Shown: positions 1 to 64,000 of the stretch, one piece after another
How the letters are laid out: the number at the start of each line of letters is the position of its first letter
Position numbering within the stretch: position 1 is the first letter of the stretch
Source of the DNA: an uncultured Flammeovirgaceae bacterium
GTDB lineage: Bacteria; Bacteroidota; Bacteroidia; Cytophagales; Cyclobacteriaceae
NCBI GenBank assembly: GCA_937883755.1
Contig: CAKZYA010000060.1
Coordinates: 248,001-312,000 of the forward strand
DNA: 64,000 nt
Direction: 5' to 3'
The notes under the pieces: generated by a model
What the model was told of the DNA's origin: nothing
Seen by the model: only the letters and a program-made list of their open reading frames with translations
Database searches by the model: none
Position numbers and translations under genes: made by a program

Positions 1-5
1 GGTTC

Positions 6-803
6 ATGGCTCCCTGGGACAAGAATGGTAGTATCGCCTTTGTGGGACCTATTGAAAACGGCCGGGTGGACTATATTAATCTGTCCTACACAGATCCCTA
101 TTCATATTGGCAAGACCCATTTCACACCATGCTGCGTGGAGCTACGACGGATAAAGATATAGGTGATGCTAGTATGGAAGCGTTAGGCCAGATGCTGAAC
201 CCCTTCATGGATGAAGAAATGCTGGTGAGTCGGATACTGGATGCTAGTAGAAATAAAATAAAGGCATCTGGCGCACCTATCTATAATGAGAAGGAAAGTT
301 TTTTTGTGCAAAACAAAAAGAAAACAGCCTATGTACTGGAAGGTTTAGAGCCAGGGGTAGCGAATTTTGCAAGACGGCTCTACATGGCTTCTACAGGACA
401 GAAGGGGGATTGGGGGCAAGAGTATGAAGTGGGGCGAGAAGTGGCTGCTAACTTGATGGGATTGCGCCGGGTGACGCTGGATGTTCGTCAGTCAATAGGG
501 TTTCGGTTTCGAAACTTCAATAGTGAATTGATTGAGGCTAAAAGAATCTATACATCGGTGGCTAAACGAAGGGGTAATGTGAGTGAGGAAGAACTGGAAG
601 ATGCTTACCAGCGAGCCAATGAGGCTTACCGGAAAACCCTAGAGGAATATCAGCAGTATTTTGAGGCGGGGGTAGCGATGAAAGTACCTTATAAAGAGAT
701 GCGCGATATACTGGGGGATAAGGAGGTAAGAATCAGTAAAGAGAATGAGTACATCATTGCCGGATTAAAACCTATCAAACCTTTAGAGAAGATCAAGCGT
801 TAG
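6..803 (+). CDS. C-terminal part of a large phage late protein (partial)
   Basis: The frame is open to the window edge and no ribosome binding site fits before the first ATG, so this is probably the C-terminal 265 residues of a longer protein. It has an N-terminal stretch with SYTDPYSYW, a charged helical middle, and a predicted coiled coil around residues 175-225. I do not recognise the family. Its place upstream of two small membrane or exported proteins, on the strand opposite the early genes, suggests a late or virion-internal protein. That role is inference. Confidence 0.5.
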   Translation: MAPWDKNGSIAFVGPIENGRVDYINLSYTDPYSYWQDPFHTMLRGATTDKDIGDASMEALGQMLNPFMDEEMLVSRILDASRNKIKASGAPIYNEKESFFVQNKKKTAYVLEGLEPGVANFARRLYMASTGQKGDWGQEYEVGREVAANLMGLRRVTLDVRQSIGFRFRNFNSELIEAKRIYTSVAKRRGNVSEEELEDAYQRANEAYRKTLEEYQQYFEAGVAMKVPYKEMRDILGDKEVRISKENEYIIAGLKPIKPLEKIKR

Positions 804-830
804 AGGTTTTAACCAAACCATTAACACGCA

Positions 831-1091
831 TTGAAAGACTTTTTCACTTTCACGGCAGCTACTGCTATTACTCTATTCAAATCTTTATTTTTCTGTGTAT
901 TACTCTATGGAGCATTAGTAGAAAAAGGGATACTCCAAATTGTAATGATATTGATTGTCGCTTTATTTGTGAAGGGATTGTTTAGAGGATGGTACCAGTC
1001 ATATAAAGTTGACCCATCATTTACAATAGTTTATCTACTAATATTTCTAGCCACTAGCCTCTATACTTGCTATCTCGCTCTTAATCCATAA
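831..1091 (+). CDS. Small phage membrane protein
   Basis: An 86-residue protein with about three hydrophobic segments (roughly residues 10-30, 33-48 and 62-83). It starts at TTG, only 28 nt after the preceding stop, and is followed 6 nt later by another small gene, so it sits in the late operon. AACCATTAACAC lies just before the start and recurs before other genes of this prophage. A holin-like or envelope role is possible, but nothing specific is visible. Confidence 0.55.
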   Translation: MKDFFTFTAATAITLFKSLFFCVLLYGALVEKGILQIVMILIVALFVKGLFRGWYQSYKVDPSFTIVYLLIFLATSLYTCYLALNP

Positions 1092-1097
1092 CCAACT

Positions 1098-1364
1098 ATG
1101 AAAACTAAACTACGCTATCTATCGATCGTTCTGACAATTATTGCGCTCAACCTAACTATCCAAACCCTACAAAGCTTAGAAATCATCCCAAAGGCTCACG
1201 CTACTCCGGCCTACGTGAATACCGACGGTAGTATTGATGTGAATATCCAGGAAACGGTTCCAGTGAAAGTAGAAAGTATAGATCAACATGCCTTTTACTA
1301 CGTAGAGCCATTAATAGTACAGCAGGACGGTCAGATAAGTGTCTATTGCGATAATTGCGATTAA
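1098..1364 (+). CDS. Small exported phage protein, unknown function
   Basis: The 88 residues begin with a basic tip and a hydrophobic helix (about residues 8-30) ending near HATPAYV, consistent with a signal peptide or membrane anchor. The mature part is short, beta-rich and acidic, with a CDNC motif two residues from the end that could form a disulfide or bind metal. It is the last plus-strand gene before a converging minus-strand gene. Function unknown. Confidence 0.55.
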   Translation: MKTKLRYLSIVLTIIALNLTIQTLQSLEIIPKAHATPAYVNTDGSIDVNIQETVPVKVESIDQHAFYYVEPLIVQQDGQISVYCDNCD

Positions 1365-1389
1365 TTCACTGTCAAAAAAATCGGGCTAA

Positions 1390-1722
1390 TTATTCTTTGG
1401 GCAGATGCAACGGCCTGCCATTTTCATCATAGCGATTCGTTCTTACCCGAACGTACCGACTCGCGATTTCCTCTGGGGTATAGCGGACTATTCGTTTATC
1501 CACTGGGGTAAACTGCGGCTTTCTTCCTACTTCATACTTATGGTTACGAATTATCTCAACTGCCTCTAACGCTTGCTCATAGGTCATACAACGAATTTTG
1601 CGTGGATAGCTGGCTTTAGATAAGAGCATCGCGTAGTTTCCCTTTCGGGTCTTTGCTTGCCGAAAATAGATTTTGTGTTTAAAGCAAAGCTTGAGGATTT
1701 TATTGACTTCTTGCTTAGTCAT
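1390..1722 (-). CDS. Hypothetical basic phage protein
   Basis: A 110-residue, lysine- and arginine-rich protein that converges on the exported-protein gene at 1364. The N-terminus (TKQEVNKILKLCFKH) looks helical, and the C-terminal part carries PEEIASRYVRVRTNRY. The basic charge would suit nucleic acid contact, but no family is recognised. The 156 bases upstream hold no gene and are AT-rich, so they probably carry its promoter. Confidence 0.5.
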   Translation of the reverse strand: MTKQEVNKILKLCFKHKIYFRQAKTRKGNYAMLLSKASYPRKIRCMTYEQALEAVEIIRNHKYEVGRKPQFTPVDKRIVRYTPEEIASRYVRVRTNRYDENGRPLHLPKE

Positions 1723-1878
1723 ACTGTGCTTTCAAGCAAACATACAGGTTTTAAACAAACACTTTACTTGTTTTAAGAATATTATACTTCAAAAAGCAAC
1801 AAAATAGTACACAAAATTTGTATTTTACTGATAATCAGCGATATGTAGGAGCGAATATCGACTGAAAAATCAGGTCAA

Positions 1879-2280
1879 TTAATAGCGGTAGGTGGGGGAG
1901 AAAAGACCAAGCCACAAATACTCAGTCTTATCAATATTAGGTGATTCATGTTCGTAAAACTCTTTTATTGAAGCTTCATCGTAACCATGAAAGTCAAAGA
2001 AGATAGTGTTAGGATTTAGTGGTGACTCGTATGGATATACTTTCACTTCAGTATAATACGCTAAAACCCGACCAATGATTATTGGTACATCTTTAGCAAG
2101 GTACACTGTTTTAGGAATACCATTTTCTTCTACAGATTTGACTAGCCCCTCGCACGGTGGATCGGATAGGTCGCTAATCCTTTTAACTAATTCAATAAAA
2201 TCTTGATTGCGCTTTTGCTGAAACTCAGCAGCTACCTTTTGAAACTGTTCTATCTGACTGGTGATGGGATTGTCTGGCAT
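1879..2280 (-). CDS. Hypothetical phage protein
   Basis: A 133-residue soluble protein with no signal peptide or membrane segment. The N-terminal 45 residues are helical and Q/K/E-rich; the rest is mixed alpha/beta with many aromatics (YYTEVKVYPYES, FFDFHGYD, WLGLFSPTYRY). No family recognised. The 157 bases between it and the next upstream gene contain inverted repeats (GGTAGC/GCTACC and ACTCTTG/CAAGAGT) that may structure its leader. Confidence 0.5.
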   Translation of the reverse strand: MPDNPITSQIEQFQKVAAEFQQKRNQDFIELVKRISDLSDPPCEGLVKSVEENGIPKTVYLAKDVPIIIGRVLAYYTEVKVYPYESPLNPNTIFFDFHGYDEASIKEFYEHESPNIDKTEYLWLGLFSPTYRY

Positions 2281-2437
2281 CGCTTAAAGATCAAAGCCCT
2301 GGTTAACTAACCTAACCTTAGTGTAACAACTCCGGAGCCAGAGCGGGTAGCTTTTAGTGACTCTTGCTTGGCTACCATTATCAAGAGTTTAGCCGCTTAC
2401 GTCCGGCCAATCGTTTCCGCATATAAACGCAGAAATT

Positions 2438-2983
2438 TTACGCTTCCGCCAATAGCTCGTCAGCTTTTTCTTCTAATTGATCGCTGTCAAATATATTAAG
2501 CTGCTCAGGCTTAAAGGTGATCTGCTCCCACACTTGGTCAGCCATTTCATTCATGTGCTCATACTGAAGCCAAAGCTGCTTTGTCCGCCGAGTGATATCA
2601 GCTTCAAGTTTTAACCGATCTTTTTCTTCAGGGTCGTAGGCATTCTGATAGCTATCCTCAGCTTTACGGATGCTGTCATCTTCAATATTGGCTGCATGAA
2701 TCCCTTTGGTCAGCACTTCCTGATTAAACGTGTTCTTCATCCGGCGGAACTTGAAGTTGATAGTAAGCTTTTCGCCTTCATCTTTCACGGTGAAGATGGG
2801 GAACTGTCCTGAGCCAGGCTTATATCCCGACTGGACATACAACGTCTGACAGAACTCTTCAATAGCGCGTTCCAGCTCTTCAGGAAGCGTAGGCTTTTTG
2901 ACTGCAAGGATGCCAGTAGAAGTGGAAAGATGTAATTCGTAGCGGTTTACGCCACCGGAGTGCTTGAATTTGGTGATAAACAT
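2438..2983 (-). CDS. Hypothetical phage protein with coiled-coil C-terminus
   Basis: A 181-residue soluble protein. Residues 1-85 look like a compact alpha/beta fold (VNRYELHLSTSTGILAVKKP). Residues 95-160 are strongly helical and charged (KAEDSYQNAYDPEEKDRLKLEADITRR split across the helix), and the tail is acidic. It is the first minus-strand gene left of a divergent promoter region whose other side reads into the lysis genes. Its leader is over 100 nt long and contains the hairpin at 3071-3135. Family not recognised. Confidence 0.55.
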   Translation of the reverse strand: MFITKFKHSGGVNRYELHLSTSTGILAVKKPTLPEELERAIEEFCQTLYVQSGYKPGSGQFPIFTVKDEGEKLTINFKFRRMKNTFNQEVLTKGIHAANIEDDSIRKAEDSYQNAYDPEEKDRLKLEADITRRTKQLWLQYEHMNEMADQVWEQITFKPEQLNIFDSDQLEEKADELLAEA

Positions 2984-3070
2984 AGTAAAAGAGGATTAAA
3001 TGAAAATTGTGTTAACGCATGACTATGTGTAAAGATGAAAAAATATTCGGAATAACACAAAAAATGAAGA

Positions 3071-3135
3071 GAAAAAGCCAGCGGGGTTTAGTCATTCACA
3101 AACCATTAACACAAGGGTAGGTGGGATCCCGCTGG
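3071..3135 (-). promoter_or_regulatory. Terminator-like hairpin in the leader of the 2438-2983 gene
   Basis: CCAGCGGG (3078-3085) pairs with CCCGCTGG (3128-3135). Read on the minus strand the stem is followed by TTTTTCTC, the order expected of an intrinsic terminator facing the gene at 2983. It lies in a divergent region, so it is not simply the end of an upstream minus-strand gene. Confidence 0.55.
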
Positions 3136-3226
3136 TGAATCAAAGATACCAACTTCATCTGAACCCACCTATATATTTTGGGTAATTATGAAAAAATGTG
3201 AGTATCTTCGTTAAACCCATAGCAAG

Positions 3227-3682
3227 ATGCTATCACACTACCGCTTTGAACATGGTCCCAACTACACCAAAGGTGAGCTATACTACTTAGATGATCTTGT
3301 CTGCTACATCTTAGAAGATCCTGTTCGGGCAAAAGGAATTAAAGTACCAAAGTTTACTGCTATTGCTGCTGGAAACTACACCACTGAGCTGAGCTGGAGC
3401 CCTAAATTCAAGCGAAACCTTCCACTCATTTACAATTCTATTAATAGCCGGTGGGGCAAGCATATCTACTATCAGGGAGTACTCTTTGTTGGTGTGCGGT
3501 TTCATGCGGGTAATGATCCGGATGACAGTGCGGGATGTCCTTTAGTGGGGTCAGGGTTTAACCGCCGGGGAAAACTGTATCAGGCTAGGGAAGCAGAGAG
3601 TAAGCTGCTGGAGATTTACCAAGAACACGGAAACGTCATACCACTACGCATATACAACCACAAAATAGATGAAGCTGTTTGA
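3227..3682 (+). CDS. DUF5675 family phage protein
   Basis: The 151 residues fit the DUF5675 pattern: a conserved aromatic/basic N-terminus, a strand with AGNYTTELSWSPKFKRNLP, and the conserved GVRFHAGNDPDDSAGCPLVG block with a His and a Cys. The family is common in phages and prophages, often beside lysis genes, and is suspected to act on the cell wall; its activity is not established. It is the first plus-strand gene of a three-gene cassette and overlaps the next by 14 bases. ATG 3227 follows an AT-rich leader with TATATTTTG at about 3172. Confidence 0.8.
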   Translation: MLSHYRFEHGPNYTKGELYYLDDLVCYILEDPVRAKGIKVPKFTAIAAGNYTTELSWSPKFKRNLPLIYNSINSRWGKHIYYQGVLFVGVRFHAGNDPDDSAGCPLVGSGFNRRGKLYQAREAESKLLEIYQEHGNVIPLRIYNHKIDEAV

Positions 3683-3986
3683 GATGACTACAATTACGGT
3701 AAGCTTGCCTTTACTAGCTTGGATATCTTTCGCGTGCATACCGTTATGGTGGATAATTCTTTATGTATACTATCAAATACCTAAAAAGGTATGGTATTTC
3801 AAGATTCATCAATGGGGTATCTGGTGGTGGAAATATGGATTGTCATGGAAAGATAATGTTGCCAAAAACCCAAAGAATATCCAAATCACACCAAAGGATG
3901 CGGTGGAGATATATAACAAATTGAGAAGAGGAAGGGTGAATTTAAAAGTCAAGAAGATTGGTAAATTTTATTTTATGTATAGATGA
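3669..3986 (+). CDS. Membrane protein of the lysis-type cassette
   Basis: A 105-residue protein with one long or two short N-terminal hydrophobic helices (about residues 8-37), then a tryptophan-rich juxtamembrane stretch (HQWGIWWWKYGLSW) and a basic cytoplasmic tail. It overlaps both neighbours, so translation of the three is probably coupled. Size, topology and position would suit a holin or lysis accessory protein, but no holin family signature is recognised. Confidence 0.55.
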   Translation: MKLFEMTTITVSLPLLAWISFACIPLWWIILYVYYQIPKKVWYFKIHQWGIWWWKYGLSWKDNVAKNPKNIQITPKDAVEIYNKLRRGRVNLKVKKIGKFYFMYR

Positions 3987-4684
3987 AAAAAATTGATATA
4001 GTTGCCCTGGCTTTACTAAGCAGCACCATACTGTTTGCTGTGCTCTGGGGATTGAGTAGGGGAAGTAGTAAAAAGTTGAGTCAACAGAACGCAGTATATC
4101 GGGATGTGGTGGCACACGCACGTGATCGGGATAAGCAGTGGTTAGCCCAAGTAAATATTTTGTCTGCTGAGAAAAAGCAGTTAGAGCACACCTACGGCTT
4201 TCAAATAGATAGTCTAAAGGATTTGCTTGGAAAAGAGACGAAACGTTGGCAGGACTTGCTTGTGGTGGCTGCTAGAGAGCGTAGAGCGGTGAAGGTGAAA
4301 GTGCAATACGATACAATACAGCGAACCGACACAGTGTACCAAACTTCGCTGAAAGAAGTGTATCGAAGGGAGCCATTCTTGTTTGACTACTATGACCGTT
4401 GGCTATCTATGCAAGGGCAGTACCAAGATGACAGCTTAATGATTAACTATACAGCATTTGATAGCTTGAGTTTTTTAACGACGAAGAAAAGGGGATTATC
4501 TACTGTTCAGGTGGTGAGTCATAATCCGCATGTAGAAATCTTATCGGCTACGGCGATTGAGGTTCAGGACAGGAAATTGTCTCGTTGGATGGTAGGTCCT
4601 CAATTTGGTGCTCATTATGTGATCGGGCAGGGGATTCGTCCGTATGTCGGGGTTGGGGTAGGTTTTAACCTTCTTCCCCGGTAA
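3983..4684 (+). CDS. Spanin-like protein: N-terminal anchor, coiled coil, periplasmic domain
   Basis: The 233 residues start with an N-terminal hydrophobic helix (about 8-24), followed by a coiled coil (about 28-110) and a beta-rich C-terminal part ending in a glycine-rich GPQFGAHYVIGQGIRPYVGVG-like repeat split over residues 205-230. That architecture matches inner-membrane spanin-type proteins and DUF6808-like proteins of Bacteroidota phages. ATG overlaps the previous stop by 4 bases. A role in disrupting the outer membrane at lysis is inference. Confidence 0.55.
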   Translation: MKKIDIVALALLSSTILFAVLWGLSRGSSKKLSQQNAVYRDVVAHARDRDKQWLAQVNILSAEKKQLEHTYGFQIDSLKDLLGKETKRWQDLLVVAARERRAVKVKVQYDTIQRTDTVYQTSLKEVYRREPFLFDYYDRWLSMQGQYQDDSLMINYTAFDSLSFLTTKKRGLSTVQVVSHNPHVEILSATAIEVQDRKLSRWMVGPQFGAHYVIGQGIRPYVGVGVGFNLLPR

Positions 4685-5014
4685 TTACTTTACTAGCTTA
4701 GGTTTTGGTGATGGCCTTCTACAATTATTGCAGTGCGCCCAGAAAGCATCCTCATAATAGTCTCCATATTCATCTGGCATAATAGCTAAACGAAAATTGC
4801 AGTTATCAAAATCAACTTGAATTAGTAGACAGACAATCCATTGCCCCATTTCACCGTCTACATTCCTAATGTGAGGTTCATAATACTCAATGGTTTCGTA
4901 TGCTTTCCATCGCTTTTTATAAAAATCTGCTTCACTCATACCATACTTCTTTCTAGCTCTACTACGAAATGAATATTGACGATTTCCTTTTGTTGTATGA
5001 TCTAACTTTTCCAT
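4685..5014 (-). CDS. Hypothetical phage protein with C-terminal Cys pair
   Basis: A 109-residue soluble protein that converges directly on the spanin-like gene (stops one base apart). The N-terminus is very basic (RQYSFRSRARKKYGM). The C-terminal third has HCNNCRRP, a possible half metal site, and an acidic DEYGDYYEDAFW stretch. No family recognised. It is the most downstream gene of the minus-strand early region. Confidence 0.45.
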   Translation of the reverse strand: MEKLDHTTKGNRQYSFRSRARKKYGMSEADFYKKRWKAYETIEYYEPHIRNVDGEMGQWIVCLLIQVDFDNCNFRLAIMPDEYGDYYEDAFWAHCNNCRRPSPKPKLVK

Positions 5015-5113
5015 TTTTTAGCAGTCTTCTTCCCCGTTGACGCAATTACAAAAATAAAGGTAGGCGTAGTTATCCCAGATTGGTGCAAAACATAAAAACC
5101 TAAAACCTTTCTT

Positions 5114-5272
5114 TTACGCGTGAGCTTCCATACGATCAAGCAATCTATTAATCTCATGTTCACAGAGAACTCCCCGCTCAATCTTGATGGTCTCGTGAGG
5201 GCGTAGCATCGTGACATCAGCACAACCATCTTCTTTTGGTAGGTCTTCGTAGTTGGCAAATACTTCAATCAT
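5114..5272 (-). CDS. Small acidic phage protein
   Basis: 52 residues starting MIEVFANYEDLP. I chose ATG 5272 because an AAAAAAGAGA purine run precedes it and because it overlaps the DUF1653-like stop upstream. An ATG 30 nt further upstream would place a Lys-rich tip that looks non-native. The sequence is acidic with a helical C-terminus (EHEINRLLDRMEAHA). Function unknown. A longer frame across the same bases at 5002-5268 looks like a shadow. Confidence 0.45.
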   Translation of the reverse strand: MIEVFANYEDLPKEDGCADVTMLRPHETIKIERGVLCEHEINRLLDRMEAHA

Positions 5273-5471
5273 GATTCTCTTTTTTTTCAAGTAGTGGTAC
5301 ACGAACCTTCACAAAATTCTGGTTAAAATCATGTACTGTCCGGACGTAGTACTGATGATTTTTCACGCTTTGGTAGAGGATAAGCTGCTCGTTGGTAGAT
5401 TTGTTAAGAATCTTTCCTTCTACTCGGTAGATGCCTTGAGACTTGATATGGCGGTAGTAGGTGTTATGCAT
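5265..5471 (-). CDS. DUF1653-like small protein
   Basis: 68 residues with the YRHIKSQGIYRVEGKIL ... LILYQSVKNHQYYVRT layout of DUF1653, a short SH3-like domain that starts from a YRHYKG-type motif and ends in a W/Y-VR motif. Its function in phages is unknown. It overlaps the methylase gene by 8 bases upstream and the next small gene downstream, so it belongs to the same operon. Confidence 0.65.
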   Translation of the reverse strand: MHNTYYRHIKSQGIYRVEGKILNKSTNEQLILYQSVKNHQYYVRTVHDFNQNFVKVRVPLLEKKENHD

Positions 5472-6300
5472 GAGAGAAGTGATTTAGCTCTAAGGGATCA
5501 AAAGAAAGCTGGCCTTCAGGAACCAAAGGAAAATTGGCAATTAGCACCTCAGATTTAGCTTTCATTCTTTGTCTGGGTGCCCTTCTTCGGGCAGTAATCA
5601 CTTTAGTATGCCAGCCATTTTTTTGAATGAATTCCTGTAGGATATCAGAAGGGTAATTGGAAAGAAGAAATTTACCTTTACATGTCTCTAGCCACTGAAG
5701 AAGATCACAAAACTGTTGTTCTGTATACCCTGCGTAGTGCCCTTGGTCAGCATTCATATATGGCGGATCTATAAAGTGAAAAGCATGGGCAACGTTTCTG
5801 CTTTCTAGCACCTGCAAGGCATCTTTATTTTCAATGTAGGCTGACTCAATACGCCTGACGAGTAATTCAGTGAAAGCGTCTTTTTTATTTCTTAATGTGT
5901 CTGGACTGACGGTGTTTTGGTCGTTTGAGTACTTCATTCCCCCTCCAATTTTATTGCTAAAAGAAAAATTGGCTGTCATCCAAAAAGCCCAAGCAAGTTG
6001 TACTGTATCCATGGAGCCAGATCTGATAATCTTTAATGCTTTCCGGTGGTGAGTTCGGCTAAGTAAAGTAGTATCAATTTCTTTTTTGAGTGCGGGAAAA
6101 TTTCTCTTAAGCACTTCGTAAAAGTTAACTACATAGTCTAGCTGATCGTTAATAGTCTCATTGGCCACAGGCTGCTTCGCCCAAAAGACAGCGCCCCCAC
6201 CAAAGAACACTTCTGTATACACTTTATGCCGGGGAATAATAGGTAGAATATGATGCAGTAGTGATGTCTTACCTCCATAGTACATAATTGGTGTAGTCAT
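5464..6300 (-). CDS. dam: D12-class N6-adenine DNA methyltransferase
   Basis: The 278 residues carry the hallmarks of the D12/Dam family: YYGGKTSLLHHILPIIP at residues 7-23 (AdoMet-binding start), the FFGGGAVFW motif at about 33-41, and the catalytic DPPY in FHFIDPPYMNADQGHY at about residues 178-193. It should transfer a methyl group from AdoMet to adenine N6 in DNA; the recognition site cannot be read from sequence. Phages use such enzymes to escape host restriction or time gene expression. It overlaps the RusA-like gene by 4 bases (ATGA). Confidence 0.9.
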   Translation of the reverse strand: MTTPIMYYGGKTSLLHHILPIIPRHKVYTEVFFGGGAVFWAKQPVANETINDQLDYVVNFYEVLKRNFPALKKEIDTTLLSRTHHRKALKIIRSGSMDTVQLAWAFWMTANFSFSNKIGGGMKYSNDQNTVSPDTLRNKKDAFTELLVRRIESAYIENKDALQVLESRNVAHAFHFIDPPYMNADQGHYAGYTEQQFCDLLQWLETCKGKFLLSNYPSDILQEFIQKNGWHTKVITARRRAPRQRMKAKSEVLIANFPLVPEGQLSFDPLELNHFSHA

Positions 6301-6809
6301 AGCATAAGGTAAATTCCAGGGTTTTCACGATCGATGAAGTAGTGGAGAGGGTAGAAGCGGATATTATCGGCATTATCATTATCTATCCAGCCATATTCTT
6401 CCATCAGGTCCGCTATCACTTGAATAACATTGTGCTGATCAAACTGCTGTCTAGTAGACCGGGCGACTTTGTATGTAACGACGTAGGGGGGGGGTAACTC
6501 GCTTATCATATCCAGCCAGTCCAACTTATTACTAAGCATGTGGGGTACAATAGCCTCGCGGTACCGTTGCACCAGATCACTATCTACTAGGCCAATATGC
6601 TTTCCTTTCCACTGCTTACTATTCTTAGAGCTAGGAACATTGAAAGGGAGAAAGATGTACCAGGGAGTGGTTATAGATGTATTCTTGACAGCTAATTTAT
6701 CCTTCTGATACTTTTTAGCCTCAGCAATTTTTTTACCGATTAATTGGTCTTTCTGATCTTGAGAAATCCCAGTTTTATTTTCAATATCTTTGAGAGACCA
6801 GGGTTTCAT
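6297..6809 (-). CDS. RusA-like Holliday junction resolvase
   Basis: 170 residues. The core (about residues 50-170) has the RusA order: NVPSSKNSK near the start, then D-x2-N in FDQHNVIQVIADLMEEYGW and the acidic WIDNDNADNIRF, which supply the catalytic aspartates in RusA-family resolvases. It would cut four-way junctions formed during phage recombination. Residues 1-50 are an extra basic N-terminal extension. A run of nine G on the plus strand (6486-6494) codes for Pro-Pro-Pro near residue 105. Confidence 0.7.
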   Translation of the reverse strand: MKPWSLKDIENKTGISQDQKDQLIGKKIAEAKKYQKDKLAVKNTSITTPWYIFLPFNVPSSKNSKQWKGKHIGLVDSDLVQRYREAIVPHMLSNKLDWLDMISELPPPYVVTYKVARSTRQQFDQHNVIQVIADLMEEYGWIDNDNADNIRFYPLHYFIDRENPGIYLML

Positions 6810-7177
6810 GACGAAGCCTTATCTATCCGGTCATAAATCTGCGGGTTATTATCGAAGTGCTTACAGACAGCTCGTAGAATTTTCTGTAATTCCTTCTGAT
6901 ACTTGACATGCCGATAGAGATAGTACTTCGCTGCTTTGATCGCGAAAGCTTTGTTATTGGCGGTCAATTCCTCCCCTTCACTAGCTTCATCTAGCTTCTC
7001 CAGTAACTGATCTTCATCCAGCTTCACCGAAGCATACTCTTTGGTGAGATCGGGTAGGGTGGCAGTTAAGGTCTCAATATGCTTACTTACCTCAGTGACG
7101 GTAGCCTCATCAGCTTGTTCTCCCATTTGATTATGCGCACAGTTGATAGCGATCTGATTAAGTTTTCTGTTGGTCAT
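6806..7177 (-). CDS. Hypothetical helical phage protein
   Basis: 123 residues, nearly all predicted helix, with an acidic middle (LDEDQLLEKLDEASEGEEL) and a Lys/Tyr-rich C-terminal helix (KAAKYYLYRHVKYQKELQ). It overlaps the genes on both sides by 4 bases and so is co-translated with the RusA-like resolvase. Family not recognised; a DNA-metabolism accessory role is only suggested by place. Confidence 0.5.
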   Translation of the reverse strand: MTNRKLNQIAINCAHNQMGEQADEATVTEVSKHIETLTATLPDLTKEYASVKLDEDQLLEKLDEASEGEELTANNKAFAIKAAKYYLYRHVKYQKELQKILRAVCKHFDNNPQIYDRIDKASS

Positions 7178-7392
7178 GAGTTTTTGTTTTTGATGAATAA
7201 TCTTCCTGATTCCTGTCTTTCCACTAGCTCCTCATTGATGTCCCGGATTCTGTCTTTACAGAGCAATCCGTGCAGTGGGTAGAAGATGTATATCTCTTTG
7301 CCTATTTCTAAATCTGCCAAAACAGCTTTCACAACTTTCCCTCTGAGTTCATTAGGGTGGTAGAGGTTAAGTTGCTTTTCTTCCTTAGCCAT
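7174..7392 (-). CDS. Small hypothetical phage protein
   Basis: 72 residues, mixed charge, with HPNELRGKVVKAVLADLEIGKEIYI and a CKDRIRDINEELVERQ helix. It is the first gene of an operon that runs down to 4685. Its start codon lies only 4 nt after the U-tract of the hairpin at 7397-7444, which leaves no room for a promoter after the hairpin. Function unknown. Confidence 0.5.
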   Translation of the reverse strand: MAKEEKQLNLYHPNELRGKVVKAVLADLEIGKEIYIFYPLHGLLCKDRIRDINEELVERQESGRLFIKNKNS

Positions 7393-7396
7393 AGGT

Positions 7397-7444
7397 GAAA
7401 AAAGAAAAGCCCTATCCGACGGTTACAGCGTCTTTAAGGGCTTT
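7397..7444 (-). promoter_or_regulatory. Terminator-like hairpin directly before a start codon
   Basis: On the minus strand AAAGCCCT (7437-7444) pairs with AGGGCTTT (7406-7413), with an inner GACG/CGTC stem, then TTCTTTTTTC and, 4 nt later, the ATG at 7392. The preceding gene stops about 95 nt upstream of the stem. The upstream 60 bases hold CCAAAT-type motifs that may be part of a promoter. Confidence 0.6.
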
Positions 7445-7540
7445 ATTGGGACTAACCAAATTTTCCGAGTCTGTAACACTCACATACCAAACCTAGCAAA
7501 TTTATAGTAATACACAAAAGTAATTCGTGTAATAATGAAT

Positions 7541-7897
7541 TTAGAAGGGGAGACCATCCTCTTCATCCCCCTGCACCGACGTAGCCGTAGTCATCTGGGT
7601 GTCTTGGTTCACCTGGTTGTTGGTGGCAATCTTCCAGGCCTGAAGTGAGTTGAAGTACTTGATCTCACCCGACTTCTTATCCACCCACTTTCTACCTTTC
7701 AGATTGAAGTGGATGGTGACGTTTTGCCCTGCAGCGATATTATCTAGCAGATCGCAATTATCCTGCACCACCTCAAACTTGAGGAATTCGGGATATTGGG
7801 GATTTTCAGCGTACTCTACGACAAACTCCCGCTTGGAGAATTTATCGGTGATGTGCTGGGTGTCATTTTTTTCAATGAGAGTTGCGGTGATTTCCAT
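7541..7897 (-). CDS. DUF3127 single-stranded DNA-binding-like protein
   Basis: 118 residues with the OB-fold-like DUF3127 layout: KFSKREFVVEYAENPQYPEFLKFEV, then AAGQNVTIHFNLKGRKW and SLQAWKI. The tail is disordered and ends in an acidic EEDGLPF, the same design as the DDDIPF tip by which SSB recruits partners. It probably coats ssDNA during phage replication. It lies 11 bases after the primase-helicase gene. Confidence 0.8.
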   Translation of the reverse strand: MEITATLIEKNDTQHITDKFSKREFVVEYAENPQYPEFLKFEVVQDNCDLLDNIAAGQNVTIHFNLKGRKWVDKKSGEIKYFNSLQAWKIATNNQVNQDTQMTTATSVQGDEEDGLPF

Positions 7898-7908
7898 AAA
7901 AATTGATT

Positions 7909-9690
7909 TTAAATATCTGTTTCAAATGCTTGCATATAGGTACCTAACTCGTAATCTTTTTGCTGGGTGGCTTTTTCTATATCCGAAACTTTTTTAGCTT
8001 CTTGAAGCTTCTCTAGCCAATTATACCGATCCTCACTGCGGGTCGCGTCGTAAAACCGCTCATTCAGACTACAATACTTCATCGTCACAGAACCCACTGT
8101 ACCTAAGTGCCTGAACTTTACTTTTTCAACCAGCACCTCAGTCGTATTTGTATCAAAGTTTCGGTAGACGACTATACCATTGTCTGCCTTGTTATAAAAA
8201 GCAGCACTACCGTTGACTGAATACAAATTAGGCTTGCTAAACTTCCCGTTTTCCCTCGGGATTTTAGTGGGGTGGGCAATAAGAAATACATCAACTTCAT
8301 GCTTATTTTTGAAGTGTTTGATTTTTCTTAAAGCCTTATCGGTATACTGGGTTTCGGTATGCCCCTGATAGTTGTGATCTATTTCATTCCAGGGATCTAT
8401 GACTAACCCATTGATTGCATGCCTAGCCACTAATCCAGACGACGTTTCTAATATTTCGTCCAGACTGATACTGTCATCTTGGGGGTAGATGTAGTGGAGT
8501 CGTTCCCGAAGAAAAGATGTGGCCTGGTTTAGCTCATTAATCGTCATTTTATTGCTACCGAAGAACGGTCGGCCAATCAAAATCTTTGCTAGTCGCTGTA
8601 AATGTAGTTCCATTGGGTAATGCTCTGGTGAGAAAATGGCATAACGTTTATCATGCTTTACCATGAGGCGAAGCAATAAATTTTCTACCAGCACTGATTT
8701 TCCATGAGAGGGGATACCCGTGATAATAGTTAACTGAGGCGTTTTAAAGCTGAGTTGCGAGTCAAATTTCTCTATTCCTACGCCAATTCCTCGTTCAATA
8801 CCATTTCTGTATAAGTCATAAAGGGGTGACTCTAAGTCAGGAACACTTAATACGCGATCGATTGGAAAAGGGATAGCGTTGCTAACCAGTAATTTTACTT
8901 CTTCAGACCCATATTCCACTAATGTTTCATTAGCATCTTTGCAGCCCGCAGGATAACTCACATAAGCGCATCGGTGCTTACCTAGTCGTCGGGCAAGTTC
9001 GTGCAGTAGAATAGCTCCAGCATCGTCTTCGTCTACTGCCAAGATAAACTGCTTAACGTTGCTCCATTCATCAATCACAGAATCCAAGTACTTTGTGTTC
9101 TTGTTGGCGCCATTAGGAACACTCACAACTCCATAAATCCCAGATTCATAAAAACTCAATGCATCTATCTCTCCCTCGGTGATTATCACTCTCTTTTCTT
9201 CACGGTAAAATTGAGATTCTAAAAGTAGGTCCCAGCCATACAGAATCAGTTCTGCGTTACTTTCCAGACGCATATCTTTTGTTGCTGATCTTTTTTTTCT
9301 GTTAACGAGTACTCCGTCTCGGAAGTAATTGAAGACAGCCCAATTGCTTTCTTCTGTCACTTGCCAGCGTAATAGCGTTGCTTTGCTAATTTTGCGAGTC
9401 TGAACAAAGTAATTGAGCCATGCATCTGAAAGTGGGGTATTGTTGTACTCAGGAATAGTGTACGCTTCTTTCTGGCGATAATCCTTTCGGGAGAACAGTG
9501 ACCCACTCCAGTTACAACTTTGCCGATGGCATTTCCATAACCCTTTGTCAATATTCACTGATAGCGAAGGTGGCTTCTTCCCTCGAGAACTTTGGCATTT
9601 TGGACAATACGTCTTCAGCTTACCCTTGCTTCGGCCTTTCAAGTCAATACCTGACTCTGACCATGTGGTGATCTGGGTACTATCTGCCAT
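7909..9690 (-). CDS. Phage primase-helicase (zinc finger, TOPRIM, DnaB-type ATPase)
   Basis: 593 residues in the T7 gp4 order. A zinc-binding domain spans about residues 18-60 (CPKC ... CHRQSC). A TOPRIM domain follows, with ITEGEIDALSF near 168 and VDEDDAG near 218. A RecA-like helicase domain has the Walker A TGIPSHGKS near 318, a Walker B INGLVIDPW near 425 and FLIAHPTK near 455. It should make RNA primers and unwind DNA at the phage fork. It overlaps the preceding Lin1244-type gene by 11 bases and is followed at once by the DUF3127 protein. Confidence 0.9.
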   Translation of the reverse strand: MADSTQITTWSESGIDLKGRSKGKLKTYCPKCQSSRGKKPPSLSVNIDKGLWKCHRQSCNWSGSLFSRKDYRQKEAYTIPEYNNTPLSDAWLNYFVQTRKISKATLLRWQVTEESNWAVFNYFRDGVLVNRKKRSATKDMRLESNAELILYGWDLLLESQFYREEKRVIITEGEIDALSFYESGIYGVVSVPNGANKNTKYLDSVIDEWSNVKQFILAVDEDDAGAILLHELARRLGKHRCAYVSYPAGCKDANETLVEYGSEEVKLLVSNAIPFPIDRVLSVPDLESPLYDLYRNGIERGIGVGIEKFDSQLSFKTPQLTIITGIPSHGKSVLVENLLLRLMVKHDKRYAIFSPEHYPMELHLQRLAKILIGRPFFGSNKMTINELNQATSFLRERLHYIYPQDDSISLDEILETSSGLVARHAINGLVIDPWNEIDHNYQGHTETQYTDKALRKIKHFKNKHEVDVFLIAHPTKIPRENGKFSKPNLYSVNGSAAFYNKADNGIVVYRNFDTNTTEVLVEKVKFRHLGTVGSVTMKYCSLNERFYDATRSEDRYNWLEKLQEAKKVSDIEKATQQKDYELGTYMQAFETDI

Positions 9691-10567
9691 TACCCATCAC
9701 TTTACCAAATATCTGGATGTCAGCAGCATTCTCGGTGAAGAAGTTTTCTACTGAGTTTTTAATCAAAAACATATTGGCCACGTCATGAGGCCATTTCCCC
9801 TCTTCAGTTCTTTTATTGATAAAGTAAGTTATCCATTCGCAGTACCAACGAACATGATGTTCTGAATACTCATGCCAGCGCCCAGGAAGATATTGCCCCA
9901 AATCTTTGTGGCTTATCCAATCGGCATTTTCTGACTTAGATTGCCATGTAACGTTTAGGTGGAAACGTTGCCATGCAGGATTGTTAAAGGTGACAGCCTT
10001 GATATTTTTAAAAATTTTCTCAGGTTCTATTCCCCGTACTTGCCAGTCTTCCGGTAATCCCAATACTTTTGGTTCTGTTGTTTTTTCAGTAGATGAAACG
10101 ATAGTGGAATCGCCCTTTTTTTCTTTTTGTAGTTTTTCTTTTTTTATTTCCTTTCCTTTCCTTTCCTCTCCTTTAGCATTAGCCCCCCCAATGGGGACCC
10201 TATTAGCCCCCCCATTTTTCCAGCGATTTTCCGCTCCCTTTTTGCCTGATTCAGACATCTTTTTGCGTTTTTCTAAGTTTTCATATATTCGCCTAGACGA
10301 ATATGTATTTTGAGGGGTTAGTACAAAAAGTTTTAATTCTATGGCATAATCTATAAATCTCTCAAGAAATTCTTTGGTTACATTAAGGGTGACGGATAGC
10401 CCCCCTATGGCACCCCTATTAAGGTAGCCATCCTCATTCTGTGACATTATTTCTTGGATTGCCCAATACAATCCGTACCCTTCCCAACCGAACTCCGCTC
10501 TTAATTCCAATAAGCTTTCATGGTTCATAGAGGTGTTTTCATGGGGGAAATAAAAAGCATTGTTCAT
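9680..10567 (-). CDS. Lin1244/Lin1753-type (DUF4373-like) replication protein
   Basis: 295 residues. The N-terminal ~95 match the Lin1244/Lin1753 winged-helix-like domain: YFPHENTSMNHESLLELRAEFGWEGYGLYWAI, here split, then the SESGKKGAENRW hinge. A long K/E-rich linker (about 110-165) is coded by purine-rich DNA with pentamer repeats and two seven-G runs. The C-terminal domain is Trp-rich. Such proteins sit before DnaB-type helicases in phages and are thought to start replication or load the helicase. The overlap with the helicase gene supports this. Confidence 0.75.
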   Translation of the reverse strand: MNNAFYFPHENTSMNHESLLELRAEFGWEGYGLYWAIQEIMSQNEDGYLNRGAIGGLSVTLNVTKEFLERFIDYAIELKLFVLTPQNTYSSRRIYENLEKRKKMSESGKKGAENRWKNGGANRVPIGGANAKGEERKGKEIKKEKLQKEKKGDSTIVSSTEKTTEPKVLGLPEDWQVRGIEPEKIFKNIKAVTFNNPAWQRFHLNVTWQSKSENADWISHKDLGQYLPGRWHEYSEHHVRWYCEWITYFINKRTEEGKWPHDVANMFLIKNSVENFFTENAADIQIFGKVMGNGR

Positions 10568-10571
10568 AGAC

Positions 10572-10772
10572 TTAATTATTATAAGTTGAAAGTTCGGTTT
10601 CTAGTAAAAGGAATTGTGTCTCAAAGAATGTCAGGCGACGGTAGAGACGATTGTACTGCTTTGTAGTCTGAGGCTTCCTGAGCTTATCTCGGGTGCGATC
10701 AATACCCAATAGGCACTGACTCATTCGCTCATGAAGGACTTGTTCTTTTGACTTGTGGTAGGTTACTCTCAT
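10572..10772 (-). CDS. Small basic helical phage protein
   Basis: 66 residues, basic, predicted two long helices (EQVLHERMSQCLLGIDRTRDKL and RLYRRLTFFETQFLLLETEL, each read in part). It is the first gene of the replication operon. Its ATG follows the seven-U tract of the leader hairpin by 3 nt. Function unknown; a small regulator or helicase partner is possible. Confidence 0.5.
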   Translation of the reverse strand: MRVTYHKSKEQVLHERMSQCLLGIDRTRDKLRKPQTTKQYNRLYRRLTFFETQFLLLETELSTYNN

Positions 10773-10775
10773 GAC

Positions 10776-10855
10776 AAAAAAAGAGGGCTTACCTCTATCC
10801 GTCCAGGTGGCATTGGGTTCCGAGCGACCCGACCGGACAGAGTAGAAATAGCCCT
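10776..10855 (-). promoter_or_regulatory. Structured leader ending in a terminator-like hairpin
   Basis: Outer stem AGGGCT/AGCCCT (10850-10855 with 10784-10789), with an inner GTCC/GGAC plus CTCT/AGAG arm and a GGGT/ACCC tip, then seven U (10776-10782) and ATG at 10772. The CGGATAG string next to the 3' arm also occurs in the leader at 7397-7444. It lies downstream of the operator-like site at 10921. Confidence 0.6.
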
Positions 10856-10920
10856 GTACAATGTTTTACGTATACCTCGGATTTTAGATCGTGAATGCCA
10901 CTTCACACCACTAAAATATA

Positions 10921-10948
10921 TAATTACACCAAATTATTATTGGTAATT
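10921..10948. promoter_or_regulatory. Operator-like repeat, copy 1
   Basis: TAATTACACCAAAT (10921-10934) followed by ATTGGTAATT gives ACCAA-N7-TTGGT dyad symmetry. The first 14 bases are identical to a copy at 19015-19028 (opposite strand). On the minus strand it overlaps an AT-rich promoter-like stretch (TATATTTTAG) that would drive the leader and genes from 10772 downward, so a repressor bound here would block transcription. That reading is inference. Confidence 0.5.
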
Positions 10949-10971
10949 CCGAAATATTTTGAGAAAAATTT

Positions 10972-11610
10972 TTATCCGGGGTCAAACTGACCCAATTTAA
11001 TAGCCAACTGAGACTCGCATTCTTCCTGGTAATCGGGGTAGGTGTCGGCGATGGCTTGAAACACTTTTTCCCATAGTAGCTTCAGAGCCTTTCCTTTACC
11101 CGTTTTCCCAGCCAACTTATACAAAATACGGTCATACTCGGTTAAATTGTGACGAATGTAGTTCACAGTGATTCTAGCTAGAAAGTCTAGATCACTATCT
11201 ACGGTGGCAAAGTCTCCATCAAACACCATATACCTATCCGATTTTCGGATGTTATAGGCATTAACAGCATCTTTCACTACTTTGTTATTAGGCACCTTCT
11301 GGACAATCACCTTCATATTCCTGACTCGCTCTAATAGCGAAGCTTGCTTGGTTTTCACTGCTTTTGCTGACGAAGCCCTTCTTTTGAGTGATTCTCCTTT
11401 CCAGGCTTGAAATGCTTCCGAAATCTCAACGCCTCGGACCCTGTTAATTAAATAAAGCTTGATGGGTGGAGCGGATCGGTAAACATGATTTTGCTTTTCA
11501 TCATCATGTTCGGGAAGGAAGCGCTTAATAGCACTATCTGTCCAGCCTCGGTGCTTCAGAGCGGCCTTGCTAAAATACTCTCCGTTGTGTACGCCATTTT
11601 TACTTTTCAT
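10972..11610 (-). CDS. Hypothetical phage protein, widespread N-terminal motif
   Basis: 212 residues. The N-terminus (YFSKAALKHRGWTDSAIKRF, then YRSAPPIKLYLINRV) is a pattern seen in many phage and plasmid proteins of unknown function. A basic linker (about 75-100) joins a helical C-terminal part containing RITVNYIRHNLTEYDRIL. It overlaps the upstream gene by 4 bases. The first domain might bind DNA, but no function is established. Confidence 0.5.
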   Translation of the reverse strand: MKSKNGVHNGEYFSKAALKHRGWTDSAIKRFLPEHDDEKQNHVYRSAPPIKLYLINRVRGVEISEAFQAWKGESLKRRASSAKAVKTKQASLLERVRNMKVIVQKVPNNKVVKDAVNAYNIRKSDRYMVFDGDFATVDSDLDFLARITVNYIRHNLTEYDRILYKLAGKTGKGKALKLLWEKVFQAIADTYPDYQEECESQLAIKLGQFDPG

Positions 11611-11897
11611 CGGGCTACGGGTTCATAGCTCACATTTACCTTCTCTACACGTTTACGCTTCCGCTTTTTCTTAAACGCTTGCTTAATAGCCTCTTCTCCA
11701 AATAATATCATAAAGTTTCTCGGGTAAACATTCACGGTATAGATATTGCCGTCAGGTTCTTCCTGGCGTTTCCGCTTAGGCCGATTCTTTCCGTGCATCT
11801 GTATCCATTTTTCGGAGAGCTTACTACCTACTTGAGCGCATTTCTTTTGGTCATAGGTGAATCCTAGTTCTTGAATCTTTTCAAATACTGTCTGCAT
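11607..11897 (-). CDS. Hypothetical basic phage protein
   Basis: 96 residues, strongly basic. It contains GKNRPKRKRQEEPDGNIYTVNVYP, here noted in part, and a C-terminal KKKRKRKRVEK run, suggesting nucleic acid binding. The GKxPxK...YxVNxYP pattern recurs in phage hypotheticals. It overlaps the XRE-type gene upstream and the next gene downstream by a few bases. Function unknown. Confidence 0.5.
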   Translation of the reverse strand: MQTVFEKIQELGFTYDQKKCAQVGSKLSEKWIQMHGKNRPKRKRQEEPDGNIYTVNVYPRNFMILFGEEAIKQAFKKKRKRKRVEKVNVSYEPVAR

Positions 11898-12198
11898 GTG
11901 TGATTTTGTTTATATGATTATCAATTAGTTGAATACATTGGTCTATCTGATTCTTCGCATTTTCCACCTTCTTCATTAAAGGGGTCTCCTCACTTTGCAT
12001 AGCAAGCAACTGTAAGCGCATATCATCGATCTTCCGATCTTTCTGGATCATCACCCGTAAGCAGTTGATGGCGTATTGAGGAGGAGGGGTTCTGCCGTCT
12101 TCCCAGTTGTATATTATGTCTTTGCTCACTCCAAATAGTACAGCAGCCCAACTCTGAGTGAAGCCTGCTTCTTCGCGCAATTCCCGAAGCTCACTCAT
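11881..12198 (-). CDS. XRE-type helix-turn-helix protein
   Basis: 105 residues from ATG 12198, which overlaps the DUF4326 stop as ATGA; a longer frame exists but runs into that gene. Residues 1-50 form an HTH: LRELREEAGFTQSWAAVLFG then VSKDIIYNWEDGRTPPP, typical of XRE/MqsA-like DNA-binding domains. The rest is a coiled coil. It sits inside an early operon, so it may be a second transcription regulator beside the repressor at 20672. Confidence 0.65.
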   Translation of the reverse strand: MSELRELREEAGFTQSWAAVLFGVSKDIIYNWEDGRTPPPQYAINCLRVMIQKDRKIDDMRLQLLAMQSEETPLMKKVENAKNQIDQCIQLIDNHINKITHADSI

Positions 12199-12566
12199 CT
12201 GGAAAATAGTTTGATGTAGGTGTCTCCATGACATTTCTCTCCCTTTGGGCACGTGCAATAGAGCTTATCATACTGCTGAACCTTCTTACCTATTGCTATG
12301 TACATAGGAAGGTCTATCTGCTTTATTCGGAACAGCAGTTTTTCAAATAGCTGTAGAGAAAGTTTTCGGTCAACCATTGTACCAATAGGTGTGTCTGAGA
12401 AGTGGCTTACTGTCCACCTATAGCCCTGAAAACTGAACGTGGGTGGAAGCGGCTCTCCAATCTTAAACGGGTTCCCTAGTTTACTGCTGCGGTCAATGAT
12501 AAGGCCATCTTCAGGGAGTTTCCAGCCCTTGGCTTTCTTTCCTCGGGGTCGCTGCTCTCTAGTCAT
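12195..12566 (-). CDS. DUF4326 family protein
   Basis: 123 residues with the DUF4326 pattern: LIIDRSSKLGNPFKIGEPLP near the start and LYCTCPKGEKCHGDTYIKL near the end, where the Cys/His set could bind zinc. The family is common in phages; its biochemical role is unknown. It overlaps neighbours on both sides and is part of the operon from 14941 down to 10972. Confidence 0.8.
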   Translation of the reverse strand: MTREQRPRGKKAKGWKLPEDGLIIDRSSKLGNPFKIGEPLPPTFSFQGYRWTVSHFSDTPIGTMVDRKLSLQLFEKLLFRIKQIDLPMYIAIGKKVQQYDKLYCTCPKGEKCHGDTYIKLFSR

Positions 12567-12771
12567 TTTCTTTTAGTTTGCTTTGTTGGGCTTCAATTTC
12601 ATCCGCTTGCTCGATGATGTACTTACCAATTTTAGCCAGATCTTCAGGGGAGAACTCGGGTAATAGTCCCTCATCGTCTTCTTCAATACTAAATACGAGT
12701 TTGTCATCTTCTCGCTCAATGGAGAGTTCGGCTTCATTGTTATCGATAAAAGTCATTCGTTTACGCATCAT
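12559..12771 (-). CDS. Small acidic phage protein
   Basis: 70 residues, very acidic (EREDDKLVFSIEEDDEGLLP), with a helical C-terminal half (EDLAKIGKYIIEQADEIEAQ). It overlaps the DUF5131 gene by 4 bases and the DUF4326 gene by 8. Acidic small phage proteins of this kind often mimic DNA or bind host enzymes, but there is no direct evidence here. Confidence 0.45.
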   Translation of the reverse strand: MMRKRMTFIDNNEAELSIEREDDKLVFSIEEDDEGLLPEFSPEDLAKIGKYIIEQADEIEAQQSKLKEND

Positions 12772-13592
12772 TGGTAGATAGTTTTAGGGAATTGTCTAAT
12801 TTGAATCTCACCAGGCCACTCATTCCAATCACCTCCGTGGCGGTCTTTTAAGCCTAGTTCTTTGGATAAATGTGTGCCTAACTGCTTTACAAACACCGGT
12901 ATTTTTCGCATAAGGCATTGATCAACAATAGATGTGATCCAGTCCAATTCACATTTGCGATAGCGGTACTTGCCTTTTTCATTACCTGATTCCCCTCCAA
13001 CAATCACCCAGTTAGGTTGTATACCTTCTGTTTCATCAATAGTGGTTATGGCTCTAGATAGATCGATGGGATCTGTAAGAGGTTCAAGGCTAAGAAAAAA
13101 TACTCCTCCTAAAGTGAGCTTAACCGTCTTTAGTGTAAGCCACATTTTTTCGTAGTCTTCTTGATTGCCCGCTGACACGCCTAGCCATACATTTGAAGGA
13201 ATATAGGGTAGTTTGGTGTTTGGTTCACTGATGTGAGTTTTAATGATTTGGTAAGGCAGATTCTTTATTATCCGCTCGGGACGTTTAGTGAGAATTTGAT
13301 ATGTTAAGTGTGGGGTGTCTTTGATTATTTGCCAGGCATCATCTCGGCAAAGATCAGCTTCTTCAATAAAAAAGTCCGACCAACTACACGTGAATACCTT
13401 AGCTGGTTCTTTCCAGTTAAGAGGTTTATTGAAGGTTGGCGGCTTTGAGCGAATAACAGTGGTGGGGTCTAAGCCATACCGTTCTTTATCTCGGTACATA
13501 TAGCAGAATTTGCATCCACTTGAGACTTTTTTACAGCCCGTCCAGGGATTCCAAGTATGATCCGTCCATTGAATTTTTGTGTTCTCTGCCAT
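12768..13592 (-). CDS. DUF5131 (phage Gp37/Gp68 family) radical-SAM-like protein
   Basis: 274 residues that begin with the family signature KIQWTDHTWNPWTGCKKVS and a GCKFCYMYRDKERYG block, giving a CxxxxxxxCxxC iron-sulfur-type cluster site. Further conserved parts are FTCSWSDFFIEEAD, YQILTKRPERI and VWLGVSAGNQ. The fold is that of radical SAM enzymes, related to SplB. The substrate is unknown; phage members may modify DNA or nucleotides. It lies 4 bases upstream-adjacent to a short conserved protein at 13597. Confidence 0.85.
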   Translation of the reverse strand: MAENTKIQWTDHTWNPWTGCKKVSSGCKFCYMYRDKERYGLDPTTVIRSKPPTFNKPLNWKEPAKVFTCSWSDFFIEEADLCRDDAWQIIKDTPHLTYQILTKRPERIIKNLPYQIIKTHISEPNTKLPYIPSNVWLGVSAGNQEDYEKMWLTLKTVKLTLGGVFFLSLEPLTDPIDLSRAITTIDETEGIQPNWVIVGGESGNEKGKYRYRKCELDWITSIVDQCLMRKIPVFVKQLGTHLSKELGLKDRHGGDWNEWPGEIQIRQFPKTIYQ

Positions 13593-13596
13593 AATA

Positions 13597-13794
13597 TTAT
13601 CTGCTTAAAAATTCAAGTCTGTTTGGTGGGGTAGCCGTACCTCTACCACAATTGCTGTAGTCCACAAAGACAAACCGGCTGTTCCAACTAGTGATAATCC
13701 CTTCCTCACTTTTCCCAAAGTCAGGGTGGTACACCACTTTTTGATTTCTGTCCTCTTCAGTGAGTTTGGTGATGTCTATACCTATTTTTCCCAT
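13597..13794 (-). CDS. Small conserved phage beta-barrel-like protein
   Basis: 65 residues with the pattern KVVYHPDFGKSEEGIITSWN then SRFVFVDYSNCGRGTATPP, seen in short phage proteins that look like an SH3-type barrel. Function unknown. It sits 4 bases from both neighbours, between the YqaJ exonuclease and the DUF5131 gene. Confidence 0.6.
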   Translation of the reverse strand: MGKIGIDITKLTEEDRNQKVVYHPDFGKSEEGIITSWNSRFVFVDYSNCGRGTATPPNRLEFLSR

Positions 13795-13798
13795 GATA

Positions 13799-14941
13799 TT
13801 ATTTTGTAAGATTTGAAATAATTGAATCTAAAATATACTGACGGAGTGGGGGGCTGACATACGGCCGGTTCCCCTTCACCTTAAAACTTCCCTTCACTCC
13901 AGTGATGGCTTCAAAATCCAGTTCTCTGACATCTTCACCCATACTAAGCAGCAGCTTTGCCCTAGCCGAATCACCAGCAGCTTTTAAGTTGCTGGCTGCA
14001 TTATTGGCCGAACAGTACTTCATCAGTAGCTCATACTCTTCTTCTGTCCCTGCCCTTGTGATAGCATCAGGAACAGGCTTGATCATCTCCTTGACAAAGG
14101 TGTAGTCCTCAGCTTCACTATCCGGTTCTGGCTCTAATTGCTGCAGTAATGCCATACCTTCTAACTGTTTCTTTGGGAAGCGATGTAGGGACGTAGTGTA
14201 GTAAGAAGTGATGTCGTACTCTTTTTTGATTCTACGACCTTCTAATACCTTATCCCACAACCATTGAGACTTATCCAGAATGATCTGATGAACTTCAGGG
14301 TCAGGCACTTCCTTATGCACCTGGATACGCCGACCGTCTAATCGGGCAATGATGTAGGCCACCTTCGCCCCCGTAATGAGTAGGGTTTGCTGCACCTGCG
14401 CTCGGTAGTCAGGAGCAATACCGTAGACAAATCCCCGCTGTGCCATACCGGTTGTATTCTTGGCTTCCCAGATTATTTTTGGTTGAGTAAATGAAGTAGG
14501 TAAGTATCCTTGAGCTAATTCATCATGAGATATTTCACCCTCACCTAGATCAATTCCATCGGGTGAGGAAAAGATTGGGAGCTCAGGATGCTGATAGTAA
14601 GCATCTGGTTTCAATATCATGCGCTGTGAGTCCCGGTTTTCCCAATTGAGCATGCAGGCTTCGCTTTGCTCATCTACACTCGCCCCAATAAGGTCCAGGT
14701 CAACGTACTGAGCAAGTTCTAGGATGTGAGGTTCAGAGAAGTGGCCCATCCGGGAATCAATATTTCCGGAAAACGGTTCTTTCTCGCCAATCTTTTCTAG
14801 ATAGAGCTGCAACGAGCTACCGTATGAACCGGGGATATCCAGTAGGGCGCCGGCTTCACTTGAGCCAAAGCCCATTACATGGCGGTAGCGTAACCAGTCT
14901 TCTTTGCTCATGGTAGAGCAGTCAGTGATAATTGGTGTCAT
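13799..14941 (-). CDS. YqaJ-like viral recombinase exonuclease
   Basis: 380 residues. Residues about 10-250 fit the YqaJ/lambda-exonuclease fold: WLRYRHVMGFGSSEAGALLD, the conserved FSEPHILELA helix, the catalytic IIWEAKNTTGM (Glu-x-Lys) and YRAQVQQTLLITG. It should degrade one strand of dsDNA ends 5' to 3', feeding an annealing protein. The C-terminal 110 residues (KEMIKPVPDAI onward) are a helical extension often found in these phage enzymes. The best annealase partner is the gene at 19465. Confidence 0.8.
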   Translation of the reverse strand: MTPIITDCSTMSKEDWLRYRHVMGFGSSEAGALLDIPGSYGSSLQLYLEKIGEKEPFSGNIDSRMGHFSEPHILELAQYVDLDLIGASVDEQSEACMLNWENRDSQRMILKPDAYYQHPELPIFSSPDGIDLGEGEISHDELAQGYLPTSFTQPKIIWEAKNTTGMAQRGFVYGIAPDYRAQVQQTLLITGAKVAYIIARLDGRRIQVHKEVPDPEVHQIILDKSQWLWDKVLEGRRIKKEYDITSYYTTSLHRFPKKQLEGMALLQQLEPEPDSEAEDYTFVKEMIKPVPDAITRAGTEEEYELLMKYCSANNAASNLKAAGDSARAKLLLSMGEDVRELDFEAITGVKGSFKVKGNRPYVSPPLRQYILDSIISNLTK

Positions 14942-14953
14942 ATAAAATCAGGT

Positions 14954-15007
14954 AAAAGTGCCCCAACTTGTACTTCGTCGCTTATTGCTCAAAGACAGGC
15001 CGGGGCA
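14954..15007 (-). promoter_or_regulatory. Hairpin in the leader of the YqaJ gene
   Basis: TGCCCC (14959-14964) pairs with GGGGCA (15002-15007). On the minus strand the stem is followed by CTTTTACCTGATTTTAT and then ATG at 14941. The U-tract is weaker than in the sister leaders. The gap between the genes is only 76 bases and is nearly filled by this element. Confidence 0.45.
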
Positions 15008-15017
15008 ATGATTAAAA

Positions 15018-15836
15018 TTATTGGTAATTGTGCCGGGATTCGCACCCAACACACATAAACATGTTTAACTGTGATTTTTTAGCCTCCTCTTTCTTCCATT
15101 CACCAGGCCCACTACTCCAACCCCAGGGGAAGCCATTGTGTATTGCTACCTGATGCAGATTATCAATCTTATCATACACATCAGGGTAATAGTGTTTTAT
15201 CTCTGCTGGCTCTTCTTTTCCAGCAAAAGCCCCGCAAAGGCACTCTCCTGATATACACAACTTCTCTTTCACTGAGTTTTTGGGAAGCTTATTGTGCTTT
15301 ATATAAAAGATACACTCATCTTCTGACCAGTAAAATATAGGATTACACCAAATCTGAGAATAGTTTTTCCTGGTAGGTTCAGAGTATCCCATCCGGATCT
15401 TACTTTCCTGCTGTCTTGCTCCTGACAGGAGCAAGACATTCTCCCTGGCATACGGTCTGCTTTTGCATTCATGCGTTACAAAATGCTGTAACGCTCTTTC
15501 TTTTAACCGTCGATACATAAACTGATGACTGGCTTTAGTGGGTCCAGGGAATCCGCAAGTAGCAACGATATAGTCATACCAATCGTGACGGTTGGGTGGT
15601 TTTCTGATAAATAATCTACCCAATGATTTACTGATATGCTTTACATATTGCTGAGTCTCAGGAATACCAATTGTAGTATCTCCGTGGTACACGACAAAAT
15701 CTAATCCCAGATCAGTGAGTATCTTCGCTGAAACAAAACTGGACACCAAACTGTCGTGACCTCCTGAGAAAAGAAGTGCAATAGCAACAGGCTGATACTT
15801 TTCAATTGCCTCACAAATTATATCCTTTGGGTTCAT
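15018..15836 (-). CDS. PAPS reductase-like PP-loop protein
   Basis: 272 residues with the PP-loop ATP-pyrophosphatase motif LLFSGGHDSLVSSF near residues 21-34, as in the PAPS reductase/DndC superfamily. The C-terminal half is Cys-rich (LCISGECLCGAFAG and MFMCVGCESRHNYQ), so a metal or iron-sulfur site is likely. Phage members are thought to act on sulfur chemistry of DNA or nucleotides, but the substrate is unknown. It overlaps the next upstream gene by 4 bases. Confidence 0.75.
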   Translation of the reverse strand: MNPKDIICEAIEKYQPVAIALLFSGGHDSLVSSFVSAKILTDLGLDFVVYHGDTTIGIPETQQYVKHISKSLGRLFIRKPPNRHDWYDYIVATCGFPGPTKASHQFMYRRLKERALQHFVTHECKSRPYARENVLLLSGARQQESKIRMGYSEPTRKNYSQIWCNPIFYWSEDECIFYIKHNKLPKNSVKEKLCISGECLCGAFAGKEEPAEIKHYYPDVYDKIDNLHQVAIHNGFPWGWSSGPGEWKKEEAKKSQLNMFMCVGCESRHNYQ

Positions 15837-16279
15837 ATTATTCTTGGAAGTTTTTTGAATCGCTGCATTTTCTCATATTCCTCTGGGTAGGTTTTCTTGA
15901 ACCATGCATCTGCTTTGACTCGGTACTCCGCTAAGACTTCTTCGTCAAACTCCTTCAGCGCATATTCATATTTGTTGCTCTTATGAAAACCTTCATCGGG
16001 TAAAGAGTAATGAGAGTGGCTTGGCCAGCCGCCGTTCACGAGCTTATGCCAACCCTGCCCAAACATATTGGCGATAACAAAGCTGCCATTGTCATACTCA
16101 ATCTTGATAGCGGGAATAATAGCTACTGGTTTTTCTTTAGGACTGGTGTAGCCCTTGTCATCAACAAAACAGTCGTAGTTATACCAGTACAGCGGTTTAT
16201 CTAGGTTTGGGGTGACTCTGCTATAACCAAATATAGCTTTCACTGACTCACCCTGCCAGAAATATTTATTCTTGCTCAT
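15833..16279 (-). CDS. Hypothetical phage protein
   Basis: 148 residues, aromatic-rich, soluble (VTPNLDKPLYWYNYDCF; NMFGQGWHKLVNGGWPSHSH). The C-terminus is a charged helix (WFKKTYPEEYEKMQRFKKL). No family recognised. It overlaps the PAPS-reductase-like gene by 4 bases and the DUF3310 gene by 14, so it is co-expressed with nucleotide-metabolism genes. Confidence 0.5.
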   Translation of the reverse strand: MSKNKYFWQGESVKAIFGYSRVTPNLDKPLYWYNYDCFVDDKGYTSPKEKPVAIIPAIKIEYDNGSFVIANMFGQGWHKLVNGGWPSHSHYSLPDEGFHKSNKYEYALKEFDEEVLAEYRVKADAWFKKTYPEEYEKMQRFKKLPRII

Positions 16280-16487
16280 TTTCCAGTTGCTTTATTTTTC
16301 TCTCTAAATACCATTTTGCCTTTTTCAAATCTTCTATCTCTTTATCAGGGTTTTTACAACCTGCTCGAGATATGTACTTGACAGTGTTTCCCAAGCAAAA
16401 ATCAAGATTCCATGCCTCTATTACTTTAATCGCTTCGTAGGGAGTGTCACCGCCATAGTGTGCTGGGTGATTTACTTGCTCGCTCAT
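16266..16487 (-). CDS. DUF3310 family protein
   Basis: 73 residues matching DUF3310 along their whole length: VNHPAHYGGDTPYEAIKVIE, then FCLGNTVKYISRAG and EDLKKAKWYLERKI. The family is very common in phages, often beside nucleotide-metabolism genes, and has been called a SaV-like nucleotide kinase; the activity is not well established. It overlaps ThyX by 4 bases. Confidence 0.85.
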   Translation of the reverse strand: MSEQVNHPAHYGGDTPYEAIKVIEAWNLDFCLGNTVKYISRAGCKNPDKEIEDLKKAKWYLERKIKQLENEQE

Positions 16488-17143
16488 AACTCTAATGCAT
16501 TACTAATTGCGGGAAACTCTTCACTAAATATGTCTCGGATCAAATTCGCGATTTCTCGATGTTCTAATTGTGTGTGTTCATCGCACCGAATTTGCAGGTA
16601 GTGTATCCAACTACGGACACTTCCCTTCATATAGATTCGTGTTTGTGTAGACAATGGAAGAACCATTCTAGCACACTCTTTTGCTACCCCATGCGCTATC
16701 AATACGGTGTATAATTCTTGAGAGGCATCAAGGTGCGTTTTTATTACTTCACTAGCTGTTTCTTCCTCATGACCTAGTGTGGGATCAAATGTGTCGCTTG
16801 AACTCTGGCGGTTCTTCTCCGCTTGCTTACGCAACTGGATGGGTTCAATCTCAGTAACCTTAGCATAGCGTTGAGAAAACTCCTGAAACGAAAAAGATCG
16901 GTGTCGAAGTATTTGCTGGGCAATGGCTCTACTAGTAACAATTTCAACTGTCATATCAACCATTTCAAATGGCGACCAATGCCTATTCTTCACTAAATAT
17001 GCTATTAGCTTCTCGGAAGTGTCTTTGTTGAGTTGGTTGGAGGGGTTGCTAACTCTAGCAATGTATACAATTAACTCTTCAGCAGTCAAATCTTCAATTT
17101 CAGGAAGAAAGCTTTTTGTAACAGATATTAAATTTACATTCAT
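16484..17143 (-). CDS. thyX: Flavin-dependent thymidylate synthase ThyX
   Basis: 219 residues. The ThyX signature is present as RHRSFSFQEFSQRY near residues 79-92 (family form RHRxxSxNExSxRY, here with Q at the usual N). Other conserved parts are HWSPFEMVDMTVEI and the C-terminal GSVRSWIHYLQIRCDEHTQLE-type block, noted in part. It makes dTMP from dUMP with methylene-tetrahydrofolate, FAD and NADPH, supplying thymidine for phage DNA. A close match to the operator-like 14-mer (TAATTACACTAAAT) lies directly before the start. Confidence 0.92.
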   Translation of the reverse strand: MNVNLISVTKSFLPEIEDLTAEELIVYIARVSNPSNQLNKDTSEKLIAYLVKNRHWSPFEMVDMTVEIVTSRAIAQQILRHRSFSFQEFSQRYAKVTEIEPIQLRKQAEKNRQSSSDTFDPTLGHEEETASEVIKTHLDASQELYTVLIAHGVAKECARMVLPLSTQTRIYMKGSVRSWIHYLQIRCDEHTQLEHREIANLIRDIFSEEFPAISNALEL

Positions 17144-17182
17144 GATTTAGTGTAATTATTTAGTTAGGAAAAATGACGAATG

Positions 17183-17383
17183 TCACTGATGTGGTTTGTT
17201 GTTTAGGATGCTTTTAAGTTCACGAAATCGCTTATTCATCATCCACCATTGGTGAAGATGTTTGATGAAGTTGCTAATGAAAAATGGAGAGAGTAGAAGG
17301 TAGCAAAGTATTAACCCTACCCACTCAACTACATCCATATCGTAGAGCGTCCCAGTAGTGAGGAATCGTTTTAGTCGTTTCAT
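17183..17383 (-). CDS. Small phage membrane protein
   Basis: 66 residues from ATG 17383 (a GTG lies just before it). One or two hydrophobic segments around residues 18-40 (VEWVGLILCYLLLSPFFISN), flanked by basic residues. The upstream gene ends at 17386, so translation is probably coupled. Function unknown. Confidence 0.5.
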   Translation of the reverse strand: MKRLKRFLTTGTLYDMDVVEWVGLILCYLLLSPFFISNFIKHLHQWWMMNKRFRELKSILNNKPHQ

Positions 17384-17385
17384 CA

Positions 17386-17631
17386 CTAATCAGCTTGGTG
17401 TACTTCCTGGATATACTCTTCTCGCTCTTTAATCTGCTCTACTACGCTCAGGTAGATAGACTCAAACTCCATCATCTCAATAGATTCCCAATGCTCGGTA
17501 ATTTGGTGAGGGGCAAACCGATTATGCGGAGAAGTGTTGATTGTAGCTCTCTGTTCATCAACAATGGTGACCTCGCTGGATCTAATACGAAAGGCTATAC
17601 CGTTTAGCTCGCTTTTGAATGCATATTCCAT
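17386..17631 (-). CDS. Small hypothetical phage protein
   Basis: 81 residues, soluble. The N-terminal half looks like beta strands (YAFKSELNGIAFRIRSSEVTIV), the C-terminal half like one helix (MEFESIYLSVVEQIKEREEY). It is followed at once by a small membrane protein. Function unknown. Confidence 0.5.
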   Translation of the reverse strand: MEYAFKSELNGIAFRIRSSEVTIVDEQRATINTSPHNRFAPHQITEHWESIEMMEFESIYLSVVEQIKEREEYIQEVHQAD

Positions 17632-17642
17632 GATAGTAGGGG

Positions 17643-18047
17643 TTATAAGTGATTAATATTGAATTTGGGAGGAAGGGCTTTATATGACTCTACATCTAGA
17701 AAGGCTTTAATCGCCTCTTCAGTAGACATCTGCATTTTGAATGCCTTTTCGAGATCATTCAATAACCTCTCTGCTGCCCGGGCATAGTGGGCAATAAATA
17801 CGGTGTCTCGCTTTTTTAAGGCAGCTTCCACCATAATAGAAGAAACAGCAGCTTCATCGGCTGGGATGGTAAGGGCTATTTTATCTAGCTCTACTTCTGG
17901 AGCCCGCTCAATGCGCTCTATTAGGGCGTTGGTGAGCAGATCACCAATACTACCTTCTTTCAGCCAGCCATTGGATTTTAGATAGCGCATTTGGGTAGCC
18001 ACGAGTCGTGCTCCCATCTTCGGGGTTTTGATTTGTATTCTACACAT
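17643..18047 (-). CDS. Hypothetical helical phage protein
   Basis: 134 residues from ATG 18047. A longer frame reaches 18140 but runs through a small gene in another frame and gives an unlikely Ser/Gly/Arg-rich start. The body is helical (SIGDLLTNALIERIERAPEV; FIAHYARAAERLLNDLEKAF). No family recognised. AACCAAATTTTC sits just before the start, a motif also seen upstream of 7392. Confidence 0.55.
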   Translation of the reverse strand: MCRIQIKTPKMGARLVATQMRYLKSNGWLKEGSIGDLLTNALIERIERAPEVELDKIALTIPADEAAVSSIMVEAALKKRDTVFIAHYARAAERLLNDLEKAFKMQMSTEEAIKAFLDVESYKALPPKFNINHL

Positions 18048-18060
18048 GATGAAAATTTGG

Positions 18061-18189
18061 TTAATAAGGATAATTGTCATTGTTGCTGTGGTCGGTGATC
18101 TTCCAGATCGTCCGAAAGAACCAAAGCGTAGCAATGACACAGAAAATGATTTCGTGGTGTTGAAGGAAATAGTCTACTAGGGTTTGCAT
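18061..18189 (-). CDS. 42-residue membrane peptide
   Basis: A short frame, ATG 18189 to TAA 18061, that begins MQTLVDYFLQHHEIIFC and continues VIATLWFFRTIWKI: one transmembrane helix (about residues 15-28) with a charged, Asn-rich C-terminal tail. It fills the gap between the antirepressor (stop 18194) and the next gene (start 18047), with 4- and 13-base spacing, and would otherwise be an empty 146-base hole in a dense operon. Function unknown; small phage membrane proteins may serve in superinfection exclusion. Confidence 0.55.
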   Translation of the reverse strand: MQTLVDYFLQHHEIIFCVIATLWFFRTIWKITDHSNNDNYPY

Positions 18190-18193
18190 TAGT

Positions 18194-18889
18194 TTAGTTT
18201 TTAAGGTATTGCCTGATGTAGTGGAGCCCTTTTTGGGTGACCATTGTCTTCAGGTATACCCGGCTGTCGCCCTGGCGGTCTTCAAATTGCCGTTCGATCA
18301 CCTTGAAATATCCCCGGTCAATAAAAACTTGGTAAGGATGGTTGTTGGCACGAAGAATTTGTTCGTTTCGAAGGAAACGGAATAAGTTATTTCGTCCGTA
18401 GCCCGGGATGGCTAGCACTTTTGCCACTTCATCCATAGCAATAAGATCATTACTGGACATAGTAGCATCAAAGGTGTCAGCTTTCGGTTGCAGCTCTTTA
18501 ATTTTACTATTCTTCCTTTCTATTTCAGCTTTTTGCTCAGCTACCCTATCTTGTAATATCGCCACCGCCTTCAGGATAATAGCATCCTCATTCCCATTGA
18601 TAGCTAGGTGTGATAAGGCCATATTATCCTGAACGTTAGCATTCGCCTCTGTTTTCACTTCAGAATGAGCAGCGATTCGGTGTGAGACAGCTTTAGTTAA
18701 GAAATGCGTAATCTTACTTTGGTTTGTATGAGACTTTTCTCTAACTACCTGATAATCAAAGTTAACCTTGAGGTTAAGCCTGTTAAACTGTTGAAGAATC
18801 CAGTTCACATAATTTTTCTTAACTCCTAGCTGTTGGTGCAATTCTCTAGCTGATTCAGTGAATTGGTCTGGTTGAAATAAATCTTCCAT
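18194..18889 (-). CDS. Phage antirepressor (AntA/AntB-like N-terminus, KilA-C C-terminus)
   Basis: 231 residues. Residues 1-65 resemble the AntA/AntB domain (ARELHQQLGVKKNYVNWILQ then VNFDYQVV). A helical linker follows (EIERKNSKIKELQPKADTFD), and the C-terminal ~95 residues match the phage antirepressor KilAC domain (IAMDEVAKVLAIPGYGRNNL; VTQKGLHYIRQYL). Such proteins lift repression by binding the phage repressor, and are often controlled at the RNA level. Here the leader holds both an operator-like site and a terminator-like hairpin. Confidence 0.85.
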   Translation of the reverse strand: MEDLFQPDQFTESARELHQQLGVKKNYVNWILQQFNRLNLKVNFDYQVVREKSHTNQSKITHFLTKAVSHRIAAHSEVKTEANANVQDNMALSHLAINGNEDAIILKAVAILQDRVAEQKAEIERKNSKIKELQPKADTFDATMSSNDLIAMDEVAKVLAIPGYGRNNLFRFLRNEQILRANNHPYQVFIDRGYFKVIERQFEDRQGDSRVYLKTMVTQKGLHYIRQYLKN

Positions 18890-18904
18890 ATAAGAGGGGA
18901 AATA

Positions 18905-18945
18905 AAAAAGTACAGCTTTCGGGAGTGCGCCCTACTCGCTGTACC
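18905..18945 (-). promoter_or_regulatory. Terminator-like hairpin before the antirepressor gene
   Basis: GTACAGC (18911-18917) pairs with GCTGTAC (18939-18945), with an inner GGG/CCC. On the minus strand it is followed by six U and then, 15 nt later, the antirepressor ATG at 18889. RNA-level control is well known for phage antirepressor genes such as ant of P22, where an antisense RNA is used. Confidence 0.6.
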
Positions 18946-18999
18946 TTGCAATAGGATTGAACCGCACTGTTCATAGGCTCAATATCGCTATATAATTCA

Positions 19000-19029
19000 T
19001 TATAACCAAAAATTATTTGGTGTAATTAT
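19000..19029. promoter_or_regulatory. Operator-like repeat, copy 2
   Basis: ACCAAA (19005-19010), AATTA, TTTGGT (19016-19021) is a perfect 6-bp dyad. Its minus-strand flank TAATTACACCAAAT (19015-19028) is identical over 14 bases to the site at 10921-10934. It lies upstream of the antirepressor leader, next to a TTATAATG stretch that could be a promoter element. It is a candidate binding site for the repressor coded at 20672 or the HTH protein at 11881. Confidence 0.55.
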
Positions 19030-19059
19030 GAAATATTGAAACAAAAAAAACTCTGGATC

Positions 19060-19407
19060 TTATTTTGAGAATGTGAATGCAAATCCAAAATCACAAATAA
19101 CCAAATACGTTTCCCCCTCAGTTACATACACCTTATCTCTCAAGAATTTTGTGAGCGTGGTTTGTAGCTCAACTGAATCTACTTCTTGGGAATGGTCTCC
19201 ATTATCAACCAATTCTCCATTTGCAATTAGCTGGTGATACTGTTCTTCTGAAATTGCCCATTGGGGTAGTCCACCTACGGCGTGAAACCAATCTACCATT
19301 ACAAACGTCGTAGGTAATCCACCACCAAAGCAGTAGCCTTGTGGGTAAGACTGAGGTAGTTGAAACACTCGGCAAAAATTGTTAAATCCGTTAACTTGAT
19401 ATTTCAT
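19060..19407 (-). CDS. Hypothetical phage protein
   Basis: 115 residues, soluble, with several Gly/Phe-rich strands (YPQGYCFGGGLPTTFVMVDW; VICDFGFAFTFS). No family recognised. Its 5' leader consists of the 18-bp tandem repeats at 19415-19477. It is the last gene of the transcription unit that starts near 20549. Confidence 0.45.
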   Translation of the reverse strand: MKYQVNGFNNFCRVFQLPQSYPQGYCFGGGLPTTFVMVDWFHAVGGLPQWAISEEQYHQLIANGELVDNGDHSQEVDSVELQTTLTKFLRDKVYVTEGETYLVICDFGFAFTFSK

Positions 19408-19414
19408 TTTCTTT

Positions 19415-19477
19415 GATTTTGTTGATTACTATGATTTTGTTGATTACTATGATTTTGTTGATTACTATGATTTTGTA
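19415..19477. repeat. 18-bp tandem repeat, 3.5 copies
   Basis: GATTTTGTTGATTACTAT occurs three times exactly (19415, 19433, 19451), followed by GATTTTGTA. It spans the gap between two minus-strand genes and includes the last codons and stop of the upstream gene. Unit length is six codons, so copy-number change keeps frame. On the minus strand each unit carries a TAG stop and an AT-rich run before the ATG at 19407. Confidence 0.9.
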
Positions 19478-20241
19478 GTGGAGGCTTTAGCTTCTCGCTG
19501 TTCAATAGTCCCCTTTGTCTTAGCAATTGCCTTAGCAGCTCGCCCCCTAGTCATGGAGTTAATTCCCTCGATCATTTTGTTCTTTTCTTCACTAGTAATC
19601 TGCTTATTATTGAGAAGAAGTAATAACTCAGTCTTTTGCTTGACAGTGGCGGGCTGCTGGGCTTTCTCCTCTTCACTCATCTCAGCCACTGGTTTACTAG
19701 TCTCTGGGGATGGAGTAGCAGCTTTTTCTTTGGTTTTCTCTATTGGGTCCTTCTTTGCTTTCCGAGAAGGCTTACTGTCAGACTGTAAGTAATCCATTTC
19801 TTCGGCGGGAGTAGGCTCAAATCCCGCTGCCCGGATAATCCAAGCAAGTAACAATCGAAAGGCTTTACCTACCGCTCTAGTTTGGCTCATAGATTCAATA
19901 GCAAACTTTTGATAGTTACGTTTACCGTTTTCTTTGTTAGAGCATGAGGAGTGACCGCTCCCTACTACTTCCCCCGTGTTGTGGTCAATCAAAACTACCC
20001 TGGCCTCAAAGCGCACTTCTTCCGGTGTGGAAACATCTTTTACATATTCTACCCTGGGGTAAATATTTAGTCTAGCCCCAGCAAATTGCCACCCTTCTAC
20101 GTTGACGTATGACTTTCCTTGAATGTGATGAAACAGTTTATTCTCTTTGATAAACCGCGCTAGTTCCTGAGCCAAGTTCATCATGCTGGCACTATCAGTC
20201 AGCACTAAATTTGCAATCTTTTTTTCTCTGGTGTTAGACAT
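19465..20241 (-). CDS. Candidate single-strand annealing / recombination mediator protein
   Basis: 258 residues from ATG 20241; a TTG-started extension would run through the leader hairpin, so I reject it. The core has YPRVEYVKDVSTPEEVRFEA, then the IESMSQTRAVGKAFRLLLAW motif, which resembles the S-x-A-x-T-R-A-x-G-x-A-x-R block of phage recombination mediators and annealases. A K/S/P-rich linker joins a small helical C-terminal domain. With the YqaJ exonuclease at 13799 it would make a phage exonuclease-annealase pair. The family assignment is tentative. Confidence 0.5.
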   Translation of the reverse strand: MSNTREKKIANLVLTDSASMMNLAQELARFIKENKLFHHIQGKSYVNVEGWQFAGARLNIYPRVEYVKDVSTPEEVRFEARVVLIDHNTGEVVGSGHSSCSNKENGKRNYQKFAIESMSQTRAVGKAFRLLLAWIIRAAGFEPTPAEEMDYLQSDSKPSRKAKKDPIEKTKEKAATPSPETSKPVAEMSEEEKAQQPATVKQKTELLLLLNNKQITSEEKNKMIEGINSMTRGRAAKAIAKTKGTIEQREAKASTTKS

Positions 20242-20261
20242 AGTTTCGAATTTTTGGACAT

Positions 20262-20287
20262 AAAAAAACCGGAAGATTTTCTCCCGG
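20262..20287 (-). promoter_or_regulatory. Terminator-like hairpin followed by an out-of-frame mini-ORF
   Basis: CCGG-AGA/TCT-CCGG stem (20269-20287), then seven U and at once an ATG at 20261. That ATG opens an 18-codon frame ending at TAG 20205, which overlaps the start of the annealase gene (ATG 20241) in another frame. The layout suggests transcriptional and perhaps translational control of that gene. Confidence 0.5.
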
Positions 20288-20345
20288 CTCAATACTTCTT
20301 GCTTTTTAGGTAGTGTAGGCGCATACTGCGCTAGTAATACTTCTG

Positions 20346-20549
20346 CTATATTCTTTTTTCAATCGTTATTCGTAATCCATTAGTATCCCAAGTGAAAGGC
20401 ACTGACAGTCCCTCTATTTTAAAAAGCTCTTGCCTTACCTGATCTATCGCTATTATTGCATTAGAACTTGGAATAAAATGTTCCAACGGAGGAGATGTAT
20501 CCCCGCCTTGGTCAAGAATGTTCTTTGTGGTAGTGTGATTTTCTTTCAT
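20346..20549 (-). CDS. Small hypothetical phage protein, first early gene
   Basis: 67 residues, soluble: a polar N-terminus (KENHTTTKNILDQGGD) and an alpha/beta C-terminal part (AIIAIDQVRQELFKIEGL; WDTNGLRITIEKRI). It is divergent from the repressor gene, with a 122-base AT-rich region between them that should hold both promoters. By position it could be a Cro-like or immediate-early product, but no HTH is visible. Confidence 0.45.
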   Translation of the reverse strand: MKENHTTTKNILDQGGDTSPPLEHFIPSSNAIIAIDQVRQELFKIEGLSVPFTWDTNGLRITIEKRI

Positions 20550-20671
20550 GCGACACTTAATTTATTTATGAATTTTACAAAGTATTTTTTGTGTTTTTAG
20601 AACTTTTCTTAAGTTTATTCGTTGTCTTAGTTACTTTTATACGAATCATTAACACGAACAACCATTTCAAT

Positions 20672-21049
20672 ATGCCAATTATTTATGATAAGTCTACCTC
20701 CGGGACGATCATGAAAGATCTCCGCGCACTATTACGTCTTAGACAGATTGAAGTAGCTAAGGAGCTCAATATGAACAGTAGCCATTTATCTATGGTAGAA
20801 AACGGGAAGTACCATTTTACCATTGAGCATTACTGTGCTTTGGTTAACTATTATGAGAAGCTAGGCGTAAGCACGAATGTGGAAGCTCTTGCTACTGGAG
20901 TAGATCGTAAGCTTACCTTACCGGATAATCGACAAGGTCCAGATACTTCAGCTTTAATCAACACGCTGACTAGAACAGTGGATCGCCTCGAGACGGAGCT
21001 AGAGCAAGCAAGGAAAGTGATTGCTGGCTACCGTGCCAAGTACGGGTGA
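20672..21049 (+). CDS. XRE-family repressor, candidate prophage immunity repressor
   Basis: 125 residues from ATG 20672; a longer upstream frame is hydrophobic and AT-coded and looks spurious. Residues 10-65 form an XRE helix-turn-helix (MKDLRALLRLRQIEVAKELN then SSHLSMVENGKYHFTIEHY). The C-terminus is a coiled coil (SALINTLTRTVDRLETELEQ) for dimerisation; there is no LexA/CI peptidase domain. It is the only plus-strand gene between the integrase and the early genes. An AATCATTAACACGAAC motif precedes the start. Confidence 0.75.
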   Translation: MPIIYDKSTSGTIMKDLRALLRLRQIEVAKELNMNSSHLSMVENGKYHFTIEHYCALVNYYEKLGVSTNVEALATGVDRKLTLPDNRQGPDTSALINTLTRTVDRLETELEQARKVIAGYRAKYG

Positions 21050-21072
21050 GGTTCGATAGTACGTTAAAAGGG

Positions 21073-22455
21073 TCAACCGATCGGCGACCCAACCTTACTC
21101 CCAGCCCCCTGGGTAAATGAAAGCGACTCATTTATTACTGATTGTGATTCTATATTTTTACGTCTACGGTATAGGCTTTCATTACGGAATGCAGCATATA
21201 CTTTTTCTGTCGTAGTAATACTTTTGTGTCCAAGCATCTTAGAAACTTCTCGCAAGCTATAGCCTTTTTCAAGCCAAAAAGTACCTGCGGTGTGCCTGGC
21301 TCTGTGTGTTTGCAATAATAGGTTGAGCCTTCTACCAATCGTTGTAAGGTTGTCTCTATGTGTCTGGTAGTTATGGTAAGGTATTAAAAAACTTTCATTT
21401 TTTCTTCTATCTTTCCGAAAATGGCGGAATTCGCTTAGAATATGTGCGTATTTAAACGCATTGGCAGAAAACGGAGATAAATAGTACTGAACGCTTTTCT
21501 TTCGGTAATGCCTCACCCACTTATAGCCATCTTTATCTAGATCGATATGTTCCTCAGTGAGCTTTTTCAGGTCTGCCCAAGCACTACCGATCTCACATTG
21601 GAGTAGGTAGGTGTATAGCGATAATTTCTCTTTGATATCAATCCCTATTCTTTCAGCTTCTCCCTCTATTTGAGCTATTTCTTCAGGGGAATGGTACCGA
21701 TAAGGATTCTTGGTTTTAACGTAAAACTTGTAATCCTGGATCTTTTTATGTACTACTAAATTCTCATTTAAATACGTGGCATGGTCTAAGATAGCTTTGA
21801 AGTGTAGCGCAATGATTCTTGCCGATGTATCTACCATGTTATTGGCTAAATGGGTCGCCAGGTTGCTATAAAAAAGAGGGGTGTTCATCATCTCAATATC
21901 CATATCAGCTACTCCTAGATTACTTTTCATGTATTTCTGAATGGTATTTTGGTAGGCTTGGTAGGTTTTCTTTGTACCATACGATAGCCGTCTATTCTTT
22001 TCATTGAAAGAAGCTAACACCTCGCTATACATGAGTCTTTTCTGAGGAATAAGATGCTTTCCAGAATAGTAATAGTTGAAGTCTTTCATAGTGAAAGGTT
22101 GATGCTTTTTACCAAACTCTTTGAGAATGGCCTTTATTTCTAGTTTACATTCGTCGATTTCGTCATTGGCGATCATTGCTTTTTTAGATCGACCTTTTAC
22201 TTCTTTTAGCACATTATCCCATTTAGAGGGAAGCACTTTTACTTGAGTAGAGACTTCCCGAGGCTTGCCGTGTAGGGTGAGCCGGATATAAACAGGTTTG
22301 AAATGTTCTTGAACGATCGTGCAGGGAATATTACGGTTCTCGGCGAGCACATAGGTGCCAAGTTCAAAGTTAAACCGGGCTTCCCGGCCACAAGTTGATC
22401 GAGTCTTTTTGCCACGGTTCTGGTTTACCCAAATGAGAATCGAGTAGGGTATCAT
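21073..22455 (-). CDS. int: Tyrosine recombinase / phage integrase, Bacteroidota type
   Basis: 460 residues. The N-terminal arm-binding part is followed by a SAM-like core-binding domain (about 150-240) and the catalytic domain. Box II is clear: HRARHTAGTF, then MLGHKSITTTEKVYAAF with the nucleophilic Tyr. The usual Arg I motif (T/S-G-x-R) reads EIGSAWADLKKL, with Ala where Arg is expected; several Bacteroidota integrases such as IntDOT also lack Arg I. It should integrate and excise the prophage, and lies about 750 bases from the right junction. Confidence 0.9.
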   Translation of the reverse strand: MIPYSILIWVNQNRGKKTRSTCGREARFNFELGTYVLAENRNIPCTIVQEHFKPVYIRLTLHGKPREVSTQVKVLPSKWDNVLKEVKGRSKKAMIANDEIDECKLEIKAILKEFGKKHQPFTMKDFNYYYSGKHLIPQKRLMYSEVLASFNEKNRRLSYGTKKTYQAYQNTIQKYMKSNLGVADMDIEMMNTPLFYSNLATHLANNMVDTSARIIALHFKAILDHATYLNENLVVHKKIQDYKFYVKTKNPYRYHSPEEIAQIEGEAERIGIDIKEKLSLYTYLLQCEIGSAWADLKKLTEEHIDLDKDGYKWVRHYRKKSVQYYLSPFSANAFKYAHILSEFRHFRKDRRKNESFLIPYHNYQTHRDNLTTIGRRLNLLLQTHRARHTAGTFWLEKGYSLREVSKMLGHKSITTTEKVYAAFRNESLYRRRKNIESQSVINESLSFTQGAGSKVGSPIG

Positions 22456-22485
22456 ACTTCAATGGGGATTAGAATTAGACGATAT

Positions 22486-22860
22486 TTATTCAGTAAACAG
22501 TTTCAAAAAAAGATCGTATTCCCAATCATTGGGGTTTCCTGCCAATCCAGAGTTGTCAGGGTGCGGATCAAAATAAGGCTGACCAGCGTATCCAACAATT
22601 GCATGTAAGCAATCATGTCTAGGTGATTGACCAGCAATGATATGAAAGCCTTTTAGGTGTTTCTTAGGCTCATCAAGTCGGGCGGTTAGCAAATAGAGTT
22701 CTTTGGTAAAGAGATAGTCATTGAGGGCTTCTCGCCACTTCGGTAAAGCAGTAACCAGATCCGGTATTTCTTCTAGGGAGACTTCTAAGATAGAAGCCAC
22801 ACAAGCAGCCATACAATTACCTTTATCTTTCCCGAAAGATGTTTGCTTGATTGGTATCAT
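22486..22860 (-). CDS. Phage protein with papain/C39-like fold
   Basis: 124 residues with the conserved order of a small phage family: KGNCMAACVASILEVSLEEIP (Cys in the helix start), then SPRHDCLHAIVGYAG (His) and PYFDPHPDNSGL (Asp/Asn). These are the places of a papain-like Cys-His-Asn triad. The substrate is unknown. The ATG overlaps the stop of the 52-residue membrane protein upstream as TCATGA, indicating translational coupling. Confidence 0.6.
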   Translation of the reverse strand: MIPIKQTSFGKDKGNCMAACVASILEVSLEEIPDLVTALPKWREALNDYLFTKELYLLTARLDEPKKHLKGFHIIAGQSPRHDCLHAIVGYAGQPYFDPHPDNSGLAGNPNDWEYDLFLKLFTE

Positions 22861-23015
22861 GAGTGGGAGTTTTTGCGGTGAATAATTTGGTTACGAATAA
22901 ATTCTTCGTATTCTCGCTGATGCCTTTTCAGGGAACTTTTGATAAGTAATCCTGATGGTATAGCTAGGGCAAGCATCCCTAGAAAAAAAAGGAGGTAATA
23001 AGCCAGATTGGACAT
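22857..23015 (-). CDS. 52-residue membrane protein
   Basis: A short frame, ATG 23015 to TGA 22857, beginning MSNLAYYLLFFLGMLALAIP and ending in a basic tail (KRHQREYEEFIRNQIIHRKN). One N-terminal transmembrane helix (about residues 4-25). It is coupled to the next gene by a 4-base overlap and has CCATTAACACACAAAATC just before its start, a motif shared with other genes of this prophage. Function unknown. Confidence 0.6.
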   Translation of the reverse strand: MSNLAYYLLFFLGMLALAIPSGLLIKSSLKRHQREYEEFIRNQIIHRKNSHS

Positions 23016-23209
23016 GATTTTGTGTGTTAATGGATTTAAGGAAAATAAAGGTGTTCACCGAAGTGTTCACCGCCAATACAATTGATTTATAGCTATACTA
23101 TAAATATTATTTAGGCAATACTATAAATTACTTGGCGAAAAACCTAAAATATGAACATTTTAGATTTTGGTGTATAAAAGTGTATATTGTGCTTAAGTCC
23201 TCAGTCTGG

Positions 23210-23317
23210 CTCGAGAACAGAATTGGTAAGGCTGGCTTTAACATTTTACGTAAGGTATTCGGAATTATCTTACTAGCCATTGCCATTAAGCTATTTAAAT
23301 CACAACTTGCGCTCTAA
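23210..23317 (+). pseudogene. C-terminal tail of a MarC-like membrane protein at the prophage junction
   Basis: The frame (open from 23132) reads ENRIGKAGFNILRKVFGIIL then LAIAIKLFKSQLAL and stops. IGxxGxNIxxRxxGxILxAIA followed by a last transmembrane helix is the typical end of MarC family proteins. The residues before about 23210 do not fit the family and are probably phage DNA. I read this as the host side of the right attachment site, with the rest of the gene left of the prophage outside the window. It could instead be an unrelated small membrane protein. Confidence 0.5.
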
Positions 23318-23374
23318 ATGTTCGCCAAGAATAAGGGCGAATTACGACAAAGCATTAACCGAAAAAAATAGTAG

Positions 23375-23830
23375 ATGATAACCATATACACAGATGGTTC
23401 TTCGAGAGGAAATCCTGGAAGGGGGGGCTACGGCACAGTGATGCTGTACAAAGGGCATCGTAAAGAGCTTACGGAAGGTTATCGGCTTACCACTAATAAC
23501 CGGATGGAGCTATTAGCGGTAATTGTTGGTCTGGAGGCTCTGAAAAAGCCCGGTATGGTTGTAGAAATCTACTCTGATTCCCAATATGTGGTGGACGCAG
23601 TCAATAAAGGCTGGGTATGGAACTGGCAGAAAAAAGCCTTCAAGGGAAAGAAGAATGCTGACCTATGGCAACGGTTCATTCCTGCTTATCGTAAACACGA
23701 TGTCACTTTCCGGTGGATTAAAGGGCACTCCGGAATCCCCGAAAATGAGCGTTGTGACGAACTAGCTGTAAGCTCGGCTGATGGTGGAAAGCTGCTAATT
23801 GATCAGGGCTTTGAGTCTAGCGTAGTCTAA
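23375..23830 (+). CDS. rnhA: Ribonuclease HI
   Basis: 151 residues, full length for bacterial RNase HI. The four acidic catalytic residues are visible: D7 in IYTDGSSRGNPGRGGYG, E44 in TNNRMELLAVI, D68 in YSDSQYVVDAVNKGW and the later D in NERCDELA. The handle region KGWVWNWQKKAFKGKKNADLW is present, noted in part. It cuts RNA in RNA-DNA hybrids, removing primers and R-loops. This is the first intact host gene right of the prophage. Confidence 0.95.
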   Translation: MITIYTDGSSRGNPGRGGYGTVMLYKGHRKELTEGYRLTTNNRMELLAVIVGLEALKKPGMVVEIYSDSQYVVDAVNKGWVWNWQKKAFKGKKNADLWQRFIPAYRKHDVTFRWIKGHSGIPENERCDELAVSSADGGKLLIDQGFESSVV

Positions 23831-24327
23831 AACAAGAAAACAACTTCTGGTAAGTAGAGATATCTCTAGTAGAAATGTATCTACTATTTTTTAAATGATA
23901 AAACCACAACGGAAGAAGACCAATACCATCCAAGTAATACTGCCAACTACATTAGTGAGATCGCTAGCTAAGTGCAGGGCATGGAATATCTCAATCTCGA
24001 GGAGGAAGAAGGGCGGATTACTGTTATGATAAATCTCCAGCACATCGGTCGAGCTACCACACTTTTATCTGATGATTTTACCAGCCAATTTGGGGAATAA
24101 TCAAAAATGATCTACTCAGATTTCGGGATTTAATTATGACCGAAATAGAGCGAATAGACATTCCTCAGGAAGACGGCCTAGAGGACTAATAACTCGAAGA
24201 AAGTCGGGGTGGTATTTTTGCTTATCACTGCTGATATTGTTCATAAGGTTTTGCCATTTTTCTGAGTCAGAAAATATAAAAAGTGAGTGAAGAAAAGCCT
24301 TGAATATCATACTTTAGAGGAAAAAGT
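23831..24327 (+). other. No intact gene; possible decayed coding remnant
   Basis: About 500 bases. Short plus-strand stretches look coding-like but are broken by stops (for example MEYLNLEEEEGRITVMIN at about 23980 and FNYDRNRANRH at about 24130), which suggests an old pseudogene of unknown family. The last 60 bases should hold the promoter of the next gene (AGAGGAAAAAGT before ATG 24328). Confidence 0.4.
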
Positions 24328-25695
24328 ATGAACAACAACCGACGTAGCTTTCTAAAGAAAACAGGATTAGCCACCGCAAGTGTACTGGCTGCCCCTACAA
24401 TTATTCCAGCATCAGCTCTAGGAAAAAATGGTTTTGTGGCACCCTCCGACCGCATCAATCTGGCGTTTATCGGAGCAGGTAACCAAGCTGGTAATGATGC
24501 CCGCGGATTTCTTCAGGATGAACGGGTACAGATCACCACCATCTGCGATGTCAATAAAAGAAGCGAGGGTTACTGGGACGGAAAAGTAGCGGGGCGAGAG
24601 TTTATCATGGAAATGGTAGACCAGACTTACAGTGAGAAGTACGGAAAGAAATATAAATCTACAACCGGGTACGAAGATTTCCGTGAGGTACTGGAGCTGA
24701 AGGATGTGGATGCGGTAGAGATTGTGACCCCCGACCACTGGCACGCTATTCCAGTAATGATGGCGGCGGCGGCCAAGAAAGATATTTACTGTCAAAAACC
24801 ACTGGCACTCACTGTTGCTGAAGGCCGAGATATGAGCAATGCGGTAAAACATCATAATGTGGTGTTTCAAACCGGTAGCCAGCAAAGGAGCAATCAGCAT
24901 TTTCGCCGAATCTGCGAACTAGTGAGAAACGGTAAAATCGGTAAGCTCCACACCGTAGTTTGCGGATTGCCCGGAGGAACCCCCGACTTTGGTAAAACGG
25001 CTCATCTCAGTGAATCAGCCCCCGTGCCCGACGGATTTAATTACGATCTTTGGTTGGGTCCCGCTCCCGAAGCACCCTATTCACCTTGCCGTACCCACGT
25101 GAACTTTCGTTGGATACTTGATTACTCCGGCGGAATGGTAACTGACTGGGGCGGTCATCACCCGGATATTGCTCAGTGGGGAATGGATACTGAATATACG
25201 GGTCCAGTCAAAATACAAAATGCCCGCTCAATTTGGTCAGATCATCCAGTGTACAACACCGCTACCGAGTTTTACTTTGAGGCAGTGTACCAAAACGATG
25301 TGAAACTTATTGTGCAGAGCGGTGCTGATTTTGGGGTGGCTTTTAAAGGTACGGAAGGAGAGGTGTGGGCCAGCCGAGGGGAGCACAAAGTTTTTCCCCA
25401 GTCTCTGACAGAGGTGGAGATAAGCGCGGATGAAACTCATTTATACAAAAGCGATAACCACTATCGTAATTTCATCGACTGCGTAATTTCCCGAGAAGAG
25501 CCTATCGCCCCAGTTGAAGTAGCCCATCGTTCTATCACAATCGCTCATTTGGGCAATATTGCCATGATGCTCCAGCAAGATCTCGAGTGGAATCCTGAAC
25601 AGGAGAGATTTAAGAATAATTTTGCTGCCAACCAGCTACTGTCTCGACCTATGCGCGAACCGTGGGCGTCTACTTATCAGAAATATAGGGTATAG
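24328..25695 (+). CDS. Gfo/Idh/MocA family oxidoreductase with Tat signal
   Basis: 455 residues. The start NNRRSFLKKTGLATASVLAA is a twin-arginine signal (RRSFLKK), so the folded, cofactor-loaded enzyme is exported. A Rossmann domain follows (NLAFIGAGNQAGNDARGF near residue 45), then DAVEIVTPDHWHAIPVMMAA and the family's EKP-like CQKPLALTVAEGR. The C-terminal domain has WILDYSGGMVTDWGGHHPDI, conserved in exported Bacteroidota members. It should oxidise or reduce a sugar or polyol with NAD(P); the substrate is unknown. Monocistronic as far as visible. Confidence 0.9.
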   Translation: MNNNRRSFLKKTGLATASVLAAPTIIPASALGKNGFVAPSDRINLAFIGAGNQAGNDARGFLQDERVQITTICDVNKRSEGYWDGKVAGREFIMEMVDQTYSEKYGKKYKSTTGYEDFREVLELKDVDAVEIVTPDHWHAIPVMMAAAAKKDIYCQKPLALTVAEGRDMSNAVKHHNVVFQTGSQQRSNQHFRRICELVRNGKIGKLHTVVCGLPGGTPDFGKTAHLSESAPVPDGFNYDLWLGPAPEAPYSPCRTHVNFRWILDYSGGMVTDWGGHHPDIAQWGMDTEYTGPVKIQNARSIWSDHPVYNTATEFYFEAVYQNDVKLIVQSGADFGVAFKGTEGEVWASRGEHKVFPQSLTEVEISADETHLYKSDNHYRNFIDCVISREEPIAPVEVAHRSITIAHLGNIAMMLQQDLEWNPEQERFKNNFAANQLLSRPMREPWASTYQKYRV

Positions 25696-25788
25696 ACAAT
25701 CTTCAATATTTTTCAGAATCCATCAGCTACAGTATAAAACGATTCTTAATCCGTTGGCGTATTAATGATGTAGAAAGGAGTAATCATT

Positions 25789-28056
25789 ATGAACTCACAT
25801 ACAGTAACAATTGAAAAAGAATCTAAAACTATTGTTGATAAAAATACCATAGTCCGCAAAACCTTTCCGATTACAGGAATGAGTTGTGCGGGCTGTGCAT
25901 CTAGCGTAGAATCTATTCTTAATACCACTCCGGGAGTAGAAGCTGCCAACGTTAATTTTGCTAGCAGTTCGGTTTTGGTGACGTACAATAAACAGCTTAG
26001 TGAAACTGCCTTACAAAATGCTCTTAGGGAGATAGGCTTCGATTTAATTGTTGATGTAGAAGACCTTACTGAAGCTCAACAAGAACTGCAGCGAGAACAT
26101 TATCGAGACATTAAACGGCGAACTCTGGGATCAGCTATTCTGACCTTACCCGTATTCGTACTGGGTATGTTCTTCATGGATTGGGTGCCCGGACGATGGG
26201 CTTCGTTGGCACTTACTATCCCAATTCTCTTTTGGTTCGGGCGGGGCTTTTTCATGAATGCTGCTAAGCAGGCTCAACACGCTAAAGCGAACATGGACAC
26301 CCTGGTGGCGTTGAGTACTGGAATCGCTTTCCTATTCAGTTTGTTTAATACGCTTTTTCCAGAATTCTGGCTTCGGCAGGGCTTAGAACCCCACGTCTAC
26401 TACGAAGCAGCTACGGTAATCGTCACCTTTATTTTGCTGGGAAGACTTTTAGAAGAACGGGCAAAATCCCAGACTTCTTCAGCCATAAAAAAGCTAATGG
26501 GCTTACAACCTAAAACATCACTGGTTATCCGAGATGGACAAGAACGAGAAATACCTATTACTTCAGTAATTATTGGCGATACAGTAGTCGTCAGGCCAGG
26601 AGAAAAGATTCCGGTAGACGGAGTAATTACCCATGGTTCTTCTTTTGTGAATGAAAGTATGTTAACTGGCGAACCGGTTGCAGTAGAAAAAAATATCGGT
26701 AATAAAGTATTCGCAGGTACAATTAACCAGCAAGGCAGTTTTCAATTTGAGGCTCATAAAGTGGGTAGTGAAACTTTACTAGCCCAAATCATCCGACAGG
26801 TACAAGAAGCCCAAGGTAGTAAAGCTCCGGTTCAGAAGCTGGTTGATAAGATTGCGGGAGTATTTGTGCCCGTGGTACTGGCTATTGCTGCACTTGCTTT
26901 TTTGGTTTGGGTGTTGATAGGTGGCGAAAATGCATTTACGCACGCATTGCTGACATCTATTTCAGTATTGGTTATTGCTTGCCCCTGCGCATTAGGATTA
27001 GCTACACCAACCGCCATTATGGTAGGAGTAGGTCGGGGAGCCGAAAATAATATCTTGATTAAAGATGCCGAAAGCCTGGAGTTGGCTCATAGGGTAGATA
27101 CCGTAGTGCTGGATAAAACCGGAACTATTACTGAAGGTAAGCCCACAGTAACGGATATGCATTGGGTCAATCAAGAAAATAGAGAATTTCATCAAGCAAT
27201 ACTAAAATCCTTGGAAGCTCAATCAGAGCACCCACTGGCGGGCGCAGTAGTAGAATTTCTAGCGAAGGACAATGCGAAATCAGTAGTCCTGGAAAACTTT
27301 ACGAGTATAACTGGGCGAGGAGTAAAGGCCCACACTACGGATGGATTAGATTATTTGGTTGGTAACCAGAAGTTGCTGGAAGAACAATCAGTAATAGTTG
27401 ATGAAAGCACTGTTCAATTAGCCCGATCATTTCGCGAAAAGGCTAAGACAGTTATCTTCTTTGCTAATGCTCAACAAGTGTTAGCAATTATTGCTATTGC
27501 TGATACTGTTAAAGAAAGCTCCCGAGCGGCAGTAAAGTCCTTACAAGCCCGAAATATTTCGGTGCATATGCTTACGGGTGATAATCAGGAGACTGCTCAA
27601 GCAGTAGCTCGAGAAGTAGAATTAAAGCATTTCCAAGCGGAAGTTTTGCCTTCGGATAAAGCCGATTTTGTGAAGCAAATGCAGCAAGAAGGGCGAGTAA
27701 TAGCAATGGTTGGTGATGGTATCAATGATGCTCAGGCACTAGCTCAGGCAGACGTAAGTATTGCAATGGGTAAGGGTTCGGATATTGCCATGGATGTAGC
27801 TAAGATGACCATTACCACATCTAATTTACAGGCAATATCCAAAGCACTGAACCTTTCTCGTAAAACGGTGCTAGGAATTCGGCAAAACTTATTCTGGGCG
27901 TTTATTTATAACCTAATTGGTATTCCGATCGCGGCAGGAGTGCTTTATCCCATTAATGGCTTTTTGCTTGATCCAATGATCGCTGGTGGGGCAATGGCGC
28001 TTAGTTCAGTATCTGTAGTGATGAATAGCTTACGATTAAAAACAACGAAAATTTAG
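25789..28056 (+). CDS. copA: Copper-translocating P1B-type ATPase
   Basis: 755 residues, full length. An N-terminal HMA domain carries GMSCAGC (Cys33/Cys36). Downstream are the transmembrane metal site [10 protein letters not shown] near residue 400, the phosphorylation site [11 protein letters not shown] near 443, [10 protein letters not shown] in the N-domain, and [20 protein letters not shown] near 641. These mark a Cu(I)-exporting ATPase of the inner membrane. AGAAAGGAGT before ATG 25789 is a fair ribosome binding site. A CopZ-like gene follows 6 bases after the stop. Confidence 0.95.
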
Positions 28057-28062
28057 TCAAAT

Positions 28063-28281
28063 ATGAAAACCTATACGTTTAAAACCAATATCAATTGTGG
28101 TGCATGTGTAAAAGCGGTTACGCCTCAGCTTAACAAGCTGGATAAGCTAGACAATTGGCAAGTAAATACTGATCATCCTGACAAAATTCTTACTACTTTA
28201 ACCGACCATAATTCACCTGAACCAATACTACAAGCGGTTGCTAAAGCGGGCTTCAGTGCAGAGTTAGTGGAAGAAGATTAG
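28063..28281 (+). CDS. CopZ-like heavy-metal-binding protein
   Basis: 72 residues with an HMA-type fold: KTNINCGACVKAVTPQLNKL gives a CxxC pair (Cys12, Cys15), then alternating strands and a final helix (EPILQAVAKAGFSAELV). It lies 6 bases after copA, so it is likely a cytosolic copper chaperone that delivers Cu(I) to that ATPase. The Met usually found just before the CxxC of copper sites is replaced by Asn-Ile-Asn, so metal preference is not certain. Confidence 0.8.
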   Translation: MKTYTFKTNINCGACVKAVTPQLNKLDKLDNWQVNTDHPDKILTTLTDHNSPEPILQAVAKAGFSAELVEED

Positions 28282-28349
28282 GTTAAGAGAGTTATAAAAG
28301 GCAAACGAGCTGTCCTGGCTGGATAAAATATACCCTTGGGTAGAAGTCT

Positions 28350-28745
28350 CTAAAAACGATTTAGAGCAACAAACATATTTGCTAATAATCCAGAAAATAA
28401 GCCTAACACAAGCCAATAAATTGGAGCAATCAGTAGTAATGTTAATGCGTAGGAGTCGAGTATTTTGATTGCATCAAGCATGATAATTTCAGCTTGATGA
28501 CTCTCCAAATAAGCTTCTATAAAAAGCAGATGAGTACCCGTTACCGTTGCTCCGGTTGTAATTGAGAATAGAAAAGTCTCCCAGAACAACTTCTGATGGA
28601 AAAACTTGATGCATAGCCCTACAATAGTAATTATTAAAATTGCCCAAACAATCAATTCATAATCGCTTGGCAACAGGAACAAGGTTGTAACTCCTGCACT
28701 TATCCCAATTACGAGACTTGTAAGAAAAAATGTAAGACGGTTCAT
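28350..28745 (-). CDS. Hypothetical membrane protein
   Basis: 131 residues with about four transmembrane helices (roughly 7-25, 29-48, 54-76 and 97-125). No charged motif or family signature is recognised. Its start overlaps the stop of the acetyltransferase at 28742 by 4 bases, so the two are co-translated. Confidence 0.6.
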   Translation of the reverse strand: MNRLTFFLTSLVIGISAGVTTLFLLPSDYELIVWAILIITIVGLCIKFFHQKLFWETFLFSITTGATVTGTHLLFIEAYLESHQAEIIMLDAIKILDSYALTLLLIAPIYWLVLGLFSGLLANMFVALNRF

Positions 28746-29248
28746 GATTGGGGTTTCAACTTCCGGTAAAAAGTAGTGGACTGGTCATTGATGCCTTCTT
28801 CTTTCAGTTTTTTCATACCCAATGCCTCGGCAGTTTTGTGCGATGATAGATTGGGAGTATCGCAACTAGCATCGAGATGGGGAAACTCTAACTGATGGAA
28901 GGCATAGTCCATGACTTTTAGCGAGGCTTCTCTGGCGTACCCTTTTCCCGTGTAGGCTGGTAGCAAAGCATATAGCAGTTGGGGCTGTTCTTTATCAAAG
29001 AAATGCCATAAACCCGTAAACCCGATTAGCTTTTCATTACCCGTGATTGCAATGATCCAAAGCCCGTGACGCTTTTCTCTAAAGGTTTGTTGGCTAGTCT
29101 TCAAAAACGACAAAACTTCTTCCTGGCTCAGCTCTTTATTATCGAAGAGGTATTTTTTCACAAAATCATCGGTGAATATGTGAGAGGCTTCTTCAAAATG
29201 ATGTTCTGAAAAAGGTTCGAGGGTTAATCTTGCTGTATCTAATTTCAC
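28742..29248 (-). CDS. GNAT acetyltransferase, RimJ/RimL type
   Basis: 168 residues. The start KLDTARLTLEPFSEHHFEEA is the typical TxRLxLRPxxxxD opening of RimJ/RimL-like enzymes. The acetyl-CoA site is in LLPAYTGKGYAREASLKVMD (Q/R-x-x-G-x-G/A form), followed by SSHKTAEALGMKKL. It would acetylate an N-terminal amine or small molecule; the substrate is unknown. It is one of four GNAT genes within 3 kb on the same strand. Confidence 0.85.
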   Translation of the reverse strand: MKLDTARLTLEPFSEHHFEEASHIFTDDFVKKYLFDNKELSQEEVLSFLKTSQQTFREKRHGLWIIAITGNEKLIGFTGLWHFFDKEQPQLLYALLPAYTGKGYAREASLKVMDYAFHQLEFPHLDASCDTPNLSSHKTAEALGMKKLKEEGINDQSTTFYRKLKPQS

Positions 29249-29250
29249 GA

Positions 29251-29718
29251 CTATTTATTTGGGGGGGCTAATTCCTTTGTTAACACCAATAGGTGCTTTG
29301 CCTGAATACCTTTCTCATAAATTGGCTCAGGGTAGTTACTGATAAAAAACTCCCATTTTATATCGGACAATTCAAAGCCAAGCTTTTGGTACAGGTAAAG
29401 TTGCCCAATGCTGGAGTTTGCCGTACCAATACAAGCGTATTTATATTTATCTTCTAAGGCAATTCTAACCGCTTGCTCTATCAAGTAGCTACCAATGCCC
29501 TGTCCTTGAAATTGATTTTTGACCGCAATATTTTTTAGTTCTACTAGTTCGTCATTCAATAGTAAAAGGACTATGGTGCCCAGTAATTTCCCTTTTTCTT
29601 GGGCGATGAAAATCCGAGAAAGTGGCAAATACTTATCGATCATTTCCCTCGAGGGGTCTGCCAACATCAAAAGATCATAGGGTGTTGGCTCGTCCTTTTT
29701 TAATTGTCTAAAGGTCAC
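29251..29718 (-). CDS. GNAT acetyltransferase
   Basis: 155 residues. The acetyl-CoA motif is NQFQGQGIGSYLIEQAVRIA near residue 80, preceded by the strand VELKNIAV and followed by SIGQLYLYQKLGFELSDI. The C-terminus is short. Substrate unknown. It lies 2 bases from the next GNAT gene downstream, so the two form an operon with the membrane protein at 28350. Confidence 0.85.
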   Translation of the reverse strand: MTFRQLKKDEPTPYDLLMLADPSREMIDKYLPLSRIFIAQEKGKLLGTIVLLLLNDELVELKNIAVKNQFQGQGIGSYLIEQAVRIALEDKYKYACIGTANSSIGQLYLYQKLGFELSDIKWEFFISNYPEPIYEKGIQAKHLLVLTKELAPPNK

Positions 29719-29791
29719 TGCTTGTTTAGCATTACTAATAAACCTAACGAATGTGACTTACTAATTTCTCGATCCTATTGTGTTGATGCGC

Positions 29792-29923
29792 TCAGGCCTC
29801 CCAAACCGATCTTGCCCATTTTTCCGCAAGTTCATAATGCAGTTCGGCTTCCTCATTATCCCAAAGCTGGAATATGGTTAATTCGCCAAAAAATTCGGGA
29901 GGCTCTAAGAGTGCGTTTGGATT
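29792..29923 (-). pseudogene. C-terminal gene remnant, family unknown
   Basis: The minus strand reads LLEPPEFFGELTIFQLWDNE then EAELHYELAEKWARSVWEA and a TGA stop, with an in-frame TAA just upstream. The composition is typical of real coding sequence, unlike the plus-strand frame over the same bases. It looks like the tail of a lost gene between two GNAT blocks; the remaining bases of the 29719-30057 gap show nothing. Confidence 0.35.
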
Positions 29924-30057
29924 TTATTTTTAGAATTTATTATGAGGTGTTTTTTGACCAGACGAGGCTCTTTTTGAGGGGGATAGCCTAAGCTATCGCC
30001 AGAAAAAAAGCCGAAGTATGGGTAGAAAACAACCATTAGAAAGCTAAAGGATAAAGT

Positions 30058-30417
30058 TCAAACACGCTCTAACCATTCTAAAGAATTTTTACCCTTATGA
30101 AATTGCGAAAATTTTGCCCTCAGTTTCGGTGCTTCTTCCTGTCCCAGCCCTAACTCAAAGATGCAGTATAGCGAGACCAGGTGAATATTCACTGAATTCA
30201 AAGCCCGCCGATCTTCTTTTTTCCTCACATGCTGGCAAGCGTAGGCATCAACCGTAAACTGGTGCCCTTTCCAATAGGTGAGGTCAGAATACTCTCGGGC
30301 GAGCACTTCGGTAAACATTACCCAACAACCAGGGGAGGAAAGCATGTACTTATGAACCTCACCATCTATGTTCAAGGACTTAGCCCCACAGGCAAAACAC
30401 TGTATGTATTCAGTCAT
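30058..30417 (-). CDS. DUF5946 family protein
   Basis: 119 residues matching DUF5946: CFACGAKSLNIDGEVHKYML, SSPGCWVMFTEVLAREYSDL, HQFTVDAYACQHVRKKEDRR, then NIHLVSLYCIFELG. The CxxC near the start and several His residues could bind a metal. The function of the family is unknown. Monocistronic, upstream of the acetyltransferase genes on the same strand. Confidence 0.8.
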   Translation of the reverse strand: MTEYIQCFACGAKSLNIDGEVHKYMLSSPGCWVMFTEVLAREYSDLTYWKGHQFTVDAYACQHVRKKEDRRALNSVNIHLVSLYCIFELGLGQEEAPKLRAKFSQFHKGKNSLEWLERV

Positions 30418-30465
30418 GGTATTAGTGTTTTTTTACTGAGACATTTCAATAGACCAGGTGTATCA

Positions 30466-30966
30466 TTATTCCAATTCCTGGCACATCCATACGCTGGGAA
30501 TCTGAACGGTGAATCCTGCCTTTTGATAGGCTTTCCTCGCCGGCAAATGTGAAGGGTCGCCACCCGTAGCCAAGGTAGCTACTTTCATTCCAGCCTTTTT
30601 CATTTCCCTCACGGCAAAATGGTAGATTTCAGTCCCTATTCCTTGTCCCGAGAAATCGGGGTCGACGGCATTCAGCCCAATTTCTCCTACTTCGGCTTGT
30701 TTGTCAAGTCGTATGGCTACAAAAGCTATAATTTTAGATTCCAAAAGGACTTTCCAGGTTTTCCAAAAGCTATCTTCATTAAAATAAGATTTGAGAAGGC
30801 CTTCCTGGGCTAAATCTTCGGGTAGTTGAGCAGTTTCATAAATGGTATCGCCTAAGATTTTTCTGAAAGACGCAAAAATGGGTTGGAATGCCTTCCTGCG
30901 AATGGTTTCCATCGCTTTCAAATCTTCAACGGTAGCTAAATCAAATTGAATATTACCTAAATACAT
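30466..30966 (-). CDS. GNAT acetyltransferase
   Basis: 166 residues. The acetyl-CoA motif is DPDFSGQGIGTEIYHFAVRE near residue 92, followed by ATLATGGDPSHLPARKAYQK, where the conserved AxxxYxKxGF of the family reads ARKAYQKAGF. Substrate unknown. It is 6 bases from the next acetyltransferase gene upstream. Confidence 0.85.
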   Translation of the reverse strand: MYLGNIQFDLATVEDLKAMETIRRKAFQPIFASFRKILGDTIYETAQLPEDLAQEGLLKSYFNEDSFWKTWKVLLESKIIAFVAIRLDKQAEVGEIGLNAVDPDFSGQGIGTEIYHFAVREMKKAGMKVATLATGGDPSHLPARKAYQKAGFTVQIPSVWMCQELE

Positions 30967-30972
30967 ATGATC

Positions 30973-31455
30973 CTATTTCAATGCTTTTCTCATTGTCAAA
31001 GACGTCTCAGTTTCATTCGTTATTTCACATCTCAATCGTTGGTATAATCGGGAAGCATCGTTCGCTTTATCGACACTCAATGATAAATATTTAACCCCTA
31101 TTCTTTTGTATTCCGAAGCTATAACTTTTATCATGTTGGTTCCAACTCCTTTATTTCTATAGTCAGGTTTCACGGCCATACTTAGCTCGGGGGTATTATC
31201 ATCTATAAATCCAAAACCCTGGTTTTCCTCTCGAAAGAGTCGTCCCCAAATGGCGCCAACGAGTTGATTATCAATTTCTGCCACATACGCAATGTCGAGT
31301 TGGTCTTTGCCCCAATTATCGATGTATTTGGATAAGGAATTATCTCGGATAATATCTTTTGGCAATGCATCCTGACCTTCAGGTATGAAAATCGCTTCGT
31401 ATAGCATATCTGCCAAAAAATCAGTTTCATGAGTTTTTATCTTTCTGATGTTCAT
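30973..31455 (-). CDS. GNAT acetyltransferase
   Basis: 160 residues from ATG 31455; the frame extends upstream but the extra residues are not family-like. The acetyl-CoA motif is KPDYRNKGVGTNMIKVIASE near residue 92, followed by SLSVDKANDASRLYQRLRCE, where the usual GF is RC. It groups with GNAT enzymes acting on small molecules or antibiotics, but the target cannot be read. Same operon as the GNAT gene at 30466. Confidence 0.85.
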   Translation of the reverse strand: MNIRKIKTHETDFLADMLYEAIFIPEGQDALPKDIIRDNSLSKYIDNWGKDQLDIAYVAEIDNQLVGAIWGRLFREENQGFGFIDDNTPELSMAVKPDYRNKGVGTNMIKVIASEYKRIGVKYLSLSVDKANDASRLYQRLRCEITNETETSLTMRKALK

Positions 31456-31572
31456 GTTTTTGGTAGTTAGGCTGGACTTTTTTTCCTGTCCTACGTTAGA
31501 GATTCGCCTCCAAGGCTTAGATAACACTATTTATAAACGGAAAACTATTGCGTCATGCTAACTCTTCCGTAA

Positions 31573-32148
31573 TTATTTTGACTGAAATTTGATGGAGAAT
31601 TTCCCGTTTGATACCTCAACAAAATCATCGGTATCCCGAATTACCGAAGGGTTCACTCTAATATGATTCAACGTACCCTTGAATTCTCCCGTAATAATAT
31701 CATTTTCAATATTATTGATGGTGATTTCGACCTCATCCACACCGACTCCCGAATAGAAGCATAATACATCGGATGAAGCGCAAGGGGCTTGCAACTTTTT
31801 TATCGATTCATCCACCCAGGTAATACTGCCTTCAGCACCAGTAAGCGAGTAGGGTAGAGTGAGGTTTTCAATATCAATTTCATTCATCCTAATTGTCCAG
31901 AAACCGTCATTATCATCAACTCCATTTTTGAAGGATTGCAAATACAACGTCTTGTCAGTTCGATTGAAAACATTGATATTACCATTACTTCCTCCATCAA
32001 ACACAGTTTGTTTGTAAGAGAGATTATTGCTTTGCACACTCCCATTGATTAAATACGCTGAAGCTCGTGGAGGTATATCATCGTTTTGCTGACAAGACAG
32101 AAGAATAATCGCACCAACTAATCCGATGGCAAAATTTACTACTTTCAT
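31573..32148 (-). CDS. Lipoprotein, Bacteroidota DUF6252-like layout
   Basis: 191 residues. The start VVNFAIGLVGAIILLSCQQN has a lipobox (LLSC), so Cys19 is probably lipidated and the protein sits in the outer membrane or periplasm. The rest is beta-rich with a Cys pair (APCASSDVLCFY) and a C-terminal NGKFSIKF strand. This resembles Bacteroidota lipoproteins whose last part reads G-x-F-x-G-T; assignment to DUF6252 is a guess. The regulator at 32420 lies upstream on the same strand. Confidence 0.6.
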   Translation of the reverse strand: MKVVNFAIGLVGAIILLSCQQNDDIPPRASAYLINGSVQSNNLSYKQTVFDGGSNGNINVFNRTDKTLYLQSFKNGVDDNDGFWTIRMNEIDIENLTLPYSLTGAEGSITWVDESIKKLQAPCASSDVLCFYSGVGVDEVEITINNIENDIITGEFKGTLNHIRVNPSVIRDTDDFVEVSNGKFSIKFQSK

Positions 32149-32419
32149 TTTTCTTTATTTTGGGTTTTTATGATTGATTACATTTGAAGAATTGACCGTA
32201 TTTTGGTTAATATGGTCGTTTTCATTAGCATAGACCTTAACATAGCGAGTCCCTTTGGAAGGAGACGAATAATTTCTTGGAAAACCTTTTAACGTTCTGA
32301 TAGTAAGCGGCAACAAAGTTTGGTAGTAAAGTCGTATTTAAAAAATGAGGGTTGTTCTAGATACCGTATTCAGGACAACTTGCGAATCCGGCGGAAAAAA
32401 ATTCTATTTAGGATGAAGC

Positions 32420-33556
32420 TTAACGCTTGGAAAGTTTGCTGCTCCGAAGCTCGCCGGGTGAACGACCTAGTTTATTTTTAAAGGCCGCATACAGGGCAGA
32501 TCTGGATTTAAATCCGGATTCCATGCCAATACCCTCGACAGAATATTTGTTTTCAGCATCACTTTCCAGGAGTTCCCTGGCCTTTTTAACTCTAAAATCA
32601 TTCACCCACTCATTAAAATTCTTTCTGAAATCTTGATTAATGATGGTTGATATCTTTCTGGGAGAAACCCCTACCTCTTTGGCAAAAGCACTAATGGTCA
32701 AGTCATGATCCAGGTAGTATTCATTTTCGGTCATCAGCCTTTCAATCAGCTTACCAGTTTCCTTATTTCTCTTTTCATCTACACTGCCTGTGTTGAGTTC
32801 CTTTTCTTTCTTCTTCAATATACTTTCAGGAAGTCTTTCAAATAAATTTGGATGCAAATATGCCTGATAACTCAGATAGTAGAGAAACACTGCAATAAGG
32901 CCAAAAATTGGGAAGTCAAAATCAGGGGAAAAACCAGTTATCCATACCACACGAAATAGCGCCACCCCCCAAAGAACAATCACTGGTAGAAGTAAGTAAA
33001 TCAAATTGAATAACCAATTAACCTGAAGTAGATTGTAATCGGAGAACTCATTTTGAACCAACGTCTTAAATTGCCTGATTTCCCTCCAAGAAATAAAAAT
33101 AACGCACACTGCAATAAGAAATGAATACAAGTTCAGACTAAAGTGAACCCACTTTACTGATGAGAGTTCGAAAGCTTGCACTATTGAAGATGATTCAAAG
33201 ACAAACAAGTATAAATTCAGCAGGGTAATAAGACTGATGGAAAGTGCTATTAGATAGTTTGCCTTCAAGAACAACTGATACTTATAGGAGTTGCCAAGTT
33301 TTTCAAGAACAAAATGGAAAAAGAGCACCGGAGTGAAGAGTATTACATGCGGTATGGCAAAATACTCTGCGAAATTGTATGATCCAATATGATCAAAAGG
33401 AGGAATTGCCGCAAATGCCATTAGTAAGAAGGTCAGCAGAAAAAGACCAAGAAGCGTGTTGGCAACACTCCGGTGTTTTTTTGCAAAAATATAAATAAGG
33501 GCCTGAATAAACCCCTGAAGTAATGCGGCCCAAACGATGAAATATATAATATCCAT
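32420..33556 (-). CDS. Membrane-anchored AraC-family regulator
   Basis: 378 residues. The first ~245 hold about seven hydrophobic helices, a membrane sensor layout common in Bacteroidota. The C-terminal ~110 are an AraC/XylS DNA-binding domain: TISAFAKEVGVSPRKISTII, NQDFRKNFNEWVNDFRVKKA, then GIGMESGFKSRSALYAAFKN and the LGRSPGELR end. It probably senses a signal at the membrane and controls nearby genes. The 260 bases upstream and 270 downstream show no gene or clear signal. Confidence 0.85.
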   Translation of the reverse strand: MDIIYFIVWAALLQGFIQALIYIFAKKHRSVANTLLGLFLLTFLLMAFAAIPPFDHIGSYNFAEYFAIPHVILFTPVLFFHFVLEKLGNSYKYQLFLKANYLIALSISLITLLNLYLFVFESSSIVQAFELSSVKWVHFSLNLYSFLIAVCVIFISWREIRQFKTLVQNEFSDYNLLQVNWLFNLIYLLLPVIVLWGVALFRVVWITGFSPDFDFPIFGLIAVFLYYLSYQAYLHPNLFERLPESILKKKEKELNTGSVDEKRNKETGKLIERLMTENEYYLDHDLTISAFAKEVGVSPRKISTIINQDFRKNFNEWVNDFRVKKARELLESDAENKYSVEGIGMESGFKSRSALYAAFKNKLGRSPGELRSSKLSKR

Positions 33557-33842
33557 AGTCCTTTAGAATGCAATAGTAAAGATAGAAATTGAGAATTTAT
33601 TTATATGAGTGCTGTAATTGGTACCTGGCGTACATCATGGGCTATTAGTGGACAGCTAAAACATTATTGCACAAGAATTATTGTTCCGAAATTCTACCTG
33701 TAACTGTCCGGAATCATGTTCAAAGCTTGTTTCTTGTCTTGGATTCAGTATTCCGAACAACCTGTTTTTTTATAAGACCATTCTACCCTGCAACTTTGTC
33801 CAAAAGCAGTAATAGCTAATGTTAAATCAAAAATCAATTAAA

Positions 33843-34475
33843 ATGAACACCATCAGGTTAGGGGATTTTGCCCCGAATTTTGAAGCTAACACCACCTTAG
33901 GACAACTAAATTTTCTTGAATGGCTAGGTGAAAGTTGGGGTATGTTAGTATCTCATCCTGCCGATTTCACTCCTGTATGTACCACAGAATTAGGTACTAT
34001 GGCAAAGTATCAAGAGGAATTTGAACGAAGAAATGTAAAGGTGGCTGCCATCAGTGTAGATCCGTTAGAATCTCATTTTGAATGGATAAAGGATATTGAG
34101 GAAACTTAAAATGCTCGTGTGGAATTTCCACTAATTGCCGATGAAAAACGTGAAATAGCGGAGTTGTACGGAATGATTCATCCCAATGACGATGCCACAA
34201 TGACTGTCAGATCGGTATTCATTATTGCGCCAGACAAAAAGGTGAAGCTCATTTTGACGTATCCGGCTTCTACCGGAAGAAATTTTGAGGAATTATTAAG
34301 GGTGGTAGATTCATTACAACTGACCCAGTATCAATCACTCGCCACACCAGCGAATTGGAAAAAAGGGGAGGACTGTGTTATTCTTCCTTCGGTGAGTAGT
34401 CAGGAGGCAGAAGACCTTTTTCCTCAAGGGTTTGTTGAAGTAAAACCCTACTTGCGACTGACTCCACACCCCTGA
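33843..34475 (+). pseudogene. 1-Cys peroxiredoxin with one in-frame TAA
   Basis: Two frames, to 34109 and from 34119, lie in the same register and together give a normal-length (~210 aa) Prx6-type peroxiredoxin. The first part has NTIRLGDFAPNFEANTTLGQ and the active site PADFTPVCTTELG; the second has FPLIADEKREIAELYGMIHP. Between them GAG-GAA-ACT-TAA-AAT interrupts the conserved IEET-Q-N stretch, so the stop most simply arose by CAA to TAA. No other damage is visible, so the lesion is recent, read through, or a sequencing error. A working copy would reduce peroxides. Confidence 0.85.
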
Positions 34476-34792
34476 TTTACAGTATAACTTTATCCATCAA
34501 ATACTTAAGGCACATAGTCTATGGCTGTACGCTTTAATGATGAAAGAAGCAACGAATTCATCTAATGTCTATAGTTACATTTTAGGGGGTATTGATCCTT
34601 TCAATACTCTTTTATTTAATCGGGTAATTTTGAGAAAGTTTGTTTTCTAGTAAGCTGCCGACCAGTTCCCTAATGGTTGTATCTGCGGCTTTGGCAGTAT
34701 GGATTCATCATTCATTTGAATTAAACACACTAACTATGATTGAGCTTATTAAGACAAAAAGAAATGATCTAGCAGTAGCACATTTGATTCCA

Positions 34793-35179
34793 ATGAGATT
34801 ACTTCTACTTCAAAAGATCATCAATGCGTTATTTCCCAAAAAGAAACTTATTGGTTTACTAACCGTCCTTGGCATCTCTATCCTATTCTGTTCTTGTAAA
34901 AAAGAACCTCTGGATACATATGAGTGTATAAACTATCAGGAGCTAAGCTTTGATGACCAGATTTTTCCTATCCTGAAGCTCAATTGCATGAATGGTTCAT
35001 GCCATGGTCAATTTGATGACTATGATTATGTCAAAAGATTCGTAGATAATAAAAAACTGCTCGGTTCTATTCAGCACAAGAAAGGATATAGTCCCATGCC
35101 AAAAAACGAGGCTAGGTTAGCTGATTCTTTAATTGTCAAAATATCTTGTTGGATACAAAAAGGCGCACCGAAAAATTGA
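34793..35179 (+). CDS. Lipoprotein with cytochrome c-like CxxxxCH motif
   Basis: 128 residues from ATG 34793; the frame is open to 34640, but the earlier residues do not look native. A basic start and hydrophobic helix end in ISILFCSCKK, a likely lipobox. The mature part has LSFDDQIFPILKLNCMNGSC then HGQFDDYDYV: C-x4-CH followed by a short loop, the form seen in planctomycete-type cytochrome c domains of Bacteroidota. Ends MPKNEARL..ISCWIQKGAPKN, again family-like. Probably a periplasmic heme-binding protein; ligand unknown. The 34476-34792 gap shows no gene. Confidence 0.6.
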   Translation: MRLLLLQKIINALFPKKKLIGLLTVLGISILFCSCKKEPLDTYECINYQELSFDDQIFPILKLNCMNGSCHGQFDDYDYVKRFVDNKKLLGSIQHKKGYSPMPKNEARLADSLIVKISCWIQKGAPKN

Positions 35180-35692
35180 GCACCGCACACATAATTTATC
35201 ACATTAACAAATCTATATCGAGAAGCAATAGAATATAAACTGTCTTCATTTGGAAAGGTCTGGAAATGGTGTTTATGAGTAGTCAGCAAGCATAGGGAAT
35301 GCATAAAACTTACCGCCTATCCAATAATAGCATTGGGAGGTGGGCTAAGAATCTTGTTCAATAGAAGAAATTGATTGAATCTCCAATTTGATTATATTCA
35401 TGGCTTATTGAAAGGTAGCGATGGAATTAATGGGAAGCAGACTACTTTTACTATTAACCTCTCGGAAGCTTTTTGAAGGAGAATTTGTTGTGCGGTGCTA
35501 AGCATTTACTGAGTTTGCGTAAATCTTTCTTAGCGAAATGATTTAAACGGAAGTGATCTAACTGACGGCTTGGTTGCTTGCCGTACCTCTAGAATAGAAA
35601 ATGTTCGTTTTATAGATTATTGGTAATTTCCTGCATTAGAAAATCTTTTTTCCACTATATTCGTTGACAAAACATATAGTATAGCCAATCAC
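35180..35692 (+). other. No intact gene
   Basis: About 510 bases without a convincing frame. A short plus-strand run near 35395-35477 reads HGLLKGSDGINGKQTTFTIN, which faintly resembles the end of a histidine kinase ATPase domain, then breaks at a stop; I would not call it a gene. The last 50 bases (TTGACAAAACATATAGTATAG, partly quoted) are a promoter-like stretch for the gene at 35693. Confidence 0.35.
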
Positions 35693-36079
35693 ATGCGTCA
35701 AGTTGTTTCCATAGTTTTATTGCTCACAATCGGTGTTAGCTCTTCAGGCTTCACACTAGTTAAGCATTTCTGTGGTGATTCTTTAGAGCAGGTTCAGTTA
35801 CACGATGTGGTAAAAAGTTGTTGTAGCGATAGCGATCAGGAAGAAATGCCCGACGATTGTTGCCACAACGAATTAGATCAGGCGCTACTCGATAGCTTTA
35901 GCTCGGATGTTGAACTTCAGTTCTCTCCGGTTCTCGCATTACTGGCTAGCTACATTCTTACGGATTATCTATCGCTTCAACCCGCACTCGAGGATCATTC
36001 TCACTTACTCACTGCCTTTCATTCCCCGCCCATAGCTGTCCCTGACGTATATCTCTGGGTACAATCTCTTCTTATTTAG
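35693..36079 (+). CDS. HYC_CC_PP family protein, metal-efflux associated
   Basis: 128 residues. It starts with a signal peptide (QVVSIVLLLTIGVSSSGFTL). The family motifs are KHFCGDSL (usually HYC), two CC pairs (KSCCSDSD, DDCCHNEL) and FHSPPIAVPD for the PP. This small family, found in Bacteroidota next to copper/silver efflux genes, is thought to be periplasmic and to bind metal through the cysteines; function unproven. It lies 120 bases upstream of cusA, and its stop codon touches the inverted repeat that covers the cusA start. Confidence 0.8.
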   Translation: MRQVVSIVLLLTIGVSSSGFTLVKHFCGDSLEQVQLHDVVKSCCSDSDQEEMPDDCCHNELDQALLDSFSSDVELQFSPVLALLASYILTDYLSLQPALEDHSHLLTAFHSPPIAVPDVYLWVQSLLI

Positions 36080-36204
36080 CATAATAGCAATTAGTCGACG
36101 GTCAATAGTCCACAGTTAGTAGTAATTGTTCGGGCTGTTTCTTTCCATCGACTGTGGTCTGTGGACTGTACACTTTTCTCTTAGTCTGAAAATGCTATTA
36201 TGCT
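36078..36204. repeat. 12-bp inverted repeat enclosing GTGGACT-type repeats, covering the cusA start
   Basis: AGCATAATAGCA (36078-36089) and TGCTATTATGCT (36193-36204) are perfect inverted copies. Between them lie AGTCCACAG (36108) and CTGTGGACT (36159), also inverted, within TAGTC/GTGGACT-rich sequence of a kind also present at 52673-52700. The left arm starts in the stop codon of the upstream gene and the right arm contains the cusA ATG (36200). Confidence 0.75.
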
Positions 36205-39200
36205 TAATCATATTATCAAGTTTTTCCTAGAAAATAAGCTGGTAACCGCCCTGCTGACGGTGGCTTTCGTAGGCTGGGGAGTGGCCGTAGCTCCTTTTAG
36301 CTGGTCTCTTGATTGGCTGCCCCGAAACCCTGTCCCTGTTGATGCAATTCCTGATATTGGGGAGAATCAGCAGATCGTATTTACCGAGTGGGTGGGGCGT
36401 TCCCCTCAAGATATTGAAGATCAAATTACCTATCCGCTCACCTCAGCTCTGCTAGGAATATCAGGTGTGAAAACTATCCGAAGCAGTTCTATCTTCGGAT
36501 TATCCAGTATCTACATCATTTTTAATGAGGACATAGAGTTTTATTGGAGTCGTTCTCGTATCCTGGAGAAGCTCAACTCACTCCCGGCGGGCACGCTTCC
36601 GGAAGATGTGCGACCGGCATTAGGCCCCGATGCTACTGCACTAGGGCAAGTCTTTTGGTACACTTTGGAAGGGCGTAATCCAGTAACAGGAGAACCAACG
36701 GGCGGATGGGATCCTCAGGAGCTACGTTCGGTGCAAGATTTCTACGTTAAATACGGCTTGGCAACTGTCGAGGGTGTGGCTGAAGTGTCTTCTATTGGGG
36801 GGTACGTCAAAGAATATCAGGTGGATATTGACCCCGTTGCCATGAAAAGCTACGGAGTGAATGTAGGAAGTATTATGCAGGCGGTACAGGAGAGTAACTT
36901 GGATGTTGGAGCCCGTACCTTGGAGTTCAACCGAGCAGAGTATCTGGTGCGGGGTCTAGGTTACATTAAAAATCTAGAAGACCTGGAAGAGTCAGTGGTT
37001 ACGGTGAATGAGAATACTCCAGTACGGATTAAAGACGTGGCACGAGTGCAGCTTGGTCCAGCTACCCGTCGGGGCGGATTGGACAAGGGTGGGGCAGAGG
37101 CAACCGGAGCAGTAGTAGTGGCTCGTTACGGGTCGAACCCGATGCAGGTCATTAACAATGTGAAAAGTAAAATTGAGGAAATTAGTCCGGGACTGCCTAG
37201 TAAAACATTGGCAGATGGTAAGGTCTCTAAAGTAACCATCGTTCCGTTCTACGACCGTAGCGGACTTATTCAGGAAACACTAGGCACCCTGGAAGAGGCG
37301 TTGAGCCTGCAAATTCTGATTAGCATTATTGTCATTATTGTTTTGGTGCTTAACCTTCGGGCTTCAGTGCTGATATCCAGTCTGCTACCCATTGGCATAC
37401 TGATGACCTTTATTGTGATGAAGTATGCCGAAGTAGACGCCAATATCGTGGCACTATCGGGTATCGCGATTGCCATCGGGGTGATGGTGGATGTAGGCGT
37501 GATCTTCACCGAAAATATCATTCGCCATCTGGAAATGCCGGAGAACGAGGATCGTCCGAAGGCTAAAGTAATCTACGAGGGTGCTACCGAAGTGGCTTCT
37601 GCGGTGATAACTGCTTTGGCTACCACCATCGTTAGCTTCATTCCGGTGTTTGCTTTGCAGGCTCAGGAAGGTAAGCTATTCTGCCCCCTTGCTTTCACTA
37701 AAACCTTTGCCTTGCTAGCTGCTTTATTTGTGGGCTTGGTGGTTATTCCTTCTTTAGCTCATGCTTTATTTTCCCTGAAGGTAGGTACTGGTCGCACTCG
37801 CCAAATCTGGAACAGTCTACTGGTTGGCTTGGGGGTAGTACTGTTATTTTTCGTTCCCTGGGCAGGAGTAGTACTGATACTATTGGGCATTTATAATCTT
37901 TTAGAGCACTGGGTTCCTGAGCACTTTCGTCAGTATTCTACTTATGTAATTGTTGGTATAGTGCTTTTAGGCGTGCTGTACGTTCTCACTCAGGCTTGGT
38001 TACCGCTGGGGGCTGGACGAAGCTACCTGGTAAATTTCACTTTTGTTGCGGGAGTCATTGCCATTGTACTCACCGCTTTATTGATAGTGGTTAGATACTA
38101 CGCTAAGCTACTGAGTTGGTGCCTGGCAAACAAGGGCAAGTTTTTACTAATTCCTTTGATAACGCTGCTCTTGGGAGTGCTCGCCTGGCAGGGATTCAAT
38201 ACTACATTTGGTTTTATCAGTCGTGGCTTGGAGAGCTTCGGAGCCAACGTGCGGCAAACGGTAGTCTGGGGTTCGCTAAGTGCTACTTTTCCTGGTTTGG
38301 GGAATGAGTTTATGCCGCCGTTGGACGAAGGCTCATTTTTACTAATGCCAACCACTATGCCTCATTCGGGAGTAGAAGAGAATTTGGCAACCATTCGCCT
38401 GTTAGATCAGCGAGTAGCGGCAATTCCCGAGGTTGAAATGACGGTAGGTAAGTGGGGGCGGGCGACCTCAGCCCTTGATCCGGCTCCCATTTCTATGTTT
38501 GAAAATGTAGTTAATTACAAGCCTGAGTATGTACTGGATGAAAATGGGTATCGGATGCGATTCGTCGTGGACAATGAAGGAAGATATAAATTACAGGTGG
38601 GTGATGAAGTATTTTGGTATGATAAAGAAGAAGAGAGGTTACTGAGGGAAATTGGTAGAAATTCAACAGAAATTACTACGCAGAAATTGGTGGAAACTTA
38701 TGGGAATAATTTCTCGATTTCTAATATCCATCAATTTCTAGTACCAAGTAAGGGTGGCAAATACTTCCGCCAGTGGCGCGATCATATTCAGTCGCCTGAT
38801 GACATTTGGGAAGAAATTGTTGCTACAACGAATATTCCGGGCATGACTTCAGCTCCCAAGCTGCAACCCATTGCTACTCGACTAGTGATGCTTTCTACTG
38901 GAATGCGTGCCCCCATGGGAATGAAGGTTTACGGTCCGGATTTGCCAACGCTAGAACAGGTAGGTTTGCAGTTGGAAAACTTGTTAGCCGAGGTGCCGGG
39001 CATTAAAGCCGCCTCGGTGTTTGCTGACCGGGTAGTGGGTAAACCTTATTTGGAAATTGATTTAAATCGTCGAGCATTGGCTCGCTACGGACTTTCGGTG
39101 CAGGATATGCAGACGTTCATTAGCGTAGCAATAGGTGGGATGCCGCCCAGCGGAAATAAGCTGACTACTACCGTGGAAGGGCGCGAACGTTATCCGGTGA

Positions 39201-40102
39201 GAGTGCGCTATGCTCGCGAGTTTCGCGATAATCCAGAAGACATAAAAAGTATCCTTATTCCTACTGCTACTGGTGCTCAAGTTCCTCTGGGCGAACTGGC
39301 TGAGTTGAGGTATGTCCGTGGTCCACAGAGTATTAAAAGTGAAGATACTTTCCTAGTAAGCTACGTGATTTTTGATAAGGAAGATAGTTACGCTGAAGTA
39401 GATGTGGTAGAACGGGCGCAGCAATACTTGAACGAAAAAATTGCTTCGGGCGAGTTTGTGGTTCCATCGGGGGTTAGCTATCGTTTTACAGGAAATTATG
39501 AGAATCAAATTCGGGCAACCAAGACCTTATCCATTGTCATTCCGCTGAGTCTACTAGCTGTCTTGCTTATTCTCCATTTTCAATTCAAAGACTTCTCAAC
39601 TACCCTAATGGTCTTTTCGGGTGTATTTGTGGCTTTTGCTGGTGGTTTCATTTTTTTGTGGTTTTATGGTCAAGAGTGGTTTCTCAATTTCAATCTATTT
39701 GGAGAATCAATGCGTGACTTGTTTCAGATTCATACTATCAATCTGAGTGTAGCAGTATGGGTTGGTTTCATTGCTTTGTTTGGTATAGCTACCGACGACG
39801 GGGTGTTAATTGGCACCTACTTGAAACAGATATTTACTGCTGATCAACCCAAGAGTGTTTCTGCAGTTCGCCAAGCAGTGGTGCAAGCGGGGAAGAAGCG
39901 GGTTCGCCCCGCTATGATGACTACTGCGACGACTATCATCGCTTTACTGCCAGTTTTAACCTCTACTGGAAAAGGTTCCGACATTATGATACCCATGGCG
40001 ATTCCTATCGTGGGCGGAATGCTCATTCAAGTGATGACCATGTTCATAGTACCAGTGCTGTATTGCTGGAGGCAGGAAATCAAAATAGAGGCTAGAAATT
40101 AG
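36200..40102 (+). CDS. cusA: CusA/CzcA-type heavy-metal RND efflux pump
   Basis: 1300 residues, longer than the usual ~1040. RND features are clear: PVDAIPDIGENQQIVFTEW, GRSPQDIEDQITYPLTSALL, the HAE/HME repeats, GIAIAIGVMVDVGVIFTENI in TM4 (metal/proton relay) and IALFGIATDDGVLIGTYLKQ. Two insertions explain the length: extra membrane helices around residues 535-635, and a soluble block around 780-880 (YVLDENGYRMRFVVDNEGRY). It pumps monovalent copper or silver, or divalent metals, out across the envelope with the TolC-like and CusB proteins coded next. Confidence 0.9.
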   Translation: MLNHIIKFFLENKLVTALLTVAFVGWGVAVAPFSWSLDWLPRNPVPVDAIPDIGENQQIVFTEWVGRSPQDIEDQITYPLTSALLGISGVKTIRSSSIFGLSSIYIIFNEDIEFYWSRSRILEKLNSLPAGTLPEDVRPALGPDATALGQVFWYTLEGRNPVTGEPTGGWDPQELRSVQDFYVKYGLATVEGVAEVSSIGGYVKEYQVDIDPVAMKSYGVNVGSIMQAVQESNLDVGARTLEFNRAEYLVRGLGYIKNLEDLEESVVTVNENTPVRIKDVARVQLGPATRRGGLDKGGAEATGAVVVARYGSNPMQVINNVKSKIEEISPGLPSKTLADGKVSKVTIVPFYDRSGLIQETLGTLEEALSLQILISIIVIIVLVLNLRASVLISSLLPIGILMTFIVMKYAEVDANIVALSGIAIAIGVMVDVGVIFTENIIRHLEMPENEDRPKAKVIYEGATEVASAVITALATTIVSFIPVFALQAQEGKLFCPLAFTKTFALLAALFVGLVVIPSLAHALFSLKVGTGRTRQIWNSLLVGLGVVLLFFVPWAGVVLILLGIYNLLEHWVPEHFRQYSTYVIVGIVLLGVLYVLTQAWLPLGAGRSYLVNFTFVAGVIAIVLTALLIVVRYYAKLLSWCLANKGKFLLIPLITLLLGVLAWQGFNTTFGFISRGLESFGANVRQTVVWGSLSATFPGLGNEFMPPLDEGSFLLMPTTMPHSGVEENLATIRLLDQRVAAIPEVEMTVGKWGRATSALDPAPISMFENVVNYKPEYVLDENGYRMRFVVDNEGRYKLQVGDEVFWYDKEEERLLREIGRNSTEITTQKLVETYGNNFSISNIHQFLVPSKGGKYFRQWRDHIQSPDDIWEEIVATTNIPGMTSAPKLQPIATRLVMLSTGMRAPMGMKVYGPDLPTLEQVGLQLENLLAEVPGIKAASVFADRVVGKPYLEIDLNRRALARYGLSVQDMQTFISVAIGGMPPSGNKLTTTVEGRERYPVRVRYAREFRDNPEDIKSILIPTATGAQVPLGELAELRYVRGPQSIKSEDTFLVSYVIFDKEDSYAEVDVVERAQQYLNEKIASGEFVVPSGVSYRFTGNYENQIRATKTLSIVIPLSLLAVLLILHFQFKDFSTTLMVFSGVFVAFAGGFIFLWFYGQEWFLNFNLFGESMRDLFQIHTINLSVAVWVGFIALFGIATDDGVLIGTYLKQIFTADQPKSVSAVRQAVVQAGKKRVRPAMMTTATTIIALLPVLTSTGKGSDIMIPMAIPIVGGMLIQVMTMFIVPVLYCWRQEIKIEARN

Positions 40103-40106
40103 AGGT

Positions 40107-40121
40107 GGCTGCCGCGCAGCC
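40107..40121. repeat. GC-rich palindrome after cusA
   Basis: GGCTGC-CGC-GCAGCC begins 5 bases after the cusA stop codon. It has no U-tract on either side, so it is not a clear terminator. It is much more GC-rich than its surroundings and shares the GGCAGCC/GGCTGCC string with one of the 14-nt insertions in the IS copy at 51811-52426. Confidence 0.55.
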
Positions 40122-40209
40122 GGAAGCTTAATACTAAAAATTGATGACATTGATTATGATAAAAAGTTGTAGAAAATTAAAAGTACATCGCCGAGCCTAT
40201 AGTTTCTCA

Positions 40210-41487
40210 ATGGGTCAGAAGAGTTTCTTAGTTACGTCAGTAGTAATTTTTGTGTCCTCCGTCCTCCAACTTCTAACTTCTAATTTCGCTAAAGCACAAG
40301 ATCAGCTAACTAATTATCTGAATATTGCTGCCGAAAATAACCCCCAACTGCAAGCACTATTTACTGAATATCTGGCTACTCTGGAAGAAATGCCTCAGGC
40401 TAAAGCATTACCTGATCCGCAGTTAATGTTTTCTGCCTTTTTACAACCAATAGAGACTAGGGTTGGCCCTCAGCGGGCTAGCTTATCATTCAGTCAAATG
40501 TTTCCTTGGTTTGGTACGCTCACTGCGAGAGAGGATGTTGTGGCTCAGCAAGCTGAAGCCAAATTACAGATGTTGGAAGATGCTAAGCAGGAATTATTCA
40601 AGCAGGTTAAGGTCACGTATAATGAATTATACTATCTCCAGGCAGCTACCAATATCACTCGGAGAAATCTGAAATTACTGGCTTCATTTAAAGAATTAGC
40701 CCGTGTCAATTTTGAAGGCGGACAAGTAGGTTTTGCGGATGTATTGCGTATTGAAATAGAAGAAGAGGGATTACAAAATAAGCTCCAGTATCTGGAAGAA
40801 AGCTACGAACCACTCATCACCCAGTTTGAGCAATTGCTTAACCAAAATCTAACGGAAGCTATCGTACTACCCGATTCGTTGTGGATGGAAGAATTACTAT
40901 TGACGAAAGACAGTGTGTTTCAGATAATCTTAGCGAATAATCCTCAGTTAGAAGCGATACGCTACCAGGCTCAGTCCTTTCAAAGTCAGGTGGTTGCCGT
41001 GCAAAAAATGAGTTTACCATCTTTTACTCTTGGTGGTAGTTACATCAACATTGGCTTTCATACTGATATGGAAGTACCTGATAACGGTCGGGATGCCATT
41101 CTTTTTCCTCAGATAGGGGTGCGCCTGCCATTGTATCGCAAGAAATACGAAGCGAGGGAGAAACAAGCGCAACTTCAAGAGGAAGCATTATTACTTCAGA
41201 GAGAAAGTATTCAAGATCAGCTACTCACGCAATTAGAAAACTTATACCGCGACTATCGGGATGCCCAACGAAGGGTACGGTTGAACCGTCGTTTAGCTGA
41301 TTTGGCTGAGCGTACACTTAATTTGCTACAAACCGAGTTCATGACTAACGAAGCTGATTTCGAGGAGATTATTCGGGCAGAGCAACAATTGCTAGAGTAC
41401 CAACTTAATTACGAGCGGGCAAAAGTAGAGCGAAATAACCATGTGTATAGTATTCAGTATCTAATGGGAAAAAGCTATGAAAAGTAG
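40210..41487 (+). CDS. TolC-family outer membrane protein (CusC-like)
   Basis: 425 residues from ATG 40210; an earlier ATG at 40141 is possible. Signal peptide: FLVTSVVIFVSSVLQLLTSN ending near FAKAQ. The mature protein has the two long coiled-coil hairpins of OEP/TolC proteins: QLTNYLNIAAENNPQLQALF, GGQVGFADVLRIEIEEEGLQ, and later YRDYRDAQRRVRLNRRLADL. It forms the outer membrane channel for the CusA pump. It overlaps the next gene by 11 bases. Part of the signal-peptide DNA (CTCCAACTTCTAACTTC) looks like simple intergenic repeat. Confidence 0.85.
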   Translation: MGQKSFLVTSVVIFVSSVLQLLTSNFAKAQDQLTNYLNIAAENNPQLQALFTEYLATLEEMPQAKALPDPQLMFSAFLQPIETRVGPQRASLSFSQMFPWFGTLTAREDVVAQQAEAKLQMLEDAKQELFKQVKVTYNELYYLQAATNITRRNLKLLASFKELARVNFEGGQVGFADVLRIEIEEEGLQNKLQYLEESYEPLITQFEQLLNQNLTEAIVLPDSLWMEELLLTKDSVFQIILANNPQLEAIRYQAQSFQSQVVAVQKMSLPSFTLGGSYINIGFHTDMEVPDNGRDAILFPQIGVRLPLYRKKYEAREKQAQLQEEALLLQRESIQDQLLTQLENLYRDYRDAQRRVRLNRRLADLAERTLNLLQTEFMTNEADFEEIIRAEQQLLEYQLNYERAKVERNNHVYSIQYLMGKSYEK

Positions 41488-43285
41488 ACAATCAATATAT
41501 ATCGGATTAGGGTTTCTTAGCTTAGGATTACTGTTAGGAAAACTTTTCTTTGGCGGTGGCAATACGCCTAAAATAGGAGAGCACCAGAAGCTAGAGCCTT
41601 CTGAGCATCAACACGAAGTAGGGGAGGTTTGGACTTGTTCTATGCATCCTCAGATTCGTCAGCCAGAACCAGGGCAATGTCCTATTTGTGGAATGGATCT
41701 AGTTTCAGTGGCTGGCACCCCAGGGGGCGATACTGGGTCAAGCGTAGATTTAGAAGGAGTGGTGCAAATGACTCCGGCAGCTATGCAAATTGCTAACGTA
41801 CAAACTGTTTTAGTAAAGCGAGCGAACCCAACGAAAGAACTTTATCTTTCCGGAAGAGTGGAAGTGGATGAGAGAAGAATTTCGGAGATAACGGCTCATT
41901 TTGATGGTCGTATCGAAAAGCTTTATGTGAACTATACGGGGCAGGAGGTGAAGAAAGGGCAGGTGTTGGCAAGCGTATATTCACCTGATTTGGTAACGGC
42001 TCAAAAAGAACTGTTTGAAGCAGCTAGTTTTCGGGAAACTAATCCATCCTTTTTTGAAGCAGCTGTTAATAAACTTAAACTTTGGGATCTATCTGATCGC
42101 CAAATTGAAAATATTCTGGAAAGTAATGAAGTGAGGTATAACTTCAATGTACTCGCTCCTCGTTCAGGAACTATTGTATCTCGCCACGTGAATGCAGGTG
42201 ATCATATTCACGAAGGGCAATCTATGTTTGAAGTGGCTGGGCTAGATAAGCTTTGGGTATTATTTGATGCCTATGAAAGTGATTTGCCCTGGATTCAGGT
42301 GGGGAATGAGATTCGCTTTACAGTACAGTCGCTACCAGGAAAAACCTTCATTAGTATAATAGCTTTTGTTAACCCAGTGGTAGAGGCTGAGCGTCGGGTG
42401 GTTGAAGTACGCGCTGAAATACAGAACGAATTGGGGCAGCTAAAACCTGATATGTATGTACAAGGAGTTTTATCATCATCGCTACCTGATGTTGACGAAG
42501 TATTGTTAGTTCCCAAAACGGCAATATTATGGACAGGTAAGCGATCTGTTATCTACGTAAAACAGCCTAATTTTGAGGAGCCAACCTTTACCTATCGCGA
42601 AGTAACCTTGGGTTCTGAAGCAGGTAATAATTATATAGTGGAAGAAGGATTAGAAGAAGGGGAGGAAATAGTCGTTAACGGAGTATTTAAAATTGATGCG
42701 GCAGCTCAATTGCAGGGGAAAGTTAGTATGATGAACCCAGAAGGAAACAAGAGTTCTGCTGGTCACAATCATGGGGAAATGAGTATGGGTGGTGAAAGTA
42801 GTAGGGAAAAATCAACAGCATCTGATAACTTTGGCAAAGCGCCCCCCCAGTTTAAGCAGCAATTAGCTGCCATTGTGGTGCCTTACCTAGAATTGAAAAA
42901 CAGCCTGGTAGACCCAAGTGGAGAGAAAGTCTCAAGTGCGGCCAAGCAAACCCGATTTATCTTGGGAAAAGTAGATATGTCACTACTTTCAGAGGTTTCT
43001 CATAACTGGTGGAAGGAGCATTTTAACACTATGCAACAAGCACTCACTATGATTCAGTCGGCGCCATTAGACGCGCAGCGAAAAGCGTTTGCTCCATTAA
43101 GTGAAGCATTGTACCGTAGTCTTCAGCAGTTTAATGTCACCGGGTTAGATATTTACTACCAGTACTGTCCAATGGCTGATAATAATGCCGGGGCATATTG
43201 GCTAAGCAAACAGCAAGAAATTCGTAATCCTTACTTCGGTGAATCAATGCTCAGCTGCGGTGAGACTCTCGAGATTTTGAAGTAG
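41477..43285 (+). CDS. cusB: CusB-type periplasmic adaptor with metal-binding and DUF3347 domains
   Basis: 602 residues. After an N-terminal anchor (about 5-23) comes a heavy-metal-binding domain, WTCSMHPQIRQPEPGQCPIC then GMDLV, near residues 52-76. The membrane-fusion core spans about 95-405: LYLSGRVEVDERRISEITAH, RIEKLYVNYTGQEVKKGQVL, FNVLAPRSGTIVSRHVNAGD. A His/Met-rich linker (HNHGEMSMGGE) leads to a C-terminal DUF3347 domain (about 455-602) ending YCPMADNNAGAYWLS. It joins CusA to the TolC-like channel and hands over metal. Confidence 0.92.
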   Translation: MKSRQSIYIGLGFLSLGLLLGKLFFGGGNTPKIGEHQKLEPSEHQHEVGEVWTCSMHPQIRQPEPGQCPICGMDLVSVAGTPGGDTGSSVDLEGVVQMTPAAMQIANVQTVLVKRANPTKELYLSGRVEVDERRISEITAHFDGRIEKLYVNYTGQEVKKGQVLASVYSPDLVTAQKELFEAASFRETNPSFFEAAVNKLKLWDLSDRQIENILESNEVRYNFNVLAPRSGTIVSRHVNAGDHIHEGQSMFEVAGLDKLWVLFDAYESDLPWIQVGNEIRFTVQSLPGKTFISIIAFVNPVVEAERRVVEVRAEIQNELGQLKPDMYVQGVLSSSLPDVDEVLLVPKTAILWTGKRSVIYVKQPNFEEPTFTYREVTLGSEAGNNYIVEEGLEEGEEIVVNGVFKIDAAAQLQGKVSMMNPEGNKSSAGHNHGEMSMGGESSREKSTASDNFGKAPPQFKQQLAAIVVPYLELKNSLVDPSGEKVSSAAKQTRFILGKVDMSLLSEVSHNWWKEHFNTMQQALTMIQSAPLDAQRKAFAPLSEALYRSLQQFNVTGLDIYYQYCPMADNNAGAYWLSKQQEIRNPYFGESMLSCGETLEILK

Positions 43286-43480
43286 CTCCAATCAAACAAA
43301 TATTTCTGATGTGCAGGGAGTAATTATTCCTCACTATTGTTAAGCAATCATTATGTAGAGCGGGTCGTTATGTAAAGTAATATAGCTAATGTCTTACTAG
43401 AGAAGTTGTTTTGATCTGTTTTGCACCACATAATGTATACTTTCTTCGGCATTGAGTAACGCATCAGAGTAGAAAGATTT

Positions 43481-44239
43481 CTAAGCATTTCTGTTAAGAG
43501 CGTCAATAACTTTCTTCTTGTAGGTTCGGCTAATAGGAAGACTTATTTCTTTAACCTGTATTTGCTCTTTATTGAAAGAGAGAATTTTATGGGTGTTAAC
43601 GATATAAGAACGGTGAATACGAAGAAAAGAGTTAGGTAGTGATGTCTCCAGTTTACTAATTTTTTCCTTCGTGGTGATCGGGGTAGATGTTGAGGTATGT
43701 ATTCTGACGTAATCGCCTAAACTCTCTAGATAGTCAATATCTTGCTGTAAGATTCTGTGAACCCTACGTTCGGCACGCACCAGCAAGAAAGTATTTGTCT
43801 GCCTATTTTTCCCTTTTTCCAGATCCTGTATTCTTTTTTGATTTGCGAAGGAGCGCTTGGCTAACATAGTAAAACCATATAGAAAAACAATACTATATAA
43901 AACAACCGCTAAGAAGGGGATGTCGGCGGCTAAAGGCACCATATGATCGTAGCGATAGCTCGCCAATAGTATGAAGGCCACGAATACAACCGCCATTTCT
44001 AGATACAATGATACAATTGACAAGTAGCAAGAATATAATGCAAATTTGAAAGTTCTCTTTTCAAACAAGTATCGAGGTACTAGATAATAATTGAAGAAGT
44101 AGACCGTACCTATGATTACGGGAAGCAACATGCTTACAAAGAGGAAGGGCTCAATATAGTTATCATAAGAGCTACCAAATGTCAAGGTAAGCAACACGGC
44201 AGTGACCACCCAAAATAATGTATTATCTAGTATCTTCAT
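43481..44239 (-). CDS. LytTR-type transcription regulator with membrane domain
   Basis: 252 residues. Four or so transmembrane helices fill about residues 10-130. The C-terminal ~100 are a LytTR DNA-binding domain: RVHRILQQDIDYLESLGDYV, ITTKEKISKLETSLPNSFLR, then IHRSYIVNTHKILSF and the closing ISLPISRTYKKKVIDAL. Without a receiver domain it probably senses a membrane signal itself or answers a partner. It is divergent from the ExbB-like and hydrolase genes, which are likely targets. Confidence 0.88.
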   Translation of the reverse strand: MKILDNTLFWVVTAVLLTLTFGSSYDNYIEPFLFVSMLLPVIIGTVYFFNYYLVPRYLFEKRTFKFALYSCYLSIVSLYLEMAVVFVAFILLASYRYDHMVPLAADIPFLAVVLYSIVFLYGFTMLAKRSFANQKRIQDLEKGKNRQTNTFLLVRAERRVHRILQQDIDYLESLGDYVRIHTSTSTPITTKEKISKLETSLPNSFLRIHRSYIVNTHKILSFNKEQIQVKEISLPISRTYKKKVIDALNRNA

Positions 44240-44385
44240 CGCCTACTCTTCTCTGCAAAACTGACTCTTAAGGGGATAGTAAATGGCAAAAGTCGACGAA
44301 ATGCCATTTTTCGTCTGGATTCTACCTTGAAGTATAACCGGGTTTGTTCCTACCATTGCAAAAGTAATTATATAACTCAATCCGT

Positions 44386-44775
44386 GTGATGATTGACCTT
44401 TTCTATCAAGGCGAAGTCTTATTTATGAGCATTCTGACATTATTACTTATTACTGTCCTAACAATAAGCGTAATCGTTGCTATTGATATTACCAAAAATA
44501 AAGCTACTAACATCATAAAGGTTCAGCAATACTTGTCTTACTTGAAGTCAATTGGATTGTTCGCCTTAATATTTGGCCTGTTTACGCAGCTACTCGGCTT
44601 GTATGGAGCCTTCACAGCGATTGAGGAATGGGGTAGTATTTCGTCAACCGTTCTATCAATAGGCTTATGGACTTCATCCATTCCTAGCCTGTACGGCTTA
44701 GTGATTTTTCTGCTTTCTCACTTGATACGTTGGGTACTATCTGGTTGGCTCAATCGAATCAAAACCATTTCTTAA
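44386..44775 (+). CDS. MotA/TolQ/ExbB-like membrane protein
   Basis: 129 residues with three hydrophobic helices (about 14-34, 54-76, 98-120). The last two fit the conserved ExbB/TolQ part: YLKSIGLFALIFGLFTQLLG, LYGAFTAIEEWGSISSTVLS, SLYGLVIFLLSHLIRW. It lacks the cytoplasmic loop of full ExbB, as do short Bacteroidota homologues found beside LytTR genes. It may form a proton channel; no ExbD partner is adjacent. Confidence 0.7.
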   Translation: MMIDLFYQGEVLFMSILTLLLITVLTISVIVAIDITKNKATNIIKVQQYLSYLKSIGLFALIFGLFTQLLGLYGAFTAIEEWGSISSTVLSIGLWTSSIPSLYGLVIFLLSHLIRWVLSGWLNRIKTIS

Positions 44776-44811
44776 GACCAACATCTATTCATCTTACCAT
44801 ATTGTACTTTC

Positions 44812-46260
44812 ATGAGAATCTTAGAGATATGCCTAATACTTTCTGAATTAGCTATGCTATTGCTTTTTTTACTGAAACCCTCACTGAGGTTTAAAAACCT
44901 TAAGTGGCTTCTTTTTCTTCCTCCATTGCTCCTTTTGATACACGGGTTTATAGAAGGTATGCGATGGCAATTAATAATGGCTTATGGAATAGCGGCGCTA
45001 TTAGCGTTGATTCCTCTTATGCCAGCTTCTTTACGATTTCCTCGCTACCTCAATATCATTCTATTATCACTAGCTGGTTTACTCGTGGTAATCTCGCTGT
45101 CGCTGGGCTATCTAATACCTGTTTTCCGGTTTCCTGAACCTTCTGGTTCTTTTACGGTGGGCACTACCTATCTACATCTGCGAGACGATGCTCGACCTGA
45201 AATAATTACTCCAGATACTTCCGACGTGCGAGAATTGATGGTACGAGTATGGTATCCTTCAGAAGCTAAAACACAAGAAACTTACCCTTATTTGCATCCG
45301 GCACTGACGAAGGTACTGGCGGAAAATTACGGCTTGCCTAAGTTTATACTTTCTCACCTAGATTTGGTTAAAACACATAGTCTTCCGGATGCCCCAATTG
45401 CTTCGCAAGAAGTGCCCTTTCCTGCAATCATATTTTCTCCGGGCTATATGACCCATTCTTCTATGTATACTTCTTTGCTTGAAACACTAGCTAGCCAAGG
45501 TTATATCATATTTAGTATTGACTACACGTATGAGACTCCAGTATCGGTGTTTCCCAATAAGGATTTGCGATTCTACGATGCTGACTATACCGATGTTTGG
45601 AAGAATACTTCATGGGATACGGTGCAGGCGAGTATCAATGCCTTTAGGAGTGCAGACAATATAACGACGAAACGTCGGCATACCGAACAGTACTTAACCC
45701 AAATACCCTATACTGCTCGCGTTAATCAATGGAGCTATGATGTTAGCTTTGTGATCGATCAACTACAAAACGAGGGACATCCGCTCTTCTATACTATTGA
45801 TCATAATAATATTGGGGTAATGGGTCATTCCTTAGGGGGAGCCACCTCGGCATTAGCTTGTGCACTGGATAGCCGTATTAAAGCAGGTATCAACTTGGAT
45901 GGTTCACAATGGGGAAGTCTGTTGGAGCATACGATCAAACAACCTTTCATGTGGATTACTGCCGAAAAGAATTTAGCCGAATCATCGGAGGATATTGACT
46001 CATTCATTTATAATCAGGTATCAAGAGGTGATTTTTACCCTCTACGCATAGTACACGCCACCCATGCTAACTTTTATGATCTATCGCTTTGGTCTAACTA
46101 TGCACCTTTGACACATACTGGCTCTATCGATGTTCACCGAATGATTAAGATTGTCAACCAATGCTCACTAAACTTTTTCAATAAGTATTTAAAGAACGAA
46201 CCCGTTGTAATAGATCATTTGACCAAAGAGTTCAACGAGCTGATTAGAAAGGATAGATAA
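44812..46260 (+). CDS. Membrane-anchored alpha/beta hydrolase, PAF-acetylhydrolase-like
   Basis: 482 residues. About four transmembrane helices lie in residues 1-105, then an alpha/beta hydrolase domain. ELMVRVWYPSEAKTQETYPY and FPAIIFSPGYMTHSSMYTSL resemble the platelet-activating-factor acetylhydrolase (isoform II) group. The nucleophile elbow is NNIGVMGHSLGGATSALAC (Ser about 343), NLDGSQWGS follows, and the catalytic His is probably in VHATHANFYDLSLW. It is likely a lipase or esterase acting at the inner membrane; substrate unknown. Starts 36 bases after the ExbB-like gene. Confidence 0.8.
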   Translation: MRILEICLILSELAMLLLFLLKPSLRFKNLKWLLFLPPLLLLIHGFIEGMRWQLIMAYGIAALLALIPLMPASLRFPRYLNIILLSLAGLLVVISLSLGYLIPVFRFPEPSGSFTVGTTYLHLRDDARPEIITPDTSDVRELMVRVWYPSEAKTQETYPYLHPALTKVLAENYGLPKFILSHLDLVKTHSLPDAPIASQEVPFPAIIFSPGYMTHSSMYTSLLETLASQGYIIFSIDYTYETPVSVFPNKDLRFYDADYTDVWKNTSWDTVQASINAFRSADNITTKRRHTEQYLTQIPYTARVNQWSYDVSFVIDQLQNEGHPLFYTIDHNNIGVMGHSLGGATSALACALDSRIKAGINLDGSQWGSLLEHTIKQPFMWITAEKNLAESSEDIDSFIYNQVSRGDFYPLRIVHATHANFYDLSLWSNYAPLTHTGSIDVHRMIKIVNQCSLNFFNKYLKNEPVVIDHLTKEFNELIRKDR

Positions 46261-46385
46261 GAGGGTTCTAGCGTCATAGGTTCATTCACTTGATGGTAAG
46301 TCAAATCTGGGCGATCTAGTTTTCAAAGCATATTGACCCTAAAACATATTACAAAATGAACTAGCATATCTAAGACTTTAATACG

Positions 46386-46517
46386 ATGCTGGCTGAAGCT
46401 AGTGTTTATCTGACCGATCAACTCCGTTACGCCCCTAGTACCGTCAGTGAATACCGTAAGAAGCCCCTGTCTGGCATAACCAACGAGAACCTGCTGAGTT
46501 GGCTCAAGCAATTCTGA
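46386..46517 (+). pseudogene. Possible N-terminal scrap of a tyrosine recombinase
   Basis: A 43-codon frame reads MLAEASVYLTDQLRYAPSTV then SEYRKKPLSGITNENLLSWL and stops. The L-x-x-x-x-Y-L-x-x-x-x-YAPSTVxxYR pattern is that of the SAM-like N-terminal domain of XerD-type integrases. The catalytic part is missing. It lies next to the TTATGTAAAG inverted repeats. The rest of the 46261-46756 gap shows no gene. Confidence 0.4.
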
Positions 46518-46756
46518 GTTTTTATGTAAAGCGAGATGAAGTTATTGGTAGCTGATGGTGTTTCCAAATAGCATTATCCAGCATTACTTTACATAACCAG
46601 TCACTCTATAGAATGCCCATGATCAGCCAAAACGATCATTTAAGTCCTGGAGACATTATTCGCTTTCAAGAACCAATGAAAAAGCTGATATGGTTTCTAA
46701 AGTAGCCATATCAGCCCAATCGATAAGTTTTGCTGGAGAAGCAAAGGGTGACTGGA

Positions 46757-47485
46757 TTAAAAGCTGTACCCTACTGATAATTTGAAGAAAGAAGGTTGTT
46801 CGTGATCACTTTCGGTGACCTGTTCGTCTGATCGTAAATCACCTCCGGTAGTAAATCTGGCAAAAGAACCTCCTTTAGGGTCAGAAAACTGGATGTATGG
46901 TCCTAGAGCCTGATAAAAAGCAAAGCCAGCATCCTCTGGTGCATTATTTCCTCCGGTATAACTCAGTTGCTCAAAATGCAAACCAAGAGAAAGGAAAGAA
47001 TTTATTTTGTAGCCCGTATTTATCCAGTAGTGAACGTAATTATTCGTTGATGGATTTCCGTGATCAAATCCAGCGTAATAGCCGAAGTAAAACTCACCTT
47101 CTAGGGCATCTGTGTCCAAACCTACAGTCAAATTAGGTACAATACCCTCGGCAAGCACTGGGGTTCCTAAACCTGAGGTCAAACCTCCGTTGAGTAATCC
47201 AATTTGGGGGTTGACGTACAAAGCATCACCCACCGGAAATCCTACTCCTACACCAACTTCTGTCCAATTACCCCATGAGCCACCAGCAGCACCACCGGAC
47301 CATAGGATGCCATAAAAAGTAAAATCCACTGAACCACTACCATAAGAACCAGCAAAAAACGGGTAAAATCCGAAAAAGATATCTGAATTCAGTGATACAC
47401 TCATATCAAAATTATCCTCTTCTTCTTGAGCAAATACATTCATGGCAAAAAGCAACAGTAAGAGTAACGCGTAGATTCTTTTCAT
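46757..47485 (-). CDS. Outer membrane beta-barrel protein, DUF6733-like
   Basis: 242 residues from ATG 47485, chosen because KRIYALLLLLLFAMNVFAQ is a clean signal peptide; the frame extends further upstream. The mature protein is glycine- and aromatic-rich with alternating strands (NSDIFFGFYPFFAGSYGSGS; EGEFYFGYYAGFDHGN) and ends in a C-terminal KLSVGYSF, the usual last strand of an outer membrane barrel. The layout recalls DUF6733/TorF-like putative porins. Substrate unknown. Confidence 0.75.
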   Translation of the reverse strand: MKRIYALLLLLLFAMNVFAQEEEDNFDMSVSLNSDIFFGFYPFFAGSYGSGSVDFTFYGILWSGGAAGGSWGNWTEVGVGVGFPVGDALYVNPQIGLLNGGLTSGLGTPVLAEGIVPNLTVGLDTDALEGEFYFGYYAGFDHGNPSTNNYVHYWINTGYKINSFLSLGLHFEQLSYTGGNNAPEDAGFAFYQALGPYIQFSDPKGGSFARFTTGGDLRSDEQVTESDHEQPSFFKLSVGYSF

Positions 47486-47784
47486 TTTAATAAAAATTTT
47501 GGTGTTTAATAATGAACTGGTCAATAGAAAAATGAAATAGTTATCGAATTTATATTGCAATAATAACACTTAAATATAAAATAGCAATACTATTAAAATA
47601 AATTATTTTGCTAATTTAGTTAATTGTAATACTTGTATCTGCTAAATATTGACTTTGACATATTTTGTTAATCAAAATCTCAGAAAAACAGTACCTCTGA
47701 GCGGTAGAAACTTTCAAGTATCAAAATGATTGGATTGATAAACAGATTTAGAACATCTATAGAATTAATAGGAAGGATACAGAA

Positions 47785-48810
47785 TTGAGCACACTGATAC
47801 TTCATCAAGATTCAGTTAATTCTTCAACTATTCTCAACAGACCTATGTCAACAGAAAAGAAAAAATCTCCCGAGGATAGTCCTAGTGAACTAAAAGATCA
47901 CTTGGCCGCAAAGACGGAGCATGTTCATGAGGAAGCTATGACTAACGATTACAACATTTATTATGCCGGAGGGCAGGAGTACTATCATGAAAGCCAGGGT
48001 GGGTATGTCGGAAAGGGGTACGGCCATTATCGGATGGTGATTGCCGATTTTCGGAAGCGCTTCTGGGGAGCACTAGTACTGACCCTTCCTATCCTGGTCT
48101 TTTCACCCATGATTCAGAGCTTGCTGGGTTACCAGTGGATGCTGCCAGGTAATGCTTATGTACTATTGGGGTTGTCAACTACCATCTATTTCTGGGGCGG
48201 GTGGCCCTTTCTGAAGGGATTTTGGACTGAGGTGAAATGCAGTACTCCCGGCATGATGACCCTAACTGCCCTGGCGATTAGTGTGGCTTATTTCTACTGT
48301 TCGGCTACAGTTTTGGGATTACCGGGGGGCGACTTTTTCTGGGAGTTGGCTATACTCATTGATATTTTGTTGCTAGGACACTGGTTAGAAATGAAATCGG
48401 TTTTAGATGCTTCCAAAGCGTTAAACCTATTGGTAGGCATGATGCCTGAAAAAGCTCACTTGGTCACCGAAACCGGTATTGAAGACGTACCGCTAAAAAA
48501 CCTGCGTAGGGACGATGTCATCTTAGTGAAGCCGGGTGAAGAGGTTCCTGCCGATGGGATAATTATTGAAGGGGAGGGCTTCTTGAACGAAGCCATGCTT
48601 ACTGGCGAATCAAATTCGATAAAAAAGACTACTGGTGATCAGATAATTGGGGGATCAATCAACGGGAATAGCTCCTTTAAGGTTAGGGTGAAACATATCG
48701 GTGAGGATAGTTACTTAGCTAAAGTCATTACGCGGGTGTAAGAAGCGTAGGGGACAGAGTATAAGGTGCTAGACCTCTGGGGTCGGGCAGCCAAATAGCT
48801 CACCAATATT
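47785..48810 (+). pseudogene. Truncated CopB-type P1B ATPase
   Basis: The frame runs 318 residues and then stops before the phosphorylation domain. It starts at TTG 47785 or ATG 47845. VIADFRKRFWGALVLTLPIL, the transmembrane block, DILLLGHWLEMKSVLDASKA and the actuator motif EAMLTGES are typical of CopB ATPases. At 48739 the reading VITR-V-stop-EA-stop replaces the family's V-Q-E-A-Q, and AAK-stop-L replaces AAKWL, so three stops sit at Gln, Gln and Trp codons. No CPC, DKTGT or GDGIND follows. The protein could not pump metal. Confidence 0.85.
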
Positions 48811-49114
48811 ATCTTGTTTGAGGTACTCAAGTGAAACTTGGCTTCATACTATCAGTCTGTAGATCAAATTACTTTCTTGCTGGCAAAAGTGATTCTTGTA
48901 CTTTTCTTTTCCCTACTCGCCAGAATTTACAAAACCATTAGATCCCCTGAGTTGGATTGAGTAACCCATATCTTACTTTTGAGCAGGGTGTTAAGATGAA
49001 AATAGGTGTTAATATTAAGAAAAGCGTAATAACAATGAGGTAGGATGCTGATGAAATCCTCACCAAAATTGAGAATATACGGATTGAAGACATTTTTTAA
49101 TGAGTTACCATTGC

Positions 49115-49355
49115 TTATACAAAGATCCGAGGCAAGTGGTACATCATTAGCAAGCGATCTACCGCCATGCTTTTTACCGGAGTGGATCAATTCTAACCAG
49201 TGCCCTCAGTGGCATTGATCACGCTCTATGGGATATTGAAAAATACTAGGCATACCCGTGTACGAATTACTCGGCGGGCCTACTCGCGATCGCGTTACTG
49301 TGTACGGAAGAGCCCGTACCGCCGAACAGATGAAGGAACGAGTAGCTAAGGCTAC
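49115..49355 (+). pseudogene. Fragment of an enolase-superfamily dehydratase
   Basis: In one frame: KDPRQVVHH, a TAG where the family has Trp, [20 protein letters not shown] then [12 protein letters not shown]. After a one-base shift near 49247 it goes on GIPVYELLGGPTRDRVTVYG. This is the N-terminal capping-to-barrel region of mandelate racemase/galactonate dehydratase-type enzymes. The metal-binding residues are gone. The 48810-49114 stretch has no readable gene. Confidence 0.75.
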
Positions 49356-49361
49356 AATACT

Positions 49362-50297
49362 ATAAAAACGGCTGTAGATATTGGTCAAAGTATTCCGATG
49401 GTTGAAAAGAATCTGGCGTTTGGTGCTTTCTATCATGAAAACAACAACGATAAAGCTATTACCTATTTGCGTAGTGCAATGGAGGAAGAAACCGATATGT
49501 CGCTTTGGTACGCTGAATTAGCTAAGTACTACGAACTTTCTAATGCTAGTTTCACTGAGAGTTTGGCAATTCTTAGCAACAATATAGACGTAGTAAAGCA
49601 GGATGTTTCAGCCCCCAAAGCCTTAGTAGCATTATACAATCTGAACGGCGAATACGACGAAGCTATCCAATTCCTCAACACTCACCATTTCCGAACTTGG
49701 GAAGGAGGACGGGAGATTTACTGGCACTACGTGGATACTCATACTCTAAAGGCTATTGAGTTGATAAATGATAAAGAATACGAGTCCTCGATTACTCATT
49801 TAGATTCAGCCCTGCTTTATCCGGAGAATCTGGAAGTAGGCCAAGCTTCGGATGGATAAAAAAATGCCTTGATCTACTATTTTATGGGAGAGGTCTACGA
49901 TAAAATGGGCAAATCCAAAAAAGCAAAAGAGAGCTACCAGCAAAGCGTAGCGTCAGAAAACCGAAGGAGCATGTACGATCTACTTTATTATCAGGCCAAA
50001 TCCTACGAAAAGCTGGGTGACACCGATAAGGCCAACGAGATGTTCCACAGCCTGATCAGCCAGGGGCAAGAACTCCGTGAAGCAGGGGCCGACAATACCC
50101 TGATTGCCGTAGAAGAAGGCTCATCCCGCAACAATAAAGCGATCTCCCAATCCTATTTCCTGGAAGCCCTGGGCAACCGAGGTCTGGGAAATAAGGAAGA
50201 AGCCCACCGCTTATTTCAATCAGCCCTTGATGAGTACAATCATAACTTATGGGCTAAAGTGATGATGAATGAAGAAGGGCTACCTTCTTTGAAGTAG
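49362..50297 (+). pseudogene. DUF5107/TPR protein, 5'-truncated and split by a stop
   Basis: Frames to 49859 and from 49869 are in the same register. The first has PMVEKNLAFGAFYHENNNDK, AITYLRSAMEEETDMSLWYA and FLNTHHFRTWEGGREIYWHY, as in the C-terminal half of DUF5107 TPR proteins. The second has YYFMGEVYDKMGKSKKAKES and a last TPR. TAA 49857 interrupts the GxPxDG-xxxxxxYY stretch. The N-terminal DUF5107 domain is absent. Such proteins usually accompany sugar-uptake clusters. Confidence 0.75.
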
Positions 50298-50381
50298 GCT
50301 CTACTTGGTAATTCTCTTCAATGATTAGATAAATTTGTAAATAGCTAAATTGCTGGCAAGAATACGATCAACAAAGTAAAA

Positions 50382-51398
50382 ATGATGAAAGCAATAGGAT
50401 TTAAACAATCACTACCCATAACCGGAGAGAATAGCTTTATTGAGTTTGAAGCTGAAAAGCCTACGCCATCCGGCTACGATCTGCTGGTGAAAGTAGCTGC
50501 TAACTCGATCAACCCAGTTGATTATAAAGTGCGGCAAAACGCGGCCAAAGATACGGTGCTGGATACTCCCAAGATTATTGGCTGGGACGCCGTAGGAACC
50601 GTGGACGCCGTAGGCGACAAAACATCACAATTTAAAGTAGGTGATGAAGTGTACTACGCCGGAGATATTACTCGCAGTGGTAGCAATGCTGAATATCAAT
50701 TAGTTGATGAACGTATTGTAGGGATTAAGCCTAAGAGCTTGACGGTAGCCGAAGCTGCGGCGATTCCACTAACCGGGTTAACCGCTTATGAAGCCTTGTT
50801 TGATCGAATCAAAATAAACCCGGAAAATGACCAAGGGAAAACCGTCCTGATTCTAGCGGGTGCTGGTGGGGTAGGTTCTATCGCCATTCAATTGGCTAAA
50901 CAAATCGCTAAGCTAGCGGTGATCGCTACAGCATCTCGACCGGAATCTGAAAAATGGTGTAAAGAAATGGGAGCTGATTATGTGGTAAACCACCATAATC
51001 TACAAGCTGAATTAGAAAAGATAGGTCATAGCCAAGTAGACTATATTTTAGATTTTGCGGGCATCAATTCCTATTGGGAATCCGTTACCGAGGTTATTAA
51101 ACCCCAAGGACATATTGTAACTATTGTCGGGAACAGCGATCCGCTGAATCTGAGTTTGCTCAAGAATAAGAGCGCAACACTTTCCTGGGAATTTATGTAT
51201 ACCCGCTCTATGTATCAAACCGATGATGTCGCTAGGCAGTGCGAAATTTTGAATCATATCGCTGAATTACTGGATGCTGGAATCCTCAGACATACCCTAA
51301 CTACTACATTAAAGGGTCTTACGGCAGAAAACCTAAAAGAAGCCCACCAAATGCAGGAATCGGGAAAAACGATTGGAAAGACGGTTATTGAATTTTAA
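50382..51398 (+). CDS. Zinc-binding-type alcohol dehydrogenase / quinone oxidoreductase family
   Basis: 338 residues, full length for the MDR family. N-terminal GroES-like domain: ANSINPVDYKVRQNAAKDTV and IIGWDAVGTVDAVGDKTSQF. The Rossmann motif is LILAGAGGVGSIAIQLAKQI near residue 155. The structural zinc cysteines are absent, as in the quinone-reductase branch (adh_fam_1 type). It should reduce a carbonyl or quinone with NADPH. Intact, between pseudogenes; a hairpin at 51471 follows. Confidence 0.88.
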   Translation: MMKAIGFKQSLPITGENSFIEFEAEKPTPSGYDLLVKVAANSINPVDYKVRQNAAKDTVLDTPKIIGWDAVGTVDAVGDKTSQFKVGDEVYYAGDITRSGSNAEYQLVDERIVGIKPKSLTVAEAAAIPLTGLTAYEALFDRIKINPENDQGKTVLILAGAGGVGSIAIQLAKQIAKLAVIATASRPESEKWCKEMGADYVVNHHNLQAELEKIGHSQVDYILDFAGINSYWESVTEVIKPQGHIVTIVGNSDPLNLSLLKNKSATLSWEFMYTRSMYQTDDVARQCEILNHIAELLDAGILRHTLTTTLKGLTAENLKEAHQMQESGKTIGKTVIEF

Positions 51399-51470
51399 AG
51401 TAAACTGTTTAGTACGAAGTGTTTACGCGATAAGGAGTCGATGCCTTTATGAGCGGTTGAATTAAGGTGG

Positions 51471-51497
51471 CCAAAGGAATTGGGAAAATTCCTTTGG
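51471..51497. terminator. Hairpin downstream of the quinone oxidoreductase gene
   Basis: CCAAAGGAATT (51471-51481) and AATTCCTTTGG (51487-51497) form a perfect 11-bp stem with loop GGGAA. It lies about 73 bases after the stop. The following TTCTCTG is only weakly U-rich, so termination is likely but not certain. Confidence 0.55.
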
Positions 51498-51683
51498 TTC
51501 TCTGTCAACAAAAAGGTATGTGCTAAATGCAATTTGTGGTAAAGACTATCTATTAATGGGCTTTTATCATTTGATGGTGATCCAATAGCCAGACTAGGTC
51601 AGCATCACTACTTGAGGGTACTTTTTCTTTTCTACTCATTAGTCTAGTATTCAGTTATATTCTAGCAACAAAATCTTCTAAAT

Positions 51684-51806
51684 TTACTTTACGGTTAAAA
51701 GCCCGAGTATTTTTCGTAAACGATAGCGAGTTGTATGCACCGACTCAATAGAAAAGTCTAGAAGTTTAGCCATGTCTTTAGAGGAAAAATTTAGTTTAAT
51801 ATCTAG
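51684..51806 (-). pseudogene. LuxR-type HTH fragment cut by the IS
   Basis: The minus strand reads LDIKLNFSSKDMAKLLDFSI then ESVHTTRYRLRKILGLLTVK and stops. The SSKDMAKLLxxSxESVxxxRYRLRKxLGL pattern is the C-terminal helix-turn-helix of LuxR/NarL-like regulators. An in-frame stop precedes it, and the IS begins about 5 bases further on. The upstream part of the gene is gone. Confidence 0.7.
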
Positions 51807-51810
51807 TTAT

Positions 51811-52426
51811 TGGGATGGGTGAAATCCCACGCCTTCAGTGGACGCCATGCGGGCGGCAACTTTAGTATTTTTCGATTTGTATCTTTGTGAGATGTCAAAC
51901 TATCGGAAAGGTTTACATACTCGCTATGATCTAAAAATACACATTGTGTGGATTACAAAATATAGAAAGCCCGTCTTACACGGTGCAATAGCTAAACGAG
52001 TAAGAGAGTTGATGCGAGAAACCTGTTTGGCTAATGAGATACAAATTGTTAAAGGCCATGTATCAAAGGATCGTGTACATTTGCTAATAAGCTATGGCGC
52101 GGCCACCGTCCGCCACGTTTATCAGTAGCTAAGATAGCGCAATATATCAAGGGGAAAACCGCGTCACGGTGACTTCACGGAAAATGCTTCAAGAATTTAC
52201 GGATTTGAAGAAACAGTTTTGGGGCAGCCGTGGCACGGACAGCACATATGGGCTAGAGGCTATTTTGCAGTGAGTACAGGAAATGTAACCAATAAAGTGA
52301 TAGCAGAATACATTGAGAACCAAGACAAAGAACCACCAAATGAAGATTTCAAAATACATGATGCATCATAGTTTCAGGCGGCTTCACACGCATACAAATC
52401 TACCGTCCTTTCAGCCGCTATGTAGT
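51811..52426 (+). mobile_element. IS200/IS605-family insertion sequence, inactive copy
   Basis: A single tnpA without tnpB, flanked by the subterminal hairpin sequences expected of IS200-type elements (CCCACGCCTTCA ... GGCGGC at the left). It sits between a LuxR fragment and the tail of another gene, so it arose by insertion or joined a deletion. Ends are approximate because the left hairpin carries an inserted 14-mer and the right one is degraded. Confidence 0.8.
51892..52371 (+). pseudogene. tnpA: TnpA transposase (Y1/HUH), broken by three 14-nt insertions
   Basis: Read from ATG 51892: SNYRKGLHTRYDLKIHIVWI, TKYRKPVL, VSKDRVHLLISY. Removing 52096-52109, 52161-52174 and 52225-52238 (14 nt each) restores one 145-codon frame: PPRLSVAKIAQYIKGKTSRK, MLQEFTDLKKQFWG, QHIWARGYFAVSTGNVTNKV, then IAEYIENQ with the likely catalytic Tyr. 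The total is a normal TnpA length. The HUH motif reads R-V-H instead of H-V-H. The enzyme should be inactive. Confidence 0.85.
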
Positions 52427-52660
52427 TTAATTTTTACCGATGGTCCCGAGCGAAATACCATTCAGTGGTCTTCCGACGGGGTTAATTTTGAGATCAAATC
52501 GCATATTAAGTGGGGACCACCTGCTGCTGGGCTAGTTCGTGAATTGGATTTCGAGGCTCATCCAGTAGAAGCTCTTAAATCGGGGCTCACTCACGAATAC
52601 GTCAGCTACGACTGGCAAAAAATCATGCGGTTTGAGTATAAGCAACCCTTTACCCCCTAA
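52427..52660 (+). pseudogene. C-terminal fragment of a secreted sugar-active-type protein
   Basis: The frame right of the IS reads IFTDGPERNTIQWSSDGVNF, then EIKSHIKWGPPAAGLVREL and, near the end, LTHEYVSYDWQKIMRFEYKQ. TDGPERNTIQWSxDGVNFE is a pattern I know from the C-termini of large exported glycoside-hydrolase-like proteins of Bacteroidota and Planctomycetota; the exact family is not certain. Everything upstream has been lost at the IS junction. Confidence 0.5.
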
Positions 52661-52672
52661 TACCAAGCTACT

Positions 52673-52700
52673 GTCGTTTGTGGACTATGGACTGTTGACG
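52673..52700. repeat. GTGGACT-type intergenic repeat
   Basis: GTGGACTATGGACTGTTGAC after the broken gene is built from the same GTGGACT/GGACTGT words as the insert between HYC_CC_PP and cusA (36093-36170). It is a short dispersed intergenic repeat within this window. Confidence 0.6.
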
Positions 52701-52785
52701 AACAACAATCAGCAATTGAGCCATTGAACCGGGCGCAATCAAATTATAGACTAGAGCATTTTAACATAATAATACCAAAAGACAT

Positions 52786-53805
52786 ATGAAAGCAGCATAT
52801 TATAAAGAGAAAGGCAAGTTTGAAGTAGGAGAGACCCAAACTAGATCACCGGGAGTAGATGAAGTCCGGCTAGAGGTAGCTTACTGCGGTGTTTGTGGAA
52901 CTGATGTGCATATTTATCATGGTGTAATGGATCAGCGAATCCAGCCCCCCCAAATCGTTGGGCACGAAGCTTCAGCAACGGTAGCTGAAGTAGGAGAAGG
53001 AGTAGAAGGAATACAAGTCGGCGATAAGGTAGCCGTGCGCCCACTTAAATTTGGCGACCCGCACCCCTTTGATAAAGGTAATCCCCACGTAGGTAAAAAT
53101 TTGAAATTTATTGGCATCGATGCTCCTGGCGCATTTCAGAATAGTTGGGTGGTACCTGCTTATACCTTGCATGCTTTGCCCGACGGCTTATCGCTTCGGC
53201 ATGGAGCATTTATTGAACCATTGTCGGTAGCTTGTCATGATGTAAAGATTGGGCGGGTAAAAGCTGGAGAAAACTGTTTAGTCATTGGTGGTGGCCCTAT
53301 CGGAACCCTCATCGCCTTTGTACTTCGAAAAAAAGGAGCGAACGCTATAGTATCCGAAGTAAACGAAAAGCGGGTAGAGATGCTAAAAGGCTTTGGCTTT
53401 GAAGTAATCAATCCAATTAAAGAAGATATTGCCGAGCGAGTCAACAGTCTCACGAATGAGGCGATGGCTGACTGCGTATTTGAAGTGTCAGGCTCAGCCG
53501 CTGGAGTAAAAACCATGACTGAGGTAGTTAACGTGCGAGGTCGGATTGTAATGGTAGCTATTCACAGCGGAGGGACAAGAGAGGTTGACTTGTTCAAATT
53601 CTTTTGGTCGGAGATTGAAATGTTAGGTGCCCGGCTCTACGATGAAGAGGATTACGAAGAGGCCATCCGCATTGCGGCCTCTGGCAATATTCCCTTTGAT
53701 AAACTAATCACTCAGGAAAGCCCACTGGATGAAATCCAAGGAGTTTTTGAAGCGATAGATAATAATCCGGCAGGTATGAAGTATCTAATTAACTGTCAGT
53801 CCTGA
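52786..53805 (+). CDS. Zinc-dependent medium-chain sugar/polyol dehydrogenase
   Basis: 339 residues. Catalytic zinc ligands are visible in YCGVCGTDVHIYHG (Cys38 region), GHEASATVAEVG (His, Glu) and GAFIEPLSVACHD (Glu). The NAD-binding motif is CLVIGGGPIGTLIAFVLR near residue 165. The structural-zinc loop has no cysteines. It falls with L-threonine/sorbitol/galactitol-type dehydrogenases. Followed 46 bases later by a KduD-like SDR, so it probably oxidises a sugar acid or polyol in a shared pathway; the rest of that pathway downstream is broken. Confidence 0.88.
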   Translation: MKAAYYKEKGKFEVGETQTRSPGVDEVRLEVAYCGVCGTDVHIYHGVMDQRIQPPQIVGHEASATVAEVGEGVEGIQVGDKVAVRPLKFGDPHPFDKGNPHVGKNLKFIGIDAPGAFQNSWVVPAYTLHALPDGLSLRHGAFIEPLSVACHDVKIGRVKAGENCLVIGGGPIGTLIAFVLRKKGANAIVSEVNEKRVEMLKGFGFEVINPIKEDIAERVNSLTNEAMADCVFEVSGSAAGVKTMTEVVNVRGRIVMVAIHSGGTREVDLFKFFWSEIEMLGARLYDEEDYEEAIRIAASGNIPFDKLITQESPLDEIQGVFEAIDNNPAGMKYLINCQS

Positions 53806-53851
53806 TTTCAGAAGTAGATCTGTTAAACAATTAGTATAAAGAATCTAACCT

Positions 53852-54619
53852 ATGATATTGAATCAATTTAAATTAGACGGAAAGACAGCGTTAGTAACCG
53901 GATGCAAACGGGGTATTGGCAAAGCGATGGCAGTGGCTTTAGCTGAAGCTGGAGCGAATATTATCGGAGTATCTGCTTCGCTGGAATTGTCAGGAAGTGA
54001 TGTTGAGAAAAAGGTTACCGAACGCGGTGGTTCGTTTCAAGCCTATCAATGCGATTTTTCTGATCGGAAAGCGCTGTATCAATTTATCGAGCAGGTGAAA
54101 TCGGATTATGACCAAATTGATATTCTGGTAAACAATGCCGGAACCATACTGCGAAAACCAGCCGCTGAACATCCGGATGAGATGTGGGATAAAGTAATTG
54201 AGGTGAATCAGAATGCCCAGTTTATCCTAACCCGCGAGTTCGGGAAAGGTATGGTTGAGCGAGGTAGTGGAAAGATTGTTTTTACCGCCTCGTTACTTAC
54301 TTTCCAAGGTGGAATTACAGTGCCAGGCTATGCAGCTAGTAAAGGAGCTATCGGACAAATGACGATGGCTTTCGCTAATGAGTGGGCGGGAAAAGGCGTA
54401 AACGTAAACGCTATTGCGCCTGGTTACATTAGCACTGATAATACTGAAGCTCTTCGCAATGATCCCCAACGCGCTGAGTCTATTCTTTCTCGTATTCCTG
54501 CCGGACGCTGGGGCGAACCGGAAGATTTCGCTGGGCCAATTGTATTCCTATGCTCAGAAGCAGCCGCTTATATGCATGGAACCACTATGCTGGTTGACGG
54601 TGGTTGGATGGGACGGTAA
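53852..54619 (+). CDS. KduD-like short-chain dehydrogenase
   Basis: 255 residues, complete SDR. The NAD site is ALVTGCKRGIGKAMAVALAE, followed by ILVNNAGTILRKPAAEHPDE, the catalytic Ser in TASLLTFQGG, and YAASKGAIGQM with Tyr and Lys. GGITVPGYAASK and YISTDNTEALRNDPQR are typical of 2-deoxy-D-gluconate 3-dehydrogenase / KduD enzymes of hexuronate breakdown. The related substrate here could be another keto-sugar acid. A 27-bp hairpin starts right after the stop. Confidence 0.88.
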   Translation: MILNQFKLDGKTALVTGCKRGIGKAMAVALAEAGANIIGVSASLELSGSDVEKKVTERGGSFQAYQCDFSDRKALYQFIEQVKSDYDQIDILVNNAGTILRKPAAEHPDEMWDKVIEVNQNAQFILTREFGKGMVERGSGKIVFTASLLTFQGGITVPGYAASKGAIGQMTMAFANEWAGKGVNVNAIAPGYISTDNTEALRNDPQRAESILSRIPAGRWGEPEDFAGPIVFLCSEAAAYMHGTTMLVDGGWMGR

Positions 54620-54684
54620 TAATGAGTAATGAATAATGATGAATGAGTGATTACAGATCATTCGTCATTATTCATTACTCATTA
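54620..54684. repeat. Long perfect AT-rich hairpin
   Basis: TAATGAGTAATGAATAATGA (54620-54639) is exactly inverted at 54665-54684, and pairing goes on inward for seven more bases with one G-T pair (about 27 bp in all, loop ~11). It begins right after the KduD-like stop codon and ends just before the aldehyde dehydrogenase remnant. Confidence 0.9.
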
Positions 54685-54689
54685 AAACT

Positions 54690-55072
54690 ATGCTTGAAAT
54701 CAAGCAATACCAACTTTTTATTAACGGTGAGTGGGTTGATTCCTCTACTTGTGAGCATGAGGAAATTACTAGTCCTGCTGAAGAATCGGTAGTAGGAACA
54801 GTGCAAATGGGAGTGGAGGCCGATGCCCAATGGCCTTAGAAGCCGCTGAGCAAGCTCAAAAAGCCTGGAATAAAGTTCCAGCTAAGAAGCGAGCAGATGT
54901 ACCTGCACGAAGATATTTACGAACCCTTCATGGAAAAATTCATGAAGAAAGTAGAAGCACTGAAGATTGTTAACCCTCTAGATTAGGCTGTGGAACTGGG
55001 GGAGAAGATGGAAAGTATGGTTTTGAACAGTACCTGGATAAGAAAACATTTTATGTAAAATATAAAGCCTAG
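54690..55072 (+). pseudogene. Aldehyde dehydrogenase pseudogene with large internal deletions
   Basis: Readable parts in order: LEIKQYQLFINGEWVDSSTC and GTVQMGVEADAQ (N-terminus), a one-base deletion near 54829, LEAAEQAQKAWNKVPAKKRA, then a jump to MYLHEDIYEPFMEKFMKKVE (normally ~200 residues later), a stop, and the C-terminal end GEDGKYGFEQYLDKKTFYVK. The catalytic Cys and Glu region is deleted. The original was an NAD(P)-dependent sugar-aldehyde or semialdehyde dehydrogenase by context. Confidence 0.85.
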
Positions 55073-55074
55073 CT

Positions 55075-56074
55075 ATGGGAAGTACGATTGCTAAAGTCCA
55101 ACCCCGAATGTTTCGGATACCTTTACCGGAAGTGCTTAATGATGCCAAACACGGCAACCACACCCACTTTGAATTAGTTACTGTAACTATAACTCTAGAA
55201 GATGGTAGTGAAGGTACGGGTTATACCTAAACTGGTGGGAAGGGAGGTCATGCCATTAAATCAGTAGCTGAGCACGATATTGCTCCGGCTTTTATTGGGC
55301 TAGATGGGGATAATAAAGAAAAGGTTTTTGATTTTATGGAGTGGCATATTCACTAGGTAGGTCGGGGTGGAATTACTTCTTTCGCCATTTCTGCTATTGA
55401 TATTGCCTTGTGGAAAATTCGCTGCAAAAAGGCGAAAAGACCCCTGTGGCAAGTAACCGGGGCTGCTAATAATACCTGTAATGCTTACTGTGGTGGTATT
55501 GATCTACAATTTTCACTGGAGAAGCTACTCAAAAATATGCAAGGCTACCTAGATTCAGGTTTTAATGCGGTGAAAATCAAGGTTGGTTGCCCTTGCCTGG
55601 AAGAAGATTTGGAACGAATAGAAGCAGTACGAGAGCTAATTGGGGATAATCGCCTATGGTAGATGCTAACTATTCTATGACTGTAGAACAGGCCATAAAA
55701 GCGGCTCAAGCTTTTGAGCCTTATAACTTGCAATGGTTTGAAGAACCTACGATTCCTGATGACTACCTCGGATTTGCCCAGATTGCGATGCCACCGGAAT
55801 ACTGCTAGCCATGGGGGAGAACCTACACACGCTCTACGAATTTGGCTACGCCTTTGAACAAGCCAGGCTTTCATTTATTCAGTCTGATACTTCTAATTGC
55901 GGTGGCATTTATGGTTGGCTTCAGGTAGCCGAGATGTCACAAAAGTATGGTATTCCAGTCTGTTCTCACGGCATGTAGGAACTACACTTAAGTTTGGTAT
56001 CAGCCCAACCTAATGCTGGATGGCTGGAAGTATACAGTTCTGGGCGCGAGTATGACAATGTAGGATATTCGTGA
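55075..56074 (+). pseudogene. Enolase-superfamily (mandelate racemase-like) pseudogene
   Basis: Nearly full length but broken. PLPEVLNDAKHGNHTHFELV starts it; a TAA replaces a residue in YT-x-TGGKGGHAI, and a TAG stands before VGRGGI. The barrel acid/base part VKIKVGC is present. Single-base deletions occur at about 55657 (before VDANYSMTVEQAIKAAQAFE) and 55787 (before [20 protein letters not shown]), and a TAG replaces Gln in SHGM-x-ELHLSLV. Such enzymes dehydrate or isomerise sugar acids, fitting the neighbouring dehydrogenases. Confidence 0.85.
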
Positions 56075-56181
56075 TGAACGAGTTAAGGAGCTGGCTTTAG
56101 AGTGAATTCGCTACTACTACTAACTTCGTTGGGACTTAGTGAAAGAAAGAATCATAGACACTCCCGGTATCAAATCTGAGA

Positions 56182-56280
56182 GCGGTGGGACTGGACCTTA
56201 CCAGCCTTGGTCGGGAGTATTTAGATATTCCCCAGAATGAGTTGAACAACAATCCTAACTTACAGCATAACCCAGGTACA
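56182..56280 (+). pseudogene. C-terminal tail of a SusD/RagB-like protein
   Basis: AVGLDLTSLGREYLDIPQNE then LNNNPNLQHNPG is the typical end of SusD-family lipoproteins (REYLxPIPQxELxxNPNLxQNPGY). Nothing of the rest of susD or of susC is visible. It marks the former presence of a polysaccharide utilisation locus. The 56338-56596 stretch that follows holds only AT-rich sequence. Confidence 0.6.
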
Positions 56281-56313
56281 ACTAGCGTTGATAGCAAGAT
56301 GCAATTTAGTAGT

Positions 56314-56337
56314 AAAAGGTCGGAAAACCGGCCTTTT
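56314..56337. terminator. Bidirectional intrinsic terminator
   Basis: AAAAGGTCGG (56314-56323), loop AAAA, CCGGCCTTTT (56328-56337): a 10-bp stem with one G-T pair and A/T tracts on both sides. It follows the SusD remnant and precedes the sensor gene. Confidence 0.8.
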
Positions 56338-56596
56338 ATGTACAAGTGTAATTCTAACTAATTAAGTGCTAAATTCTTAACCTCTACCTATTTTCTAAGT
56401 GTTACTCCTTCATTTCCCTTTTATAACAGCTCAAATTCTTACGTCATTTATAATTTCAAAAGATTTAGTTTTGAATAATGATTTATATAAGATTTAGATT
56501 TTTTTAAGGTATTATGCCGTAACAAACATTCAAATTTTTAAATACTTATACAAATTCCAGCAAAAACTTACTCTGTAATTGTTGTACTTTTTTAAT

Positions 56597-56632
56597 TTTT
56601 AGTTAAACTTTTAACTATATTTGTTTAACTAA
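56597..56632 (+). promoter_or_regulatory. Promoter-like element inside an 11-bp inverted repeat
   Basis: TTTAGTTAAAC (56597-56607) is exactly inverted as GTTTAACTAAA (56622-56632). Between the arms lies TATATTTG (56615-56622), which fits the Bacteroidota -7 consensus TAnnTTTG. The sensor gene starts 31 bases downstream. A dimeric regulator bound to the arms would cover the promoter. Confidence 0.55.
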
Positions 56633-56662
56633 ATCATTTAAAAAGCAAAACAAAAAGATAAA

Positions 56663-58342
56663 ATGAGAATAACTAATCTTCATTCGTTGCGGACAAACGT
56701 ATGGTTACTATTAGGTGTATTCGTCGCTATATTAATCTTATTCAATACTTTTATACTAGTACAAAATCAACGTACCCGCTCTGTTAGCCAAGAGATAGAA
56801 GAAGTACGGTTGCCAGTTAGCTTTTTAGCCAAAGAAGTTCAATCGGGCATTAACCAAGTTTCGGCTAATCAACGTGGCTATTTTTCAACTGGAGTAGCTT
56901 CATTTGCCGAAAAGCGAGCTAGTATCTGGCAAAAGACCTTATTACCCTCTTTGGAAAAGTTGGCAGACCTAAAGCCGCTGGTAAGCAAGGAGAATCAGCA
57001 AAGAATTGAAGAGTTAGAAAAGGTATTACCTGAGTACAGTATTCTTCAGAATGAGATCGATCAAAAAATTAAAGAACTGCTTAATCTTAAATATACTGAT
57101 AACCTTGATCAACAGGTTGATTCAGTTCATTCTATCGCTTTAGTAGAAAGAATTACTGCCTATGAGGTGAGAAAAGCAGAGATTACCCAAGAGATAGTGA
57201 GTAAAGTAAACCCTATCCAGGGCCTCTGCTTTGAACTAATAAATCCTTTGGTTGACGATCAAAAAGCAAACCTAACATCAGGAGTATCTATGGTGCGGGG
57301 TGGTCTAGACAAGATCGTGATTATAGTAGCCGTTCTCTCTGTTTTTGGCATTATCGTTTCTGGGGTTCTGATCTGGCTTTTACTTAAGAGAATCAATAAA
57401 TCTATTAATCGTCCTACTAAGTTGCTTGATAAACTTGCTTTGGGGGAGTTGCCAGACTCTATTGAAGAATCCAATGATGAACTCAACCCAATTATTCAAT
57501 CAGGCAATAATCTGAGCAAAAACCTAACCCATGCTAGTCAGTTTGCTCAGGCAATTGGCGATGGTAACTTTTCTTTTGATTTCCAGCCCATTGGCGAGCA
57601 AGATGCGCTAGGCAACGCATTAATCCAAATGCGGGATAAGCTGGCTGAAGTAGCTCAGACCGATAAGAAGAGGAATTGGGCCACCCAAGGTCTGGCCGAA
57701 ATTGGGGGTATTCTACGAAAAAGTACAGAAGTAATTGATGACCTTTACATTCAGGTATTGAGCTATGTTGTAAAGTATATTGAAGCCAATCAGGGTGGAC
57801 TGTTTATCTTACAAAATGATGAAGAGACTGAGCCATACTTAGAATTAGTGGCAAGTTATGCCTACAACAAGCAAAAATTTTTAGAACGAAATGTGGCTAT
57901 TGGTGAAGGTTTACTCGGCCAAGCCTACCTGGAAAAGGAGCCGATACTCCTGACAGAGATACCTCAAGACTATATAAATATTACTTCAGGACTGGGCGAT
58001 ACCAATCCTAATTGTATTCTAATTGTGCCTCTCAAAGTGAACGAACAGGTAGTTGGTATGCTGGAACTAGCCTCTTTTCAGGTGTACGACGAGTATCAAG
58101 TGGAGTTCGTGGTAAAACTAGCAGAGAGTATTGCTTCAGCTATCACCAACATTAAAGTAAATGTTCGCACGAACCGACTGTTACAAGAAGCTCAACAGAG
58201 AGAAGAGGAACTTAGAGCCCAGGAAGAGGAAATGCGGCAAAATATGGAGGAGTTACAAGCCACACAGGAGGAAATGTCTAGAGTGCAAAAAGAGCTAAAA
58301 GCCGAACTGGAAAGAAGAGATTCTTCCACAGTTTCTGAATAA
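56663..58342 (+). CDS. Membrane sensor: helical periplasmic domain, HAMP, GAF, coiled coil
   Basis: 559 residues. TM1 (about 14-34) and TM2 (about 218-240) flank a four-helix-bundle sensor domain like that of chemoreceptors (CHASE3-like). HAMP region about 241-300; GAF domain about 365-505 (GGLFILQNDEETEPYLELVA, IVPLKVNEQVVGMLELASFQ). It ends in a Q/E-rich coiled coil (EEMRQNMEELQATQEEM). In relatives this coil usually leads into PAS and kinase or cyclase domains; here the gene stops, so output must go through a partner. Confidence 0.85.
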   Translation: MRITNLHSLRTNVWLLLGVFVAILILFNTFILVQNQRTRSVSQEIEEVRLPVSFLAKEVQSGINQVSANQRGYFSTGVASFAEKRASIWQKTLLPSLEKLADLKPLVSKENQQRIEELEKVLPEYSILQNEIDQKIKELLNLKYTDNLDQQVDSVHSIALVERITAYEVRKAEITQEIVSKVNPIQGLCFELINPLVDDQKANLTSGVSMVRGGLDKIVIIVAVLSVFGIIVSGVLIWLLLKRINKSINRPTKLLDKLALGELPDSIEESNDELNPIIQSGNNLSKNLTHASQFAQAIGDGNFSFDFQPIGEQDALGNALIQMRDKLAEVAQTDKKRNWATQGLAEIGGILRKSTEVIDDLYIQVLSYVVKYIEANQGGLFILQNDEETEPYLELVASYAYNKQKFLERNVAIGEGLLGQAYLEKEPILLTEIPQDYINITSGLGDTNPNCILIVPLKVNEQVVGMLELASFQVYDEYQVEFVVKLAESIASAITNIKVNVRTNRLLQEAQQREEELRAQEEEMRQNMEELQATQEEMSRVQKELKAELERRDSSTVSE

Positions 58343-58453
58343 GTAGTCAATGCTCTCTGGGTTAAATTTAATGAGATTAACAATAAGATTTGATTGTTGG
58401 AGGAGAGTAGACTTCCTGCAAATTATCCGAGTTTCAGTCTTGAGCAAATGCTT

Positions 58454-59254
58454 TTATGGATGTTTCTCGAAAAACAGTAACGTATCCTCGAGGTGCTGTT
58501 GCCAGTAAGACCACTCGTGACCTCCTTCAAACTCTTCATACGTGTGCGGAATGTTGGCTTCTAGCAATTGGTTATGTAATTCACGATTGTAGTTAATGAG
58601 TAAGTCCTGCTGTCCACAATCGAGGCGAATAGGGGGTAAAGTATCTTTTTGAGCCTGCATAGTGAGAAAGACACTACTGGCTTCAGTTTCTACTGGTTGA
58701 TAATGAGTTAACGGTTCTTCCACAAATAATTTCATCTGCTCAATAGAGGTAATGGAACTATGCGCCGAAATAGCCGCAAATTTTTCCGGGTACGTAGCTC
58801 CTAATCGTAAAGCACCAAATCCACCCATAGAAAGCCCAGCAATATAAACCGGAGAGTTAACAGTAACGCTTGGTATATTCTCCTTCACTGCGGTGGGTAC
58901 GTCCTCCACTATCCACTTCTCGAAATTACCAGGCACAATTGACTGATAAGCAGTTCCATCTCCCCAAAGTCCGTCGGAGGGCATGGCTAATACCATCGGG
59001 CTTATTTTTTTATCTTGAATAAGTTGCTGCGTGGTAAGGTGAGCTTTTCCTTTTAATGCCCATATCCAAGCACTTCCGTATACTCCGTGAAGCAGTAATA
59101 TCAACGGAAGGTCTTTTGACTTCTTGGCTTCATCAGGCACAAATACACAAATATCACCCCGCCCTTTCAGGTAATTGGATTTCACGGTAATAAAACGCAG
59201 ACCATCGTGCTCCGCATCAGCATCGGAGATTTCAGTAGTTCTGAAGTTTGACAT
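58454..59254 (-). CDS. Serine hydrolase of the esterase D / S-formylglutathione hydrolase type
   Basis: 266 residues from ATG 59254, which overlaps the dehydrogenase stop. LPLILLLHGVYGSAWIWALK carries the oxyanion loop; the nucleophile elbow is YIAGLSMGGFGALRLGATYP (Ser about 147). The Asp is in LDCGQQDLLINYN and the His in FEGGHEWSYWQQHL. In marine Bacteroidota such hydrolases sit beside the alcohol dehydrogenase of P450 demethylation clusters and are tied to formaldehyde removal; that role here is inference from context. Confidence 0.85.
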   Translation of the reverse strand: MSNFRTTEISDADAEHDGLRFITVKSNYLKGRGDICVFVPDEAKKSKDLPLILLLHGVYGSAWIWALKGKAHLTTQQLIQDKKISPMVLAMPSDGLWGDGTAYQSIVPGNFEKWIVEDVPTAVKENIPSVTVNSPVYIAGLSMGGFGALRLGATYPEKFAAISAHSSITSIEQMKLFVEEPLTHYQPVETEASSVFLTMQAQKDTLPPIRLDCGQQDLLINYNRELHNQLLEANIPHTYEEFEGGHEWSYWQQHLEDTLLFFEKHP

Positions 59255-59255
59255 A

Positions 59256-60374
59256 TCAGTTAAAAGTAATGACTCCTTTGGCATTCTTTCCGGCTAACAT
59301 ATCATCAAACGCTTGGGATAACTGATCTAGTGAATACTCACGAGTCACCAATTCATCCAATAGCAAGTCACCTTTAGCGTATAGTGCGATAATTTTAGGA
59401 AAGTCAATGCCTGGGTTGCACTTTCCGTACAGTGGATTGATGTACACCTTATCCCACTCAAACAAATTCATATCGATGGTGATCTCCTGTTCAATACCAC
59501 TCACTTGCACGGCAGTTCCAGCGTTTCGTACCATCGCTAGGGGAGCGGCGCCCAAAGCCGGAATAGCGGTACATTCAAAAGCATAATCGGCTCCCCGACC
59601 TCCAGTTAGTGTTTTCACTTGTTCAGCCGCTTGCAGCAGTCCAGTATCATCTTTCTCAGCTAACAAGGTATGAGTTGCCCCGAACTGTTTCGCCATTTCA
59701 AGCTTGGCGGGATTAATATCAACAGTAATAACCGCAGCTGCTCCAGCTATTTTTGCTGCTTGAATAACATTCAACCCAACTCCGCCCGCACCTAAAACTA
59801 CCACACTACTTCCGGGCTTTACCTCAGCGGCATTTACAACCGAACCGTAGCCAGTCATTACTCCACAGCTAACAATACTAGCCGAAGGAAAAGGAATAGA
59901 TTGGTCTTCTATTTTTACCAATGCTGACTGCTTTACTAAGGTGTATTCCGATAAAGTACCTAAGTTAAACGATCGTTCAATAGGTTTGCCTTGCCAGATC
60001 GTACCTTCTAAATGAGCGTGACCGGGGGTGTAACCATTAGCGCCCGCTACTACTGGCGAGTTTTGCTCGCAAATATGCGGATTACCAATTTGACACTGAA
60101 AGCAGCTTCCGCAGGGCGTAGCCCAGTTGAGAATAACTGTATCACCAGCTTTGAAATCCTTTACTTGTTCACCTACCTCGATAACTGTTCCCGCACCTTC
60201 GTGCCCCATTACAATAGGTTTTCCCCAGGATAATGAATCGTAGTCGGTGTGGCAAAGACCCGCGGCTTTCATTTGTACTAGCACTTCATCGTCGGCTGGA
60301 CTAGCTACTTCAATGGATTCTATCCGAAAATCCCCGTTTCCAGTAGCTACGGCGGCTTGGCAGTTTACAGACAT
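59256..60374 (-). CDS. Class III-like zinc alcohol dehydrogenase, probable formaldehyde detoxification
   Basis: 372 residues. Catalytic zinc ligands: GLCHTDYDSLSWG (Cys), GHEGAGTVIEVGEQV (His, Glu), and Cys in ASIVSCGVMTGYGSV. The structural zinc lobe is intact: PCGSCFQCQIGNPHIC. Cofactor site: VVVLGAGGVGLNVIQAAKIA. This is the class III/formaldehyde dehydrogenase-like branch. The overlap with the serine hydrolase gene downstream makes them one operon, divergent from the AraC regulator and P450 genes. Together they suggest oxidation of formaldehyde released by P450 demethylation. Confidence 0.88.
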   Translation of the reverse strand: MSVNCQAAVATGNGDFRIESIEVASPADDEVLVQMKAAGLCHTDYDSLSWGKPIVMGHEGAGTVIEVGEQVKDFKAGDTVILNWATPCGSCFQCQIGNPHICEQNSPVVAGANGYTPGHAHLEGTIWQGKPIERSFNLGTLSEYTLVKQSALVKIEDQSIPFPSASIVSCGVMTGYGSVVNAAEVKPGSSVVVLGAGGVGLNVIQAAKIAGAAAVITVDINPAKLEMAKQFGATHTLLAEKDDTGLLQAAEQVKTLTGGRGADYAFECTAIPALGAAPLAMVRNAGTAVQVSGIEQEITIDMNLFEWDKVYINPLYGKCNPGIDFPKIIALYAKGDLLLDELVTREYSLDQLSQAFDDMLAGKNAKGVITFN

Positions 60375-60557
60375 AAAATATAGTTAGGTTGATTAATACA
60401 AATACTCGCTGACTTGAAAACGTCTTGCTATGGTTATTCTAACAGTTAAACATGATTAAATATTTTTAGAATCTCTTCTGCAAAATTGATTAATAATTCT
60501 TCTATTTTGTCTCACCTACTATCTGAAAAGTGAATTACTTAACAAATACAAGGAAAA

Positions 60558-61436
60558 ATGAAGGCTGTGCTGGAGAAAATTAGCAATCCGCAGGCTAGTG
60601 TGATCACTGCCTTCAACTATGTGGAGGATCATTTTTCTGCGCCTTGGCATTACCATCCTGAGTACGAGCTTACCTGCATCCTGGAAAGTGAGGGTATCCG
60701 CTATGTTGGTAATCATATTTCAGAATACCAACCATTAGATTTGGTACTACTAGGAACAAATCTACCCCATCGCTGGAAAAAATCTGAGGAAAGTACCGGA
60801 AAAGCCAGTTCATTAGTAATTCAGTGGAAACCAGCGGTACTACCAGAGATAGTAGATTTACAAGTAATACAACAATTATTAACCCGGGCTAACCGGGGGC
60901 TGTTTTTTAGAAGAGAAGTAGTCGAAGAAATATTACCAAGGATGAAGGCAATCGTATTTACTGAAGGCAATCGATACTTTCAATTATTAAACTTACTACA
61001 CATGCTGAGCGAAATTGATGAGTATGAGTTTCTTTCGGGAGAAAGTTTCTCCCCTGATTTATCGGAAAAAACCAGTGATCGCTTAGATAAGGTACAGCAG
61101 TACGTGGAAGATCATTATACGGAAAAAATTAGCTTAGCTCAGGTGGCAGATCTGGTCAATATGACTGAATCTTCCTTTTCCCGCTTCTTTAGCCGAGTGA
61201 TGCAGAAACCATTCTTTAGCTTTCTTAACGAATACCGGATTAATAGAGCTAGTAAGCTCCTGATAGAATCTGAGCAAGGTATTGCCGAAATTGGCTTTTC
61301 TTGTGGCTATGAAAGCCTACCGTTTTTTTACAAACAGTTTAAAAAGATTAAGGGATATTCCCCACGGGCATTTAGGAAAAGCTACTTGGCGACAAATGCT
61401 GTAGTATCTGATCGCGATAGCCGATTCATAGTTTGA
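60558..61436 (+). CDS. AraC-family regulator with cupin sensor domain
   Basis: 292 residues. The N-terminal cupin domain includes FSAPWHYHPEYELTCILESE (metal/ligand-binding His) and DLVLLGTNLPHRWKKSE. The C-terminal AraC domain has KVQQYVEDHYTEKISLAQVA, MTESSFSRFFSRVMQKPFFS, then GIAEIGFSCGYESLPFFYKQ and KKIKGYSPRAFRKS. It probably binds a sugar and switches on the adjacent dehydrogenase-hydrolase operon (divergent, 183-base gap) and/or the P450 operon downstream. Confidence 0.9.
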   Translation: MKAVLEKISNPQASVITAFNYVEDHFSAPWHYHPEYELTCILESEGIRYVGNHISEYQPLDLVLLGTNLPHRWKKSEESTGKASSLVIQWKPAVLPEIVDLQVIQQLLTRANRGLFFRREVVEEILPRMKAIVFTEGNRYFQLLNLLHMLSEIDEYEFLSGESFSPDLSEKTSDRLDKVQQYVEDHYTEKISLAQVADLVNMTESSFSRFFSRVMQKPFFSFLNEYRINRASKLLIESEQGIAEIGFSCGYESLPFFYKQFKKIKGYSPRAFRKSYLATNAVVSDRDSRFIV

Positions 61437-61633
61437 GAGATAAAGATACTCTTTTTTGTTCGTATAGACTATTTTACTAATCTAGTAAAAACAAAATAAG
61501 TGATTTTTTCATCAAAATAAAGGAAGATTCCATTCAGTAATCTGGCGTTCTTTATACTAGAAATCTTGTAGTAAATAATTCAGGACTAACCTGCGACTAC
61601 CTTCAAACTAGAGTAAACCTAACCACCAACAAA

Positions 61634-62794
61634 ATGAAGAAAAGTGCCTTACCCGATCCGTTTGAGCAAGCTCGAGTTGAAAGGGGCTACGGTGAGATAA
61701 ACGATCAGGGTGATCCAGTAACCATGCTTCTTCGCCTGAAGGATGTGCGTAAATGCGCCCATAACTGGAAAACCTTTCAGTCGGGGGCTGCACCAGGGCG
61801 CATTGTCGTTCCTTCAGAAGTAGATATTCGGGAAACCCGACAGATACCATTCGAATTAGACCCACCTATGCACGGCAAGTATCGAGCATTAGTAGAACCC
61901 TGGTTTAGGCGTCCTCTGGAAACCGAGTATCAGGAAAAACTCTCTCAGCAGATTAATGATATTGTGGATGAAGTTCTCACAACTGATTCAGTAGAAGTAG
62001 TAGAAGAGTTTTCGCTAAAGCTTCAGTCCCGAGCCTTAACGCTGCTGCTCAATATTCCTTACGAAGAGGCAGAAACCTGGATTTCTTGGGGAACCCACGT
62101 ATTTCGGAGTGAAGATGATCCGCTGGATGGTGAGAAAGCTGCCATTTTGTATGATTACATCGATGAACAAATTGACCAAGTACTGGAAAATCCTGGCGAT
62201 GATCTTTATTCTGTTCTTCTAGCTTCAGAAGTGGAGGGGAAAAAGCTTACCCGAGAGGAAGTAAAAGGAGTAATGATTCTAACTTTTGCGGGCGGACGAG
62301 ACACGGTAATCAATGCTGTTACCAATTCTGTTGCCTACTTTGCTGAGCACCCCGAATCGTTACAATATCTGCGAAATAAGCCAGAAATGATTGGAAAAGC
62401 AGTGGAGGAGCTGATTCGCTACTTTGCGCCTCTGACACATATGGGACGGGTAGTAACCGGGGATACCGAAGTATGCGGGCACGCAGTAAAAGCTGATTCG
62501 CGGGTTTCGCTCTGCTGGGCATCGGCCAATCGGGACGCTGCCGCATTTGAAAACCCCAACGAAATAGTACTTGATCGTAAGGTGAATCCCCACGTGAGTT
62601 TTGGCTTTAGTCATCACAACTGTCTGGGAGCCACTCACGCTCGTCAGATATTAAAAACCCTACTGGCGGTTTTATCCGAGAAAGTGGAGTCTATCAATAT
62701 TCTGGATTATCAAGAAAATATTGAGGAGTGGGGAGAGTTCCGACGCAAAGTTGGTTACGATAGTATTACAGTGAAATTCAGTGCCCGAGTATAA
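61634..62794 (+). CDS. Cytochrome P450, candidate O-demethylase
   Basis: 386 residues, a soluble bacterial P450. I-helix AGGRDT (about 219-224, with the acid-alcohol pair), K-helix ExxR in VEELIRYFAPLTHMGRV, and heme ligand Cys330 in HVSFGFSHHNCLGATHARQ (FxxGxxxCxG). It inserts one oxygen atom into its substrate using electrons from the ferredoxin and reductase coded just downstream. In marine Bacteroidota, P450s in this setting demethylate 6-O-methyl-D-galactose from red-algal polysaccharide, releasing formaldehyde. Substrate here is inferred. Confidence 0.9.
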   Translation: MKKSALPDPFEQARVERGYGEINDQGDPVTMLLRLKDVRKCAHNWKTFQSGAAPGRIVVPSEVDIRETRQIPFELDPPMHGKYRALVEPWFRRPLETEYQEKLSQQINDIVDEVLTTDSVEVVEEFSLKLQSRALTLLLNIPYEEAETWISWGTHVFRSEDDPLDGEKAAILYDYIDEQIDQVLENPGDDLYSVLLASEVEGKKLTREEVKGVMILTFAGGRDTVINAVTNSVAYFAEHPESLQYLRNKPEMIGKAVEELIRYFAPLTHMGRVVTGDTEVCGHAVKADSRVSLCWASANRDAAAFENPNEIVLDRKVNPHVSFGFSHHNCLGATHARQILKTLLAVLSEKVESINILDYQENIEEWGEFRRKVGYDSITVKFSARV

Positions 62795-62866
62795 CCTTGA
62801 GTCCACCAATAACTTTTTCATCAAAATCAGATTTAAATAATAGAATAAACCTAATATAATTACTGT

Positions 62867-63175
62867 ATGGCGAAGATTACATTTATTACCCAAGATGATG
62901 AAACAATCATTTTAGAAGCTAATTCCGGTTCTATTATGGAGCTGGCTACTGAAAACAATGTCAAAGGAATTGATGGCGACTGTGGAGGCGTATGTTCCTG
63001 CGCTACCTGTCACGTACATGTTGAAGCATCGTATTTTGACAAAACTGGTGAGGCCAGCGAGATTGAGAAAGATATGCTGGAGCTAGACGACAATGTGACC
63101 GAATACAGCCGCTTGGGTTGCCAAATTGAAATTAAAGAAGAACTGGATGGTATGGTGCTGCACGTAGCAAATTAA
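62867..63175 (+). CDS. [2Fe-2S] ferredoxin, adrenodoxin/putidaredoxin type
   Basis: 102 residues. The cluster ligands are in DGDCGGVCSCATCHVHV (C-x5-C-x2-C spacing) and the distant fourth Cys in YSRLGCQIEIKEEL. FITQDDETIILEANSGSIME is the typical start. It carries electrons from the reductase at 63206 to the P450 at 61634. It begins 72 bases after the P450 stop, without a clear terminator between them. Confidence 0.93.
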   Translation: MAKITFITQDDETIILEANSGSIMELATENNVKGIDGDCGGVCSCATCHVHVEASYFDKTGEASEIEKDMLELDDNVTEYSRLGCQIEIKEELDGMVLHVAN

Positions 63176-63205
63176 ACCTCTTTTTGATGACTGTTAACCA
63201 AGGTT

Positions 63206-64000
63206 ATGGTAGAAAATAGTCCATTCATGTCAGAAGAATCTACGAAAAACCAGGTGTGTGTTATTATCGGAGCCAGCCACGCGGGAGTGAATTGTGCTTT
63301 TGCCCTCCGTAAAGAAGGGTGGTCAGGCGATATTGTTCTTCTGGATGCTGACCCTGCGTTACCGTATCATCGTCCACCACTTTCCAAAGCCTATCTATCG
63401 GGCGATGGTAATATTGAAGGACATCAGTTAAAAGGGGTTGATAGCTATCAGAAAGAAAATATTATGCTTCACTTGGGCATTCGGGTGATATCCATCAATC
63501 GATCTGATAAGACCGTAACTTTAAGTGATGGTAAGATTCAGCCTTACCACAGGTTGGTACTAGCCACCGGAGCAATTCCACTAATTCCGCCAATTCCAGG
63601 TATTGATGCTGCACCAAATCTTTTTCCGTTGCGAACGCTGGCTGATACTGATTATATTCGTGAAGCTCTGCGCAATAGTACTCAAAAACGAGTGGTGATA
63701 ATTGGGGGAGGATACATTGGCCTGGAAACAGCAGCTTCTTTGAAAAAACTGGGGGCAACCGTTACGGTGCTAGAGCTCCAGGAGCGAGTATTAGCTCGAG
63801 TAACTGCTCCAGAAATGTCGGAATTTTTTCAAACTCTTCATGCTAAAAATGGTGTGGAGGTTTTGACCGATAAAGCAGTTTCTTCCATCGAACCCCAAGA
63901 TCAGGTAACTATTGTGGTCTGTGCCGATGGATCCCGCTACCAAGCCGATGTGGTGGTAGTAGGTTGTGGAATTCGAGTGAATATTGAACTAGCGGAACAA
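63206..64000 (+). CDS. Ferredoxin reductase, FAD/NAD(P)-dependent (partial, runs off the window)
   Basis: 265 codons from ATG 63206 (ATG 63227 is an alternative) are open to the window end; the family is ~400 residues. The FAD site VCVIIGASHAGVNCAFALRK and PYHRPPLSKAYLSG, the LVLATGAIPLIPPIPGI block and the NAD site VVIIGGGYIGLETAASLKKL are those of putidaredoxin/rhodocoxin reductases. It passes electrons from NAD(P)H to the ferredoxin. Starts 30 bases after the ferredoxin stop. Confidence 0.92.
   Translation, partial: MVENSPFMSEESTKNQVCVIIGASHAGVNCAFALRKEGWSGDIVLLDADPALPYHRPPLSKAYLSGDGNIEGHQLKGVDSYQKENIMLHLGIRVISINRSDKTVTLSDGKIQPYHRLVLATGAIPLIPPIPGIDAAPNLFPLRTLADTDYIREALRNSTQKRVVIIGGGYIGLETAASLKKLGATVTVLELQERVLARVTAPEMSEFFQTLHAKNGVEVLTDKAVSSIEPQDQVTIVVCADGSRYQADVVVVGCGIRVNIELAEQ

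Follow-up and report, generated by a model that had tools for sequence, protein, structure and literature searches.

Four genomes of a Flammeovirgaceae-like genus contain a real, genus-wide class of hairpin inserts of 14-15 nt, present in every genome of the genus returned by our search (G000-G003). Their common feature is a grammar, consisting of a tail of 3 nt, an arm of 4 nt, a loop of 3-4 nt and a complementary arm of 4 nt, with compensatory changes in the arms. The class behaves like a very small dispersed repeat, yet it misses the length and the sequence conservation of those that have been described. On balance, these inserts are probably, if by no means certainly, copies of ultra-short dispersed hairpin elements, with a unit of 14 nt that becomes 15 nt with a longer loop or tail.

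The window, the whole 64,000-nt stretch analysed here (G000:C60:248001-312000), belongs to a 7.6-Mb genome in 75 contigs, and the insertion sequence (IS) on which the analysis centres is listed with its inserts in Table 1. Its assignment to IS200/IS605 relies on the Y1_Tnp domain (PF01797), for which a profile search of the genome returned a match at G000:C60:299922-300323 with two TAG codons within it; the sister copy matches the domain with an E-value of 7.1e-41. This uninterrupted sister copy (L001, contig C23 of the same genome) is about 74% identical to the window IS, and alignment of the two revealed three extra blocks, each of exactly 14 nt, in the window tnpA frame. A first-pass annotation of the window had proposed four 14-nt insertions in the window IS, and the alignments bear it out, the fourth being a left-end gain with respect to the copy L142 of G002, a genome of the same genus. 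Removal of the three inserts restores an open TnpA, as the annotation had also anticipated, with no stops in 149 codons. Two of the positions it had given within the gene (52096-52109 and 52225-52238) were recovered unchanged, and the third (52161-52174) is an alternative frame-restoring parse of 52160-52173. The annotation had called for intact copies and had regarded homologs containing the same bases as normal sequence as evidence against insertion. Uninterrupted copies lacking the bases were found, although L001 has a 15-nt GC-rich insert of its own elsewhere. The annotation had described the insertions in a single IS copy; they are genuine, but this copy is one case among many. With three insertions in the gene and one at the left end, this TnpA copy would be inactive unless the hairpins are bypassed.

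Table 1. Positions in the window of the IS copy, its hairpin inserts and a further putative hairpin.
Feature	Position	Strand	Remarks
IS200/IS605-like (Y1 transposase) IS copy	51796..52442	+	approximate extent, by homology with L001
tnpA coding region with three 14-nt hairpins inside	51892..52371	+	alignment to L001
Left-end insert GTGGACGCCATGCG	51838..51851	+	14 nt; not in L142; similar stretch in L143
Insert 1 GGCGCGGCCACCGT	52096..52109	+	missing in L001; slidable by 1 nt
Insert 2 CGC-GTCA-CGG-TGAC, family A	52160..52173	+	missing in L001; slidable by 2 nt
Insert 3 CAG-CCGT-GGC-ACGG, family C	52225..52238	+	missing in L001; slidable by 2 nt
Intergenic 14-mer TGG-CTGC-CGC-GCAG, putative	40106..40119	+	fits hairpin grammar in window scan

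The individual inserts have counterparts elsewhere. After a 1-nt slide, the complement of insert 1 reads CGG-TGGC-CGC-GCCA (tail, arm, loop, arm); its 14-mer is identical in another tnpA gene (L004) and at L037, and differs by one base at the same site of L143, a G002 copy whose left-end stretch differs from that of the window IS at two positions. The left-end insert is an imperfect hairpin, with three of four arm pairs after a 1-nt slide. Inserts 2 and 3 occur with one and three changes, respectively, at the same sites of the G002 copy L141, and CCG-CCGT-GGC-ACGG, comparable to insert 3, recurs in the IS110-like L241 and in the IS3-like L277 of G003. A scan of the window for the grammar returned 11 places, including the three inserts in the reading frame and two overlapping intergenic places near 40106-40122. 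A known RNA family was dropped as a candidate, with no Rfam matches at gathering score in 51000-53000. By reading, the stretch at 54690-56300 contains pseudogenes resembling aldehyde dehydrogenase and mandelate racemase genes, degraded through stops and small indels, and the window scan identified no hairpins of the grammar in it.

The notion that a single insertion length is not random, put forward from the window alone, is sustained by a gap spectrum with a peak at 14 nt. BLAST hits were chained among 1.57 Mb of fetched, partly overlapping sequence, and 207 alignments of 489 clusters (at least 70% identity and at least 80 columns) were kept after removal of poorly flanked gaps, of hits that were single and near-identical, and of clusters above 6000 nt. 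These alignments yielded 50 gap strings of 14 nt, against 3, 8, 14, 4 and 1 of 12, 13, 15, 16 and 17 nt, unmerged for strand or sliding, so that some events are counted twice; a few of the 14-nt strings were not GC-rich. Given that paired copies come mostly from repeated DNA, the method is biased towards mobile elements. A self-BLAST with costly long gaps recovered almost no long gaps.

The first-pass annotation had singled out a GYCA core as the common feature, but tail, loop and paired arms give a better description of the curated inserts. Four Watson-Crick arm pairs were found in 27 of 43 curated inserts, a set that includes the same site in related copies and is hence not independent, against 8.2 expected after base shuffling; three pairs were found in 14 and two in 2, leaving 16 of the 43 without four Watson-Crick pairs. 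Their tails include CGC, CCG, CCA, CAG, GGG and others. One recurrent insert, L221_3 (AGCCGCCGTGGCCC), does not fit the grammar. Tail and loop are common to the members of a family, and the arms vary. Family B (CCR-arm-GGA-arm) comprises seven copies spread over three genomes, in IS3, in TnpA and at an intergenic place. All of its 28 pair cells are standard, two-sided changes number eight where shuffles give 2.8, and it scores 0.786 for covariation against 0.283 (0/500 shuffles). Family A (CGC-arm-CGN-arm), with seven copies that include window insert 2, is 96.4% paired and scores 0.750 against 0.388 (2/500 shuffles). Since the members of both families were chosen by eye with tail, loop and pairing in view, these scores are overstated relative to a blind set; empty-site evidence of insertion covers some, not every, member.

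A scan free of such choice, taking every 14-mer with GC-rich tail and loop and perfect arms in 1.264 Mb of G000, returned 154 instances outside open reading frames (ORFs) of at least 150 codons, where 93.0 were expected, and no excess inside them (618 against 622.7). Outside long ORFs, families A, B and D were found 5, 5 and 6 times, with 0.75, 0.78 and 0.42 expected, and family C, with 1 against 0.59, was not enriched; 3-4-3-4 hairpins of any composition were in slight excess (2446 against 2116.3). A broad family-A pattern exceeded its control only in G000 (55 against 26), and not in G001, G002 or G003. A census of recurrent 11-mers yielded several weak candidates and no single master sequence, and a census of GC islands alone gave just a slight excess over a Markov model.

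The first-pass annotation had proposed a search for other GC-rich 14-nt insertions. Further inserts of the same kind were found in other transposase genes, and alignments to empty sites identified them in Y1, IS3 and IS110 transposase genes and in group II introns. The Y1 search of G000 returned seven matches at five loci, the window among them. L001 has its 15-nt insert in frame at a position different from those of the window IS, with the ORF remaining open, and its 97% identical counterpart in G002 (L010) presents the same insert. The three remaining loci contain frame-breaking GC-rich stretches of 14 nt, one of them, on contig C58, being the identical GGCGCGGCCACCGT 14-mer, so that all five Y1 loci appear to have 14- or 15-nt inserts (two by alignment, three read from the frames of their translations and not by empty-copy alignment). 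Among IS3-like copies, L221 (C27) has seven inserts, L218 (C16) two of these and L214 (C23) none, and group II intron copies likewise differ in their inserts in paired-copy alignments. An IS3 relic of G003 (L277) has several. An IS66 case (two identical copies in G003), an IS1-like case (L183) and an IS6-like case (L174) were identified by reading, not by empty-copy alignment. Pfam searches with eight proteins, mostly clean copies and open fragments, matched Y1_Tnp, rve (IS3), IS110, IS66, IS1 and, together with HNH, the reverse transcriptase of group II introns. Of the fragments, that of L174 returned no Pfam matches and that of L277 fell under the cut-off.

The sharing of inserts among copies does not track overall similarity. 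L218 and L221 have two inserts in common without a base change in copies 83.4% identical (about 17% diverged), and L218 is slightly closer to a clean G002 copy, L223 (84.5%), than to L221; L277 and L281 have one 14-mer exactly in common at 72% identity. The same sites are reused in diverged copies, and in homologous IS of different species the same site carries an insert. This lack of agreement points to recurrent site use, conversion or precise loss. Outside the genus, no such insert was observed in three aligned rve loci, a thin control in which all loci come from a single genome (G012).

Identical 14-mers were found at unrelated places, which favours a very short repeated, templated unit and lends support to the first-pass reading, which had named as options a repeated element of very small size, a process that leaves scars, and insertion from a template. 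Three exact copies of GGCGCGGCCACCGT and two with one mismatch are present in G000, and GCGGCCGCCGCGCG occurs at 19 places in this genome with up to one mismatch; reversed controls for both returned none at up to one mismatch. By reading, the only GCGGCCGCCGCGCG place well inside a long ORF is L072 (residue 393 of 408); the others lie in repeats between genes, in repeated non-coding DNA, at the first residues of stop-to-stop frames, or in genes for transposases or intron reverse transcriptases. The unit CCGTCATGGAATGA has 16 exact copies in the genus (5 in G000, 2 in G001, 4 in G002 and 5 in G003) and no exact copy in the 55 other genomes searched. With up to one mismatch, these 55 genomes presented 44 instances against 73 of the reversed control (our sums), compared to 7 against 2 in G000, 9 against 3 in G003, 2 against 3 in G001 and 5 against 5 in G002, where, as in G001, only exactness exceeds the control. 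By reading, nine of the 16 copies occupy one position of an intergenic repeat (ttcagg-unit-tgttcagg and variants), two lie in the identical IS66 copies, two in IS3 and one elsewhere. The two G001 copies have near-identical contexts just downstream of a tRNA-Met gene, called by ARAGORN in one of the two. The one empty site in alignment, from L221 and L247, agrees with the ends of the unit, and so, by reading, does the intergenic repeat.

Several side observations concern the surroundings of these units. The intergenic repeat hosting the nine exact CCGTCATGGAATGA copies is dispersed and made of ggtgttcagg units (L051:8310, L314, L316, L319-L324). AT-rich palindromic intergenic repeats of about 70 nt, aatgattaatga...tcattaatcatt, occur at window 54616-54692, L046:7492-7557, L159:14616-14691 and many other places, with matches in G001-G003 as well as G000. 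Some copies contain a family-A hairpin; used as a trap, this palindrome family proved to be without hairpin in most copies. At L251, two inverted copies of about 250 bp (L251:2482-2741 and L251:10699-10955), about 8 kb apart and with the same hairpins in both, may mark the two termini of some large mobile element. A 2.1-kb stretch is 99.95% identical between G000 and G002 (L243:4889-7001 against L244:2070-4182), whereas most of the longer matches to the window in G002 have 65-86% identity, which suggests recent transfer or contamination. Finally, L040:1400-1510 is a GC-rich in-frame block within a long ORF, with a one-mismatch copy of window insert 1, and possibly consists of several stacked hairpins.

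The insertion sites themselves bear on how such units might move. Eleven of 43 inserts can be slid by at least 3 nt, where 1.7 were expected. Over 54 events, not all of them independent because a site may recur among related copies, the last four positions of the target matched the terminal arm at frequencies of 0.65, 0.43, 0.31 and 0.41 against null values of 0.48, 0.24, 0.23 and 0.27 (z of 2.5, 3.5, 1.4 and 2.4), falling to background beyond these four positions, the length of the arm. An exact X-GGG-X'-CCC-X form was observed at two sites (GTGC and TGGC) and a near form at a third (AAGC). Strict target duplication of 4 nt was rejected, being exact in few cases and otherwise a statistical resemblance. 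The similarity between arm and target suggests that insertion may be guided by pairing. In IS200/IS605 elements, guides choose their targets by pairing.

In the dispersed-element reading, a typical copy consists of a 3-nt tail, a 4-nt arm, a loop of 3 or 4 nt and the complementary arm, with each family fixed by tail and loop while the arms drift and pairing persists. Copies insert as units, without a long target duplication, into targets whose last 4 nt tend towards likeness with the terminal arm. Such units would presumably have defined ends and be mobilised in trans, most likely as a single-stranded hairpin that base-pairs with the target through its terminal arm, a step suggested by the limit of the target match to four positions. 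Insertions in host genes would be purged, whereas those in genes for transposases and intron reverse transcriptases, and in repeats between genes, would persist. With all five Y1 loci of G000 apparently containing inserts, and no PF01797 match in G003 although inserts occur there, a resident TnpA of the IS200 type does not stand out as the mobilising enzyme. The analysis brought up neither an enzyme nor an intermediate nor a donor locus, and in the 1.57 Mb examined no donor or array locus was recognised.

A different and considerably less probable explanation is that a host system spots mobile DNA at conserved sites and writes hairpins into it, with the families as templates, which would be in spirit a bacterial counterpart to repeat-induced mutation. 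In IS3 OrfB, inserts fall on conserved residues above random (P 0.008; 7 sites, 13 sequences), three of them at CWS/MDF, DNGS/E and PYI/ESF (the slash marking the insertion), which we take to adjoin the catalytic DDE residues, but conservation at the TnpA sites is not significant (P 0.26; 6 sites, 38 sequences). With just two families tested, insertion at conserved residues is suggestive only. The three richest mobile copies have one insert per 121-189 bp, far above the non-ORF excess of about 61 instances of the grammar in 226 kb, so that tolerance alone is no explanation, even if the richest copies are the ones counted. Together with the conserved IS3 sites, this density in some mobile genes gives directed inactivation some probability. 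Insertion at one and the same site of homologous IS from different species and the lack of grammar matches in the ordinary pseudogene stretch at 54690-56300 also speak for it; against it, units also occur next to a tRNA gene and within repeats between genes, paired-copy detection favours repeated, hence mobile, DNA, and no effector gene was identified. Its more specific form, in which a pairing-guided DNA-writing system puts template-derived 14-nt hairpins into conserved, often catalytic, sites of transposases and introns as genome defence by insertion, is if anything a shade less probable.

It is improbable, too, that the inserts are silent, with ribosomes skipping the hairpins or RNA losing them, and hence tolerated in working transposase genes. 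This proposal draws on low dN/dS ratios with insert columns removed, of 0.044-0.058 for the IS3 OrfB of L221 and L218 against L214 and 0.058 for the window TnpA against L001 (dS above 1 in these IS3 and TnpA pairs, and near saturation at 2.18 in the latter), and of 0.086 for the group II reverse transcriptase of L243 against L241. Decay in the laden IS3 genes is limited to one stop and a 2-nt deletion in L221 and a 1-nt deletion in L218, and the group II reverse transcriptase of L243 likewise has no more than one stop. Such ratios imply that insertions are either recent or silent, and recent insertion explains them equally well. The IS110-like L241 and L243 favour recent insertion: they are 99.3% identical over 425 ungapped columns, with dS 0.03 and dN 0 over 135 codons, and L241 exceeds L243 by four hairpins (15, 15, 14 and 14 nt), so that in at least one case inserts would have been gained or lost very recently. 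Moreover, L245 (G001) has three stops, so some insert-laden copies have visibly decayed, and bypass at codon boundaries was not supported, insertion phases 0, 1 and 2 being possible in 14, 13 and 21 of 26 inserts (16.0 expected each). A precedent for silent inserts exists in the byp elements of Magnusiomyces mitochondria, 27-55 nt in length. They likewise are nucleotide blocks interrupting many coding genes, an excerpt of the source describing bypassed inserts at 81 positions in 12 of 15 mitochondrial genes (PMC5009743). In the genomes studied here, hairpins are not in excess in long ORFs and bypass is not supported.

Less probable again is that GC-rich snap-back sequence was added at breaks with microhomology, through repair or template switching and without a heritable element. 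The enriched microhomology and the two X-GGG-X'-CCC-X sites are in line with such a process, but it does not fit exact 14-mers common to unrelated targets and four species, or the conservation of tails and loops within families. We consider it very unlikely that the hairpins are ancestral to these genes and were precisely lost from the clean copies. Sites common to diverged copies, an insert divergence close to that of the flanks for L221/L245 and window/L141 (our count) and the L241/L243 difference, readable as gain or loss, would agree with this, yet the inserts break frames, intact genes lack them, and two inserts of L218/L221 and one of L277/L281 are unchanged despite the divergence of their hosts. 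Assembly or sequencing error is untenable, as inserts occur in all four genomes of the genus, separate assemblies that include a 7.17-Mb contig of G003, and L010 repeats the insert of L001.

Compared to known systems, the dispersed hairpin elements proposed here resemble the SDR5-type very small mobile repeated elements of cyanobacteria, which Elhai et al. reportedly described in 2008 as 21-27 nt long. The likeness lies in a short unit at many unrelated sites and in its precise presence or absence with respect to homologous empty sites. Passages citing SDR5-type elements describe short dispersed repeats at precise sites (PMC4390886, PMC3116915), and an excerpt puts SDR-type repeats at some 20 bp (PMC2884548). 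In contrast, the inserts are 14-15 nt, below the roughly 20 nt or more and the conserved sequence of that kind, their arms vary between copies and covary under a fixed tail-loop grammar, and many lie in transposase genes. REP/REPIN elements with RAYT (HUH) transposases are also short hairpin units; they have a short 5' tag and are mobilised in trans by a Y1 enzyme. In the part of the source available, REPs are 20-40 bp with GTAG or CGTC tags (PMC3733652). The inserts differ in their 14 nt, their variable tails and the absence of a GTAG or CGTC tag, and no RAYT link emerged. The Y1 loci of G000 are themselves hosts of inserts (that of L001 in frame in an open ORF), and G003 returned no PF01797 match. 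Dispersed hairpin-forming inserts are further known as the GC clusters of yeast mitochondria, which, like the hairpin elements of sponge mitochondria, are longer than 14 nt. The latter, as far as the excerpt goes, are repetitive dispersed hairpin inserts that are organellar and intergenic (PMC2800124). Titles and abstract openings among the literature matches listed describe no 14-nt elements of this kind.

If mobile, these units would fall below the size of the smallest bacterial repeats that we are aware of (about 20 nt and up), would be kept by structure more than by sequence and would rank among the smallest dispersed mobile-looking elements in bacteria. The finding raises the tractable question of which enzyme can move or write a 14-nt hairpin. 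Were the genome-defence reading true, many unrelated mobile elements would be disabled at once. The inserts would represent a new mutational force on transposases, one that would account for the frameshift clusters in the mobile genes of this genus.
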